From positions 49,766,841-49,830,840 of the forward strand of contig NC_088206.1 of assembly GCF_037126465.1 (NCBI RefSeq): a DNA stretch of 64,000 nt, read 5' to 3'. Source of the DNA: Ornithodoros turicata (lineage: Eukaryota > Arthropoda > Arachnida > Ixodida > Argasidae). Position 1 is the first letter of the stretch. Every line of letters begins with the position of its first letter. Shown here piece after piece: positions 1 to 64,000 of the stretch. The notes under the pieces were generated by a model. The model did no database searches. It saw only the letters and a program-made list of their open reading frames with translations, and was not told the origin of the DNA. A program made the translations under genes and the position numbers.

Positions 1-425
1 AAAACACTGCAATGGCGAGAAGTCTAGGAAGTATCCACGAAATCCTCCCACCAATGTACAGTGCAATCCATTGTGTCGCAGCGTGTCGACACCAACAACA
101 CCATGCTGTGCTGCCGACATGAAATCGGACATGATTCAGCAGGCAGAGACACTGGAGTCTGACCTTCTACCATCACCGTATTCTAAGGTGACTCAGGCAA
201 GACCTACGGTCCGCGAGTCCAGTAGTGGTCATGGTAGTAGTGATTCCAGCAGCTTCAAGGGAACTATGAAGACCATTCAAGTGGTGCAGTGTTCGGGCAC
301 CAGCAGTGGATACGAAAGTATCATACTGCGAGACAGCACAGCACCGTCCTCGAGTCAAGATTCTGGTAGTGAGAGAGGACTCAAGGAACTAAGGGGCCGC
401 AAGGGATCGCGCAAGAACGGACAAG
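1..425 (+). CDS. KIF26/VAB-8-like kinesin, penultimate coding exon (5' end outside window)
   Basis: The frame is open from nucleotide 2 with no start in the window, so this is an internal exon. It ends at a strong donor (CAAG|GTAAGG, GT at 426) in phase 1. The translation holds short motifs I recognise from the C-terminal half of vertebrate KIF26A/B: LLPSPYSKV, SSGHGS, and SSGYES followed by LRDS and an S-rich stretch. KIF26 proteins are atypical kinesins with little ATPase activity that act in cell migration and neurite signalling; the nematode homologue is VAB-8. This segment lies outside the motor domain and is low-complexity, Ser-rich and probably disordered. The recognition rests on memory of the family and was not aligned. 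The next exon in compatible phase begins at 4359. Confidence 0.7.
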
Positions 426-2029
426 GTAAGGTCAGTCATTTTTCTATATATGTATATATTACTCAAACTGCGCTATGTAGTAATACCTCAGTGTCCGTGT
501 GTCACGAGCATCTCTCTCGTTACCTTTTCTAACACATTTCCACGTTTTCTCTCAATCGAAAACTACATAGACCATGTGCAAGCTGCAGAACTCATGCACT
601 CGAACAGCAGAACTTCACCGCATAACACGATCAAGACCAATCAGCATTCAGAAAGCTAGTAAGAAAAGAAGGACAACAGGCGGCTGGCCTCTTTTCTGTA
701 GGCCTTTACGCAGATGCAAAGTGTAACACAAATGGCGTATGTCCCCTGGTTTTGGCATATCAGAAGAGCAACGTCATTCAGAATGTTGGTTGGCCTTGAA
801 CATGTTCCGTTTGAAGAGTGTACACGCAGAAACGTCGCCGGGTACCCTCGAACGAGCGGCAACGTCTGGGCAACAGTCAACAGCCCTTCGGATCACTTTT
901 CACACATTATCCCCTCTTCCATAGTCCTTATGTCTGTCTGCATTACCCTTTATCTAATAAAGGGTATACACATTTTTTTTTTTTTCAAATACCCTCTTTT
1001 GTTTTTAGTTGGACTTTTTATACTATATAGAGAACTACAGATGGAATCTGTACGATTTTAGTGGCTTCGTAAGTTATGAGTAGAGAGTAGTAGTAGAGCA
1101 AAACAAAGTTGACCAAAGGTGAAAAGAAAAAAAACGGCAGTTCGTGCGTTGTGTTGTTACTCAATCGAAAAGACCACGATAGCCCGCAAGTAAGCACTTG
1201 AGTAGCTGGAGGGGGGTTCAAACCCCCAACCGTAGCTTTCGTAGTGCTTTTCGGAAAGGGAAACGAGGGTGAAATCCTCCTCCCCCATGTAAATTTCCCA
1301 TAGAACCCCTTCCGAAATATTTTTCTCGCTATGCTGCTGCAAGTAAGAAAAGAATAAGGAATTATTCGGTGTAGAAGACATGTGCAAACCTTATGGCAAT
1401 GAACCTTCGATTCTAGACAAAAATTGCGAGTCTCTAGAGCATGGACGAAGGAAAGAGAGGAGGAGCCCTGTTGCTCTGAGAAGTGAAGCCGAGGTTGGGG
1501 GCCACTCCAGTGACATCACCGCTCGCCCTCCGGTTTCGGTCACATACATCTCTATGGGAGCCCCCCCAACGAATAGTTTCGGAATACTTTGAGAGGTGTG
1601 GTGGTAGCGCGCCGAAGTGGCCCCCAAAGTGGCGTGTGCAAAGCGCCCTCATTGGACAGTTCATATAACGTGACCCTCGCCTGGCTCCAAAGAAGCTACA
1701 GCTCACCTCCTATCCCCACGTCACTTGCCCCACGCTTCTCACTTCTGTCGAAGAGCCGTTGGGGCGCCTCCTTTTCTGCTGTAGAGCTTCCACACCGTGT
1801 ATACTAGGCGTCTTTACATAACGAACTGTTCAAAATTATGTTAGTTGTCCGTTAGCAATGTAAGCAAATTATGTAAAAATCTGAGCGGTAATTATTTGTG
1901 GCAGAGTTTTAGAACTGGCCTCAGTTGTTGACTTGGTTGGGGAAAATAAAGCAAATCAGTAAATTAAGGATATAGGGAGTGGTAGGCTAAAAGATAAGGA
2001 AGATGGGCTCACTAATTTTGTGACTCATC

Positions 2030-2560
2030 TAATCAGTCAACAATACAATTATTTGTGGCAGTACTATTTTTGAGCCGTGATGTGGGCAAGATAAGTTTAA
2101 CTGGATTGTGGTGTATTGGAGCTAGGTGGCTACCGTAAGGGCGCCTGCAGCTCCAGTTCTTACGCGTTAAAATATAATAATTGGGAGTGATGGAATTTAG
2201 AAGCGGTCTTTTATACCGCTGTCTTTTAAGAAAGCGCAGAGCGCTTTCAGTGCTTTGGAATGTTGGTGCTTTGTGGGCCATCTTCCGGTAATCTTGCAAA
2301 AGGAGAAAGGCCTGTTGTCCATTGCCGCTAGAGTCTGTTGGAGTTTAAGTCTGGCTTGGCTATATTCTGGGCAGTGCATGATTATGTGGTGTGTATCCTC
2401 TGGGACTTTGCATCGTTTGCAAAGGTCTGAGTCGCTGAGCCTTAGCTGGCGCCTTGTAGTTCCTGTGTACAGCGCTCCAAGTCGTGTGCGATGTTTGGCT
2501 GTTATGGCTGATGTGGGCAAGCTTACGCTTGTCCCATCCTACAGTTGGCAATACAGTTAT
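2030..2560 (-). pseudogene. LINE (non-LTR retrotransposon) ORF2 C-terminal end and 3' UTR, degraded
   Basis: A reverse-strand frame of about 107 codons (2520 to 2197) ends at a stop. It contains LCKRC, then about eight residues later HHIIMHC, the Cys/His knuckle found near the C-terminus of many non-LTR retrotransposon polymerases downstream of the reverse transcriptase. No reverse-transcriptase palm motif remains, so this is a typical 5'-truncated copy. The sequence after the stop (about 2190 down to 2030) resembles 14600-14710 on the other strand in the translated string KNWSC, suggesting both come from one LINE family. The element lies antisense in the KIF26-like intron. Confidence 0.6.
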
Positions 2561-3990
2561 TTGTGGGCACTCACTTATGCCATGTCAGACCACCTTCGGG
2601 GTGAAGGAACAGAATAGCGAGTTTTAGTGAATCGTTTTTTCTCAAACGGTTCACAAACGGTTACCTTACGCTACCAAACTTACGCTTGTCCCATCCTACA
2701 GTTGGCAATACAAAACGGTTTCCGGGATGGCCAAGGGGAACTGACCTAGAACGTAATCATCTGATTGGTCCGTGGCAAAACCTTTCGCGAACCGTCTGGA
2801 AGAAAATTATTCACTAAAACTGGCTAATGTGAATAGAAAGAAAATGGGTATCTAGTTACGGTTGCGACAGGACGTTCGTGAGGCAATGTTTGTTGTCCTG
2901 ATACGCAGCAATAGATGTCAAAAACCTGTAAAATCTACGTTAGTGTTCGTGCCTTCCGTGATCGTGCATATGAAGAAGACAAGGAGAATTGTAAGAAGTG
3001 GATAGACGCCGCATCATACGCGGAGAGTTTTCAATCTGCCGGAGGGGGCCGGGGTACAACGTCCTCCCCCCCCCCCCTTCATGCACAGAGGTCGGGCAGG
3101 GTGTCGGGAATTCCGTGTTGCGACGTTGTGAGGCAAATGTTTATAGGATTTTCATGATCACTCGCATGAAACACGCGATTCTTAGGATATACCTCGAAAC
3201 TTTCATCTTGAGTGTAAGCTGGGTAGACTTCCCGGAGGGGGCCTGGCCCCCCCTGGGAAAGTTCCGGGGGGCTCAGGCCTTCACCCCCCCCCCCCCCCGC
3301 GCAGCCGGCGCCTATGCGCTGCATAATATAACGAACGATAAAATGGGCTGGTAAGCAAAAAATATGCGAAACGCTGTGCCGTGGCAACTGTGACACATGC
3401 CCCACGTTGGTCATGCACCTGCTTGGTGTTTCCGTAAAGATGTCTTTCAAGGAGGATGTTCGGAATCTAGAATCCGCGAGGCGTAGTGTACCATAGTGAG
3501 ATGCGATGTAGTATGACAAAGTTCGATATGTTTAGTCAAACCCACGTGGCATTAGTTACGTTACTTTCGGCAGTTTGTGAAAGTTCTGCAAGTGGAATGT
3601 TCGAAGAACGTCCCTGGTTACCGTCGAAAACGAAAGTTCGAAATATGCGAAAGACTAGGAGCTGCCATTCTGCCATGCGGGTACATTGTTAAGACTTGGA
3701 CTGCAAGAAAATTTTTCTCGTCGCTCGATGGTACGAAGGCGATTTCTTGTGTCAAGAACTAGCTTGGAGTGACAATGATGGAATGGAGCTCGATTCTAAA
3801 AACCTTAGTTCGCATGTTTCAGAATGAACCTATCGTGTACGCACCTCGAATTCGCGTTAGCTTTTTTACTTCTGTAATTGACGCGACTTATCAGTGGTGC
3901 TGCGCTCTTCGATGGAAAAACGCGTTAATCATTAGGGTAAATAGTGTACATTCTTAAAACGTAGAATTGGGTATGTTGGTAGGACATCAT

Positions 3991-4095
3991 GAAATTTAAA
4001 GCGCTCAAACCAGAAGAAGAGACGAGAACACACACAGATAGGCGCTGTCTGTGTGTGTTCTCGTCTCATCGTCTGGTTTTAGGGCTTTTAATTTC
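3991..4095 (+). repeat. Long imperfect hairpin (MITE or pre-miRNA-like)
   Basis: The inner stem is about 20 bp (gagacgagaacacacacag pairing with its complement at about 4050-4068) with a short loop containing aggcgc. Pairing resumes outward with a few mismatches (aaaccaga against tctggttt; gaaatt against aatttc), giving arms of about 45-50 nt. Its size and near-continuous stem resemble a microRNA precursor inside a host intron, but a very small MITE would look the same. Confidence 0.55.
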
Positions 4096-4358
4096 AGGAC
4101 TGCAAATTCTGACACGACTATCAGTCAGAGCTTCACATCAAGCGCGAAATTCTCTCTTCCTTATATACACACACACAAAAACAAAACGAAAATTGTGGCA
4201 TGTATCGTATCTAATTCCTTACTTCTCTGTACTTTGTTATGCTTACAGATATTGAACTTGATGTCTCATGTCGCCTGCGATCTGTCCAGCTGGATATTTT
4301 CTGCTAATATTCTAGACTGTCCCGTTTCACTGTCAGCTGTTGTATTTTGTGTGTGCAG

Positions 4359-4552
4359 GAAGTGGCAGAAGCCGATCCGCGCCAGGGCGAAGCCCACCAC
4401 AGAGTCCCCCCGTGCAGCGGAGGCAGCCAATGCCCGGATTCGGCCAGCACGTCCACAGATGGCGCCACGCCCAAGAATTGCGAGCCCACCAGCCCGAAGA
4501 CGAGGTGGGCTGTGCTGGCCTTTTGTGCTGCCGGCTTCTGGACTTCTACTAA
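4359..4552 (+). CDS. KIF26-like gene, last coding exon
   Basis: The exon begins after a pyrimidine-rich acceptor ending TGTGTGCAG. Phase 1 from the exon ending at 425 joins as G|GA and the frame stays open for 63 codons to TAA (4550-4552). The product is basic and Pro/Ser/Gln-rich at first (SGRSRSAPGRSPPQSPPVQ), then ends in a short Cys/Leu-rich tail. I cannot align this tail to known KIF26 C-termini. The call rests on splice-site quality, phase match and residue composition, so an alternative terminal exon is possible. Confidence 0.5.
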
Positions 4553-5249
4553 GTGATCACCTGAAGAAAACAGTGCTGCCAAATCAAGCCAATATCGAGC
4601 ACTCGGACACGTAGCCTCGGCTCTCTCGTGAAGACTGTGACATAGCGAGGAGGCACGTTGAAATTGACTGTGCTTGCAGATCAGTCACTTTTTAGAAAGT
4701 GGTTTAAACAATCCTATCACACAGGTCGCTGGACTTACACGCGGAGGAGCCTTCCACAAAAGGTGTTTCGGGTTATGATGCGTGAACGAAGGGTAATTTG
4801 TGAACTGGTATATAGGCTTTGTCGTGGCCGTTGAGCACGTGAAAGCAACTGAACTGCAATGAGGACACAGTCATCGCACATGTCATGAATGTCTTCTAAA
4901 ATTCACCGTAAGACTAGCAATACGTTGTACTTTCATCTCTCTTGCGTATTCACACGGCCAGCATTAGAATTTGAGGACCACTTCGTTAAACACAAATCGC
5001 ATTGCAGGAAACCATTGCTGATTCGGTGGTTGTGGTAATTGGATGTTGCTGTATACACTATATGTAAGACACTTTTGCACCGACGTGTACCGCTGGTGTT
5101 GCCCTATTCAAAGCGAGCATTTCGAGTTTTGATGAGTATGACGTCATTGGGTACGTTAAGTCTGCAATTCGTCTGGCAGCATTGCTCTACAGAGGTCAAT
5201 TTCCGTCCTCACCACAGCTACTGGCAGACTTGAATGTGGAACGAAGCTC
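4553..5249. other. Putative 3' UTR and flank; no further feature seen
   Basis: The sequence follows the KIF26-like stop codon. No canonical AATAAA was found close to the stop. No repeat or reading frame stands out. Confidence 0.4.
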
Positions 5250-6265
5250 CTGCGCAGGGGCTGAAATTGGAATGAAACCGAAAACCGCTTGGAACCCAAT
5301 TTTTTTCAAGAACCGTAACCCGAACGTAACCGAAATTTACCATCGGCAATTAACCGAAACAGTTAACCTGAACCGAAAAATGTGATTTCGGTTACCGGTT
5401 GATATGAATCGGTACGTGCTTCTGTTAAAATAGATCTCTTCGTCATGTGTTTTTCACTCAGAAGTTGTATAGACAACATACCATCTTATGCGCTTGTACC
5501 CATAATCGGATGACATACGCATCGTATGACATGTATCGCGTACGTCCCTTGTGAGTTATGTATTATTGTGATCACTTAAGATATACGAAGCGTTGCACGT
5601 TGTTTGTTTCCACATCAGTTTGCCTAACCGCTGTACGCACGCAGTTTTTCTTACCTTGTAGCTTGTTACAGCACGTGCGAAATGAATGTGCACGAGATAA
5701 TAGAGGCCGTAACAAATTATTTTACGGTGAATATCGCAAACGGCAAAAGTGCGCCGGCAGATGGCACTGCACCACCCTTTCAGAGCGCCTGTTAGACGAT
5801 TTCAGAAATTGCATGGATGGCCCGCCAGAGAGCGCCGTGTTGCGAATGCCCCACTGCACCTTGGGATTTAGTTTTCATGAGACAGACAGAAGAAGAAGAG
5901 CGCAAACGGTTTCGGTTTTCCCTCCTTCCTTCGAGCAACAGGCAGGCAAGCACGAATGCAAACCATTTCCCACGACGCATTGCGCGATGCGCGTGACTTG
6001 GGCGACGGAGGGCCCCCGTGTGGAGCACAAGGGCGGTATCTGAAATCGCCTATTTGTAGCTCATTTTGCGACATCCACGCAGCCCGCAGATACATCCTAG
6101 AGGAAACCGAAAAAAATACCGGTTCAACAGTTTGGTTGCCGGTAACCGCAAATATTAAAACGGTAGATACCGTAACCCTAACCGAAACCGCTATCAGGCT
6201 TCTGACACTGAACTGAACCGTAACCGTAACCAAACCTATATTCGTTTCGGTTTCAGTCCCTGCCC
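5250..6265. mobile_element. AACCG-rich non-autonomous element with inverted ends
   Basis: Both ends are dense in degenerate CCGAAACCG / AACCGTAACCG motifs (5270-5400 and 6100-6255), and the outermost bases are roughly inverted: gcaggggctgaaa on the left, tttcagtccctgc on the right. The interior has no convincing transposase frame. The ends look hAT-like in style, but no clean 8-bp target duplication was found, so the class is open. Confidence 0.45.
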
Positions 6266-6532
6266 GCGGTGGCCAGGAGAGCGAGTCCAACTCTCCATGA
6301 CGTCACCTCCTCTCCCAATGTATGGAGTTTTGAAGCTTCTTTGGAAAATTCGTAGAAGATCGTTCGTGTTTTCTGACGGCATTTATATTTTGTGTGCCGA
6401 GTCTTTGAACATGGTTGATGGAGTGTTTGCGGCCTTGGAACTGCAAAGAGATGTTTTCGTACAAAAACGCCCCATTCTTTTACCGAAGCCATCCGAGAGC
6501 TAGCAGGGCTAGGCCAGCAACGTAACACGGAG
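6266..6532. other. No supported gene; probable repeat sequence
   Basis: Short frames are present on both strands but carry no recognisable motif. The segment contains a TGACGTCA octamer at about 6298. Confidence 0.3.
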
Positions 6533-6794
6533 TCCATATGGAACACGCTCCGGCGCATACCTTCCTCAGAGTGACACGCTAGCAGCGAATAGTACCGTAC
6601 AAACTTGCAAACAGGTGACTTGGTTACCTAGGCACATATGTCTGTAAGTCCGTACAGTCCCATTCACTGCTACTCTTAAAAATAATGTGGGTGCGCTTAC
6701 TCACTAAAAACTAAGCACTTACTTGTCACTCCAGCGTGTCACAGCATATAGCGTGTCACTCTGAGGAAGCAATACTCCGGAACGTGTTCCGTAA
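6533..6794. repeat. Short foldback element
   Basis: An arm at about 6533-6584 (…tccggcgcat…cctcagagtgacacgc) is repeated inverted at about 6749-6794 (gcgtgtcactctgagg…ctccgga…). Arms are about 45 bp and imperfect, separated by about 165 bp. Confidence 0.6.
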
Positions 6795-8059
6795 ACTTTT
6801 GTCCTGCACTTTACAAGGCATTGCCTTGCGTAAAGCCACCGAGCGCAATCCCAACTGCAACTTATGCAAGCATGGTGGTCGAGGTTTTTCTAACAAAGGT
6901 AAACTGAGATTTAAGATACCTAGATGAAGTTGGCACCGTACACATCCTGCTTTCTTTTACAAATCATACACATTTAAATGTGAACTAAGGCCATAGTCAC
7001 AATGTTAAATAGCTTGAGGCAATGATTCCTTCGCGCACCATCCAAAAATAAATACCGTGAATATGATTCTGACCCCCATTGATGGCGATTTTAATTTTTT
7101 TTCTGAAATAAACCGGAATAGTGGGCGACCCCCTCCCCCAACTTACGAGGTGTAAAAAATAAAAAATATTCGGAATGTAGCAGAAAGGCCACTATAACAA
7201 CTGAGTGCAAGCTACAGCAAACTGGACAAGCACAAAAAATAAGAGAAAAAGATAGATATTGGTGTGGTGTAGTGAAACCTGTAGGTCTTTCTGCCAATGA
7301 CTCGTATATCAGACGAGAGTCGAGGTTTTCCGGAGCATTTTTGAAAGAAAGATCGAGCTATACTCCAGTTTGTGCAGTAATTTATAGAAAAGCCAGTATG
7401 CCATTGCTATTTACCCATGATTCTCACACTAAGCACTACTGAAATTCGAGCTTCTAACCCTGAGTGCAGTACGCCAGCTAGTAGCAAAACCGAAACAAAC
7501 TTCAGACTGACACACCCATTCCAGTCACAATGCAGCTGTTGTTGCTTCATGCTCATCTGCGACGACAAAGCCTAACCTCTGAGGTTCACCTTACCAGACT
7601 CGTACCTACTCAAAAAAGCAAATACTGCAAAATACCTCTACAACCATATGTGTTGCCTACTGCCAGCAAAAGACTCACAGTTCAACTGTCGATCGTTTTT
7701 CTACTATTTAACGGGCAACGCTGGGCCTGTGAAGTCTTCTTTCATGTGAACAGCTCCTGTTCAAGTGCTGTTTGAGTGGTTCTCTGTTTTCCTGTTTCCC
7801 ATCGAAAAGTTGTCTACTCGATGGATGCATTCTCACATCAAAAACAAAGTGTTGATTACCAAACTTCCTTTTATATTAAAAGTTATTTTTATCCATGACA
7901 CGATGAGCAATATTCTATGCCCATATAACATGTCACCTGTCATACCGGATCTCTCAGATGAGGTGCAGTATTCATCCAGGAGAATACCTGATATTGCCCT
8001 ACTCATTTCGCACCATTCCCTACTGTTTCACTTCCGTTCCGCATACCCCGTCTGTGTGC
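6795..8059. other. AT-rich spacer; no supported gene
   Basis: Only short frames without motifs are seen. No RNA gene or convincing repeat boundary was recognised. Confidence 0.4.
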
Positions 8060-8640
8060 CGGCTAGCCATTCGCCGCTACTGCACGAATAGCTCTCGGGT
8101 CTTTTTTCAAGACGCCGTCAGGACGAACACTTTTCTGCGCTCGATTGACCCGACGATAGCCTATACTCTGCTAGGCCGCTGCCCCAGGGAGGAAGAGCCC
8201 TTGTTCCACAGGCTTCGACTAAACGTAGCGCCGACTCCTCTGCTCAAGATGGGCCACCTTCTATCACCCATCTGCACTACCTGTTACGATGAATGAGACA
8301 TCCCACATCTGCTGCTCCACTGCACCCGTTACCCCCAACATCGTCTTCTGCTGCGGTCGCGCATTGCTCGCCTCAAGATCTCAGACTTTTCCTTAGCTAC
8401 GCTGCTAGACCCCACACAGCATAGCGAGGTGACCAAGGCACTTCTTCAGCTCCTGTAGACCTCTGGCCTCTTGGGTGAACTCTGACCAATTCCATGTGTT
8501 CTTCTACATCTCTTTGTTTTTCTTTGTTTGATTTATTATTTTTTCTGGGAATTGCAAGCCGTCGTAGCGCAGGCTAATCCTTCCCTTCCCCTTTTTTTGT
8601 GCTAATAAACCTATAACCCTCTACTACTCTACCTGTATAA
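8060..8640 (+). pseudogene. LINE ORF2 C-terminus and 3' tail, degraded
   Basis: The forward frame reads through LFHRLRLNVAPTPL and ICTTCYDE, then an in-frame TGA at 8294-8296, then continues with DIPHLLLHCTRYPQ. This Cys-Cys-His-Cys arrangement is typical of the region after the reverse transcriptase in I/Jockey-type and related non-LTR elements. A second stop follows at about 8457. The downstream part is T-rich and ends in a polyadenylation-like stretch (ctaataaacc, about 8602). It is a dead, 5'-truncated copy. Confidence 0.6.
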
Positions 8641-9290
8641 CGTTGTATAACCTTAGTAGGCTTCCATATCGCAGGTGAACAAAACGTTTATCCACTGCTA
8701 TCAGAGGTTGTGAAGCCTGGCTGTTCAGGAAACAAAATAGTGAACTCGTGCCCACGGCAATCGTTGTGCATAGTTCTGTGAGAACACCTACGTCAACCTA
8801 CGTCGTCGTTCACCACGATGCTCCCCCAGCGGTGGAGCCCAAGACACCGTAGAGGTTGACGACCAGAAGCGGAGAAGTAAAGCGAGGAGGAGATACTCGT
8901 ATGTCCTGAAGAATCGTCCCGTGAACGCAGTGCCGAAAGAACCCATTCCGTCTGTCGTTTATTATCATTATCTTCCTAGGGGTCCTCACACTCCCTGAAC
9001 GTGGTGCACCAGGACACCATTTCACTCCACTCAGTCCATCTTCTGCTTATCCTCAAGGACTACTGCGGTCGAGATTCTATACGGTCTGCCTTACCCGATC
9101 GAAAAATGCATCAGAGCCAATCATAATGGAACCATTAGGCTAATAGGCATATCGTTATTTCGGACATCTCCAATAAAACTAACGGTTTAACGGTTTGATG
9201 GGACTATTAGGAAATAAGGGTCTAATAGGAGCTCCACAAAAGTAAAAAAAAAAATTGTTCCTTTCTTTTTCCGACCCCTGTCATGACAGA
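8641..9290. other. Spacer without a supported gene
   Basis: No gene, RNA or clear repeat was recognised here. Confidence 0.35.
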
Positions 9291-9291
9291 A

Positions 9292-9338
9292 TTGAATTTA
9301 TCTTGCTTTAATTAGGAATTAAAGCAAGATAAATTCAA
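9292..9338. repeat. Perfect 22-bp hairpin with 3-nt loop
   Basis: The left arm 9292-9313 begins ttgaatttatcttgc. The right arm 9317-9338 is its exact reverse complement, separated by agg. The stem is AT-rich. Confidence 0.9.
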
Positions 9339-9578
9339 GAGACTTCTTTTGTTTCCAAGGCTTGTCAAAATATACAATGCGTACAGCATTTCAAGAAGTG
9401 AACAGAAAAAGTAAGAAATAAAATAAAACAAACGCTCTCCAGAAGTGAAGGACCCAAACCTCACTTAGGATGGCAGTGTCCATTTCCTTTGATACATTGG
9501 CATCAAAGCGGAAGCTCAAGAAAAGGTCTTCCCGGAACAGCACCGCAAGCGGTACTGCCCCGACGCAGACACCACATA

Positions 9579-10456
9579 CAGGGTGTCCCAGAAAACGTGT
9601 CATTGAATTATAATAAAAAAAACTACGCCACCTAGAATCATGCGGTCAACGGCATTTGTTCTTATTAGGTTTTTGCCACCTTGTAAAGTTAATGTCATGT
9701 ACCCCAAGTTTAATTATGCAAATATTTGCGAACTGAACTCAGAAATTTGCCAAGGGAAGGTCACTTTTTTACCCCACCAATATGAAGAGCGTGCCGAATT
9801 CACTCAAATTCATGATAATTGACAGTGATATTCACGAGCTATCCCATCGGGAAAAAATCGCCGAATATCATCCTTTCGGAGCACCGGACCATAGCGCGCG
9901 ATGTCTTTCTGAGCGCAATCGCTCGCAGTCTGACGAAAGGAGGTTCCGAAGCCAGCCCACAGAGTGATAGTAGAAAAAGTAACAGTTTCTGAAATTGGGA
10001 GAGGGAAAGCATTATCCCAGCGAAAGTCGGACGTGATAAGCCATGCCTGCGTTATCTCTTTCTGCGATGCCGAGGTGGGCTGGGTTTCCAACCTCCTTTC
10101 GTCGGACTGACACAGATCGCGCTGAAAACTTCATCGTGCGCTATTCTGTGCGACCTCCGTAAAGCATGATGTTCGGCTACTTTTTCCGATGGGATAGCTC
10201 CCGAATATCCCTGTCAATTATCATTAATTTGAGTAAATTAGACACGCTCTTCACATTGGTGGGGTAAAAAAGTGATCTTTAGTAGGCAAATTTCCAACTT
10301 AAGCTCGCAAAAATTTACATAATTAAACTTACGTTACACGACATTCACGTGAGGAGGTGGCAAAAACCCAGAAAGAACAAATACCGTTGACCGCATGACT
10401 CTAGGTGGTGTAGTTTTTTAATTATAATTCAATGACACGTTTTCTGGGACACCCTG
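9579..10456. mobile_element. Foldback MITE flanked by TA
   Basis: The outer ends are cagggtgtcccagaaaacg and its inverse, each flanked by TA. The two arms (about 9579-9960 and 10080-10456) stay similar for about 380 bp each with scattered mismatches, so the whole element can fold into one long hairpin. No transposase is encoded. The ends and the TA flank suggest mobilisation by a transposase acting at TA sites, but the superfamily is not determined. Confidence 0.8.
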
Positions 10457-10911
10457 TATACTATACTTATAGCTTGTCTTCCGTGATTTGGCGAATCCAA
10501 TAGCCCTGCTTGCTGCCGCGGTTAAACAGAAGGGGTAAGGTGCCTAAATCTATTTAATTTACACACACACGCAACATTGAAGTGAGGAATGGCTTGGGGT
10601 ATTAACTCAAGATTACCATAACATCTGTGTTTCTTACTCATTTTGGTTTAGACATTCTGCAGATCAATCGAGAATCGATCTTCTGCAGTTCAATCGCGCG
10701 TTTTTTTCTCTCTCGCAGCAGTCCATCCGAGAATTCTGTCAAGACTACGAAAATTTTTGAAACTGCCGACACGCGACATCCGGCGGATATACGGAAAGCG
10801 ATGTCCACCTATGAAGCTCCCGGTCGTTTTATGGATGCTTATGGTACTCGCGCATGGCACATGGCCTTTTATAGAAAATGGTTAAAAATTGGGCTGTTCG
10901 GTATTTCATAC

Positions 10912-11322
10912 TTTAAAAGCGATCAAAAACCCCGTGCCTGGAAACAAACAAAAGGACGACTCAACACACAGCACAGACTGAGGAACAAGATTTTTATTGA
11001 CAGACCTGCCTCTGCAGCCAGCAACGTCCTCTTCTTCAAGGTTACCCTTATACACCCTCAAGCCTGCCTAGTGCCTTTATCTCTTCGAAAGTACAGGACT
11101 TAGGAGTTGTTAACAGGAGGGGCTTTTGAGAAGTATTTTGCATTCGAAAAGGTAAAGTTACTGGGCAGGCTTGAGGGTGCAAAAGGGTAACCCAGAAGAG
11201 GGCGTTGCTGGGTCAGGTTATTTAAGAAGCAGGTCTGTCAGTAAAAATCTTGTTCCTCTGTCTGTGATGTGTGTTGTGTCGTCCTTTTGTTTGTTTCCCG
11301 GCACGGGGCTTTTATCGCTTTT
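10912..11322. repeat. Inverted repeat (foldback), arms about 160 bp
   Basis: The left arm at about 10912-11071 (…ggaaacaaacaaaaggacga…aacaagatttttattgacag…) is matched in inverse at about 11161-11322. About 90 bp separates the arms. No coding content was recognised; class unknown. Confidence 0.7.
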
Positions 11323-11339
11323 AATACTTTTATAGGCTG

Positions 11340-12145
11340 CGAGCGTCGCGCGATGCTCAGTCGTCCTTACACGGTAGGGCGTTCGCAGCTTGAGTCTCTG
11401 AGAGCTGATCAGTTTTAGGGATGTTTTAGGGGGGTCACATATCACGAACGACTGCATCTTGAAGAAATATTAGAATATTCCGAGTCGTAATGAGTAAGAC
11501 GGTATAAAAAAAATGTAGTCTGACGGTTGGAGGTCTATTTGCATGTCAGGACAATGCGAGCTGCCATATTGAATACTGGAAGAACGTCGGCTACAGCGTT
11601 GCTCATTTTTTATAACAGCTAGGACATTCGACAGAAGGCAACACTAAAGGACAAGAGTAGGACGGGACAGGACGCAGGTTCTGTCATAGCTTTTGCAGTT
11701 CTGTCCTTTACGGCGTCCTGCATGGAGTGTTTTGGCGATTATATGCTATTCCATATCTCTGATGTCCCGTTAGGGGCCCCTGATCTACAATGAGGCATCA
11801 CCTGTTCGATCGCAATGCCTCGTTGACGTACCCTTAAGTTCTCCTGTGGGACCACTAAACTCACCTGATAGGCAGTTAGATACCCTTTATTGGGCCGCCA
11901 GGGGCCTTGTGGTACCATCAGGCCTTTTTGTGGGGCCATTTGGCCCACCTGACAGGCTGTGGGACAACATTTGTCGGACCGCTAACAGCCCTGTTGGACC
12001 ACAAGGAGTTGTTAATGTGCCGACAAGCTGCTTTGATGGTCCATCAAAATATTCTAATGGAGTCTTGATGAATTTGTGATGGTGACTTGATGGATTTTTC
12101 GATCGGGTACGTTCAACACTGTCCTTCGGCCCTTGAGAAACTGGA
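11340..12145. other. Spacer with a short GC-rich repetitive stretch
   Basis: From 11846 to 12010 the sequence repeats loosely around 'ccatcaggcc / ccacctgacaggc'. This produces collagen-like or proline-rich frames on both strands that are probably artefacts. No gene is supported. Confidence 0.35.
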
Positions 12146-12181
12146 ACAATTTTTATCGACGAGCTCGTCGATAAAAATTGT
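12146..12181. repeat. Perfect 36-bp palindrome
   Basis: Two 18-nt halves (acaatttttatcgacgag and its exact complement) abut with no loop, centred on gagctc. Confidence 0.95.
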
Positions 12182-12629
12182 CCTCCTCACTGGGCTATCG
12201 CCCTAAGTCAGAAACGACGCAATCTGCACAGAAATAGCTTCAATGCCTATCGTTGACAAGGACTGAACCCGAGACAGGAAATGCTCTTCAGGGCCCGTGA
12301 AAGGCAGCCCATCGCTTTTTCCCTGCCCTTGTGCCTTTGCCTCTCCTTCTTCGTTTAGCACAGCTTCTACTGTAGTAGAGCTATACTACAGAAGGCGAGC
12401 GCCGGGAAAGCCTTTGTCAATAGCTCGCTAAGGTTGTTGACTTGCGAAGAGCTGACCCCACTCATCTCAAGGTCACCAAGCAGAAGCATACCTAGGAGAT
12501 TTAAAAAAAACAGTCGGGTACGCTAGTCGGGTTCCGTACGCTAAGATTTTTGTGAAAATGTGCTCTAGAACCGTTTTTATGCCTGTTTGTATCGGAATGG
12601 GGTGGCAGGACGACATATGGTTACGGCAG
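12182..12629. other. Spacer without a supported gene
   Basis: A small hairpin occurs near 12368-12392 (actgtagtag / ctatactacag). No other feature was recognised. Confidence 0.35.
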
Positions 12630-12920
12630 TAGGGTATGGTGGGGCAAGATGAGACACGGGGCAAGACGCGACATTTTTTTTGCTCGACGCCGCCTGTCTC
12701 AGATATGCATTGATCCATCTGCTTCAAACTTTACTCGTAGGTGGCTCTGCATGTCCGCTTTATTGCATGTGAAAATTGTCCGGACTGGTTTATGCGTTGA
12801 AGAGAAAAAAATCGGTGTCTTCTGCCTGGAATGTAAATACCCGCCAAAAGGGCGCGATTTTCTGTAGTCCTTTTTCTTGTCATCTGTGCAGCAGCGTTTT
12901 GCAGGCTTATCTTGTCCATG

Positions 12921-13852
12921 TACGAGGGGCGTTCAAGTCAAACCGGGACTTTCTGTCTACCGAGTGTACAAATGGCTCGCGCTGCTTCTTTTTCGTCATT
13001 TTCACACGCGACAGACCTCCGCGTTCACCACGTGGTGGTTCAAAGTTTGTGCAAAACAGAAGGCACGTGCTGGACAAGATGGCCAACAACGAGGTGAGCG
13101 CGCACATCAAACAGCGAATTGTCATGAAGTTTCTCATGAATGAAGGCGTAAAGTCATCTGAAATTCGCAGAAGACTTCAGGCTCAGTATGGCCACGATAC
13201 ACTTAGCCGCAGCAAAGCGTTTAAGTGGTGCAAACGGTTCCGTGACGGCCGTACGTCAGTGCAGGACGATCCCGGGCGGGGCGGCTCAGAGCCCAGTATC
13301 AGAGTTCCTGAGAACATCCAACTTGTGGAGCGCCTGATCCTCAAGGACCGACGGATAACATGTCTCGAACTGGCTCCTTTCTGTGGGAACGTTGAACACC
13401 TTCATGAACGTTCATGAACACCTCCAGTTTCGGACAGCCGGGCCTCATCACCAAAGGAGTCCTCCTTCTACAGGACAATGCACGCTCGCATACCGCGGAT
13501 CTCACGACACGCACCTTACAGGAACTTGGCTGGGAGTTGCTGCCACATCCCCCTTATAGTCCAAACCTCGCCCCCAGCGATTTTCATCTCTTCGAGCCAC
13601 TGAAGGCGTTCCTTGGGGGCCGCCACTTCAGCTGCGACGACGAGGTCAAGAATGCGGTCCGATCGTGGCTGCTACTCGCCAGTAAGGAGCTCTACGCTGC
13701 TGGCATCCAAGCCCTCGTGAAACGCTGGGGCATGTGCATTAGTGCAGCTGGAGATTACGTTGAAAAATAAAACTACCTAGTTTCTCGCCTGTAAGTTCAT
13801 TTTACGTTTGCGAAAAATGAAAAGTCCCGGTTTGACTTGAACACCCCTCGTA
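12921..13852 (+). mobile_element. Mariner-family transposon, internally deleted
   Basis: Inverted ends of about 30 bp (cgaggggcgttcaagtcaaa on the left, its inverse with one mismatch on the right) are flanked by TA at both sides (12921-12922 and 13851-13852). This is the target-site signature of Tc1/mariner elements. The length of about 930 bp is short of a full mariner (about 1.3 kb). Confidence 0.9.
13079..13770 (+). pseudogene. Mariner transposase, internally deleted and frameshifted
   Basis: From the ATG at 13079 the first frame encodes the N-terminal DNA-binding part: residues like KQRIVMKFLMNEG, then EIRRRLQAQYG, then FKWCKRFRDGRTSVQDDPG, the paired helix-turn-helix and linker of mariner transposases. 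The frame degenerates after RRITC and stops at 13417. A second frame (13414-13770) carries the end of the catalytic domain, LLQDNARSH (second Asp) and PPYSPNLAPSDFHLFEPLK (third Asp), 34 residues apart as in DD34D enzymes. The first catalytic Asp region is missing, so the protein cannot be active. Confidence 0.9.
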
Positions 13853-14589
13853 AGTCCACATTCTATTTCTCTATTCATTCATTAGATATATGCAAAATAT
13901 GGGCACTCTTGGTTATTGTTATCTGGTGTTGAACAGAAAAATTAATGCATCTGATGACATGCACGGGGCAAGACGTGACAATGTAATGTAATTTAAATTT
14001 AACGCAATTTAAATTGTAATGTATCTCAGCAACGGATAAGTCAACTATTAGGTAGCTTTGTGCTTGTTCCTCAGACATTTCTTTTTTACATATTACCTAT
14101 AGGATTTTCCAGGAAATTTTCCTGTTTCCTACGATATTTCCAGCAAAGCAGAAGCACAAACACTGTCAGGGACACATCAGACTGGTGGTGCCTTGTTTGG
14201 AAAGGACGGTGAAGCAAAATAGCATCGGGTTCTGTGTGGTTATATTGCACATCATGATGGCGGTGGGCTCAAGGTGGTTGGGTAGGGGCCCACGGGCTTT
14301 ATTTTGTCTGCTTGGATTGCAAAAACTAATTTGTATAGTTCATTACCACGACGTGTCATATCTTGCCCCGAGGGTTGGGGCAAGATGAGACAATCTGCAG
14401 TTTAGAATTTCTTGTTCTGTGTTTATTTTAGACCGGCTACGCCCGTTCTGCATTTACAGGTCAGAAGCTCTAGACCCCTCAGAATGTGCCCACGGCTATT
14501 TTTTTACCACGAAAAATAAAAATTTCACATTAAATTGCAAATTTCTGTCTCGTCTTGCCCCACCCTACCCTATTTGGTCCACTGACCAC

Positions 14590-14715
14590 GATGCAGTAGC
14601 CAAAGAAGCCTTTGTTTCCTTCAAGAATTGGAGCTGCAGGTGCCCCAGGGGCAACCACCCTGCTCCAGCACACCCCCATCCAGCTCACGTACTACTACTC
14701 CATAAGGGTTAAGTA
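14590..14715 (+). repeat. LINE 3' fragment related to 2030-2200
   Basis: The translated string KNWSC, followed by a Pro/His-rich stretch, matches the pattern after the LINE stop codon near 2150 on the minus strand. Only the extreme 3' part is present. Confidence 0.4.
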
Positions 14716-14759
14716 AAGAGTGATCAAGTGGGCAGCCAAGTTGGCCTAGAGGAAATGAA

Positions 14760-15170
14760 AAATACCCAGGCAGCACATGGTGGGATAATAGATGGCTATA
14801 TGGTGTCTAACCTTAGACATCTGGGATAACTATAGAATGTCTAAGGCTAGACCTAATGTCAAGTAGACGTCCACTAGCATAGCAGTAGACGTGCTAATGT
14901 AACACTAATAGCCATCTAACCTTAGACATTGAATGTCTACGTACGTTGACATCATTTACCCCTTTTCTAGACATGATGCCTAAAATTAGTCATGCCTCTT
15001 AGACATGCATTTGCACTGAAGTTTAGATTTAGATCTGTTTTATACCTCCATTTCGGAAGTAGGTCTAGGGTTAGACCTTCACCTCACTTTTGCTACCCTT
15101 ATCCGTAGTTTAGACGTCTTGTCTATCCTACCCTCTGTGCATATTAATGTCAATTTTCTGTCTATGTATA
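14760..15170. repeat. Cluster of TTAGAC/GTCTAA motifs
   Basis: The octamer ttagacat, its inverse atgtctaa and close variants recur many times across about 400 bp in both orientations. This is a degenerate short-motif cluster or the body of a small foldback element. No boundaries were found. Confidence 0.4.
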
Positions 15171-15216
15171 ACCCTTTGTGAGTACTTCAGTCTGAGAGCA
15201 CGCATTTTATAATGAA

Positions 15217-15222
15217 TTTATT
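15217..15222 (-). terminator. Polyadenylation signal of the minus-strand ORF
   Basis: AATAAA lies on the minus strand about 60 nt after the stop codon of the 15283-15753 frame. Confidence 0.5.
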
Positions 15223-15282
15223 TCAACCAAAAACTGTACACTAAGTATACAAAACTAGCGGTGAACCCTTCAGATCTGTTTG

Positions 15283-15753
15283 TTACAATGGAGCACAAAT
15301 AATGTGCAAAAATGTGATTAGCTTTGGTGTTCGGTTCAGTCGAAGCAGAAGCGCGCGCGTTCGGCTACGCGCTCGTTTATCGCATCCAGAAGTGCTTGGA
15401 GTGTAGCATAATAGCTGGGAGGCAGACACTTGCAACGATCGAGGGATTTTCGTCTTGATCGTGAAAGAAAATTGACGCACTATGGGGAGAGAATTGCGTA
15501 GAGCTTCTCCGTGTCCCTCAACGGGCGTTAACCGTAGCAGCTTTAAAAAGGGTTCTGGAATGTGCAACTCTTCTGGCGCTTTCAGAGAGTAGACATTATC
15601 CGTGAATTCTAGCGAGGCGTCCAACTTGTGCAACTGGAAATACTTGTTGAGTGTGTTATGTAGGGATGTGGTTTCCGAATTCAAAGTGATGTCGCCGAAA
15701 GCAACGGGTGCAGCGTGCTCCAATAAGACGGAGGTGGCTTCGCGTTCACTCAT
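15283..15753 (-). CDS. Putative intronless gene, 156-codon protein of unknown function
   Basis: I do not recognise the product. The frame starts at ATG 15753 (context AAAATGA, a reasonable fit) and runs 156 codons to a stop at 15283. Residues 1 to about 110 have ordinary globular composition (SEREATSVLL, ALRNSLPIVRQF). The last 45 are Ser/Arg-rich and less protein-like, so an unrecognised splice site or frameshift near the end is possible. A TATA box sits about 125 nt upstream and an AATAAA about 60 nt downstream, which together make a compact transcription unit. A CpG-rich spacer separates it from a divergent + strand exon. It could also be a retrocopy. Confidence 0.4.
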   Translation of the reverse strand: MSEREATSVLLEHAAPVAFGDITLNSETTSLHNTLNKYFQLHKLDASLEFTDNVYSLKAPEELHIPEPFLKLLRLTPVEGHGEALRNSLPIVRQFSFTIKTKIPRSLQVSASQLLCYTPSTSGCDKRARSRTRALLLRLNRTPKLITFLHIICAPL

Positions 15754-15875
15754 TTTGGGAGGCTTCACCGCACGACCTGCTTCGCGCGAGGAGACTAGGA
15801 GTCAGGATGATACAGGATACAGGATGAGGATACTAGGAGGATACAGAATGATGACGCAAGTGCAGTGCGCGCTGC

Positions 15876-15882
15876 CTTTATA
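15876..15882 (-). promoter_or_regulatory. TATA box of the minus-strand ORF
   Basis: TATAAAG on the minus strand is followed about 25-30 nt later by a cactgcactt stretch that would fit an initiator. It lies at the edge of a GC-rich region (15890-16180, with a CGCGCGCG run near 15960) that may serve both directions. Confidence 0.45.
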
Positions 15883-16184
15883 GAGCATTTTCAAATAAAC
15901 ATGTGCAAAGAAACGAGAGCAAAACCGAAACGCAGAAGCAACCTGTTGCCGCCAGGAGAGCGCGCGCGCGCAAAGAAAAGATAGAGTGAAACCAAAACTC
16001 GAGGGAGTGCAGGAGAGCGCCCGCGAGGGGATAATCGCTGAAGGACGGCCGCGGCGGCGCGGAGGACGCTAGGAGCGCGCACGCACGCATTTGTAGCACC
16101 CATAGAGTGGCGCCTGCGTCAGTCTGCCGCTGGCTCTCGTGGAGTGTGGAAGTGCCCAGTCGGTCGCTTCGCCGTCACCGCGCC

Positions 16185-16749
16185 ATGTCAGTTGAGGCTT
16201 GGCTGTCAACGGGAGCGGACGCTCTGTCTACGGAGGGAAAGGTGAGGGATTTGCCATAGCGGTTTTTCCCGACGTTTGCACATTTTTTACCGCGCTCACA
16301 TTAAGCCTTTTCCCCGTGCTGTCACATGTTTAGCATTTGCCGTATCGGCTAGGCCTTTTCCCCACATGACTGGACATGTTTGGCAGTAACTTCCACACCG
16401 TTGAGTTTCGTAGCGTTGTGCGTCTTAAGCCTTTTCTCCGTGTTGTCACATGTTTAGCGGTGTGTGCCTAGCATTTTGTGGTTGTCGTCTTGTGTTAGCT
16501 GTTGTGCGGTGTCGATGTGGTTAGGCCTAATCAATCCCTTTAAGCCTTTTCTCCGTGCTGTCGCATGTTTACCATTTGCCGTAGCAGTTAGGCCTTTTCC
16601 CCGGTGTTTTGTACACGCTCTCGCTTGTTTAGACTTGTTTAGCTGTGTCTTTCTTGTTGCAATTTTTACCCACCGCTATTGTTTTTTTGTTCTCTGTCTT
16701 TCTCGCATAGAGCGATGACGGTGGCGCCATCTGGTGTGATGTCAACTAG
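16185..16749 (+). CDS. Putative two-exon gene encoding a 31-residue microprotein
   Basis: ATG at 16185 has context GCGCCATGT. Exon 1 codes 19 residues (MSVEAWLSTGADALSTEGK) and ends at donor AAAG|GTGAGG (GT at 16242). An acceptor after a T-rich tract (ttctcgcatag, ending 16710) opens exon 2 in phase 0: SDDGGAIWCDVN, then TAG at 16747-16749. An AATAAA lies at 16864-16869. Every gene signal is present but the protein is tiny and unrecognised, so this may instead be a non-coding transcript or the 5' part of a gene with other exons. Confidence 0.35.
16300..16605 (+). repeat. Three imperfect tandem copies within the intron
   Basis: The string aagccttttctccgtgctgt, with the following gtcacatgttta, recurs at about 16304, 16431 and 16541. 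The first copy has CCCC in place of CTCC. Confidence 0.6.
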
Positions 16750-16934
16750 GTGGTCACCTGTCGTCGATCTCTGCAACTACTGGCCGTCAACGAGCAACAT
16801 GGTGGACGCTGGTCACTCAGGTGTTCCGGAGCAGTTTCTTCGACATGGCATCGTTGATTTTCGAATAAATTGTTTCTCTCCACTCTATTTCTGTCTATTT
16901 TTTCTTTTTTATGACTACGAGTATCCGAAAACAT

Positions 16935-19134
16935 ACAGGGTGGTGTGGACACGAGTTAGATGCTCCCCAATTAGTTTGGTGACTCCCTGCCCTGCTGGAA
17001 ATAGTAGGCACGATCTCATTCATTTCTTCACGAAATGAGATTCAATGAGAAATCAGACTGACAATTCGTTCAACGTGTGAAAGCCGACTTTCTCATTGAC
17101 TGAATAGGAAGTTAAGCAGGGAAGCTGCCTTCGCGAAACCCGGCTCCACCGTGTTGTGTGGCGAAGACTACATCAACGAAGCAAGGAACCAATTCAACGA
17201 ATTGGTTTAGTGGGCGTCAATGAGAAATGTTGGTTTCCAATTGATTTAATGGGATCCAACGTGTTGTGTATTACAGACTGTGCCAATAGAAGGAATGAGG
17301 AACTGGCCTAATGTGTATCAATGTGAAAATGCTTTCCAATTGGATTAATGGGATACAATATGTCGCATTACCGCCACTGCAATAATGGAGAAGTCAGTTG
17401 CTAATGGAACGAGCGTAATGGTGACCGACTGCACATCATCACTCTCAAATTAAGTAATAATATTTTATTATGAAGAACGCTGTACATTTGTGTTGAGGAT
17501 AAACTAATTTGAATCAATTCAAACAAATGAAATTCGAGGACACGAACTGCATCAAAAATATGACAAGTGAAATTTGAATAAAAATTTGAAATTAAAATTT
17601 ATTCTGAACAAATCGACTGAGGAGGCGAACAGACCGTCGGCCGCGATGTCGCCAAGAGGCCGCGTCGTAATACGTTTCCATGCCGCACCACATAGCGGCT
17701 CGTGCGAGCTGAAAATAGTTGGTGTTATTTCAAATGTTTGTGGACATATTATGCTCAAGTACATATGCCGTGGTACCTTGGCATTACACCTCTCACTGTA
17801 AGCTATTTTTAATGCATTCCGTACAAGATTCAGTTGATGTATGTGGACGCGATCTCCGTCAACGGACAACAGATTAATCAGTCTCTCACAAAATGTTGGA
17901 GCATTTGGATGTGTGCGGTCGCTTCGGCATCATTCGTGCCTGATTTCGAGGATTTTATCCGTGTCTAAGGTCAGTAGTCGATTTGTCAAGCATTCCCATT
18001 TTTTCAATGCTGGTTTGCATGTTCTTACCTGTGCTTGCAGGCACTACGGCCGTTGATCGGAGGATAATGCAGTCAATGTGTTGCCACCCGCACTGTGTGC
18101 ATCGGTATGTCATATATTTTGATGCTCACCTACGTTGGCATGCTGCGGTTCCAGCACCTTTTGCTTTATCTTTCGAAATGTTATTGCTTGAAGGTTACCC
18201 TCGTACGACGCGGCTGGCATAGGGGCATCGGCATTTGTCAGCAGGTGGTCAAAACGGAATCTCAACGAAGCTGGACGGCCTTAATTTTCACGCAAGCAGG
18301 TCAAGCTGGACAGGATTAGAAATCTCTTACGAAGCACAGAAGAGCATTATGTCTTTTTTTTCTTCGTTTTTTTCTTTTTTCTTTTTTTTGTCGTTGGCAC
18401 TTTTTGGACATATGGATACATCTCTATGAACTTACTCATTGTAGATTTATGTCGTGTGTGTTGATGATGGACAGAATGCTTTCACAACATGTAAGTGCTC
18501 ATTAAGCTTTCTATTTTTGGTGTTTACTATGTCTTGCTAGCAATTTTCAACCGCTTGGTGAATATTCGCTCTTATAAAAAAACATCACAAATAACTTTTA
18601 CCTTTGTATCTGCCACTTGCAATATTTTCACATTTAATGTATTTTTATATATGTAAGAATAAATGTTCAAGCAGGAACTGTATTTTCTGTAATTCATTTT
18701 TACAGCAAAAGAATTCTTTCTGATGGAACAGAATAGTCACTGCACATTCAAAAAGTGCATCGGCAATGAGACTTTCAATGTGATTTCAATGGGAAAATCC
18801 TTGCTGCTGCACAATTGCCCAATGGAAAGCTAAGCAGGCCTCCAATGGGTGCCACTGAGCGCAGTTTCACTTCGTTCACATTTACAATGATTTCTCATTG
18901 GAACCCATTCAATTCCTGTTGTTTTCAATATGGTATTTGTCCAAAATTGTCGATTCGGAATGAGAAATTTTGGTCACTTTCAATGAGAGTTGTGAATGTG
19001 ATATCCACTTAAACCGAAGGAGAGTTCTGGTCTATTTTGAATTGGACTATTTCCAGCAGGGTGGATGGCCCCAATTACTGTGGGGAGTCCTAATTAGCTC
19101 TAATTACTAATTTAATGGTGTCCACATTCCCTGT
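16935..19134. mobile_element. Possible 2.2-kb element with inverted ends
   Basis: The left end holds acagggtggtgtggacac, then about 45 nt later ccctgctggaaatag. The right end shows the inverse of the same two blocks in the same order (ctatttccagcaggg near 19048 and gtgtccacattccctgt at about 19119). The interior is rich in caatgagaaa / ccaattg type motifs at both ends and has no clear transposase. No target duplication was resolved. Confidence 0.45.
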
Positions 19135-19766
19135 GTGTTTCCGAATAGTCGTGGTCAGTGCTTACTACTGACGTCCTTTCTGATTTTAAAAATTCAGAAG
19201 CTAATGAAAAATTTCTAAGGCTCAATATTGATGTCTTGTATGTTCTAAACTCTCGTAACATACAACAAAAGGGGTGGAAGAAGGCACTGTACTCTGAAAA
19301 TGTCACGCATTTGTCGCGCTGTTGTATGTGTCCACAAGCTGTTCTAAGACTCCGCTGCCTATATACAGTAAACTTCACCAAGAACAAACATGCTGGGCCC
19401 CCTTTGCAAAAGTCCAACAGGAAAACGCGATTCTTCGGACTTCTTTTTTTGCTATCAGCTGAAAATTTAGGAATATCTGCCTAGTTGGGCACACGTTCAC
19501 TTGTAGCAACTTGTGTGCACTTTGTTTTACAACTTATCGCAGAAATGCCACCTAGCTAGTGTGATTTCTCTCAATATTTGCAGTCGGTTTAGAAATAAGG
19601 TGAGAAAATAAATAAATAATAATAGCTGCTATAGTAAATATAGCTAATAAAATAGCTGCTATAGCTGCTAGCAGCTATAATAAATAATAGCCGAGTCAAA
19701 GCTTTGCTCCGGGAAAGTGCAAAAATTTTACCATTGGTGGTGGTAGTGCTATAGTGAAAGACCTTG
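19135..19766. other. Spacer; short TAGCTGCTATA repeats near its end
   Basis: Between 19600 and 19690 the palindromic word agctgctata/tatagcagct recurs. Open frames on both strands show no known motif. Confidence 0.35.
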
Positions 19767-20012
19767 CTATGCAAACCCTCTCAGATGATCATTGGCAGAT
19801 CCAGGTGAGGTACAGAATGTGCCACTGCTGGAGCAGGGACAAAATATTTGCTCCAAGGTCTCGCACTCGCCATTTCGGATGGGGCAAAACGAGCGGTACA
19901 GGAAGGACGAGAACAGGTATGCGCGCCACAAAATAGGGCTGTGCTGTTGGAGAGTTTTATCGTGTTTGTATTGTTGGTACGCTAAAATTTTGCCGCACCA
20001 TGTGAGGCACAA
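19767..20012 (-). pseudogene. Possible LINE C-terminal remnant
   Basis: A minus-strand frame contains NGECETLEQIFCPC, which resembles the Cys-rich CETLEH…HC segment near the end of non-LTR polymerases. It is short, and the rest is not recognisable. Confidence 0.3.
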
Positions 20013-20024
20013 AAATGGGAAGAC

Positions 20025-20030
20025 GGCGTG
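20025..20030. repeat. 6-bp target-site duplication, left copy (ggcgtg)
   Basis: ggcgtg directly precedes the left end agtatgtatt of the palindromic element. The same hexamer follows the right end at 31011-31016. Confidence 0.6.
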
Positions 20031-20580
20031 AGTATGTATTGGGTGGGCGTAAGCGGGGATGAGAAACTACGGCACACCCCCTGGGCCCTGCCCTGAGTCC
20101 TGCGCGTATTTTTTCCCGCGACCGGCGCGTGTGCGGAGGGTTGTCCGCACGCTTATAACATGCATAGACATGCAAAGAAGGGTCATACACAATAAGTACA
20201 AGTGAAAATATATTTATTAAAGTCATTAGTGCCAGGAATTATGTTATGACTCTGTGTGAAGGAGAAAAACACAGCCAACAAACCTGATGCAGAACAAACA
20301 CAATACACGTAACAACGATTATACTTATTACAGGCATGATGCAATAGCATTGAAGGGGTATCACACATCATACTTAATATTTTTTATTAGTGGTAATCAC
20401 ACGCTTTCAATTAAACAGAAGGGATAGCACACTTAATCAAAGAAGATATTTTTAATCAATATGATTACAATCAAAATTACAAGTTTTATTATAAAAAGTC
20501 TCACATTATTATGCGTGAGCACCATAGTGGAGTTTTAATTACAAAGTTCTGATAGATGTATGTAACTTCAAGAACAATAG

Positions 20581-21035
20581 CTGGGCCGACTTCTCTAGCG
20601 CTTTTTTCCAGCGCGCGGTGGGTGGCGCGCAGGTGAGGGACTGTCCGGGCTGCTTACCAGCAGGCCGACCGGCTCGGTGCGCCCTGGGCCGACTTCTTTG
20701 GCGATTTTTCCGCCTGGGCCGACTTCTCTAGCGATTTCTTATTAATTTTTTCAGCGCGCGGTGGGTGGCGCGCAGGTGAGTGGCTGTCCGTGTGCTTACT
20801 AGCGGGCCGAAGAGCTGAGCGTACACTTATGGTTGTACACCCTGGGGTGACTGCTTTGGCTATTTTTCAGCCTGGGCCGACTTCGTTCGCATTCTTTTTC
20901 AGGTGGCGCGTGAGTGGTTTACATGTAAGTAGGGACATGCACACTGTCATCCCAGCCAGGCGATGATACCGTCACACCTGGGCCGACTTCATTCGCAATT
21001 TTCGCCCTGGGCCGACATCTTTCATAATTTTTTCT
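20581..21035. repeat. GC-rich iterons, left arm
   Basis: About seven degenerate copies of CCTGGGCCGACTTC followed by a GC(A/G)ATTTTT-like tail are spaced irregularly (about 20582, 20687, 20717, 20847, 20871, 20979 and 21007). Two copies are separated by a cgcgcggtgggtggcgcgca module. The matching set in the right arm is at about 30005-30460. Confidence 0.75.
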
Positions 21036-21179
21036 GGCTACAACAGCTGTGCGGTGGATGGTTTACATGCTAGTAAAGCCAAATAGTGGCAGGAATTATG
21101 TTGTAGCTCTGTGTGAAGGCGAAAACCCCAGCTAAAAAACATGGAACGGAAGAAACACAATACACATAATAAAGAATAT

Positions 21180-21990
21180 GGGAAGCTAAGTTGAGAGAAA
21201 AATTCATCCGAAAAAGAATGCAGAAGGAACACAATACACATAATAAAGAATATGGGAAGCTAAGTTGAATATTCCAACACGACACAATTATGCAATTTAT
21301 TATGACGTGAGTAGCACACATGCAAGGAAATAATGAGAAACACGATCAACAGCTAATAGAGAACCAAAACAATGCACCATTCAACACATAAACAAGAGGT
21401 ACACAAAGGATACATAATTGAAAAACAATCTATCAAAACGAGAAACATGCACACACTGAACACTGAATAGCAGAGAAACACTCTAAACGGCGCATCTGCC
21501 AACGTGTAAAGAACAGACACATGCAGGAAAATAATATCGAAACAAGCTATCAAATAAGAAACATTACAAATTTAATAAATTGAAATGGAAATAATTTATC
21601 TTTGGGAAAGCTAAGTTGAGAGAAAAATTCATCCAAAAAACGAAAACAGAAGGAACGCAATACAGAATATGGAAAGCTAAGTTGAATATTCCAACACGAC
21701 ACAATTATGCAATTTATTATGACGTGAATAGCACACATGCAAGGAAATAATGAGAAACACTATCAACAGCTAATAGAGAGCCAAAACAATGCATAATCCA
21801 AACAAGAGGTACACACAGGAGAAATAATTGAAAAACAATCTAAAACGAGAAACATGCACGCACTTAACACTGAATAGCAGAGAAATACTCTGAATGGCGC
21901 ATCTGCCAACGTGTAAACAACACAGGAAAATAATATTGAAACAATCAATCAAACATTACAAATTTAATAAATTGAAATGGAAGTAATCTA
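21180..21990. repeat. Imperfect tandem duplication, period about 427 bp
   Basis: gggaagctaagttgagag at about 21180 recurs as gggaaagctaagttgagag at about 21606. The following sequence repeats to about 21990 with small gaps. The right arm has the same duplication, so it predates the palindrome. Confidence 0.7.
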
Positions 21991-22267
21991 CCTTTTGAAC
22001 TATTATAAAATCATCCTTGCGACCTAATCTAGTCGAACAATATACAATTTTCGTCCTACTCAGGCACTATAAACATTACCTTGACAGAGGTATCCATACA
22101 GCCAAGCTTTACACAGTACAGCCAGTCTTTGCTACTTGAGCCCGGTGGGGGTCACTCTCTCTCTTCCTCCTTCTATACAGCCCAAAAGCAAAGAAACCGC
22201 ACATCCTTTGTCAATCTATGGGGTGGGGAAACCCTCTCTCTTTTTCACATTCTTTCCTCCAAAGGGA

Positions 22268-23223
22268 AATATTCTTAGGACCGGTGTACAGAGGTGAAAT
22301 TTTTTATTGATCAACTATCGCAAATAGGCATTGGAATTATTCAATTCTCAAGAACACAATAAGAATTCTATCAACAAACAACAGCACGCAAAAAAAATCT
22401 AGGAATAGACTTTTATGTCAGTGCAAACTGGTTTTAGAGAAACATTATCTAAGCAAACGAGAAATATTATCGGTGCAAACAATACTCAATCAAAACGAGA
22501 AACGTTGCACTTAATGTATTTCAGATCTGACACAACTATTATGCATATATTATTGTCAACTTACAAAATATCAATCGAGTGAATATCTGAAGCAAAGAGA
22601 GAAAGTCAAATTTATTCAATACTCATTCAAAAATGAGAATCAAATTTAATTACATCATTTTATGATAACTTTGCAATAGTAATTTCTACACGCAGAAGCC
22701 GCAAACAAACAACTCATCTGAAATGCAAATTAATGGAAAAGTTTGCTACAGCAAAAATCAATGCACACAACTTAAAAACACTTTCCCAACTAGTAGAATA
22801 TTTTTTAAATATCAATCGAGCGATCATCTGAAGCAAACTCAAAGGAGTAATTACTTTAGGCAAACACTTTCTGAACAAGCAGGGCGATACATCACAGGAA
22901 CACGTCTTTTTCATTCAGAACTCACTAGCAAAAAAAGAAAAAAAGAAAAGAAGAGTGAGAGAGGGAAGCTGAGCTCCCATACACCTTCGTCAAGGTTACG
23001 CCCGCAGGGAGTAGGGGGATCCTACAATTGTCGTGGTGAAAGTCATAAACTGACTCCAACAACTCAAGCTGGGAATTGAGGGCACGCATTTTTCTTACTC
23101 GTCACATCATTTTGTAAATGGGCTTTCATAATTCTCGCGACAGGTGGATATTAATAATATTATAAACACGATAACATAATAAGTTTTCAATAAATAAAAT
23201 GAGCACCGATATGATTTAATTAA
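22268..23223. other. AT-rich segment of left arm, no supported gene
   Basis: A frame at 22723-23079 is open in both arms, but its second half is a Lys-rich run with different frames in the two arms. I see no sign of coding constraint. A potential promoter for the downstream frame would lie here. Confidence 0.35.
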
Positions 23224-23941
23224 GTGTCGAGGCACATTACAAAACAGAACAGACATTTGCTATACATTGAAGAGATGGACGGATTTTGTACTCGTTACCA
23301 TAGGTCATGGGAGGACTTGATAAAAAGCTGCTTCGAAAAAGAAGAGTTGCAAAATGATTCTATTATCACAGCATTTCAATACGTCCTAGACATGGTCGTA
23401 TTTGGAGATTTGGTGCAAATTATGGAATTCAAGGTGCAAGAACTTTTATGCCGAATCTACAATAGTTATAAAAATATTTGCACGTCAACATCTGAAGGAC
23501 CACTGGGATTGATGGTGGAGTTTTTGAGGATTGCTAACGAAGAATTGAAATACACTAGACCAAATGTAATTGTAATCATCGCAATGGGCGTTGCATTAAT
23601 CAAGAAAGCAATCAAATCAAATTATCATATACAAGGAGTCTATATCGCCCGATTCATTACGGATTTGTTGAAATTACACCTAATGGTTGAAATGGAAAGT
23701 ACGTAAAAAAACTTATCACGGGATATATTCCACTAGAGCATCTACACATTTATTTGCTTCTATCAGTTCTTTCAATGATGTCGAATGAACAGAAGTTCAA
23801 TATTGTCGTGCAAGGTCTGATGTATCATCACTTATTGAGACTCAACAAACATCAATTGCGATGGACCATCGGACGATTTTCATCTAATACTCTCTTGTAC
23901 GCCATTCAAGAATCTTCGTACAAAGAAAGGAAACATCAATA
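23224..23941 (+). CDS. Bcl-2-like protein of the palindromic element, left copy, damaged
   Basis: The first segment is open 23224-23706; the first ATG is at 23275. Two stretches suggest the Bcl-2 fold. Residues 57-62 (MVVFGD, counted from 23224) fit a BH3 core, hydrophobic-x3-Gly-Asp. Residues 114-150 (NVIVIIAMGVALIKKA, then IARFITDLLK) follow the BH1 and next-helix pattern of cellular Bcl-2 proteins with matching spacing, though the usual NWGR is absent. A 68-nt intron is possible (GTACGT at 23699, acceptor TTCTATCAG at 23766) and would join this frame in phase to a second segment from 23767. A 2-nt deletion near 23851 breaks that segment here, leaving a foreign tail to 23941. Bcl-2 homologues block apoptosis; function here is inferred only. 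Confidence 0.4.
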
Positions 23942-24049
23942 AGAGACTGTGCAAGTTCGTCGCGACAAAGTGCAAGTTGTTGAAGCAATACAAACACGAC
24001 GACAACATATCGCCCGCGTTAATCAACGCTGGATTCAAGCGCCCAATAA

Positions 24050-24198
24050 TCAGAATTAACTATTTGATGGCTTCGGAATTTATCAATCAAGACAACAAAC
24101 AAAAACTTTAGTGTTTAGAATGGAATTGTAATTTATGAAAATAAACAAGTGTATAATTGAAATAATAATTGTAATATTCGTCATCAATGTAATGTATT
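24050..24198 (+). repeat. 149-bp direct repeat, copy 1 (3' end of the second segment)
   Basis: It begins tcagaattaactatttgatg and recurs with four or so substitutions at 24383-24531. Confidence 0.9.
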
Positions 24199-24265
24199 CT
24201 ACACATCGCAACGAAAACAGTTTATGATTACATTGAGCATTGCTAAGGAGACGTTTATTCCACAC

Positions 24266-24385
24266 TACGAGGGTGGTTCCATAAGTTTCCGGCCCGACCA
24301 ACTTTTAATAGTCATAGAGACGAAACAAGTGTATCACTTTTCGACATAGTCACCCTTAACTTCGATGCACTTTTGACACCTTTCA
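24266..24385 (-). mobile_element. Terminal fragment of a mariner
   Basis: About 120 bp match the last part of the mariner at 25501-26792 in inverse, starting from the same TA insertion site as in the right arm. The fragment then breaks off abruptly at TCA (24383-24385), where it joins a second copy of the upstream gene's 3' end. Confidence 0.9.
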
Positions 24386-24531
24386 GAATTAACTATTTGA
24401 TGGCTTCGGAATTTATCAATCAAGACAACAAACAAAAACTTTAGTGTTTAGAATAGAATTGTAAGTTATGGAAATAAACAAGTGTATAATTGGAATAATA
24501 ATTGTAATATTCGTCATCAATGTAATGTATT
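24383..24531 (+). repeat. 149-bp direct repeat, copy 2
   Basis: It repeats 24050-24198. After it the sequence is unique (tactatccgcg…) and differs from what follows copy 1. Confidence 0.9.
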
Positions 24532-24544
24532 TACTATCCGCGAC

Positions 24545-24769
24545 ATGGAGAATTCACATTACGTTATAGAGTATATAGAAAATACCAATACATTCAATTA
24601 AATTCTCTATCATCGTGAAAGAGTTCTTAAAACTTTCGCGTATCAAAGTGAGCCAGCTAAAGCTGTGAAATTACACTTTCTACAACTCAGTTCGTACATT
24701 GCGGCACCAGTTCAAATTTTAATTAAACACTTACTGATGTGTGATAATCTCCACTGCTCCGGAATGTGA
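24545..24769 (+). pseudogene. Central ORF of the palindromic element, interrupted by TAA
   Basis: From ATG 24545, 18 codons run to TAA (24599-24601). The same frame then continues for 55 codons to TGA (24767-24769). Composition is protein-like in an otherwise AT-rich, stop-dense neighbourhood (for example KTFAYQSEPAKAVKLHFL). Not recognised. Because it is outside the duplicated arms it may be the start of the next gene of the parental element. Confidence 0.35.
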
Positions 24770-25500
24770 TCTGATAAATTTTAGCAATTAATGTACAAAC
24801 AAATATCTTGTATGCAATGTGTGACTATATAGACAGCTTTTTAATCTATATCTTAAGAAAATTGTAAGAAAGAGAGAGAGAGTATACCCTTTCCATTTGT
24901 AGTGCCTCATATGCCATGACATAATGAATAGACTCATAGTTTTTCAGTATGGCTAATGAAAACCTCGGGTACATTCTGTGAATTGAATCTACGTTTATGT
25001 GTGCTGCTTTGGTTAAGTTTGCAAAAGGAATATTTAAGTTATTATTATTACATATCTTCCATTGTGTTTATGCATAGTGCTCATCTTCATTGTATAGTGG
25101 TTAAACATTTCTGATGACAGTTGTGTGATTCGATTCTCCCAAAAAGTTACTGGAACTGTGTGCCATATGTTATGATGATTAGAATTGTAGACTCCGCCTG
25201 CGCATCATGCTTGTCCATCACTTGCATCGCGTCATTTGATAATAGATTCCTTTCAATAGATATTGTCAACTGTCCAACCGTTTGAGAAATGTATACACTG
25301 TGCAATTTAATTCATAAAATATGCCTTCGCAAAATATTAGTGATCCTCTTTTGTAAACAAAGATTGATGTAACGTGCCTCTAAATTTCAATTAGCGATTC
25401 TTCTACAATTCTATCCTTCGGATGTCGGTGTTGTATAGAGTGTGGTCGTGTAAAATCTATTTGATTGCCAGCGCTGATTCCACACGAGGATCCTTGTACA
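24770..25500. other. AT-rich unique centre, no supported gene
   Basis: A short GA microsatellite occurs at about 24870-24883. No gene was recognised. The segment ends at the TA of the mariner. Confidence 0.4.
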
Positions 25501-26792
25501 TACGAGGGTTGTTCCATAAGTTTCCGGTCCGAGGTAGAAAATGCGCGCGAATTTGAAAATGTGATTAAGGACGCGTGGCACCATCTGTTGGAGGGCCGGA
25601 GCACCACGCTCAACCCTCTCCATGCTTTTGTCGGTTGGAGAGTGGAATTTCAAACAGCCAGGGTGCACTCTTCAGTTAAAATGGAAAAAAATCGAGTACC
25701 GTGCTGTGATAAAATTCTTGACAAAAGAGGGACTTTCGCCTAAAGAAACTAAAGCGCGTCTGGACAACGTGTACAGGGAAGCCTCTCCGTCGTACACAAC
25801 GGTAAAAGACTGGGCTAAGCAGTTTCGACTGGGGCGAGAGTCCATTGAAGATGATCCACGCGATGGTCGTCCAGTGGAAGTGGTGACACAAGAAAATTTG
25901 TCTCTTGTCGAGGAGGAAGTGCTGAGCGACAGGCGTCTGAAGATGAAGGAAATCTCAGAAAGGCTGGGTCTTTCCAAAGCAACCGTTTTTCGTATCATCG
26001 GCGAGGGCCATCACATGAAAATGGCGAGATGGGTACCACGACTTCTCTCGTCAGTCCAAAAGTAACGGTGCGTCGTCTGTGCCAAAGAGCTTTTGGAGCT
26101 CTGTCAAGAGAACGATGAAGAAAAATTTAAGTCAATTGTCACAGGGGATGAGACTATGGTGCTCTACTATGATCCTCTTTCAAAAAAGGAGTCGATGGAA
26201 TGGCGCAAACCAGAAGAAGCACACCCAAGAAAAACCAAAGTCACACAATCCACAAAGAAAATCATGGCAACAATATTTTGGGATTGTCACGGGATCCTCC
26301 TCATCGACTTCAAAGAGAGGAACACCACAGTGAATGTGACTTATTATGCTTCACTCCTGCACCGACTGCGAGACGCCACCAAGGAAAAGAGGCGCGGCAG
26401 GTTGAGTCGAGGTGTCCGGTTGCTCCAGGACAATGTCCCTGTCCACACGACTTCTGTTGCCAAGGCTGCACTGAAGGAGTGCGGCTTCGAAGAAATCCAC
26501 CACCCACCCTACAGTCCAGACTTGGCACCGAGTGACTACTTCCTGTTCTCAAACTTGAAGAGGGATCTCAGAGGACGGAGATTTCAAAACGATAGTGAGG
26601 TGCACGAGGCAGTTTCCAGCATTTTGCGGACAAAACTTCGGACTATTTTTTCAAGGGTATAAGAATGCTGGTTGAAAGGTGTCAAAAGTGCATCAAAATT
26701 AAGGGTGACTATGTCGAAAAGTGATACACTTGTTTTGTCTCTATGACTATTCAAAGTTGGTCAGGCCGGAAACTTATGGAACCACCCTCGTA
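25501..26792 (+). mobile_element. Full-length mariner transposon
   Basis: TA at 25501-25502 and 26791-26792 flank inverted ends (cgaggg(t)tgttccataag on the left and its inverse with a few mismatches on the right). The length of 1.29 kb is that of a complete mariner. It lies at the inner border of the right arm. Confidence 0.95.
25681..26662 (+). pseudogene. Mariner transposase with one frameshift
   Basis: The N-terminal frame (translated MEKNR… out of frame at 25681; main frame 25622-26065) shows the mariner helix-turn-helix: YRAVIKFLTKEGLSPKE, YTTVKDWAKQFRLGRES and MKEISERLGLSKATVFRI. The frame is lost near 26050, and the catalytic part follows in another frame, 26093-26662. It carries all three acidic residues: Asp in VTGDET (26147-26149), Asp in LLQDNVPVH, and Asp in LAPSDYFLF with 34 residues between the last two (DD34D). 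The C-terminus stops slightly early. A single shift separates it from a full-length reading frame, so the loss of activity is recent. Confidence 0.9.
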
Positions 26793-26946
26793 GTGTGGAA
26801 TAAACGTCTCCTTAGCAATCTTCAATGTAATCATAAACTGTTTTCGTTGCGATGTGTAGAATACATTACATTGATGACAAATATTACAATTATTATTTCA
26901 ATTATACACTTGTTTATTTCCATAAATTACAATTCTATTCTAAACA

Positions 26947-27836
26947 CTAAAGTTTTTGTTTGTTGTCTTGATTGATAAATTCCGAAGCCATCAAATAGTT
27001 AATTCTGATTATTGGGCGCTTGAATCCAGCGTTGATTAACGTGAGCGATATGTTGTCGCCGTGTTTGTATTGCTTCAACAACTTGCACTTTGTCGTGACG
27101 AACTTGCACGGTCTCTTATTGATGTTTCCTTTCTTTGTACGAAGATTCTTGAATGGCGTACAAGAGAGTATTAGATGAAAATCGTTCGATGGTCCATCGC
27201 TATTGATATGTTTGTTGTGTCGCAATAAGTGATGATACATCAGACCTTGCACGACAATATTGAACTTCTGTTCATTCGACATCATTGCAAGAACTGATAG
27301 AAGCAAATAAATGTGTAGATGCTCTAGTGGAATATATCCCGTGATAAGTTTTTTTACGTACTTTCCATTTCAACCATTAGGTGTAATTTCAACAAATCCG
27401 TAATGAATCGGGCGATATAGACTCCTTGTATATGATAATTTGATTTGATTGCTTTCTTGATTAATGCAACGCCCATTGCGATGATTACAATTACATTTGG
27501 TCTAGTGTATTTCAATTCTTCGTTAGCAATCCTCAAAAACTCCACCATCAATCTCAGTGGTCCTTCAGATGTTGACGTGCAAATATTTTTATAACTATTG
27601 TAGATTCGGCATACAAGATCTTGCACCTTGAATTCCATAATTTGCACCAAATCTCCAAATACGACCATATCAAGGACGTATTGAAATGCTGTGATAATAG
27701 AATCATTTCGCAACTCTTCTTTTTCGAAGCAGCTTTTTATCACGCCCTTCCATGACCTATGGTAACGAGTACAAAATCCGTCCACCTCTTCAACGTATAA
27801 CAAATGTCTGTTCTGTTTTGTAATGTGCCTCGACAC
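26947..27836 (-). CDS. Bcl-2-like protein of the palindromic element, right copy
   Basis: The first segment is 27836 to 27354 and the second 27306 to 26947. The first carries the same BH3-like and BH1-like stretches as the left copy with about nine substitutions in 160 residues. The position of the left copy's ATG is GTG here, so its start is unclear. The possible 68-nt intron has the same donor and acceptor, and the second segment is unbroken, ending in NQDNKQKL and a stop. The damage thus differs from that of the left copy, where the start survives but the second segment is frameshifted. Confidence 0.4.
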
Positions 27837-30004
27837 TTAATTAAATCATATCGGTGCTCATTTTATTTATTGAAAACTTATTATGTTATCGTGTTTAGAA
27901 TATTATTAATATCCACTTGTCGCGAGAATTATGAAAGCCCATTTACAAAATGATGTGGCGAGTAAGAAAAATGCGTGCCCTCAATTCCCAGCTTGAGTTG
28001 TTGGAGTCAGTTTATGACTTTCACCACGACAATTGTAGGATCCCCCTACTCCCTGCGGGCGTAACCTTGATGAAGGTGTATGGGAGCTCCCTCCTCCCTC
28101 TCTCACTCTTCTTTTCTTTCTTTTTTTTTTTGCTAGTGGGTTCTGAATGAAAAAGACGTGTTCCTGTGATGTATCGCCCTGCTTGTTCAGAAAGTGTTTG
28201 CCTAAAGTAATTACTCCTTTGAGTTTGCTTCAGATGATCGCTCGATTGATATTTAAAAAATATTCTACTAGTTGGGAAAGTATTTTTAAGTTGTGTGCGT
28301 TGATTTTTGCTGTAGCAAACTTTTCCATTAATTTGCATTTCAGATGAGTTGTTTGTTTTTGGCTTCTGCGTGTAGAAATTACTATTGCAAAGTTATCATA
28401 AAATGATGTAATTAAATTTGATTCTCATTTTTGAATGAGTATTGAATAAATTTGACTTTCTCTCTTTGCTTCAGATATTCACTCGATTGATATTTTGTAA
28501 GTTGACAATAATATATGCATAATAGTTGTGTCAGATCTGAAATACATTAAGCGCAACGTTTCTCGTTTTGATTGAGTATTGTTTGCACCGATAATATTTC
28601 TCGTTTGCTTAGATAATGTTTCTCTAAAACCAGTTTGCACTGACATAAAAGTCTATTCTTAGATTTTTTTTGCGTGCTGTTGTTTGTTGATAGAATTCTT
28701 ATTGTGTTCTTGAGAATCGAATAATTCCAATACCTATTTGCGATAGTTGATCAATAAAAAATTTCGCCTCTGTACACCGGTCCTAAGAATATTTCCCTTT
28801 GGAGGAAAGAATGTGAAAAAGAGAGAGGGTTTCCCCACCCCATAGATTGACAAAGGATGTGCGGTTTCTTTGCTTTTGGGCTGTATAGAGGGAGGGAGAG
28901 AGAGTGACCCCCACCGGGCTCAAGTAGCAAAGATTGGCTGTATGGATAGCTCTGTCATGGTAATGTTTATAGTGCCTGAGTAGGACGAAAATTGTATATT
29001 GTTCGACTAGATTAGGTTGCAAGGATGATTTCATAATAGTTCAAAAGATAGATTACTTCCATTTCAATTTATTAAATTTGTAATGTTTGATTGTTTGTTT
29101 CAATATTATTTTCCTGTGTTGTTTACACGTTGGCAGATGCGCCGTTCAGAGTGTTTCTCTGCTATTCAGTGTTAAGTGCGTGCATGTTCCTCTTTTAGAT
29201 TGTTTTTCAATTATTTATCCTTTGTGTACCTCTTGTTTGGATTGTGCATTGTTTTGGCTGTCTATTAGCTGCTGATCGTGTTTCTCATTATTTTCTTGCA
29301 TGTGTGCTATTCACGTCATAATAAATTGCATAATTGTGTCATTTTGGAATATTCAACTTAGCTTTCCATATTCTGTATTGCGTTCCTTCTGTTTTGTTTT
29401 TTTTTATGAATTTTTTCTCTCAACTTAGCTTTCCCAAAGATAGATTATTTCCATTTCAATTTATTAAATTTGTAATGTTTCTTGTTTGATAGCTTGTTTC
29501 GATATTATTTTCCTGCATGGGTCTGTTCTTTACACATTGGCAGATGCGCCGTTTAGAGTGTTTCTCTGCTATTCAGTGTTAAGTGTGTGCATGTTTCTCG
29601 TTTTGATAGATTGTTTTTCAATTATTTATCCTTTGTGTACCTCTTGTTTACGTGTTGAATGGTGCATTGTTTTGGTTCTCTATTAGCTGTTGATCGTGTT
29701 TCTCATTATTTCCTTGCATGTGTGCTACTCACGTCATAATAAATTGCATAATTGTGTCGTGTTGGAATATTCAACTTAGCTTCCCATATTCTTTATTATG
29801 TGTATTGTGTTCCTTCTGCATTCTTTTTTTGGATGAATTTTTCTCTCAACTTAGCTTCCCATATTCTTTATTATGTGTATTGTGTTTCTTCTGTTTCATG
29901 TTTTTTGGCTGGGTTTTTCGCCTTCACACACAGCTACAAGATAATTCCTGCCACTATTTGGCTTTACTAGCATGTAAACCATCCACCACACAGCTGTTGT
30001 AGCT

Positions 30005-30460
30005 GGAAAAAATTATGAAAGAAGTCGGCCCAGGGCGAAAATCGCGAATGAAGTCGGCCCAGGTGTGATGGTATCATCGCCTGGCTGGGATGACAGTGTG
30101 CATGTTCCTACTTACATGTAAACCACTCACGCGCCACCTGAAAAAGAATGCGAGCGAAGTCGGCCCAGGCTGAAAAATAGCCAAAGAAGTCAGCCCAGGG
30201 TGTACAACCATAGGTGTACGCTCAGCTCTTCAGCCCGCTAGTAACCACATGGACAGCCCCTCACCTGCGCGCCACCCACCGCGCGCTGAAAAAAACAAAA
30301 AATCGCTAGAGAAGTCGGCCCAGGCGGAAAAATCGCCAGAGAAGTCGGCCCAGGGCGCATCGAGCCCGTCGGCCTGCTGGTAAGCACCCGGACAGCCCCT
30401 CACCTGCGCGCCGCCCACCGCGCGCTGGAAAAAAAATCGCTAGAGAAGTCAGCCCAGCCA
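30005..30460. repeat. GC-rich iterons, right arm
   Basis: This is the inverse counterpart of 20581-21035: repeated gaagtcggcccagg motifs with gcgcgccacccaccgcgcg modules between them. Confidence 0.75.
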
Positions 30461-31010
30461 TTGTTCTTGAAGTTACATACATCTATCAGAACTTTGTAAT
30501 TAAAACTCCACTATAGTGCTCACGTATAATAATGTAGGACTTTTTATAATAAAACTTGTAATTTTGATTGTAATCATATTGATCAAAAATATCTTCTTTG
30601 ATTAAATGTGCTATCCCTTCTGTTTAATCGAAAACGCGTGATTACCACTAATAAAAAATATTGCGTATGATGTGTGATACTGCTTCAATGCTATTGCATC
30701 ATGCCTGTAATAAGTATAATCGTTGTTACGTGTATTGTGTTTCTTCTGCATCAGGTTTTTTGGCTGTGTTTTTCTCCTTCACACAGAGTCATAACATAAT
30801 TCCTGACACTAATGACTTTAATAAATATATTTTCACTTGTACTTTTTGTGTATGACCCTTCTTTGCATGTCTATGCATCTTATAAGCGCGCGGACAACCC
30901 TCCGCACACGCGCCGATCGCGGGAAAAAATACGCGCAGGACTCAGGGCAGGGCCCAGGGGGGGTGCCGTAGTTTCTCATCCCCGCTTACGCCCACCCTAT
31001 ACATACTACT

Positions 31011-31016
31011 GGCGTG
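31011..31016. repeat. 6-bp target-site duplication, right copy (ggcgtg)
   Basis: ggcgtg follows the right end …catactact directly and equals 20025-20030. Confidence 0.6.
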
Positions 31017-31089
31017 GCCCCGCTGGTCGCTGATGGCCGGTGATGACAAAGTGGCGGTCCAGATTACGTTCCCACCACTAATCTCTATG

Positions 31090-31363
31090 TATAAAGGCTG
31101 GATCGCGCATGGGAGAGGGGCTCGTGGGGGAGAGGCGTGCCTTCGGGCCGCCATGTTGGTGGGCCCTAAAGTGCTGTGTGTGCCCATAGAGAACAATGGG
31201 AGGCAACAGAGATTGTGAGTATTTATTGCGCTGCTAGCATTGATCGTTGTTTGTCGTCACACAATTTTGTAAGGTGACAGTATACTGATGTATCCTAACA
31301 GTGTTTCACAGGTGTCCTGCCGTTCGATTCTTAATTACGTTATGTTTTGCATTCCGAAACTAG
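31090..31363 (+). CDS. Candidate promoter and short two-exon ORF
   Basis: TATAAAGG at 31090-31097 is followed by ATG at 31153 in good context (GCCGCCATGT). Exon 1 codes MLVGPKVLCVPIENNGRQQR and ends at donor ATT|GTGAGT (31215). A possible acceptor TTTCACAG at 31311 joins in phase to a stop at 31361. The product of about 37 residues is unrecognised. The GGCCGCCATG stretch, read as ATGGCGGCC on the other strand, is also a YY1-type site common at promoters and repeats. Confidence 0.25.
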
Positions 31364-32487
31364 ACCGTCACTGCAGTGCAGCGCTGGGGATTGTACTACA
31401 GCACGTTTCCCAGTCAATATTTCAATAAGAAACGACTTGAGGTTAACACCAACCATGTATATAATATCCCGTACTGCGTTCTGAACAAAAATTGTTCCAT
31501 AAAGAACGGTCCGGGAAAGATATACTCGCATGGCAGAAAGAGATCGTTCTGTAGAATCACAGCCGTTGTTTTAGCCGTGTATGCGTTTAGTATGATTTAT
31601 ATCAAGCATCGCCTTAGAAAGAGTCTTTTAGTAAACGACAGCGGTGCTTTGCCTCGCAAATATGAACACACCGAAGCACAGTTAATCAGGTAGTGATGCA
31701 AGCTTAATCAATTAAGTTACTTGAAAAGTGGTAACACCTCCTTGAGACACAGGACTTCTCTTTTTGAAGTACAGCCCTTCTAGGTTTGTTTGCTTCTTCC
31801 TTTATTTGTTCTGATTATTTGCAGGCGCGGTTGTGCCAAACTGAATGTCCTTCTCCAGCACTCACATGCTTTTGTTGAATACAACTGCAGCGTGAGAAAA
31901 GCTGCTTGGGGACGGTGTCCTGCTATCCAGTGCTGACTTTGTCATGCTTGTTATGTGGAGCATGTTCCAAAAAATGCAGCTCCACGTATGGTCTTCAAAT
32001 TGCAACAGGACTATTTGGAGCTTGAAACACTTGTGATTTTGTCATTTTGGCCCTCGTGTACCCAGTCTGTGAAACGCAAACAAAAAAGTCTAACACGATA
32101 TGCTTTTGTAATGAAGATCACTGATGATGAGTAAAGAGAATATACGAGTTCAAGTTTATTCAATATTTTATATCATTCATTATATTATTCAACATTTTAT
32201 GTCAAGTTTATACAACATCAAGTTTATTCAAGTTCAAGATTTATTTCTTGCACTTATGCGTTTCAGGATACAATGAACGTGCAGGGAGGTCGCAAAAGAC
32301 TACATTTATTGTTTTGTGACCTTGCTACAATGGCAATATATATTTTAGGAATGACAATGGTCAGGTACGCTCTCTCAATTTTAGGTTGGAATGAGCAATG
32401 AATAGCAACTCCCCTCCTGATATTTTCTCATATATGCTAAATTTTAAATTTAATGTGATCGAATATGTGATAATATAATAATAATAT
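31364..32487. other. Spacer without a supported gene
   Basis: An open frame (31376-31693) includes a hydrophobic stretch (ITAVVLAVYAFSMIYI) that could be a membrane segment, but it has no good start or context. The remainder is AT-rich. Confidence 0.3.
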
Positions 32488-32777
32488 TGTCACGAAGCGA
32501 AATGGGCCGGCGAGTCGTCGAATAAACAGCAAACGGTTTATTAAACTACTTGGTAGCAAAAGCACAAGATGATAGCTCTCTTAACACAACTGAGTCCAAA
32601 GAATGAATGCTCCAGCCTGGAGCGCACAAGCATTTAAGCGTCGCGCCGAAAAGTCTAGAAACAGCACGTGCAGCAGGCGATGTGTCTGGAAGCTTCTTTC
32701 TTCTTCTTCAGCATGCGCCGGCATGAGATGTACCGTTCGTGCCTGCCCTGGAAGTTTCTCGAAGATGATTCGTGGCA
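32488..32777 (-). mobile_element. Solo LTR (Ty3/gypsy-like size), minus orientation
   Basis: Read on the minus strand it starts TGCCACGAATC and ends CGCTTCGTGACA (TG…CA), 290 bp. It carries an AATAAA in its second half (…gtttaataaaccg) and is flanked by a 4-bp atat repeat. No internal region adjoins it. Confidence 0.6.
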
Positions 32778-32795
32778 ATATATAAGAATATAATA

Positions 32796-33554
32796 CAGTA
32801 AAACCTCCAAAGTCGGACACCTCCTTACCTCGGACAACTCCCCATGTCAGACAAGATTTCATTGCACGGGCAGGCTCCCATTGAAACTACACGGGGACGA
32901 AATTCTCTATGTCGGACACCTCCCTATCTCGTAAGTAGGACAGGGTTTTCCCTGCTAAGTCGGACAAAACCCTGGCCAAATTACCGGCCCATATCGGCCC
33001 ATCTTTGCACCAAAAATACCCAAAACGAGCCAGTGGCCTTGACTTTCGCCCCCTTTTTTCCCTATACTGGTCTCAGAATTTTGTTGCTTTAGTTTTTCCG
33101 AGTCCAAAAACAAGTGCTGTCAGTGTACATAGTAATTCTTTGTGTGAGCACTTGTCTTCGGTTTGTCTAGAGCCTTTGAACGCACACTGCACCAAAGCAA
33201 CGAAAAGTGGGCTGACGCTTCAGAGACAAGTCATCGCTGCTCAAAAAGCTCCAGAGGTAATGCCATTGAGTGGAATCTGAACAGAATTGAATCTACTAAA
33301 ATCAGTAATAATTATCAGTGAAGAGTGGGTAGAGGTACCACTGCCACCAGGTACCACTGCCACCAGGTACCACTATTAGGCACCACCACCAGGTACCATT
33401 CAGGACCGTAAATTGAAGAAGGGGGACATTTCTGGCAACACAGCTGTGATCTTCTCCATTTTTTGTTTCCCTCATTTTCTGTAACTCGGACACCTCTATA
33501 AGTAGGACACGCTTCTGCTGCACCGCAGGTGTCCAACATAGGAAGGTTTCACTG
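32796..33554. mobile_element. Pogo/Tigger-like non-autonomous element
   Basis: The ends cagtaaaacctcc…gtcggacacc and the inverse …ggtgtcc…ggaaggtttcactg are flanked by TA (32794-32795 and 33555-33556). CAGT(A/G)AAACCT ends with TA duplication are typical of the pogo/Tigger group. At 759 bp no transposase remains. 'cggacac' words recur through the terminal 100 bp at both sides. Confidence 0.75.
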
Positions 33555-33556
33555 TA

Positions 33557-34917
33557 TGTGATAAATGAATGTGATCAACAGTAGATGTAAACAACATGAG
33601 TAGCCAGAGAAGTGCATTCTCAATAAATAATTTTCTTCTTATAGCGTATATGTGCATGCCTATTACCTGAAACAATTATTACAGTTCCATGACAAGTTTT
33701 AATTTCTGAGAGTGTACTGTAGAGGCTGCTTAGATCTACAACAGTTCATACAAGGTATTATATACTGTGAATGCTTTAAAAATCCCATGTGACACATATG
33801 CCTTTACTTTCTGGAGGTGCTGTGGTAGTCAAGGTTTGTGGGCATTACGCAGGTTCTGCACCCATTTCTTGAGTATGTTGAGCCAGCTGTGAAGTAACCT
33901 GCATTGATGATGATTATTCCAATTTTTATGGTGCATCGACAACAAAGGAAATAATACATCAACACACTGGTTTGGGTGCAACCAGTTAAAAATGAATATG
34001 TTGTTTAATAAATGCATGGGAGAAATGTTAAAACATCAGTTTAAAACATGGTTTACAATCCCTGTATCTTCTAAAAATTAAAAAGATTAAAAACTATTCT
34101 AAAAAGAATATGCGGAACTCTTATAAAAATAATTATAATCTCTAATTATTATATTGCTGGGTGAAGGAGCCTAAAGTCTAAGGGGCGTAAGGGATGTAAG
34201 AAAATATGCAAAACTGAGAGAGGCTAACCACAGTGCGTGCACTGAGGTTGTTCCTTCCTGTAAAGTAGAAACCAGTGGATGAGGAACGTGATGCTTACCT
34301 GTACACCCAGCCGTATCACACTGCACAGATTATTCACTGGGTAGCCCTCATGACGAAACCTGTATTGAGAGACCACTTTTGCCTTAAAAACTGCTACAAA
34401 TAGCACGACACGCTACAAATTATTACTATCGTAACAAGCTGACGATACAGCTGAGACACAAAGGCGTTATTGAGGTCGCGCCACACCACCGTTACGTATT
34501 TTCTTTGTCACAAATCAAACCAAGGCACAAAACAATACCAATACATGAAAAAAGGTGACAATCGTGGTCTCATTATGACGTAATACCGAACTTGTGCGCG
34601 AAGGTAATTCAAAGAAATGAATGTGGCACTAGCTTCCGCAGAGAACACCGTGTACCATGCTAGCAATGCATGCAAAAAAGCGCTCGAGTGCTTGCACATA
34701 TATTGATGACAACACTACCTGTGTAGTTTAACATGTTCTTTCAAGCATATTATGCACTCAAACTGTATTTGCCGCCGGGTAAAATGCAAGTGTGCTCGAT
34801 TGAACGTCGGAAGAGCGATCAAGCAACCTGCATCCAGTGCTCGTTTTGGGCAAAAAAACACTTCATAATGGTCAACTAAATATACAGAATGGACGCCTAT
34901 TTATTCCTCGATGAAGA
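33557..34917. other. AT-rich spacer without a supported gene
   Basis: No motif-bearing frame or clear repeat was recognised. Confidence 0.35.
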
Positions 34918-35026
34918 GTGACTCACCTGTATAAATTTAGGCCCTGTAACCTTGCCAGTACGGTTGGTACGACTGTAATTGCAAGAAGTTGCCATGATCG
35001 CTGCTGCGACTGTTGTGGTTACAGTA

Positions 35027-35133
35027 AGATGGCGGCCGGTTTCTTCACGCTCGCGCTCCCTATCCGCGATCCAGCCTTTTACAATCGAGATCAGTGGTTC
35101 CCACGTGGCCAGGACAGATGTTCATGAATAAAG
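35027..35133 (+). other. AAGATGGCGGCC (YY1-type) motif and short ORF
   Basis: taagatggcggccgg near 35028 resembles the consensus downstream element bound by YY1 in many promoters. The ATG opens a 32-codon frame ending near 35127, next to an AATAAA at about 35128. This may be the edge of a promoter or a repeat fragment. Confidence 0.2.
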
Positions 35134-35683
35134 GTATACGGATCAGCAGGCGTGTTACCAAAGGCAAGATACAGATGATTATTAAAGGGGCCGTAAACAG
35201 GTACAAAAGGTGCACATTTCTTTGTGTTATATTATTGGAACTTAGTCAGTGAAAAGTCCTTGCAATTACTAACGCTCAAAAACAAAAGGCGCGTGCATAC
35301 GGATGAAATATTCACTGCACTCTTTCGCATTTTAGCTCCGCCCCGCGCTTTAACTTTACGTCATTTTGACGTAGCGCTTTCCCCACCAATTACGATTGAG
35401 TGTTCCACGTATGATTTTATTTCAAATGCGGAATTGGACTAGATGAGCGTGAATCCTCTTCTATTCAAAATCTAAACAGTTATAGCCTCAAACTGAGAAA
35501 GAAATGCGTTTAATTTAGGTATCATACGCGCACTACGTTTTCTGGGCAGTAGCACGCAGTACACCACCTGCAAGGTACATATAAATGGTAGCGCAGCTTG
35601 CATTGGCCACCACGTCTTCAAGGGCGGCCATAATAAAGACCGTCAGCGCCATCCATCCGTTGCGGGGCACACTACAAATTTCG

Positions 35684-36247
35684 TCATAATGACGTCACCT
35701 GGACGTCACGTGGTACGTCACCGTTACGTATAGCACGGGGCGTGCCAGGCGCTCGCGCAGCGCGTTCTTTCCACCGCGATGCCGAGCCGCAGAATGTCAC
35801 AATCGCTGTTGATAGCAAATCCAAGAGCAAAAGCTCATGAGCAATTTGTGAACAGAGATGAATTAACACTAGCGACATGCGTGCAACAAAGGACACAGGA
35901 GACCAGGTGGGGGCTTGCTTTCTTTTATCACAGGTAAATTCGCCATGGCATTGTAAACAGTATAAATACAGTATAAACAGTATTATGTAGTCCGTCCAAC
36001 TCCAGTATAAACACCCACGACAGAATAATGTGCAATAACCAGTGTGACAGCCTATGTAGTGAATAAGCACAAAAAGATAATGTACAAATTCCAGCAAACA
36101 TAGATAGGGCCCAGGACTATTGCTGTCCCCATGCACATCTGGAGCTTTCCACATATCTCTCGTACCAAGAAGGCGGAAGTGAACATATTTGCACTTTTGG
36201 GTCACATTATATGATACTTGCATGCTGTGTGGTGCTATGTCTCCCAA
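35684..36247 (-). other. Open frame of 187 codons, unassigned
   Basis: It runs downstream of the THAP gene on the same strand. It holds hydrophobic, Tyr/Cys-rich runs (for example YIILFILYLYCLQC) and no motif I recognise. It may be the 3' UTR of the gene or part of a transposon; coding status is doubtful. Confidence 0.2.
35690..35723. promoter_or_regulatory. Cluster of CRE-like TGACGTCA sites
   Basis: TGACGTCA at 35690-35697 is followed within 30 bp by GGACGTCACGTGG and TACGTCACC. More GACGT/ACGTC half sites lie nearby (35360-35375). Confidence 0.3.
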
Positions 36248-36838
36248 CAGTTTTTGGCATTCGTAATGAATGCTATGGAGGAATTCGAAAGCACAAGTCC
36301 ATTAGCTCAGTTTAGAAGTCTGTGATACTTTATCTTGCAAAACAGCCAAAATACTATCAGCTTCCAGCAATGACAACCTTGTTCAGAGCATACACACTGT
36401 TCATGACTACTACTTTGATTACAACAGCATTTTTGTATTAAAAGCATGTCAAAGCATTGACAATGTTTTCTGCTTCTGCTATTTTGTGCACATTTTGCTA
36501 CGTGGTGTAGGTTTTTTAAGCTGCACAAAGTGCTTAGCCCTGCACATAACTGCACGTACATACTGGCAGTTGTGCACACAACTATCGAACTCAGCACATG
36601 ATCCAAAATATAAAATTACGTACTAGGGATCTATGTAGACAGGTATACACTAAATGCATATCAAAGAGAGGGCAAACTGCTGATGATGCAAAATAGAAAA
36701 TCCATGCTAGGAATCTATATACAAGGGGAAGCAAACAACAACTTTATTATGGGATGACGGCTGGGGCTTCCACACGGATACACCTAATACGTATCAAAGA
36801 ATAGCAAACTGCTGAAGATTCAAAATAGAAAATGTATG

Positions 36839-38350
36839 CTAGGTATCTATGAACACAGGTGCTGAACACAGGGCTTGCAACTGGTGCACTTTCTTGCGGA
36901 GGTTATCCAGCTTGCCTTTTGTTGGCTGTGCTGGAGCTGCTAGACTACTGGACGATGGGCAATCTTTGGGGGGATGCCAGCCACTTCCACCTGCAAATGG
37001 TGATCAAAAAGCATTCACAAGTCTGCGGACTTCATGGCGGTAGAGTATTCGTCACATACCTCCTAAGTGCTGAGGTGACGAGACTGCACGCAGTACACCA
37101 GACGACGTTCCTGGCAGAGGAGTGACAACTGCAGCTAGAGGGGAGACAACAGTGCTCTGTGTTTACAAGGCTGGTGCGTGTTGTGCGTAGCTATGGTCCT
37201 GATGAGACAGATCACGCTGTTGCTGACTTTCTTCAGTACCACACTCTGATGAAGCAGATGATGTCGTACAGTTAGCCAACCCAACAACTACGTTACTCAA
37301 GTATACCTTCAGCATGGCAAGGATGACTCATCTGGTGAAGGTGTATTGCTCCTGTGCTGTCGTCATCGCAGGCTACCACAGCTTGCACACGTTCCTCCGT
37401 TGAAGGCCCACTGCTTTCAAGTCTGCTCTGATTGGCGTAGGCACTACTTCCTCCTGTAAACCACCAGTAGCACTCACAATAATTGCCTCTAGAGTTACAA
37501 CATTTTCATGTGATAACTTGAGCATACCGACTTGTATTATACTTACCAACGCCATGCAGTGTGCGCTTCAATGTAGGAACTGCATCCCACCGAAGCCTTC
37601 CTGTGCGCAAATAAGCAACTGGTGCGAAGTGCTGGGAGCACAGGACCTTAGAGCGAATGGAAATTAGACTCGTATCCGCCTCCAGGTTGCAAAACTCCAG
37701 CCACGCCTTGTACCTGCGAAGCAGTTTTATTGTTGAAGAATTATGCAAAGCTGTGCCACGAAAACATGCACTAGCTACAGCAGCCTGACCCTGTATGCCC
37801 TACATTCAGAGTTAAAAAAAAAAGAAAAAATCAGCATGCAAAGCAAGCCATCAACATGCTAGCATTGGGTACATGTAAGCACATGCAGCACAGCCCTTTG
37901 TGTCCCGTACATGCAAACCGTTGCAAAACTCCTCGTTGAACGCAGCCCAGCAGCCACATGCTTAAATATTTACATGTTTACCACCTCACTGTGGAAGGAT
38001 GACCTATCCAGGGAGTGTCCATACAGACTGAAAGCTGGAAAACAGGTGATACCATTGAAACGCTATTAATCTTATGTAACTTGCACTATGTTCACTTCAC
38101 CGCTCTCAATAAAACTCGGGGGGAGAGGTACGCATTTTACTTCAGCAAACACTGCACGTCCTCAACCAAGTGACTCAGCTCCGTTCTCGGCCGTAGACAC
38201 TTATAATATATAGGAACTCACCTCAAGGGGTCCCGAGGAAAACGGTGGAAACTTATACCGCCCATAGTGTCATCGGCGTCACAGTTTCCTTTCTCCTTCA
38301 GGAGGCACCTCTTATGTAGCGCCTCGACATGGTGCGTCTCCCGGTAGAGC
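36839..38350 (-). CDS. THAP-domain protein gene, five coding exons
   Basis: Exons on the minus strand are 38350-38222, 37713-37547, 37453-37307, 37245-37060 and 36990-36839. All junctions are GT-AG and keep phase. Exons 1-2 encode a THAP zinc finger, a DNA-binding fold: Cys (EKGNC), FHRFPRDP, the core Trp in YKAWLEF, C-x2-H in VLCSQHF, and the AVPT box as DAVPTL. The first Cys pair is spaced by 7 rather than 2-4 residues. A Ser/Gln-rich acidic middle follows, then a terminal coiled-coil-like KLDNLRKKVHQLQAL, as in many THAP proteins. An in-frame TAA (37165-37163) interrupts exon 4, although a GTGATC donor upstream could splice it out. No start ATG in frame was found. It is either a real gene with an unseen 5' exon or a young pseudogene. 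Confidence 0.6.
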
Positions 38351-38414
38351 CTGCAGGAACAGGTTTACCGGCGTTCTGTTGTGTTTTACCATTGTTCGTG
38401 TGTGCCTGCCTTAC

Positions 38415-38520
38415 CTTAGTTCTCCGAGAAGTGTCCCCTGTTTGACTTGGTGGTTTGAAATCGAAAAGACGACGATGAAGAAGAAAACGGCTATCAACAG
38501 TCACAAAGCGCGCAGTCAAC
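38415..38520 (-). other. Possible 5' exon of the THAP gene
   Basis: Donor ACTAAG|GTAAGG (GT at 38414-38413) pairs with the acceptor CCTGCAG before 38350, a 64-nt intron. The upstream exon is open in the needed frame for about 35 codons but lacks an ATG. Confidence 0.35.
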
Positions 38521-38944
38521 GTACGGCAAGCTCGTAGCTAACAACATGCTGAGGGACAGGAACCGGAAGCGTACTCGGCTCTGTCTATAATCTTACGTAT
38601 TACTGGCAGACCGGGCGAATTGCTATATTAAAAATATGCATATTGGATTAATACACACATTATTCGCGCCTCCGATCAAATTATTTTTGTTTACGTTCGT
38701 AGTTTGCCCCTCAACAACCACGCTCGCATGTGTATCATGAAGGGCGCAGTGTTGCTAACACAGATTTGGTATTTTTTCTCGCCTTCGCTACCATTTATAT
38801 GTACCTTGCCACCTGCGCGAATGAATATCCCGGACTACAGTTCCGGAATCTTAGGCAGGTGCGCGATGGAACATCTTCGTCATCTTCGAATGGTTCCGAC
38901 AACTGGGCTGCCGTACTTTGATTTGATCCATGCGGCATCGCGTC

Positions 38945-39030
38945 ACCAGCTCGCGTGGTACAGTGGATAGCGTGCTGGCCATGTCACATCGTGACTGGGA
39001 GGAACCCGGGTTCGAATCGCGTCATGTGAT
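38945..39030 (+). repeat. tRNA-derived SINE head (box A and box B)
   Basis: A box A-like tggtacagtggatagc is followed about 40 nt later by a box B-like gggttcgaatcgc, the internal RNA polymerase III promoter. Flanking stems do not form a convincing acceptor arm, so this is more likely a SINE than a tRNA gene. Confidence 0.55.
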
Positions 39031-39591
39031 AGCAGCCCAGCTGTTGACGTTTGCGCCAGCCGGAGATGCTGAAGATGTCATGTCGTTGAATTTCGGAACC
39101 GGAGGAAACGTGGAATTTCGGAAACCGGAGCGCAAAACGTCGTTTCGCACAAACAAACTGAGCGCTCAGACTCACAGCTGATAACGAAGTATGTTTATTG
39201 GCTGGTAATTCGAAACGTCATGTGCGCAGCTGGGCCGCCCGATTGGACGGCAAAGCCCTACGTAGCCATGTGACGTATGCGTTGTGGAGAGAGGCTCGCT
39301 GGTTACTCATCTTTAAAAGTAGTTATACGGGTTAATGAGCTGGCACGAGCCGAACGAAATGTATATTTGGGTACTATGAGATGCGTTCTTTCATGGGGTA
39401 TCATTATTTCAGAAATGTTTGGTGGCCTGTTTACGGCCCCTTTAGGGTTTTAGGTTGGTAAAGGGCCGAATTAAAGAGTTCATAGATGTTGATGCGTCGA
39501 CGCTGGGCGATGAACTCCCGTGGCCTCTCTCGCGCCCACCGCTTTTGTGGATAGACGATGCCACGATGAAGACGACGATTGGTCGGTGGCA

Positions 39592-39592
39592 G

Positions 39593-39645
<53 letters not shown>
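39592..39645 (+). repeat. (GAT)n microsatellite
   Basis: About 17 uninterrupted GAT/ATG units. The poly-Asp reading frame through it is not a gene. Confidence 0.95.
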
Positions 39646-39687
39646 CTCACACGACCTCCACGTTGAAGAATGAACTGTCCTCAGAAG

Positions 39688-40952
39688 CAGGGCTGGGCAA
39701 GATACTTCAAAAAAGTATCTTCGATGCCGATACTCGATACCCTCAAAAATTGTATTTCCGATACCGATACAAGATACAGAACCGAAATTGACTTTCGATA
39801 CAGATACTCGGTACTGTATCGTCGATACTTCGATACATAACTGAAATGCCGAATATAATACAGGTGGTGTTATGATTAGCGAAGTTTATATTACTGAAAT
39901 CACAATATAATAAAGCTGGTGTTATGATTCGCGAAGTTTACATCACTGAAATAACAATATAATAAAGCTGGTAATATCATTAGGGAAGTAAAAACATTTA
40001 TTCGTTATTTCTAGAGCCTTTAGTGTATTTTTATAGCGCACTTTTTCTGACAGGGCTTGAACGTATCTGACCGCACGGATTTAATGAAGCTGCACTGTCT
40101 AAGCAGCTAGTCTTGTTACAACTTCAGACTGAAGCCATGGGTACGTTGAAACGATCGCATCAATAAGCAGCCTAGCAAAAAACAATTCTTTAAGACAATG
40201 TTCTTCGTGCGTACCGGTCTGTGAGCACTTGACTATACATACGAATAATCCTGAAACTTTTTTTCTGCTGCTTTTATCGTTTGGTACTGCAGTACTTACC
40301 CGGTAGCCTCTGACTTTGCCTCTGACTTGATTTTCTTAGTTGGCCGTTGTGAATTGTGAGCTGTAGAACGGTTTACAGTGCTCAAGCTAAGCCGGCGGTT
40401 ATTCTTTCCGCATGGCAGACGCGGAAACCATACTTCAAGTCAAGTGGACGTGCTCTTGCGCACTGAGGAGGGGGACATCGGGCAGCGCAGTTCCAGAAGC
40501 CGTGAGGTTGGTCCTGTGAAAGGCGTTTTCGGCGCGCCCGCCCTAGAAAGAGACGGAAGAGATTCTTCTGGAACGAACTAGAAGCCGCGCGCGCCCACGA
40601 GCGCGTCCCAGGGCAGGGCCCAGGGCCTCCTCTCAGGGCGACCTTGACGATGGAGCGCGCGCGTGGACGTAAGCTTCGAACGAATTTATGGTCGACATGT
40701 CTACGCCGCTGCGGCCTGGCTTGTACTACCGCCTGAGCGAGCGCCGCCGACCCTAAGTCTCACAACAGTCTCAATATTTGCGTCTTTTTTTAGTATCGAG
40801 TATCGTTAAAATACACGATACACTAAAAATGTATTTTCGATACCGATACTCCGATACTCTCATTTTTGGCACGCGATACCTAATACCGATACACAAAATG
40901 TATCGAAAGGTTGTATCGAAGATACATGTATCTGCGATACTGCCCACCACTG
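39688..40952. mobile_element. GATAC-rich element with hAT-like ends
   Basis: The left end cagggctgggcaagatac and right end gatactgcccaccactg are inverted versions of each other with a few mismatches. Both are followed by dense GATAC/GTATC words (39700-39840 and 40795-40945). Ends of the form CAGNGNTGGGCA occur in hAT elements. No 8-bp duplication could be confirmed. The interior carries no transposase. Confidence 0.6.
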
Positions 40953-41167
40953 ATGATTGGACAATGGAAATTTGAATTCTGTACGCGCAGAAGCGGACGT
41001 ACGACTACAGACGACAGCAACAGCTCCTATGAAAACGCGTAGAATGATGATGATAATCAACTTTAGAAAGAAGCATCTCCCGTGGGACATTCACCGCTTG
41101 TACAAAAATACTAAGGTAAGGTGAAGTACAAAGTACAGCAGAAATTGAGGAAGCAATAACCGGGCCG

Positions 41168-41446
41168 GTGAGTAGCGCCACCGCAGAATTGCACGGCATC
41201 CTAAAAGCTCTGCGGCACATTGGCAGCTCTCCCGCGAACAAATGTGTCGTCTGTACAGACTCCAAGGTAGCCGTGGAAACCATCAGAAAACAGAACCCCG
41301 ACGACCTGCTCGTGTACAATATTGCAAAAGCCTTCACCTCTACTGCAAGAAACGGACACACAGTCTCTCTGCAGTGGGTTCCTTCACACTGCGGAATGCC
41401 AGGAAATGAAAACCAAGCAGTCTACCAGCAAAACCAAGTTGTCTAA
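41168..41446 (+). pseudogene. RNase H domain fragment of a LINE, carried by every unit
   Basis: The translation keeps the RNase H landmarks TAEL (Glu), CTDSK (Asp) and WVPSHCGMPGNENQAD (His/Asp), but lacks the first β-strand with the first catalytic Asp and ends at a shared TAA. In this first unit the last Asp is Val. Copies start at 41168, 42669, 44024, 49518, 50823, 52177, 53523, 54816, 56121, 57471, 58765, 60000, 61293, 62584 and 63841 (cut by the window end). It has hitch-hiked in the satellite and is not a working gene. Confidence 0.85.
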
Positions 41447-42203
41447 AATCCCTTTTTCCGAGTCAGATGCGAAGAGGTCACTCAGAAAATCCACAAGTAG
41501 AAGATCAAACAGGTCATGGAAACATGTCCAGCGGGAGTCCGATTACATGACCCACATCACCCCGACTCACAAACAGTCATCCCACACGACAAGGGCCGAA
41601 GCCTCGAGATAGCTATTCACCGGATCCGTCTTGGTGCTTTATATTAGAGCACTGCACGGGCCCAGGCTTACCCGAAAGCTCGGCCCGGCCCGGGCTTTGC
41701 GTTTTTTATGCGGGCCTGGGCCGGGCTCGGGTTTCAGCCACCGGGCCCGGGTCGGGTACGGGCTCGACAACGGCGACCATGGTCGGGCATGTACGCGAAC
41801 ATATCTGGCGAGACTGGACAGCTGAATTTTAATGTCTTTTTTTTTTCATTGGGTGTGGTGTATCATGGTATTCTCATATGAGAACTATCACTTTATTATA
41901 TGTGATCATGCTTATTTCGTGTAATGGGTCTGGATTTCACACGAGCACTCACACATATTTGGGGACGTTTGCTGTGGCGGGCGCGCTGAGCAAGCCCGGA
42001 ACGAGGGCAGGGCAGGGCAGGGCAGGGCAGGGCAGGGCAGGGCAGGGCAGGGCAGGGCAGGGCAGGGCAGGGCAGGGCAGGGCAGGGTAGGGTAGGGTAG
42101 GGTAGGGTAGGGTAGGGTAGGGTAGGGCAGGGTAGGGCAGGGCAGGGCAGGGCAGGTCAGGTCAGGTCAGCTTAGCTTAGCTTAGCTTAGCTTAGGGACA
42201 CAC

Positions 42204-42456
42204 CAGTGGCGTATCTAGAGCTACCTGGGCCCATGGCAACATGGTTAACATGATGTCCTTGGGGATGCGTTTTCGTGTTGTCCGCATTAGGTTTCACACT
42301 ATAACCTCTCTAATGGCGGGTGCTTTAGATTATTTATGAATGTGCCAGGTTGAGTACCCGACATGGCACATTCACATCCGACCACATAATAGCGCCCCTG
42401 TTCACCTGGCGCCCATGGCACCTGTCCACACCTGCCACACCCTAGATACGCCACTG
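42204..42456. mobile_element. hAT-type MITE in unit 1
   Basis: Ends cagtggcgtatctag and its inverse ctagatacgccactg are flanked by an exact 8-bp duplication ggacacac (42196-42203 and 42457-42464), the hAT signature. Other units show the empty site. Confidence 0.9.
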
Positions 42457-42668
42457 GGACACACATAGGTTACCTTGGGACATATTTCGTTCCCGTGAGA
42501 GTCCTGTACGAGGGTCAGTTAGGTTAGGTGTTCTGGCATATTTCGTTCGCGTAGGAGTTCGAGACGGGGGAATAACACCGGTGCATGCGCAATAGAGCTG
42601 AAATGAGGTAACTAAGGTAAGGTGAAGTACAAAGTACAGCAGAAATTGAGGAAGCAATAACCGGGCCG

Positions 42669-44023
42669 GTGAGTAGCGCCACCGCAGAATTGCACGGCAT
42701 CCTAAAAGCTCTGCGGCACATTGGCAGCTCTCCCGCGAACAAATGTGTCGTCTGTACAGACTCCAAGGTAGCCGTGGAAACCATCAGAAAACAGAACCCC
42801 GACGACCTGCTCGTGTACAATATTGCAAAAGCCTTCACCTCTACTGCAAGAAACGGACACACAGTCTCTCTGCAGTGGGTTCCTTCACACTGCGGAATGC
42901 CAGGAAATGAAAACCAAGCAGACTACCAGCAAAACCAAGTTGTCTAAAATCCCTTTTTCCGAGTCAGATGCGAAGAGGTCACTCAGAACATCCACAAGTA
43001 GAAGATCAAACAGGTCATGGAAACATGTCCAGCGGGAGTCCGATTACATGACCCACATCACCCCGACTCACAAACAGTCATCCCACACGACAAGGGCCGA
43101 AGCCTCGAGATAGCTATTCACCGGATCCGTCTTGGTGCTTTATATTAGAGCACTGCACGGGCCCGGGCTTACCCGAAAGCTCGGCCCGGCCCGGGCTTTG
43201 CGTTTTTTATGCGGGCCTGGGCCGGGCTCGGGTTTCAGCCACCGGGCCCGGGTCGGGTACGGGCTCGACAACGGCGACCATGGTCGGGCATGTACGCGAA
43301 CATATCTGGCGAGACTGGACAGCTGAATTTTAATGTCTTTTTTTTTTTCATTGGGTGTGGTGTATCATGGTATTCTCATATGAGAACTATCACTTTATTA
43401 TATGTGATCATGCTTATTTCGTGTAATGGGTCTGGATTTCACACGTGCACTCACACATATTTGGGGACGTTTGGTGTGGCGGGCGCGCTGAGCAAGCCCG
43501 GAACGAGGGCAGGGCAGGGCAGGGCAGGGCAGGGCAGGGCAGGGCAGGGCAGGGCAGGGTAGGGTAGGGTAGGGTAGGGTAGGGTAGGGTAGGGTAGGGT
43601 AGGGTATGGTGGGGTGGGGTAGGTTAGGTTAGGTTAGGTTAGGTTAGGTTAGGGTAGGGTAGGGTAGGGTAGGGTAGGGTAGGGTAGGTTAGGTTAGGTT
43701 AGGGTAGGGTAGGGTAGGGTAGGGTAGGGTAGGGCAGGGCAGGGCAGGTTAGGTCAGGTCAGGTCACGTCAGGTCAGCTTAGCTTAGCTTAGCTTAGCTT
43801 AGGGACACACATAGGTTACCTTGGGACATATTTCGTTCCCGTGAGAGTCCTGTACGAGGGTCAGTTAGGTTAGGTGTTCTGGCATATTTCGTTCGCGTAG
43901 GAGTTCGAGACGGGGGAATAACACCGGTGCATGCGCAATAGAGCGGAAATGAGGTAACTAAGGTAACTAAGGTAAGGTGAAGTACAAAGTACAGCAGAAA
44001 TTGAGGAAGCAATAACCGGGCCG
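42669..44023 (+). repeat. Array unit 2 (1355 bp)
   Basis: Pentamer tract 43507-43802 with two GGTTA blocks (about 43621-43650 and 43687-43700). Confidence 0.9.
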
Positions 44024-44653
44024 GTGAGTAGCGCCACCGCAGAATTGCACGGCATCCTAAAAGCTCTGCGGCACATTGGCAGCTCTCCCGCGAACAAATG
44101 TGTCGTCTGTACAGACTCCAAGGTAGCCGTGGAAACCATCAGAAAACAGAACCCCGACGACCTGCTCGTGTACAATATTGCAAAAGCCTTCACCTCTACT
44201 GCAAGAAACGGACACACAGTCTCTCTGCAGTGGGTTCCTTCACACTGCGGAATGCCAGGAAATGAAAACCAAGCAGACTACCAGCAAAACCAAGTTGTCT
44301 AAAATCCCTTTTTCCGAGTCAGATGCGAAGAGGTCACTCAGAAAATCCACAAGTAGAAGATCAAACAGGTCATGGAAACATGTCCAGCGGGAGTCCGATT
44401 ACATGACCCACATCACCCCGACTCACAAACAGTCATCCCACACGACAAGGGCCGAAGCCTCGAGATAGCTATTCACCGGATCCGTCTTGGTGCTTTATAT
44501 TAGAGCACTGCACGGGCCCGGGCTTACCCGAAAGCTCGGCCCGGCCCGGGCTTTGCGTTTTCTATGCGGGCCTGGGCCGGGCTCGGGTTTCAGCCACCGG
44601 GCCCGGGTCGGGTACGGGCTCGACAACGGCGACCATGGTCGGGCATGTACGCG
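44024..44653 (+). repeat. Array unit 3, part left of the Ty3 insertion
   Basis: The unit is cut at …gcatgtacgcg by the LTR element and resumes at 48825. Confidence 0.95.
44650..44653. repeat. Target-site duplication of the Ty3 element, left (cgcg)
   Basis: cgcg occurs before the left LTR and again at 48825-48828 after the right LTR. The uninterrupted units read tacgcgaacat. Confidence 0.8.
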
Positions 44654-44757
44654 TGTGGAAGACGACTGATCAGACCAGGGCGATAGGCAGAACTGACTGT
44701 TTATTCCAGAGCGCGAGGGGAGACCGCGCTTGGTGTCGCGCGGATATGGCCGCTACA
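44654..44757 (-). repeat. 3' LTR of the Ty3 element (104 bp)
   Basis: It begins tgtggaagacg and ends ccgctaca on the + strand. By eye it is identical over all 104 bp to 48721-48824. Confidence 0.95.
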
Positions 44758-44770
44758 GGGCTCCCCCCCA
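44758..44770 (-). other. Polypurine tract
   Basis: tggggggagccc on the minus strand directly precedes the 3' LTR; it primes plus-strand DNA synthesis. Confidence 0.8.
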
Positions 44771-44822
44771 GAAACGACAAGGTCGCTCCAGGATACCCGT
44801 TTGCGGGGTTTGGGAGGTAGGT

Positions 44823-47800
44823 CTAGTTGACAGGTGGGGGTGGAGCCTGAAGCGGTAAGGAAGGGAGGCTGAGTGTCGGATTCGGTGAAGGCGGGTTTGA
44901 GCCGATCGATGGACACCGTTTCCCGACGACCACCGTGGTCGATGATAAAGTATTGGGATGGCGTTCGATCACGTGGTGTGGACCAGAGTAGGGGGGCTGT
45001 AGAGACCGTCGGAGGGCGTCAGTCCGGAGGAAAACTTGAGATGCTGATCGGAGGTGGGGTGAAACGAAGGTCCGATGGGTACTAGGAACTCGAGGGGCAG
45101 TTGGTCGAACTCGGGAGAAGTGGTCGCGAAGGCGTCCGACATAGTCCGTTGCTGTCAACTGTAGGTTGTCAAGCGGCTGGGGGTCGAAGAACTGGCCTGG
45201 AAGGCGAAGGGAGGCCCCATAGACGAGGTCCGCTGGTGTATATTTCAGATCATCTTTCCAAGCACTGCGAATGCCCAGCAGTATCAGGGGAAGATATTCG
45301 CTCCATTTTGCGCTGTCGTCGTAGGACATTATGGCGGCTTTGAGGTGACGATGAAAACGTTCAACAATGCCGTTAGCGCACGGGTGATAGGCTGTGGTGC
45401 GACATCGGGTGGTACCAAGAAGCCGAGTGAGGGCGGAAAAGAGTCGTGATTCAAACTGACTTCCCCTGTCAGTGATTAACTGAGATGGGACTCCGAAACG
45501 GGAGATCCAAGTTGAGATGAATGCTTGCGCGACGGTCTCGGCTGTAGAATCGTGCATCGGGGCCGCCTCCGGCCATCGGGTGAAACGGTCGATGCACGTC
45601 AGGAGGTATCTGTAGTTATGAGACGGAGGCAGGGGACCGACGATGTCTATGTGGACGTGGGCGAACCTTGCGTCAGGCAAGGAGAAGGTCGAGAGGGGAG
45701 ACGCGGTGTGCCTGTGAACCTTTGCCCGTTGACATGCAAGGCAGGACCGCGTCCAGGTGCGAATGTCGGTGTTCATCGATGGCCAAACGTAATGGGTGGC
45801 TACCAAACGTTGCGTGGCTTTGACTCCAGGATGAGAAAGGCCATGAAGCGATGAGAAGATGGGCCGCCTGAACGGTTTTGGTACAAATGGTCGGGGCGAA
45901 CCGGTTGCCGTGTCACAAAAGATAGGCTGCTGGATACCCGTAAAGGGAATAGGCTGTAGGCGGAGGGACGAATTGCCGGATCGGATATGCCTAAGTTCTG
46001 GGTCCAGCTCTTGCTGCCTGGCAAGATCGGCGAGATTGATGGGGGTGTCATGGAGGGAAGAGATCCTACTGAGAGCATCGGCGGGGACGTTGTCGGTTCC
46101 TTTAACGTGCTGGAATTCAGCGTTGAACTCGGCTAGGAAGGCGAGGTGTCTGATTTCGCGTGGGGAATAGCGAGAGCTTCCAGATTGATACGCGTAGACC
46201 AGCGGCTTATGGTCTGTGAAGATGACGAATGACTTGTCTTCGAGGTAGTAGCGGAAATGTTTAACCGCTGTGAAAGCGGCGAGAAGTTCGCGACCAAAGG
46301 TGCTATATTTCTCTTCCGCAGCAGATAGTTTCTTCGAGAAAAAGGCCAGCGGCTTCCAGTGGCCGCCAATACGCTGCTGTAGCACCGCCCCCGTGGCTTG
46401 GTTGGATGCGTCCACCATGAGGGATGTAGGGGCGCCACTTACTGGGTGACTTAAGGAGGCTGCTGAAGCGAGGGCTTCCTTTGCTTGGCGGAAGGACTGC
46501 AGGGCTTGTGGAGGCCACGCGAGTCCAGCGGAGTTGGGCGTATGTGCCTTTAGGAGTTCTTCTAGCGGTCGCAGAATAGCGGCACAGTGGGGGACGAAAC
46601 GACGATAGAAGTTAACCATGCCAAGGAAGCGGCGGAGCTGGCGGATGGTTGTGGGCAAGGGAAAATCCTGGACTTGCTTGACCTTGCTTTCCAGGGGAGA
46701 AATTCCGTGCGCGTTGACCTTATGGCCCAGAAACTCCAGCTCAGGCACGCCGAACTCGCATTTATCGACGTTGATGAGCAATCCATGGTCAGATAGACGT
46801 CGGAATAAGATGCGGAGGTGCTCCGTATGTTGGTCGGGAGAAGCACTAGCAACCAGCAAATCGTCGAGGTAGGCAAATACAAAAGGGAGGCCACGCGTGA
46901 TGTTGTCGATGAACCGTTGAAAGGACTGTGCCGCATTTCGTAGGCCGAAGGGCATACGGAGGAATTCAAAAAGCCCGAAGGGTGTTACAATCGCAGTTTT
47001 CGCGATGTCTTCCTCGGCCATGGGTATTTGATGGTATGCCTTGGTTAAATCGATTTTTGAAAACGTTGTTGCTCCTGTAAGGCCGGCGGTGAAGTCGGAG
47101 ATGTTGGGAAGAGGGTAACGGTCGGGAAGTGTTGCCAAGTTTAAGGCGCGATAGTCTCCGCATGGCCTCCAGTCGCCAGTTTTTTTGGGGACCATGTGAA
47201 GAGGTGACGACCAAGTGCTGGAAGACGGTCTGACGATACCAAGCGCGAGCATATGGTCGAATTCCTGTCGTGCAATGGCCAGCTTCTCGGGGCTCAGACG
47301 ACGTGCTTTGGCGAAGACCGGCTGACCTCGCGTGACGATGCGGTGCACGACAGGGTGCTTGACGGGTTTCGTCCAGTCGCAGGGGGCAGTCAAGGATGGA
47401 AACTCGCGCAGGAGCTCCGCAGAGGCGGTGTCCTGGGGGCGGGGTTTAGTAAGACCTGCCGGTGGTGTGCACGTTGAAACGCCGTTCACAGAGAGGCCTG
47501 TAAGGTTGTCAAGCAACACACGCCTAGCGACATCGACCATAAGGTTATTGTGCGCTAGGAAATCGCTTCCTAAGATGCAGTGCGTAGTGTCTGCCACCAA
47601 AAAGACCCAATGGAAGACACGACGTAGCCCAAAATCGAGAGGCAAGGATCGGCGGTAGTACACTGCAATGCGGGAACCATTTACTGCGGTCAAATACATG
47701 ATAGGGGAACGTCGTCGATCTTGGGTAGATGCGGGGAGAACACTAACTTCAGCGCCAGTATCGACAAGGAAATTCTGGCTTCCGGACCGATTTTTGAGGT

Positions 47801-47894
47801 AGAAGAGGCGACCGTGCCGCGTAGTCTGGGGTTTCCTGGTCGCCGTTAGGAGTCCCCGGTGAAGTTTCCCTGCCAGCGGCATGGTGATTCGCAA
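44823..47894 (-). CDS. pol: Pol polyprotein of the Ty3 element (protease, RT, RNase H, integrase)
   Basis: The frame has 1023 codons without interruption. Counting from 47894: aspartic protease DTGA at 45-48; reverse transcriptase with DYRALN near 247-252 and catalytic YLDD at 342-345; RNase H with Asp 495 (MVDASN), Glu 536 (FGREL) and Asp 561 (TDHKP); integrase zinc finger His 684, His 688, Cys 718, Cys 721; integrase catalytic Asp 750 (HIDIVGP), Asp 809 (TDRGSQF) and Glu 845 (GIVERF), a DD35E spacing. The order RT-RNase H-integrase is that of Ty3/gypsy. It overlaps gag by 49 nt in the -1 frame and has no suitable own ATG at its start, so expression by -1 frameshifting is likely. All catalytic residues are present. 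Confidence 0.95.
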
Positions 47895-48700
47895 CGTCGT
47901 GCCCTGCGGCCGAAACGACGATGGTACCAGCAGACTGGACGACGGTTGGATGACGATGGCGGGGTTGGAGAGCGTACTATTCTGCGGGACTGTCCAGCCC
48001 GACCAGGAGAGTGGCTGTCGCGGCGCGTGGGCCTGTTGAAGGCGTCGGCGAGCCGCTTTATTTCATCACGTAAAGCGATGAGTTCCGAGTTTTCCGAGGA
48101 CGCCGATGAAGAGGTGCAGGTACCGCAGGCTTCGGGTGAGGATTGCGGATGGGTGCTGTTCACCGCAGAGAGAGTGTGCGCAGAAGCTTGGCCGGATGCA
48201 ATTTCCGTTACCTTGTCGGCGCGTGCTGCGAGGGACGGAAGGTCGCTGTCGTCCGAAGCGGATAAGACCAGCTGTACGGACGGAGGCAGTCGAGGAAGAA
48301 AAAGCTCGCGAAGGAGCTTGGGGTCGAAGGTGGAGCTTCCGATCAAATGCTGCATTTGCCGCAAAACTTGGGAGGGCTTGCGGTCGCCAAGAGGCTCGTT
48401 CAGCACTAATTCTTGTAAGCGCTGGCGGTCAGAGGGAGAGGTTCGCTCGACGACGGCAATCTTCAAGGCGTCGTACGAAGCGTCAGCGGGAGGACAGTTG
48501 ACGATGTCTGCCACCTCGATGAGAATGTCTTCGGGGAGGGCGGACAAGGCATGGTGAAATTTCGTTACTTGGGATGTGATGTGCGCCAAGGTGAACTGTG
48601 ACTCTGCTTGCCGAAACCATATGTCCGGGCGTGAACGGGTAAAAGGCGGCAGTCGTACGGCGAAGGAGGATACCAGGGGCTGCGTACCGTTGCCATCCAT
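47846..48700 (-). CDS. gag: Gag protein of the Ty3 element
   Basis: ATG at 48700 (MDGNGTQP) was chosen because an upstream GTG lies inside the primer-binding site. About 284 residues. The middle matches the layout of Ty3 capsids ([17 protein letters not shown], then [12 protein letters not shown], then [11 protein letters not shown]). A Ser/Arg-rich linker follows, and a single knuckle of Cys-x2-His-x9-Cys-x3-Cys ([18 protein letters not shown]) close to the C-terminus in place of the usual CCHC. It packages element RNA and forms the particle. Its stop lies within the start of pol. Confidence 0.9.
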
Positions 48701-48719
48701 GATCACGTCCGGGTCACCA
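48701..48719 (-). other. Primer-binding site, complementary to tRNA-Trp
   Basis: tggtgacccggacgtgatc on the minus strand follows the 5' LTR after one base. It matches the 3' end of animal tRNA-Trp (from memory) at all but one or two positions. The gag ATG abuts it directly. Confidence 0.7.
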
Positions 48720-48720
48720 G

Positions 48721-48824
48721 TGTGGAAGACGACTGATCAGACCAGGGCGATAGGCAGAACTGACTGTTTATTCCAGAGCGCGAGGGGAGACCGCGCTTGG
48801 TGTCGCGCGGATATGGCCGCTACA
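48721..48824 (-). repeat. 5' LTR of the Ty3 element (104 bp)
   Basis: It has the same sequence as 44654-44757. At 104 bp it is unusually short for this class. Confidence 0.95.
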
Positions 48825-49517
48825 CGCGAACATATCTGGCGAGACTGGACAGCTGAATTTTAATGTCTTTTTTTTTTCATTGGGTGTGGTGTATCATGGT
48901 ATTCTCATATGAGAACTATCACTTTATTATATGTGATCATGCTTATTTCGTGTAATGGGTCTGGATTTCACACGTGCACTCACACATATTTGGGGACGTT
49001 TGGTGTGGCGGGCGCGCTGAGCAAGCCCGGAACGAGGGCAGGGCAGGGCAGGGCAGGGCAGGGTAGGGTAGGGTAGGGTAGGGTAGGGTAGGGTAGGGTA
49101 GGGTAGGGTAGGGTAGGTTAGGTTAGGTTAGGTTAGGTTAGGTTAGGTTAGGGTAGGGTAGGGTAGGTTAGGGTAGGGTAGGGTAGGGTAGGGTAGGGTA
49201 GGTTAGGGTAGGGTAGGGTAGGGTAGGGTAGGGTAGGGCAGGGCAGGGCAGGGCAGGTCAGGTCAGGTCAGGTCAGCTTAGCTTAGCTTAGCTTAGGGAC
49301 ACACATAGGTTACCTTGGGACATATTTCGTTCCCGTGAGAGTCCTGTACGAGGGTCAGTTAGGTTAGGTGTTCTGGCATATTTCGTTCGCGTAGGAGTTC
49401 GAGACGGGGGAATAACACCGGTGCATGCGCAATAGAGCGGAAATGAGGTAACTAAGGTAACTAAGGTAAGGTGAAGTACAAAGTACAGCAGAAATTGAGG
49501 AAGCAATAACCGGGCCG
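48825..49517 (+). repeat. Array unit 3, part right of the Ty3 insertion
   Basis: It resumes at cgcgaacatatctgg. Pentamer tract about 49035-49296 with several GGTTA blocks. Confidence 0.95.
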
Positions 49518-50822
49518 GTGAGTAGCGCCACCGCAGAATTGCACGGCATCCTAAAAGCTCTGCGGCACATTGGCAGCTCTCCCGCGAACAAATGTGTCGT
49601 CTGTACAGACTCCAAGGTAGCCGTGGAAACCATCAGAAAACAGAACCCCGACGACCTGCTCGTGTACAATATTGCAAAAGCCTTCACCTCTACTGCAAGA
49701 AACGGACACACAGTCTCTCTGCAGTGGGTTCCTTCACACTGCGGAATGCCAGGAAATGAAAACCAAGCAGACTACCAGCAAAACCAAGTTGTCTAAAATC
49801 CCTTTTTCCGAGTCAGATGCGAAGAGGTCACTCAGAAAATCCACAAGTAGAAGATCAAACAGGTCATGGAAACATGTCCAGCGGGAGTCCGATTACATGA
49901 CCCACATCACCCCGACTCACAAACAGTCATCCCACACGACAAGGGCCGAAGCCTCGAGATAGCTATTCACCGGATCCGTCTTGGTGCTTTATATTAGAGC
50001 ACTGCACGGGCCCGGGCTTACCCGAAAGCTCGGCCCGGCCCGGGCTTTGCGTTTTTTATGCGGGCCTGGTCCGGGCTCGGGTTTCAGCCACCAGGCCCGG
50101 GTCGGGTACGGGCTCGACAACGGCGACCATGGTCGGGCATGTACGCGAACATATCTGGCGAGACTGGACAGCTGAATTTTAATGTCTCTTTTTTTTTCAT
50201 TGGGTGTGGTGTATCATGGTATTCTCATATGAGAACTATCACTTTATTATATGTGATCATGCTTATTTCGTGTAATCGGTCTGGATTTCACACGTGCACT
50301 CACACATATTTGGGGACGTTTGGTGTGGCGGGCGCGCTGAGCAAGCCCGGAACGAGGGCAGGTCAGGTCAGGTCAGGTCAGGTCAGGTTAGGGTAGGGTA
50401 GGGTAGGGTAGGGTAGGGTAGGGTAGGGTAGGGTAGGGTAGGGTAGGGTAGGGTAGGGTAGGGTAGGGTAGGGTAGGGTAGGGTAGGGTAGGGTAGGGTA
50501 GGTTAGGTTAGGGTAGGGTAGGGTAGGGTAGGGTAGGGCAGGGCAGGTCAGGTCAGGTCAGGTCAGGTCAGGTCAGCTTAGCTTAGCTTAGCTTAGCTTA
50601 GGGACACACATAGGTTACCCTGGGACATATTTCGTTCCCGTGAGAGTCCTGTACGAGGGTCAGTTAGGTTAGGTGTTCTGGCATATTTCGTTCGCGTAGG
50701 AGTTCGAGACGGGGGAATAACACCGGTGCATGCGCAATAGAGCGGAAATGAGGTAACTAAGGTAACTAAGGTAAGGTGAAGTACAAAGTACAGCAGAAAT
50801 TGAGGAAGCAATAACCGGGCCG
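49518..50822 (+). repeat. Array unit 4 (1305 bp)
   Basis: Tract 50355-50601 starts with GGTCA rather than GGGCA, as in unit 7, and has a long uninterrupted GGGTA block. Confidence 0.95.
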
Positions 50823-52176
50823 GTGAGTAGCGCCACCGCAGAATTGCACGGCATCCTAAAAGCTCTGCGGCACATTGGCAGCTCTCCCGCGAACAAATGT
50901 GTCGTCTGTACAGACTCCAAGGTAGCCGTGGAAACCATCAGAAAACAGAACCCCGACGACCTGCTCGTGTACAATATTGCAAAAGCCTTCACCTCTACTG
51001 CAAGAAACGGACACACAGTCTCTCTGCAGTGGGTTCCTTCACACTGCGGAATGCCAGGAAATGAAAACCAAGCAGACTACCAGCAAAACCAAGTTGTCTA
51101 AAATCCCTTTTTCCGAGTCAGATGCGAAGAGGTCACTCAGAAAATCCACAAGTAGAAGATCAAACAGGTCATGGAAACATGTCCAGCGGGAGTCCGATTA
51201 CATGACCCACATCACCCCGACTCACAAACAGTCATCCCACACGACAAGGGCCGAAGCCTCGAGATAGCTATTCACCGGATCCGTCTTGGTGCTTTATATT
51301 AGAGCACTGCACGGGCCCGGGCTTACCCGAAAGCTCGGCCCGGCCCGGGCTTTGCGTTTTCTATGCGGGCCTGGGCCGGGCTCGGGTTTCAGCCACCGGG
51401 CCCTGGTCGGGTACGGGCTCGACAACGGCGACCATGGTCGGGCATGTACGCGAACATATCTGGCGAGACTGGACAGCTGAATTTTAATGTCTTTTTTTTT
51501 TCATTGGGTGTGGTGTATCATGGTATTCTCATATGGGAACTATCACTTTATTATATGTGATCATGCTTATTTCGTGTAATGGGTCTGGATTTCACACGTG
51601 CACTCACACATATTTGGGGACGTTTGGTGTGGCGGGCGCGCTGAGCAAGCCCGGAACGAGGGCAGGGCAGGGCAGGGCAGGGCAGGGTAGGGTAGGGTAG
51701 GGTAGGGTAGGGTAGGGTAGGGTAGGGTAGGGTAGGGTAGGGTAGGGTAGGGTAGGGTAGGTTAGGTTAGGTTAGGTTAGGTTAGGTTAGGTTAGGTTAG
51801 GGTAGGGTAGGGTAGGGTAGGTTAGGGTAGGGTAGGGTAGGGTAGGTTAGGGTAGGGTAGGGTAGGGTAGGGTAGGGTAGGGTAGGGTAGGGTAGGGTAG
51901 GGCAGGGCAGGGCAGGGCAGGTCAGGTCAGGTCAGCTTAGCTTAGCTTAGCTTAGGGACACACATAGGTTACCTTGGGACATATTTCGTTCCCGTGAGAG
52001 TCCTGTACGAGGGTCAGTTAGGTTAGGTGTTCTGGCATATTTCGTTCGCGTAGGAGTTCGAGACGGGGGAATAACACCGGTGCATGCGCAATAGAGCGGA
52101 AATGAGGTAACTAAGGTAACTAAGGTAAGGTGAAGTACAAAGTACAGCAGAAATTGAGGAAGCAATAACCTGGCCG
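50823..52176 (+). repeat. Array unit 5 (1354 bp)
   Basis: Tract 51659-51956. It shares the GC-block variant ggccctggtcg and gcgttttctatg with unit 9. Confidence 0.95.
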
Positions 52177-53522
52177 GTGAGTAGCGCCACCGCAGAATTG
52201 CACGGCATCCTAAAAGCTCTGCGGCACATTGGCAGCTCTCCCGCGAACAAATGTGTCGTCTGTACAGACTCCAAGGTAGCCGTGGAAACCATCAGAAAAC
52301 AGAACCCCGACGACCTGCTCGTGTACAATATTGCAAAAGCCTTCACCTCTACTGCAAGAAACGGACACACAGTCTCTCTGCAGTGGGTTCCTTCACACTG
52401 CGGAATGCCAGGAAATGAAAACCAAGCAGACTACCAGCAAAACCAAGTTGTCTAAAATCCCTTTTTCCGAGTCAGATGCGAAGAGGTCACTCAGAAAATC
52501 CACAAGTAGAAGATCAAACAGGTCATGGAAACATGTCCAGCGGGAGTCCGATTACATGACCCACATCACCCCGACTCACAAACAGTCATCCCACACGACA
52601 AGGGCCGAAGCCTCGAGATAGCTATTCACCGGATCCGTCTTGGTGCTTTATATTAGAGCACTGCACGGGCCCGGGCTTACCCGAAAGCTCGGCCCGGCCC
52701 GGGCTTTGCGTTTTTTATGCGGGCCTGGTCCGGGCTCGGGTTTCAGCCACCGGGCCCGGGTCGGGTACGGGCTCGACAACGGCGACCATGGTCGGGCATG
52801 TACGCGAACATATCTGGCGAGACTGGACAGCTGAATTTTAATGTCTCTTTTTTTTTTCATTGGGTGTGGTGTATCATGGTATTCTCATATGAGAACTATC
52901 ACTTTATTATATGTGATCATGCTTATTTCGTGTAATCGGTCTGGATTTCACACGTGCACTCACACATATTTGGGGACGTTTGGTGTGGCGGGCGCGCTGA
53001 GCAAGCCCGGAACGAGGGCAGGGCAGGGCAGGGCAGGGCAGGGCAGGGCAGGGCAGGGCAGGGCAGGGCAGGGCAGGGTAGGGTAGGGTAGGTTAGGTTA
53101 GGTTAGGTTAGGTTAGGGTAGGGTAGGGTAGGGTAGGGTAGGGTAGGGTAGGGTAGGGTAGGGTAGGGTAGGTTAGGTTAGGTTAGGTTAGGTTAGGTTA
53201 GGTTAGGTTAGGTTAGGTTAGGTTAGGGTAGGGTAGGGTAGGGCAGGGCAGGGCAGGTCAGGTCAGGTCAGGTCAGCTTAGCTTAGCTTAGCTTAGTTTA
53301 GGGACACACATAGGTTACCTTGGGACATATTTCGTTCCCGTGAGAGTCCTGTACGAGGGTCAGTTAGGTTAGGTGTTCTGGCATATTTCGTTCGCGTAGG
53401 AGTTCGAGACGGGGGAATAACACCGGTGCATGCGCAATAGAGCGGAAATGAGGTAACTATGGTAACTAAGGTAAGGTGAAGTACAAAGTACAGCAGAAAT
53501 TGAGGAAGCAATAACCGGGCCG
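52177..53522 (+). repeat. Array unit 6 (1346 bp)
   Basis: Tract 53015-53301, with the longest pure GGTTA run in the window (about 12 copies, 53170-53226). Confidence 0.95.
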
Positions 53523-54815
53523 GTGAGTAGCGCCACCGCAGAATTGCACGGCATCCTAAAAGCTCTGCGGCACATTGGCAGCTCTCCCGCGAACAAATGT
53601 GTCGTCTGTACAGACTCCAAGGTAGCCGTGGAAACCATCAGAAAACAGAACCCCGACGACCTGCTCGTGTACAATATTGCAAAAGCCTTCACCTCTACTG
53701 CAAGAAACGGACACACAGTCTCTCTGCAGTGGGTTCCTTCACACTGCGGAATGCCAGGAAATGAAAACCAAGCAGACTACCAGCAAAACCAAGTTGTCTA
53801 TAATCCCTTTTTCCGAGTCAGATGCGAAGAGGTCACTCAGAAAATCCACAAGTAGAAGATCAAACAGGTCATGGAAACATGTCCAGCGGGAGTCCGATTA
53901 CATGACCCACATCACCCCGACTCACAAACAGTCATCCCACACGACAAGGGCCGAAGCCTCGAGATAGCTATTCACCGGATCCGTCTTGGTGCTTTATATT
54001 AGAGCACTGCACGGGCCCGGGCTTACCCGAAAGCTCGGCCCGGCCCGGGCTTTGCGTTTTTTATGCGGGCCTGGTCCGGGCTCGGGTTTCAGCCACCGGG
54101 CCCGGGTCGGGTACGGGCTCGACAACGGCGACCATGGTCGGGCATGTACGCGAACATATCTGGCGAGACTGGACAGCTGAATTTTAATGTCTCTTTTTTT
54201 TTTTTCATTGGGTGTGGTGTATCATGGTATTCTCATATGAGAACTATCACTTTATTATATGTGATCATGCTTATTTCGTGTAATCGGTCTGGATTTCACA
54301 CGTGCACTCACACATATTTGGGGACGTTTGGTGTGGCGGGCGCGCTGAGCAAGCCCGGAACGAGGGCAGGTCAGGTCAGGTCAGGTCAGGTCAGGTCAGG
54401 TTAGGGTAGGGTAGGGTAGGTTAGGGTAGGGTAGGGTAGGGTAGGGTAGGGTAGGGTAGGGTAGGGTAGGGTAGGGTAGGGTAGGGTAGGTTAGGTTAGG
54501 TTAGGGTAGGGTAGGGTAGGGTAGGGCAGGGCAGGGCAGGTCAGGTCAGGTCAGGTCAGGTCAGGTCAGCTTAGCTTAGCTTAGCTTAGCTTAGGGACAC
54601 ACATAGGTTACCCTGGGACATATTTCGTTCCCGTGAGAGTCCTGTACGAGGGTCAGTTAGGTTAGGTGTTCTGGCATATTTCGTTCGCGTAGGAGTTCGA
54701 GACGGGGGAATAACACCGGTGCATGCGCAATAGAGCGGAAATGAGGTAACTAAGGTAACTAAGGTAAGGTGAAGTACAAAGTACAGCAGAAATTGAGGAA
54801 GCAATAACCGGGCCG
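53523..54815 (+). repeat. Array unit 7 (1293 bp)
   Basis: Tract 54363-54595 begins with GGTCA. A single A>T change removes the common TAA after the RNase H fragment, lengthening the open frame to 53855. Confidence 0.95.
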
Positions 54816-56120
54816 GTGAGTAGCGCCACCGCAGAATTGCACGGCATCCTAAAAGCTCTGCGGCACATTGGCAGCTCTCCCGCGAACAAATGTGTCGTCT
54901 GTACAGACTCCAAGGTAGCCGTGGAAACCATCAGAAAACAGAACCCCGACGACCTGCTCGTGTACAATATTGCAAAAGCCTTCACCTCTACTGCAAGAAA
55001 CGGACACACAGTCTCTCTGCAGTGGGTTCCTTCACACTGCGGAATGCCAGGAAATGAAAACCAAGCAGACTACCAGCAAAACCAAGTTGTCTAAAATCCC
55101 TTTTTCCGAGTCAGATGCGAAGAGGTCACTCAGAAAATCCACAAGTAGAAGATCAAACAGGTCATGGAAACATGTCCAGCGGGAGTCCGATTACATGACC
55201 CACATCACCCCGACTCACAAACAGTCATCCCACAAGACAAGGGCCGAAGCCTCGAGATAGCTATTCACCGGATCCGTCTTGGTGCTTTATATTAGAGCAC
55301 TGCACGGGCCCGGGCTTACCCGAAAGCTCGGCCCGGCCCGGGCTTTGCGTTTTTTATGCGGGCCTGGGCCGGGCTCGGGTTTCAGCCACCGGGCCCGGGT
55401 CGGGTACGGGCTCGACAACGGCGACCATGGTCGGGCATGTACGCGAACATATCTGGCGAGACTGGACAGCTGAATTTTAATGTCTTTTTTTTTTTCATTG
55501 GGTGTGGTGTATCATGGTATTCTCATATGAGAACTATCACTTTATTATATGTGATCATGCTTATTTCGTGTAATGGGTCTGGATTTCACACGTGCACTCA
55601 CACATATTTGGGGACGTTTGGTGTGGCGGGCGCGCTGAGCAAGCCCGGAACGAGGGCAGGGCAGGGCAGGGCAGGGCAGGGTAGGGTAGGGTAGGGTAGG
55701 TTAGGTTAGGTTAGGTTAGGTTAGGGTAGGGTAGGGTAGGGTAGGGTAGGGTAGGGTAGGTTAGGTTAGGTTAGGTTATGTTAGGTTAGGTTAGGGTAGG
55801 GTAGGGTAGGGTAGGGTAGGGCAGGGCAGGGCAGGGCAGGTCAGGTCAGGTCAGGTCAGGTCAGGTCAGCTTAGCTTAGCTTAGCTTAGCTTAGCTTAGG
55901 GACACACATAGGTTACCTTGGGACATATTTCGTTCCCGTGAGAGTCCTGTACGAGGGTCAGTTAGGTTAGGTGTTCTGGCATATTTCGTTCGCGTAGGAG
56001 TTCGAGACGGGGGAATAACACCGGTGCATGCGCAATAGAGCGGAAATGAGGTAACTAAGGTAACTAAGGTAAGGTGAAGTACAAAGTACAGCAGAAATTG
56101 AGGAAGCAATAACCGGGCCG
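54816..56120 (+). repeat. Array unit 8 (1305 bp)
   Basis: Tract 55653-55901 with two GGTTA blocks, the second interrupted by one GTTAT variant (ttatgtta). Confidence 0.95.
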
Positions 56121-57470
56121 GTGAGTAGCGCCACCGCAGAATTGCACGGCATCCTAAAAGCTCTGCGGCACATTGGCAGCTCTCCCGCGAACAAATGTGT
56201 CGTCTGTACAGACTCCAAGGTAGCCGTGGAAACCATCAGAAAACAGAACCCCGACGACCTGCTCGTGTACAATATTGCAAAAGCCTTCACCTCTACTGCA
56301 AGAAACGGACACACAGTCTCTCTGCAGTGGGTTCCTTCACACTGCGGAATGCCAGGAAATGAAAACCAAGCAGACTACCAGCAAAACCAAGTTGTCTAAA
56401 ATCCCTTTTTCCGAGTCAGATGCGAAGAGGTCACTCAGAAAATCCACAAGTAGAAGATCAAACAGGTCATGGAAACATGTCCAGCGGGAGTCCGATTACA
56501 TGACCCACATCACCCCGACTCACAAACAGTCATCCCACACGACAAGGGCCGAAGCCTCGAGATAGCTATTCACCGGATCCGTCTTGGTGCTTTATATTAG
56601 AGCACTGCACGGGCCCGGGCTTACCCGAAAGCTCGGCCCGGCCCGGGCTTTGCGTTTTCTATGCGGGCCTGGGCCGGGCTCGGGTTTCAGCCACCGGGCC
56701 CTGGTCGGGTACGGGCTCGACAACGGCGACCATGGTCGGGCATGTACGCGAACATATCTGGCGAGACTGGACAGCTGAATTTTAATGTCTTTTTTTTTTT
56801 CATTGGGTGTGGTGTATCATGGTATTCTCATATGAGAACTATCACTTTATTATATGTGATCATGCTTATTTCGTGTAATCGGTCTGGATTTCACACGTGC
56901 ACTCACACATATTTGGGGACGTTTGGTGTGGCGGGCGCGCTGAGCAAGCCCGGAACGAGGGCAGGGCAGGGCAGGGCAGGTCAGGTCAGGTCAGGTCAGG
57001 TCAGGTCAGGTCAGGTCAGGTCAGGTCAGGTCAGGTCAGGTCAGGTCAGGTTAGGGTAGGGTAGGGTAGGGTAGGGTAGGGTAGGGTAGGTTAGGGTAGG
57101 GTAGGGTAGGGTAGGGTAGGGTAGGGTAGGGTAGGGTAGGTTAGGTTAGGGTAGGGTAGGGTAGGGTAGGGTAGGGCAGGGCAGGGCAGGGCAGGTCAGG
57201 TCAGGTCAGGTCAGGTCAGGTCAGCTTAGCTTAGCTTAGCTTAGCTTAGGGACACACATAGGTTACCCTGGGACATATTTCGTTCCCGTGAGAGTCCTGT
57301 ACGAGGGTTAGTTAGGTTAGGTGTTCTGGCATATTTCGTTCGCGTAGGAGTTCGAGACGGGGGAATAACACCGGTGCATGCGCAATAGAGCGGAAATGAG
57401 GTAACTAAGGTAACTAAGGTAAGGTGAAGTACAAAGTACAGCAGAAATTGAGGAAGCAATAACCGGGCCG
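56121..57470 (+). repeat. Array unit 9 (1350 bp)
   Basis: Tract 56957-57251 with about 15 GGTCA copies near its start, suggesting local expansion. Confidence 0.95.
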
Positions 57471-58764
57471 GTGAGTAGCGCCACCGCAGAATTGCACGGC
57501 ATCCTAAAAGCTCTGCGGCACATTGGCAGCTCTCCCGCGAACAAATGTGTCGTCTGTACAGACTCCAAGGTAGCCGTGGAAACCATCAGAAAACAGAACC
57601 CCGACGACCTGCTCGTGTACAATATTGCAAAAGCCTTCACCTCTAGTGCAAGAAACGGACACACAGTCTCTCTGCAGTGGGTTCCTTCACACTGCGGAAT
57701 GCCAGGAAATGAAAACCAAGCAGACTACCAGCAAAACCAAGTTGTCTAAAATCCCTTTTTCCGAGTCAGATGCGAAGAGGTCACTCAGAAAATCCACAAG
57801 TAGAAGATCAAACAGGTCATGGAAACATGTCCAGCGGGAGTCCGATTACATGACCCACATCACCCCGACTCACAAGCAGTCATCCCACACGACAAGGGCC
57901 GAAGCCTCGAGATAGCTATTCACCGGATCCGTCTTGGTGCTTTATATTAGAGCACTGCACGGGCCCGGGCTTACCCGAAAGCTCGTCCCGGCCCGGGCTT
58001 TGCGTTTTTTATGCGGGCCTGGGCCGGGCTCGGGTTTCAGCCACCAGGCCCGGGTCGGGTACGGGCTCGACAACGGCGACCATGGTCGGGCATGTACGCG
58101 AACATATCTGGCGAGACTGGACAGCTGAATTTTAATGTCTTTTTTTTTTCATTGGGTGTGGTGTATCATGATATTCTCATATGAGAACTATCACTTTATT
58201 ATATGTGATCATGCTTATTTCGTGTAATGGGTCTGGATTTCACACGTGCACTCACACATATTTGGGGACGTTTGGTGTGGCGGGCGCGCTGAGCAAGCCC
58301 GGAACGAGGGCAGGGCAGGGCAGGGCAGGGCAGGGCAGGGCAGGGCAGGGCAGGGTAGGGTAGGGTAGGTTAGGTTAGGTTAGGTTAGGTTAGGGTAGGG
58401 TAGGGTAGGGTAGGGTAGGGTAGGTTAGGTTAGGTTAGGTTAGGTTAGGTTAGGTTAGGGTAGGGTAGGGTAGGGTAGGGCAGGGCAGGGCAGGTCAGGT
58501 CAGGTCAGGTCAGCTTAGCTTAGCTTAGCTTAGCTTAGCTTAGGGACACACATAGGTTACCTTGGGACATATTTCGTTCCCGTGAGAGTCCTGTACGAGG
58601 GTCAGTTAGGTTAGGTGTTCTGGCATATTTCGTTCGCGTAGGAGGTCGAGACGGGGGAATAACACCGGTGCATGCGCAATAGAGCGGAAATGAGGTAACT
58701 AAGGTAACTAAGGTAAGGTGAAGTACAAAGTACAGCAGAAATTGAGGAAGCAATAACCGGGCCG
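57471..58764 (+). repeat. Array unit 10 (1294 bp)
   Basis: Tract 58307-58545. It carries variants acctctagtgc, cacaagcagtc and gctcgtcccgg that recur together only in unit 12. Confidence 0.95.
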
Positions 58765-59999
58765 GTGAGTAGCGCCACCGCAGAATTGCACGGCATCCTA
58801 AAAGCTCTGCGGCACATTGGCAGCTCTCCCGCGAACAAATGTGTCGTCTGTACAGACTCCAAGGTAGCCGTGGAAACCATCAGAAAACAGAACCCCGACG
58901 ACCTGCTCGTGTACAATATTGCAAAAGCCTTCACCTCTACTGCAAGAAACGGACACACAGTCTCTCTGCGGTGGGTTCCTTCACACTGCGGAATGCCAGG
59001 AAATGAAAACCAAGCAGACTACCAGCAAAACCAAGTTGTCTAAAATCCCTTTTTCCGAGTCAGATGCGAAGAGGTCACTCAGAAAATCCACAAGTAGAAG
59101 ATCAAACAGGCCATGGAAACATGTCCAGCGGGAGTCCGATTACATGACCCACATCACCCCGACTCACAAACAGTCATCCCACACGACAAGGGCCGAAGCC
59201 TCGAGATAGCTATTCACCGGATCCGTCTTGGTGCTTTATATTAGAGCACTGCACGGGCCCGGGCTTACCCGAAAGCTCGGCCCGGCCCGGGCTTTGCGTT
59301 TTTTATGCGGGCCTGGTCCGGGCTCGGGTTTCAGCCACCGGGCCCGGGTCGGGTACGGGCTCGACAACGGCGACCATGGTCGGGCATGTACGCGAACATA
59401 TCTGGCGAGACTGGACAGCTGAATTTTAATGTCTCTTTTTTTTTCATTGGGTGTGGTGTATCATGGTATTCTCATATGAGAACTATCACTTTATTATATG
59501 TGATCATGCTTATTTCGTGTAATGGGTCTGGATTTCACACGTGCACTCACACATATTTGGGGACGTTTGGTGTGGCGGGCGCGCTGAGCAAGCCCGGAAC
59601 GAGGGCAGGGCAGGGCAGGGCAGGGCAGGGCAGGGTAGGGTAGGGTAGGGTAGGGTAGGGTAGGGTAGGGTAGGTTAGGTTAGGTTAGGGTAGGGTAGGT
59701 TAGGGTAGGGTAGGGTAGGGTAGGGCAGGGCAGGGCAGGTCAGGTCAGGTCAGGTCAGCTTAGCTTAGCTTAGCTTAGGGACACACATAGGTTACCTTGG
59801 GACATATTTCGTTCCCGTGAGAGTCCTGTACGAGGGTCAGTTAGGTTAGGTGTTCTGGCATATTTCGTTCGCGTAGGAGTTCGAGACGGGGGAATAACAC
59901 CGGTGCATGCGCAATAGAGCGGAAATGAGGTAACTAAGGTAACTAAGGTAAGGTGAAGTACAAAGTACAGCAGAAATTGAGGAAGCAATAACCGGGCCG
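58765..59999 (+). repeat. Array unit 11 (1235 bp)
   Basis: Shortest unit, with tract 59602-59780. Variants ggaggtcgag (just upstream) and caggccatgg recur together only in unit 13. Confidence 0.95.
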
Positions 60000-61292
60000 G
60001 TGAGTAGCGCCACCGCAGAATTGCACGGCATCCTAAAAGCTCTGCGGCACATTGGCAGCTCTCCCGCGAACAAATGTGTCGTCTGTACAGACTCCAAGGT
60101 AGCCGTGGAAACCATCAGAAAACAGAACCGCGACGACCTGCTCGTGTACAATATTGCAAAAGCCTTCACCTCTAGTGCAAGAAACGGACACACAGTCTCT
60201 CTGCAGTGGGTTCCTTCACACTGCGGAATGCCAGGAAATGAAAACCAAGCAGACTACCAGCAAAACCAAGTTGTCTAAAATCCCTTTTTCCGAGTCAGAT
60301 GCGAAGAGGTCACTCAGAAAATCCACAAGTAGAAGATCAAACAGGTCATGGAAACATGTCCAGCGGGAGTCCGATTACATGACCCACATCACCCCGACTC
60401 ACAAGCAGTCATCCCACACGACAAGGGCCGAAGCCTCGAGATAGCTATTCACCGGATCCGTCTTGGTGCTTTATATTAGAGCACTGCACGGGCCCGGGCT
60501 TACCCGAAAGCTCGTCCCGGCCCGGGCTTTGCGTTTTTTATGCGGGCCTGGGCCGGGCTCGGGTTTCAGCCACCAGGCCCGGGTCGGGTACGGGCTCGAC
60601 AACGGCGACCATGGTCGGGCATGTACGCGAACATATCTGGCGTGACTGGACAGCTGAATTTTAATGTCTTTTTTTTTCATTGGGTGTGGTGTATCATGAT
60701 ATTCTCATATGAGAACTATCACTTTATTATATGTGATCATGCTTATTTCGTGTAATGGGTCTGGATTTCACACGTGCACTCACACATATTTGGGGACGTT
60801 TGGTGTGGCGGGCGCGCTGAGCAAGCCCGGAACGAGGGCAGGGCAGGGCAGGGCAGGGCAGGGCAGGGCAGGGTAGGGTAGGGTAGGTTAGGTTAGGTTA
60901 GGTTAGGTTAGGGTAGGGTAGGGTAGGGTAGGGTAGGGTAGGGTAGGGTAGGTTAGGTTAGGTTAGGTTAGGTTAGGTTAGGGTAGGGTAGGGTAGGGTA
61001 GGGTAGGGCAGGGCAGGGCAGGTCAGGTCAGGTCAGGTCAGCTTAGCTTAGCTTAGCTTAGCTTAGCTTAGGGACACACATAGGTTACCTTGGGACATAT
61101 TTCGTTCCCGTGAGAGTCCTGTACGAGGGTCAGTTAGGTTAGGTGTTCTGGCATATTTCGTTCGCGTAGGAGGTCGAGACGGGGGAATAACACCGGTGCA
61201 TGCGCAATAGAGCGGAAATGAGGTAACTAAGGTAACTAAGGTAAGGTGAAGTACAAAGTACAGCAGAAATTGAGGAAGCAATAACCGGGCCG
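60000..61292 (+). repeat. Array unit 12 (1293 bp)
   Basis: Tract 60835-61072. It matches unit 10 at the diagnostic variants and adds an accgcgacg change shared with units 14 and 15. Confidence 0.95.
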
Positions 61293-62583
61293 GTGAGTAG
61301 CGCCACCGCAGAATTGCACGGCATCCTAAAAGCTCTGCGGCACATTGGCAGCTCTCCCGCGAACAAATGTGTCGTCTGTACAGACTCCAAGGTAGCTGTG
61401 GAAACCATCAGAAAACAGAACCCCGACGACCTGCTCGTGTACAATATTGCAAAAGCCTTCACCTCTACTGCAAGAAACGGACACACAGTCTCTCTGCAGT
61501 GGGTTCCTTCACACTGCGGAATGCCAGGAAATGAAAACCAAGCAGACTACCAGCAAAACCAAGTTGTCTAAAATCCCTTTTTCCGAGTCAGATGCGAAGA
61601 GGTCACTCAGAAAATCCACAAGTAGAAGATCAAACAGGCCATGGAAACATGTCCAGCGGGAGTCCGATTACATGACCCACATCACCCCGACTCACAAACA
61701 GTCATCCCACACGACAAGGGCCGAAGCCTCGAGATAGCTATTCACCGGATCCGTCTTGGTGCTTTATATTAGAGCACTGCACGGGCCCGGGCTTACCCGA
61801 AAGCTCGGCCCGGCCCGGGCTTTGCGTTTTTTATGCGGGCCTGGTCCGGGCTCGGGTTTCAGCCACCGGGCCCGGGTCGGGTACGGGCTCGACAACGGCG
61901 ACCATGGTCGGGCATGTACGCGAACATATCTGGCGAGACTGGACAGCTGAATTTTAATGTCTCTTTTTTTTTCATTGGGTGTGGTGTATCATGGTATTCT
62001 CATATGAGAACTATCACTTTATTATATGTGATCATGCTTATTTCGTGTAATCGGTCTGGATTTCACACGTGCACTCACACATATTTGGGGACGTTTGGTG
62101 TGGCGGGCGCGCTGAGCAAGCCCGGAACGAGGGCAGGGCAGGGCAGGGCAGGGCAGGGCAGGGCAGGGTAGGGTAGGGTAGGGTAGGGTAGGGTAGGGTA
62201 GGGTAGGGTAGGGTAGGGTAGGGTAGGGTAGGGTAGGGTAGGGTAGGGTAGGGTAGGGTAGGTTAGGTTAGGTTAGGGTAGGGTAGGTTAGGGTAGGGTA
62301 GGGTAGGGTAGGGCAGCTGCAGGGCAGGTCAGGTCAGGTCAGCTTAGCTTAGCTTAGCTTAGGGACACACATAGGTTACCTTGGGACATATTTCGTTCCC
62401 GTGAGAGTCCTGTACGAGGGTCAGTTAGGTTAGGTGTTCTGGCATATTTCGTTCGCGTAGGAGTTCGAGACGGGGGAATAACACCGGTGCATGCGCAATA
62501 GAGCGGAAATGAGGTAACTAAGGTAACTAAGGTAAGGTGAAGTACAAAGTACAGCAGAAATTGAGGAAGCAATAACCGGGCCG
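61293..62583 (+). repeat. Array unit 13 (1291 bp)
   Basis: Tract 62130-62363, interrupted once by gcagctgca at about 62313. It matches unit 11 at the diagnostic variants. Confidence 0.95.
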
Positions 62584-63840
62584 GTGAGTAGCGCCACCGC
62601 AGAATTGCACGGCATCCTAAAAGCTCTGCGGCACATTGGCAGCTCTCCCGCGAACAAATGTGTCGTCTGTACAGACTCCAAGGTAGCCGTGGAAACCATC
62701 AGAAAACAGAACCGCGACGACCTGCTCGTGTACAATATTGCAAAAGCCTTCACCTCTACTGCAAGAAACGGACACACAGTCTCTCTGCAGTGGGTTCCTT
62801 CAGACTGTGGAATGCCAGGAAATGAAAACCAAGCAGACTACCAGCAAAACCAAGTTGTCTAAAATCCCTTTTTCCGAGTCAGATGCGAAGAGGTCACTCA
62901 GAAAATCCACAAGTAGAAGATCAAACAGGTCATGGAAACATGCCCAGCGGGAGTCCGATTACATGACCCACATCACCCCGACTCACAAACAGTCATCCCA
63001 CACGACAAGGGCCGAAGCCTCGAGATAGCTATTCACCGGATCCGTCTTGGTGCTTTATATTAGAGCACTGCACGGGCCCGGGCTTACCCGAAAGCTCGGC
63101 CCGGTCGGGTACGGGCTCGACAACGGCGACCATGGTCGGGCATGTACGCGAACATATCTGGCGAGACTGGACAGCTGAATTTTAATGTCTCTTTTTTTTT
63201 CATTGGGTGTGGTGTATCATGGTATTCTCATATGAGAACTATCACTTTATTATATGTGATCATGCTTATTTCGTGTAATCGGTCTGGATTTCACACGTGC
63301 ACTCACACATATTTGGGGACGTTTGGTGTGGCGGGCGCGCTGAGCAAGCCCGGAACGAGGGCAGGGCAGGGCAGGGCAGGGCAGGGCAGGGTAGGGTAGG
63401 GTAGGGTAGGGTAGGGTAGGGTAGGGTAGGGTAGGTTAGGTTAGGTTAGGTTAGGTTAGGTTAGGTTAGGGTAGGGTAGGGTAGGTTAGGGTAGGGTAGG
63501 GTAGGGTAGGGTAGGGTAGGGTAGGGTAGGTTAGGGTAGGGTAGGGTAGGTTAGGGTAGGGTAGGGTAGGGCAGGGCAGGGCAGGTCAGGTCAGGTCAGC
63601 TTAGCTTAGCTTAGCTTAGGGACACACATAGGTTACCTTGGGACATATTTCGTTCCCGTGAGAGTCCTGTACGAGGGTCAGTTAGGTTAGGTGTTCTGGC
63701 ATATTTCGTTCGCGTAGGAGTTCGAGACGGGGGAATAACACCGGTGCATGCGCAATAGAGCGGAAATGAGGTAACTAAGGTAACTAAGGTAAGGTGAAGT
63801 ACAAAGTACAGCAGAAATTGAGGAAGCAATAACCGGGCCG
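62584..63840 (+). repeat. Array unit 14 (1257 bp)
   Basis: About 80 bp of the GC-rich block are missing at about 63103 (ctcggcccgg joins directly to tcgggtacgg). The RNase H His in PSHCG is Asp. Tract 63359-63621. Confidence 0.95.
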
Positions 63841-64000
63841 GTGAGTAGCGCCACCGCAGAATTGCACGGCATCCTAAAAGCTCTGCGGCACATTGGCAGC
63901 TCTCCCGCGAACAAATGTGTCGTCTGTACAGACTCCAAGGTAGCCGTGGAAACCATCAGAAAACAGAACCGCGACGACCTGCTCGTGTACAATATTGCAA
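63841..64000 (+). repeat. Array unit 15, cut by the window end
   Basis: Only the first 160 bp of the RNase H fragment are visible, with the accgcgacg variant. Confidence 0.95.

Follow-up and report, generated by a model that had tools for sequence, protein, structure and literature searches.

Palindromic elements in the genome of Ornithodoros turicata form a multi-copy family of probable Maverick satellites

The genome of Ornithodoros turicata contains an 11-kb inverted repeat that is flanked by the same hexamer on both sides. Is it the remnant of one defective genome that was inserted once, or the regular form of a mobile element? The stretch of DNA analysed here (the window; 64,000 nucleotides of contig NC_088206.1) had been read in a preliminary description as a single event, namely the insertion of a defective genome, perhaps of the Maverick/Polinton class, with one end duplicated in inverse orientation.

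Structure of the window element

The palindrome and its flanking GGCGTG copies were confirmed; the two arms are reverse complements of each other. The features of the element are as follows.

20025–20030, no strand: target site duplication (TSD) GGCGTG, left copy
20031–24383, plus strand: left arm, terminus AGTATG, including a 115-nt mariner end at about 24267–24383
20123–20230, plus strand: match to the terminal repeat of the C10 Maverick (see below), 90% identity
20256–20327: second stretch matching this terminal repeat, 79%
20581–21030, plus strand: subterminal repeats with the motif CTGGGCCGACTTC and others, mirrored at about 30003–30460
21228–21995, plus strand: pair of subterminal units spaced about 417 nt within the arm, with mirror copies on the right
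23224–23706, plus strand: ORF1, left copy, 160 codons, GTG at the start position
24383–24531, plus strand: second copy of the arm segment 24050–24198, a short TCA being common to the joint with the mariner end
24532–25500, no strand: loop, single-copy in the window; the C1:213.83 Mb element has it in each half
25501–26795, plus strand: mariner inserted where arm and loop meet, its transposase lying in two ORFs
26673–31010, minus strand: right arm, terminus AGTAGTATG on the minus strand
26947–27285, minus strand: ORF2, right copy, 112 codons; the left-arm copy is frame-shifted
27354–27836, minus strand: ORF1, right copy
31011–31016, no strand: TSD GGCGTG, right copy

The region 20031–31010 is an inverted repeat with arms of about 4.35 kb. 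Alignment of 20031–24383 with the reverse complement of 26673–31010 revealed 135 mismatches in 4326 columns (3.1%) and 38 gap columns. The termini, AGTATG on the left and AGTAGTATG on the right (reverse complement), differ by one AGT: the right end carries AGTAGT and the left end a single AGT. The spacer is a composite of a 115-nt mariner end and the repeated arm segment on the left, about 970 nt of single-copy DNA, and a full mariner adjoining the right arm. Central rearrangements are found in some family copies, including that of the window, and are presumably deletions. The left arm also contains the last 115 nt of the mariner, at the corresponding mirrored site. This is no proof of arm copying, because repair of the centre off the other arm could have the same outcome. 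An Rfam search over the window gave nothing at gathering scores.

At its centre, the window copy has joints that resemble those left by template switching. They would agree with an inverted duplication of one end on the chromosome after insertion, by a break and fold-back, or with an artefact of the assembly. However, the mirror ends at the AGT termini, and the flanks bear the direct 6-bp repeat.

In a Pfam scan of eight window ORFs, only the inserted mariner scored above the cut-off; no Maverick core gene (protein-primed PolB, integrase, ATPase, capsid) was recognised among them. The element is therefore a non-autonomous derivative and not an autonomous Maverick. Long inverted arms with internal repeats might also indicate a Foldback- or Galileo-type DNA transposon with a P-like or Mutator-like transposase. 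The TSDs of Foldback and Galileo span 7–9 bp, whereas those of the family described below span 6 bp and are combined with AGT repeats. Furthermore, the only transposase domain in the eight scanned ORFs comes from the inserted mariner, and PolB codons and a terminal repeat are held in common with a Maverick. We regard such an origin as very remote, even if long, internally repetitive inverted arms are stated for Galileo (PMC3573991).

Family size, termini and palindromic form

A search with ORF1 yielded at least 150 matches in the genome. Among the matches listed, 42 of 45 neighbouring ORF1 pairs are inverted, and 26 of these 42 have a spacing of 3.81–3.90 kb. The two arms of the same element are closest relatives in 9/9 elements; the difference between elements is up to 24%. 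In the 10.9-kb element at C1:213.83 Mb, the mirror extends to about 100 nt from the centre. The window element is not a single accident: it belongs to a family of many copies that is normally palindromic and has conserved ORFs of its own. The one-off event of the preliminary description was accordingly rejected.

Independent family copies have different flanks and different hexamers, which largely refutes a chromosomal inverted duplication or an assembly artefact. Eight independent elements, including that of the window, could be read at both ends. A shared hexamer, which the preliminary description had expected in related copies, is exact in five of the eight, has one mismatch in one, and is absent from two. 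AGTAGT is present on both termini in 5/8 elements; the ends read AGTAGT/AGTAGC at C2:1.22 Mb and TGTAGT/AGGAGT at C2:27.06 Mb. The family thus displays the (AGT)2//(ACT)2 end motif and the 6-bp TSD of Mavericks, as given for vertebrate Mavericks with 5'-(AGT)2//(ACT)2-3' ends and 6-bp TSDs (PMC8097293). Together with the terminal repeat common to a PolB-bearing element, these features back the assignment to the Maverick/Polinton class. One exact end pattern was not found in viral contigs.

The window element recurs at a locus about 0.58 Mb from it, along with at least 0.9 kb of its left flank and 65 nt of its right flank. This segmental duplicate has kept the arm-specific substitutions, which likewise argues against a duplication after insertion and an artefact; both are scarcely credible. 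Over 2593 positions compared between the two loci, 32 sites group by arm, three by locus, and one is crossed. The arms drift independently once inserted (32 sites versus 3) and were therefore made alike before insertion.

Relation to PolB-bearing Mavericks and putative origin

The genome contains at least 91 PolB (PF03175) matches (91 scored of 1253 candidates), all above the cut-off and in frames of up to 1282 aa. One Maverick end motif has 45 matches in the genome and none in the control. PolB-bearing elements of the host genome are possible helpers. One of them, the C10 Maverick (C10:1960604–1973972), spans 13.4 kb, includes a PolB match, is flanked by the TSD AATGAA, and has terminal inverted repeats (TIRs) of 372 nt with 98.7% identity. 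Its terminal repeat is shared with the family: it matches the window arms along 108 nt (about 90%) and the palindrome end at C5:35.17 Mb along 102 nt (96%).

In 3/3 further palindrome arms that were read, the terminal repeat is accompanied by the final 21 codons of the PolB frame of C10. At C2:25.79 and C1:119.60 Mb, the PolB-side sequence of C10 occurs in both arms, which means that one helper end is present twice in inverse orientation. At C1:157.45 Mb it occurs in one arm, and the mirror stretch is without a match. A tblastn search detected no PolB stump in the window arms or the other older arms tested; the window retains the terminal repeat only. The Maverick side of this comparison is one element, C10, of which about 1.3 of 13.4 kb was examined, the left end being read to 25 nt past the TIR. 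Among the matches listed, the smallest distance between ORF1 and PolB is 79.9 kb, and none combines both. The preliminary description is thus partly supported: its class of element holds, and in three other copies the duplicated end is that of PolB (for C1:157.45 Mb as read in one arm), but the one-off event does not hold.

As an alternative, the family could consist of Mavericks with long TIRs that lack an interior and whose ends were homogenised by repeat recombination or panhandle repair, without any snap-back. TIRs of 46–1447 bp are stated for vertebrate Mavericks (PMC8097293), and homogenised ends predict the same tree of sister arms. In contrast, the TIR of the C10 Maverick comprises only 372 nt, the palindromic kin hold its PolB-side end beyond the TIR, and the mirror at C1:213.83 Mb leaves almost no interior. 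This alternative is unlikely.

It is therefore probable that the elements constitute a multi-copy family of palindromic, non-autonomous, helper-dependent Maverick satellites that were founded by snap-back and perhaps re-formed at replication. Both the snap-back founding and the helper dependence are inferences; what is seen of a helper is the coexistence of palindromes and PolB elements in one genome. As judged from the sequence relics, a Maverick genome would have been copied back along its own PolB-side end, yielding a linear molecule that has this end at either side. The palindrome would then be replicated by the protein-primed PolB of the helper and inserted by its integrase, which would create the 6-bp duplication. 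Replication by the helper's PolB is proposed because the palindromes have a terminal repeat of the helper type at their ends, and AGT repeats; the latter are compatible with protein-primed replication. New insertions start with nearly identical arms, presumably because one half is copied from the other before insertion, for instance via a folded single strand. After insertion, the arms diverge independently, as is seen at the one duplicated locus.

Conserved reading frames and comparison with known systems

The start position of ORF1 is occupied by GTG in 14/30 family sequences, including the window, and by ATG in 16/30. The median dN/dS is 0.36 among the GTG-start sequences versus 0.28 among the ATG-start sequences. 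Values of 0.22–0.32 were obtained for seven pairs, and the median is 0.30 over the 405 of 561 pairs having dS >0.08; the pairs are related and hence non-independent. ORF1 shows the signature of purifying selection, and both ORF1 and ORF2 look selected. ORF2 is perhaps the second exon of the ORF1 gene. ORF1 has no relative above the cut-off in Pfam or NCBIfam, and ORF2 has no match in Pfam. Matches of ORF1 to PDB sequences are at chance level (best E 0.46). Neither ORF1, ORF2 nor the ORF1 alignment matched the protein collection, and viral contigs contained no confirmed relative of ORF1. AlphaFold single-sequence models have a mean pLDDT of 49.8 for ORF1 and 49.4 for ORF2. A Bcl-2-like fold was considered for ORF1; nothing supports it.

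Two selected ORFs without relatives in Pfam or the protein collection (for ORF1 also NCBIfam and PDB sequences), plus a high copy number, would suit an autonomous new palindromic element or virus, in which ORF1/ORF2 drives replication or integration and the Maverick-like ends were acquired. However, the two ORFs total about 270 codons, and PolB codons adjoining the terminal repeat point to Maverick descent, which makes such autonomy highly improbable. For the satellite family, it is conceivable that the ORF1/ORF2 gene assists the satellite or has a modulating effect on the helper. A more speculative proposal, which we hold to be rather doubtful, is an obligately palindromic satellite lineage in which one half is rebuilt in each cycle and the ORF1/ORF2 product acts on the helper. 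If so, the gene pair would stay identical, ORF1/ORF2 might favour the satellite or restrain the helper, and Mavericks would be subject to an endogenous control resembling that by DI genomes in an animal.

The family shares (AGT)2-type ends, 6-bp TSDs and terminal inverted repeats with Maverick/Polinton elements (adintoviruses), but is palindromic throughout and carries its own ORFs in two copies. In the open-licence literature, as represented by titles and the beginnings of abstracts, no report of palindromic Maverick derivatives was found. With Foldback, Galileo and Tetris transposons, it has long and internally repeated inverted arms in common; their ends and TSD length are different, and we know of no link between them and Mavericks. 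Virophages and polinton-like viruses are satellites of larger DNA viruses. Like them, the family consists of small integrated DNA elements that possibly depend on a larger DNA virus; it differs in being palindromic, in having no recognised capsid gene, and in having a Maverick as proposed helper.

To our knowledge, Maverick replication has so far been inferred mainly from sequence. A high-copy family that retains two near-identical halves, even as individual insertions drift, is a chromosomal record of how such genomes are copied, and a protein-primed fold-back model becomes testable by counting changes common to both arms. Adenoviruses generate snap-back defective genomes. Snapback genomes are also described for adeno-associated virus (PMC8235507). 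As in these viral genomes, one end of the palindromes is duplicated in inverse orientation and helper-type ends are retained. In contrast to the by-product of one infection, the family resides in the germline in many copies, forms lineages, and has conserved ORFs. A "defective genome" may here have turned into a lasting genomic parasite; if true, defective viral genomes would have given rise to a stable parasite with a selected gene.

Palindromic elements and the history of their arms

The preliminary description had placed two inverted arms with GGCGTG on either side at 20031-31010 of the window. Arm alignment and flank reading bore this out and yielded the following features:

20031-24383 (+): left arm
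23224-23706 (+): ORF1, 160 codons, first copy
24383-24531: second copy of an arm segment, left of the centre
25501-26795: full mariner joined to the right arm, transposase in two ORFs
26673-31010 (-): right arm
26947-27285 (-): ORF2
27354-27836 (-): ORF1, second copy

Over 4326 aligned positions the arms show 135 mismatches, 81 in the outer 2 kb (81/1994, 4.1%) and 54 in the inner remainder (54/2332, 2.3%); 38 of these mismatches involve a CpG. Both arms reach the same mariner end. The left arm is followed by 115 nt of mariner, the second copy of the arm segment and the loop, which comprises 970 nt of single-copy sequence.

The window element belongs to a multi-copy family of palindromes. In the 1.07 Gb genome, where the window occupies C6:49766841-49830840, its terminal 500 bp gave at least 91 matching pieces (best 40 of 3972 candidates) and the ORF1 protein at least 150 matches (best 150 of 4617 candidates), three of which are due to the window element and its duplicate. 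As counted from the table, 141 of these 150 lack an inner stop; intact copies are over-represented in this count because the 150 are the best-scoring matches. Joining neighbours at most 12 kb apart gave 45 pairs among the 150, of which 42 face each other, two are in tandem and one points outward. The spacing is 3.81-3.90 kb in 26 of the 42 facing pairs and ranges from 1.7 to 4.1 kb in the others. Sixty matches were left single, and their partners may rank lower among the 4617 candidates.

The young form of the family is close to a full palindrome, as represented by the element of about 10.9 kb at C1:213.83 Mb (contig C1). Its arms are 99.86% identical over the outer 2210 nt, a gapped alignment of its inner part to the reverse complement of that part gives 97.5%, and its two ORF1 copies are identical. 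The mirror crosses the loop sequence and ends about 100 nt short of the centre; the loop halves show one difference of about 45 nt. In other copies the halves are cut differently around the centre, from which we infer deletions that shortened an unstable palindrome.

A tree was calculated from 1270-nt arm segments of the nine elements with both segments available (the set omits the segmental duplicate of the window element and the copies at C4:56.9, C6:28.05, C5:31.9 and C2:27.06 Mb). The two arms of one element pair together in all nine cases, with six forks at bootstrap 99-100 and three identical pairs. Identity is 95.1-100% between sister arms and falls to 76% between elements. As a counter-test, the window element was compared with its segmental duplicate over 2593 gap-free positions. 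At 32 of these, left groups with left and right with right; the remaining variable positions comprise 3 grouping by locus, 1 crossed, 85 singletons and 1 with more than two states. Given 32 by-arm versus 3 by-locus positions, the inserted arms have therefore drifted independently at this locus, and chromosomal conversion was rare there. If this holds generally, the arms regain their identity at a stage that precedes insertion, as they would through a replication intermediate that is folded or forms a hairpin. The duplicate lies at G000:C6:50363703-50382203 of the searched genome (stretches L009 and L010). Its left arm is broken by two insertions that resemble retroelements on visual inspection; one of them contains an open frame of 1348 codons or more.

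The window also contains these repeats:

9617-10419: second inverted repeat, arms of 239 nt at 85%, spacer of 325 nt
12773-13770 (+): Mos1-type mariner transposase pieces in two frames, the second below the Pfam cut-off
42000-64000: tandem array of ~1.3-kb units, in which arrays of the pentamers AGGGT, AGGTC, AGGGC and AGCTT alternate with sequence coding, in one unit, an RNase H fragment (Pfam RNase_H)
44823-48736 (-): Gypsy-type retroelement inside the array, whose 1079-codon open frame encodes RT, RNase H and integrase

Selection on the family ORF

ORF1 is under purifying selection. In seven hand-picked pairs between lineages, dN/dS was 0.22-0.32 (Fisher p 9e-7 to 3.5e-3), and the median was 0.30 in the 405 of 561 pairs, non-independent of each other, with dS >0.08. 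The copies in the left and right window arms differ by 9 non-synonymous changes against 3 synonymous ones, a pattern to be expected once an element has inserted. For ORF2 (about 112 codons, 8 sequences), dN/dS was 0.15-0.80 in pairs with dS >0.08. In the window, ORF1 and ORF2 might be spliced together across a putative GT..AG intron some 70 nt long; on our reading of the sequences, the joined frame would end early in some lineages. ORF1 starts with ATG in 16 and with GTG in 14 of 30 sequences, a count that excludes three loci and represents some elements by both arms. Searches of Pfam, NCBIfam, PDB sequences, the protein collection and viral contigs gave no family, structure or homologue for ORF1; for ORF2, Pfam gave no family and the protein collection no homologue.

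Terminal homology with Mavericks

With at most 3 mismatches, the window-terminus pattern matched the genome 27 times; some of these matches are due to chance, because the control gave 4. This pattern led to a second kind of Maverick, which is 13.4 kb long and encloses a PolB match (C10:1960604-1973972). Its terminal inverted repeat (TIR) measures 372 nt at 98.7% and is flanked by AATGAA at either side. The repeat shares 108 nt at ~90% with the window arms and 102 nt at 96% with the palindrome at C5:35.17 Mb.

Three other copies contain a stump of PolB. At C2:25.79 and C1:119.60 Mb, the similarity of the arms to the C10 Maverick extends past the TIR of its right end, the PolB side (at C1:119.60 Mb 95% over 163 nt, then 94% over 31 nt); the match covers the last 21 PolB codons and then ends. 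Their mirror arms are 99.86% and 100% identical, respectively. The same 21 codons occur at C1:157.45 Mb, where the stretch taken as mirror gave no match to its arm. The frame in stretch L069 is in register with the C10 PolB match by coordinates; it continues into L068, where its last 12 codons were identified by visual inspection. The left C10 end diverges from the right one at the TIR edge (25 nt read past the TIR). By tblastn, the stump was not found in the window arms or the other arms tested; the C6:28.05 Mb copy gave a short, doubtful match elsewhere (E 0.06). At the DNA level, C2:27.06 Mb has a weak match of 30 nt. The smallest distance between ORF1 and PolB is 79.9 kb among the best 150 and best 91 matches, respectively.

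Maverick-type PolB genes are numerous in the genome: the profile PF03175 gave at least 91 matches (best 91 of 1253 candidates), all above the cut-off, 82 of them without inner stops as counted from the table. Many Mavericks have long open PolB frames (C7:2669311-2686101 and others), and the identical match scores of several suggest recent activity. The ends AGTAGTCTAGAAATG of one Maverick family gave 45 matches (control 0). Counted from the table, these make up 18 pairs in inverted orientation with spacings of 12-23 kb; 8 of the 18 enclose a PolB match among those listed. The C7 copy of this family encodes an A32-like ATPase, and a frame with an endonuclease VII domain that runs on into its PolB match without a shift of register.

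These observations are most simply explained by a satellite of Mavericks that has a selected gene and is moved by Maverick enzymes. Its founding step would be an inverted duplication of one Maverick end, presumably of snap-back origin; helper enzymes would then replicate the palindrome, probably by protein priming, and insert it. The satellite might in turn affect its Maverick helper, if it has any effect at all.

Ends and target duplications

Both ends were read for eight independent elements including that of the window; the C6:50.36 Mb copy was excluded as a segmental duplicate, its flanks being the same as those of the window element. An exact 6-bp target duplication is present in five of the eight.

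Table. Target duplications of the eight elements
Window: GGCGTG, exact
C2:1.22 Mb: GCCAAC, exact
C4:56.9 Mb: GAGGCT, exact
C6:28.05 Mb: CACCTT, exact
C1:213.83 Mb: GGCGTA, exact
C5:35.17 Mb: GTTCGG/GTTCCG, one mismatch
C1:140.95 Mb: absent
C2:27.06 Mb: absent

In five of the eight elements, both ends read AGTAGT. For vertebrate Mavericks, PMC8097293 describes 5'-(AGT)2//(ACT)2-3' as the commonest end motif; their target duplications measure 6 bp and their TIRs 46-1447 bp. The mobile elements of the present host look like those of an arthropod, perhaps a tick. Among hard ticks, many adintovirus integrases are reported from Ixodes (PMC10675110).
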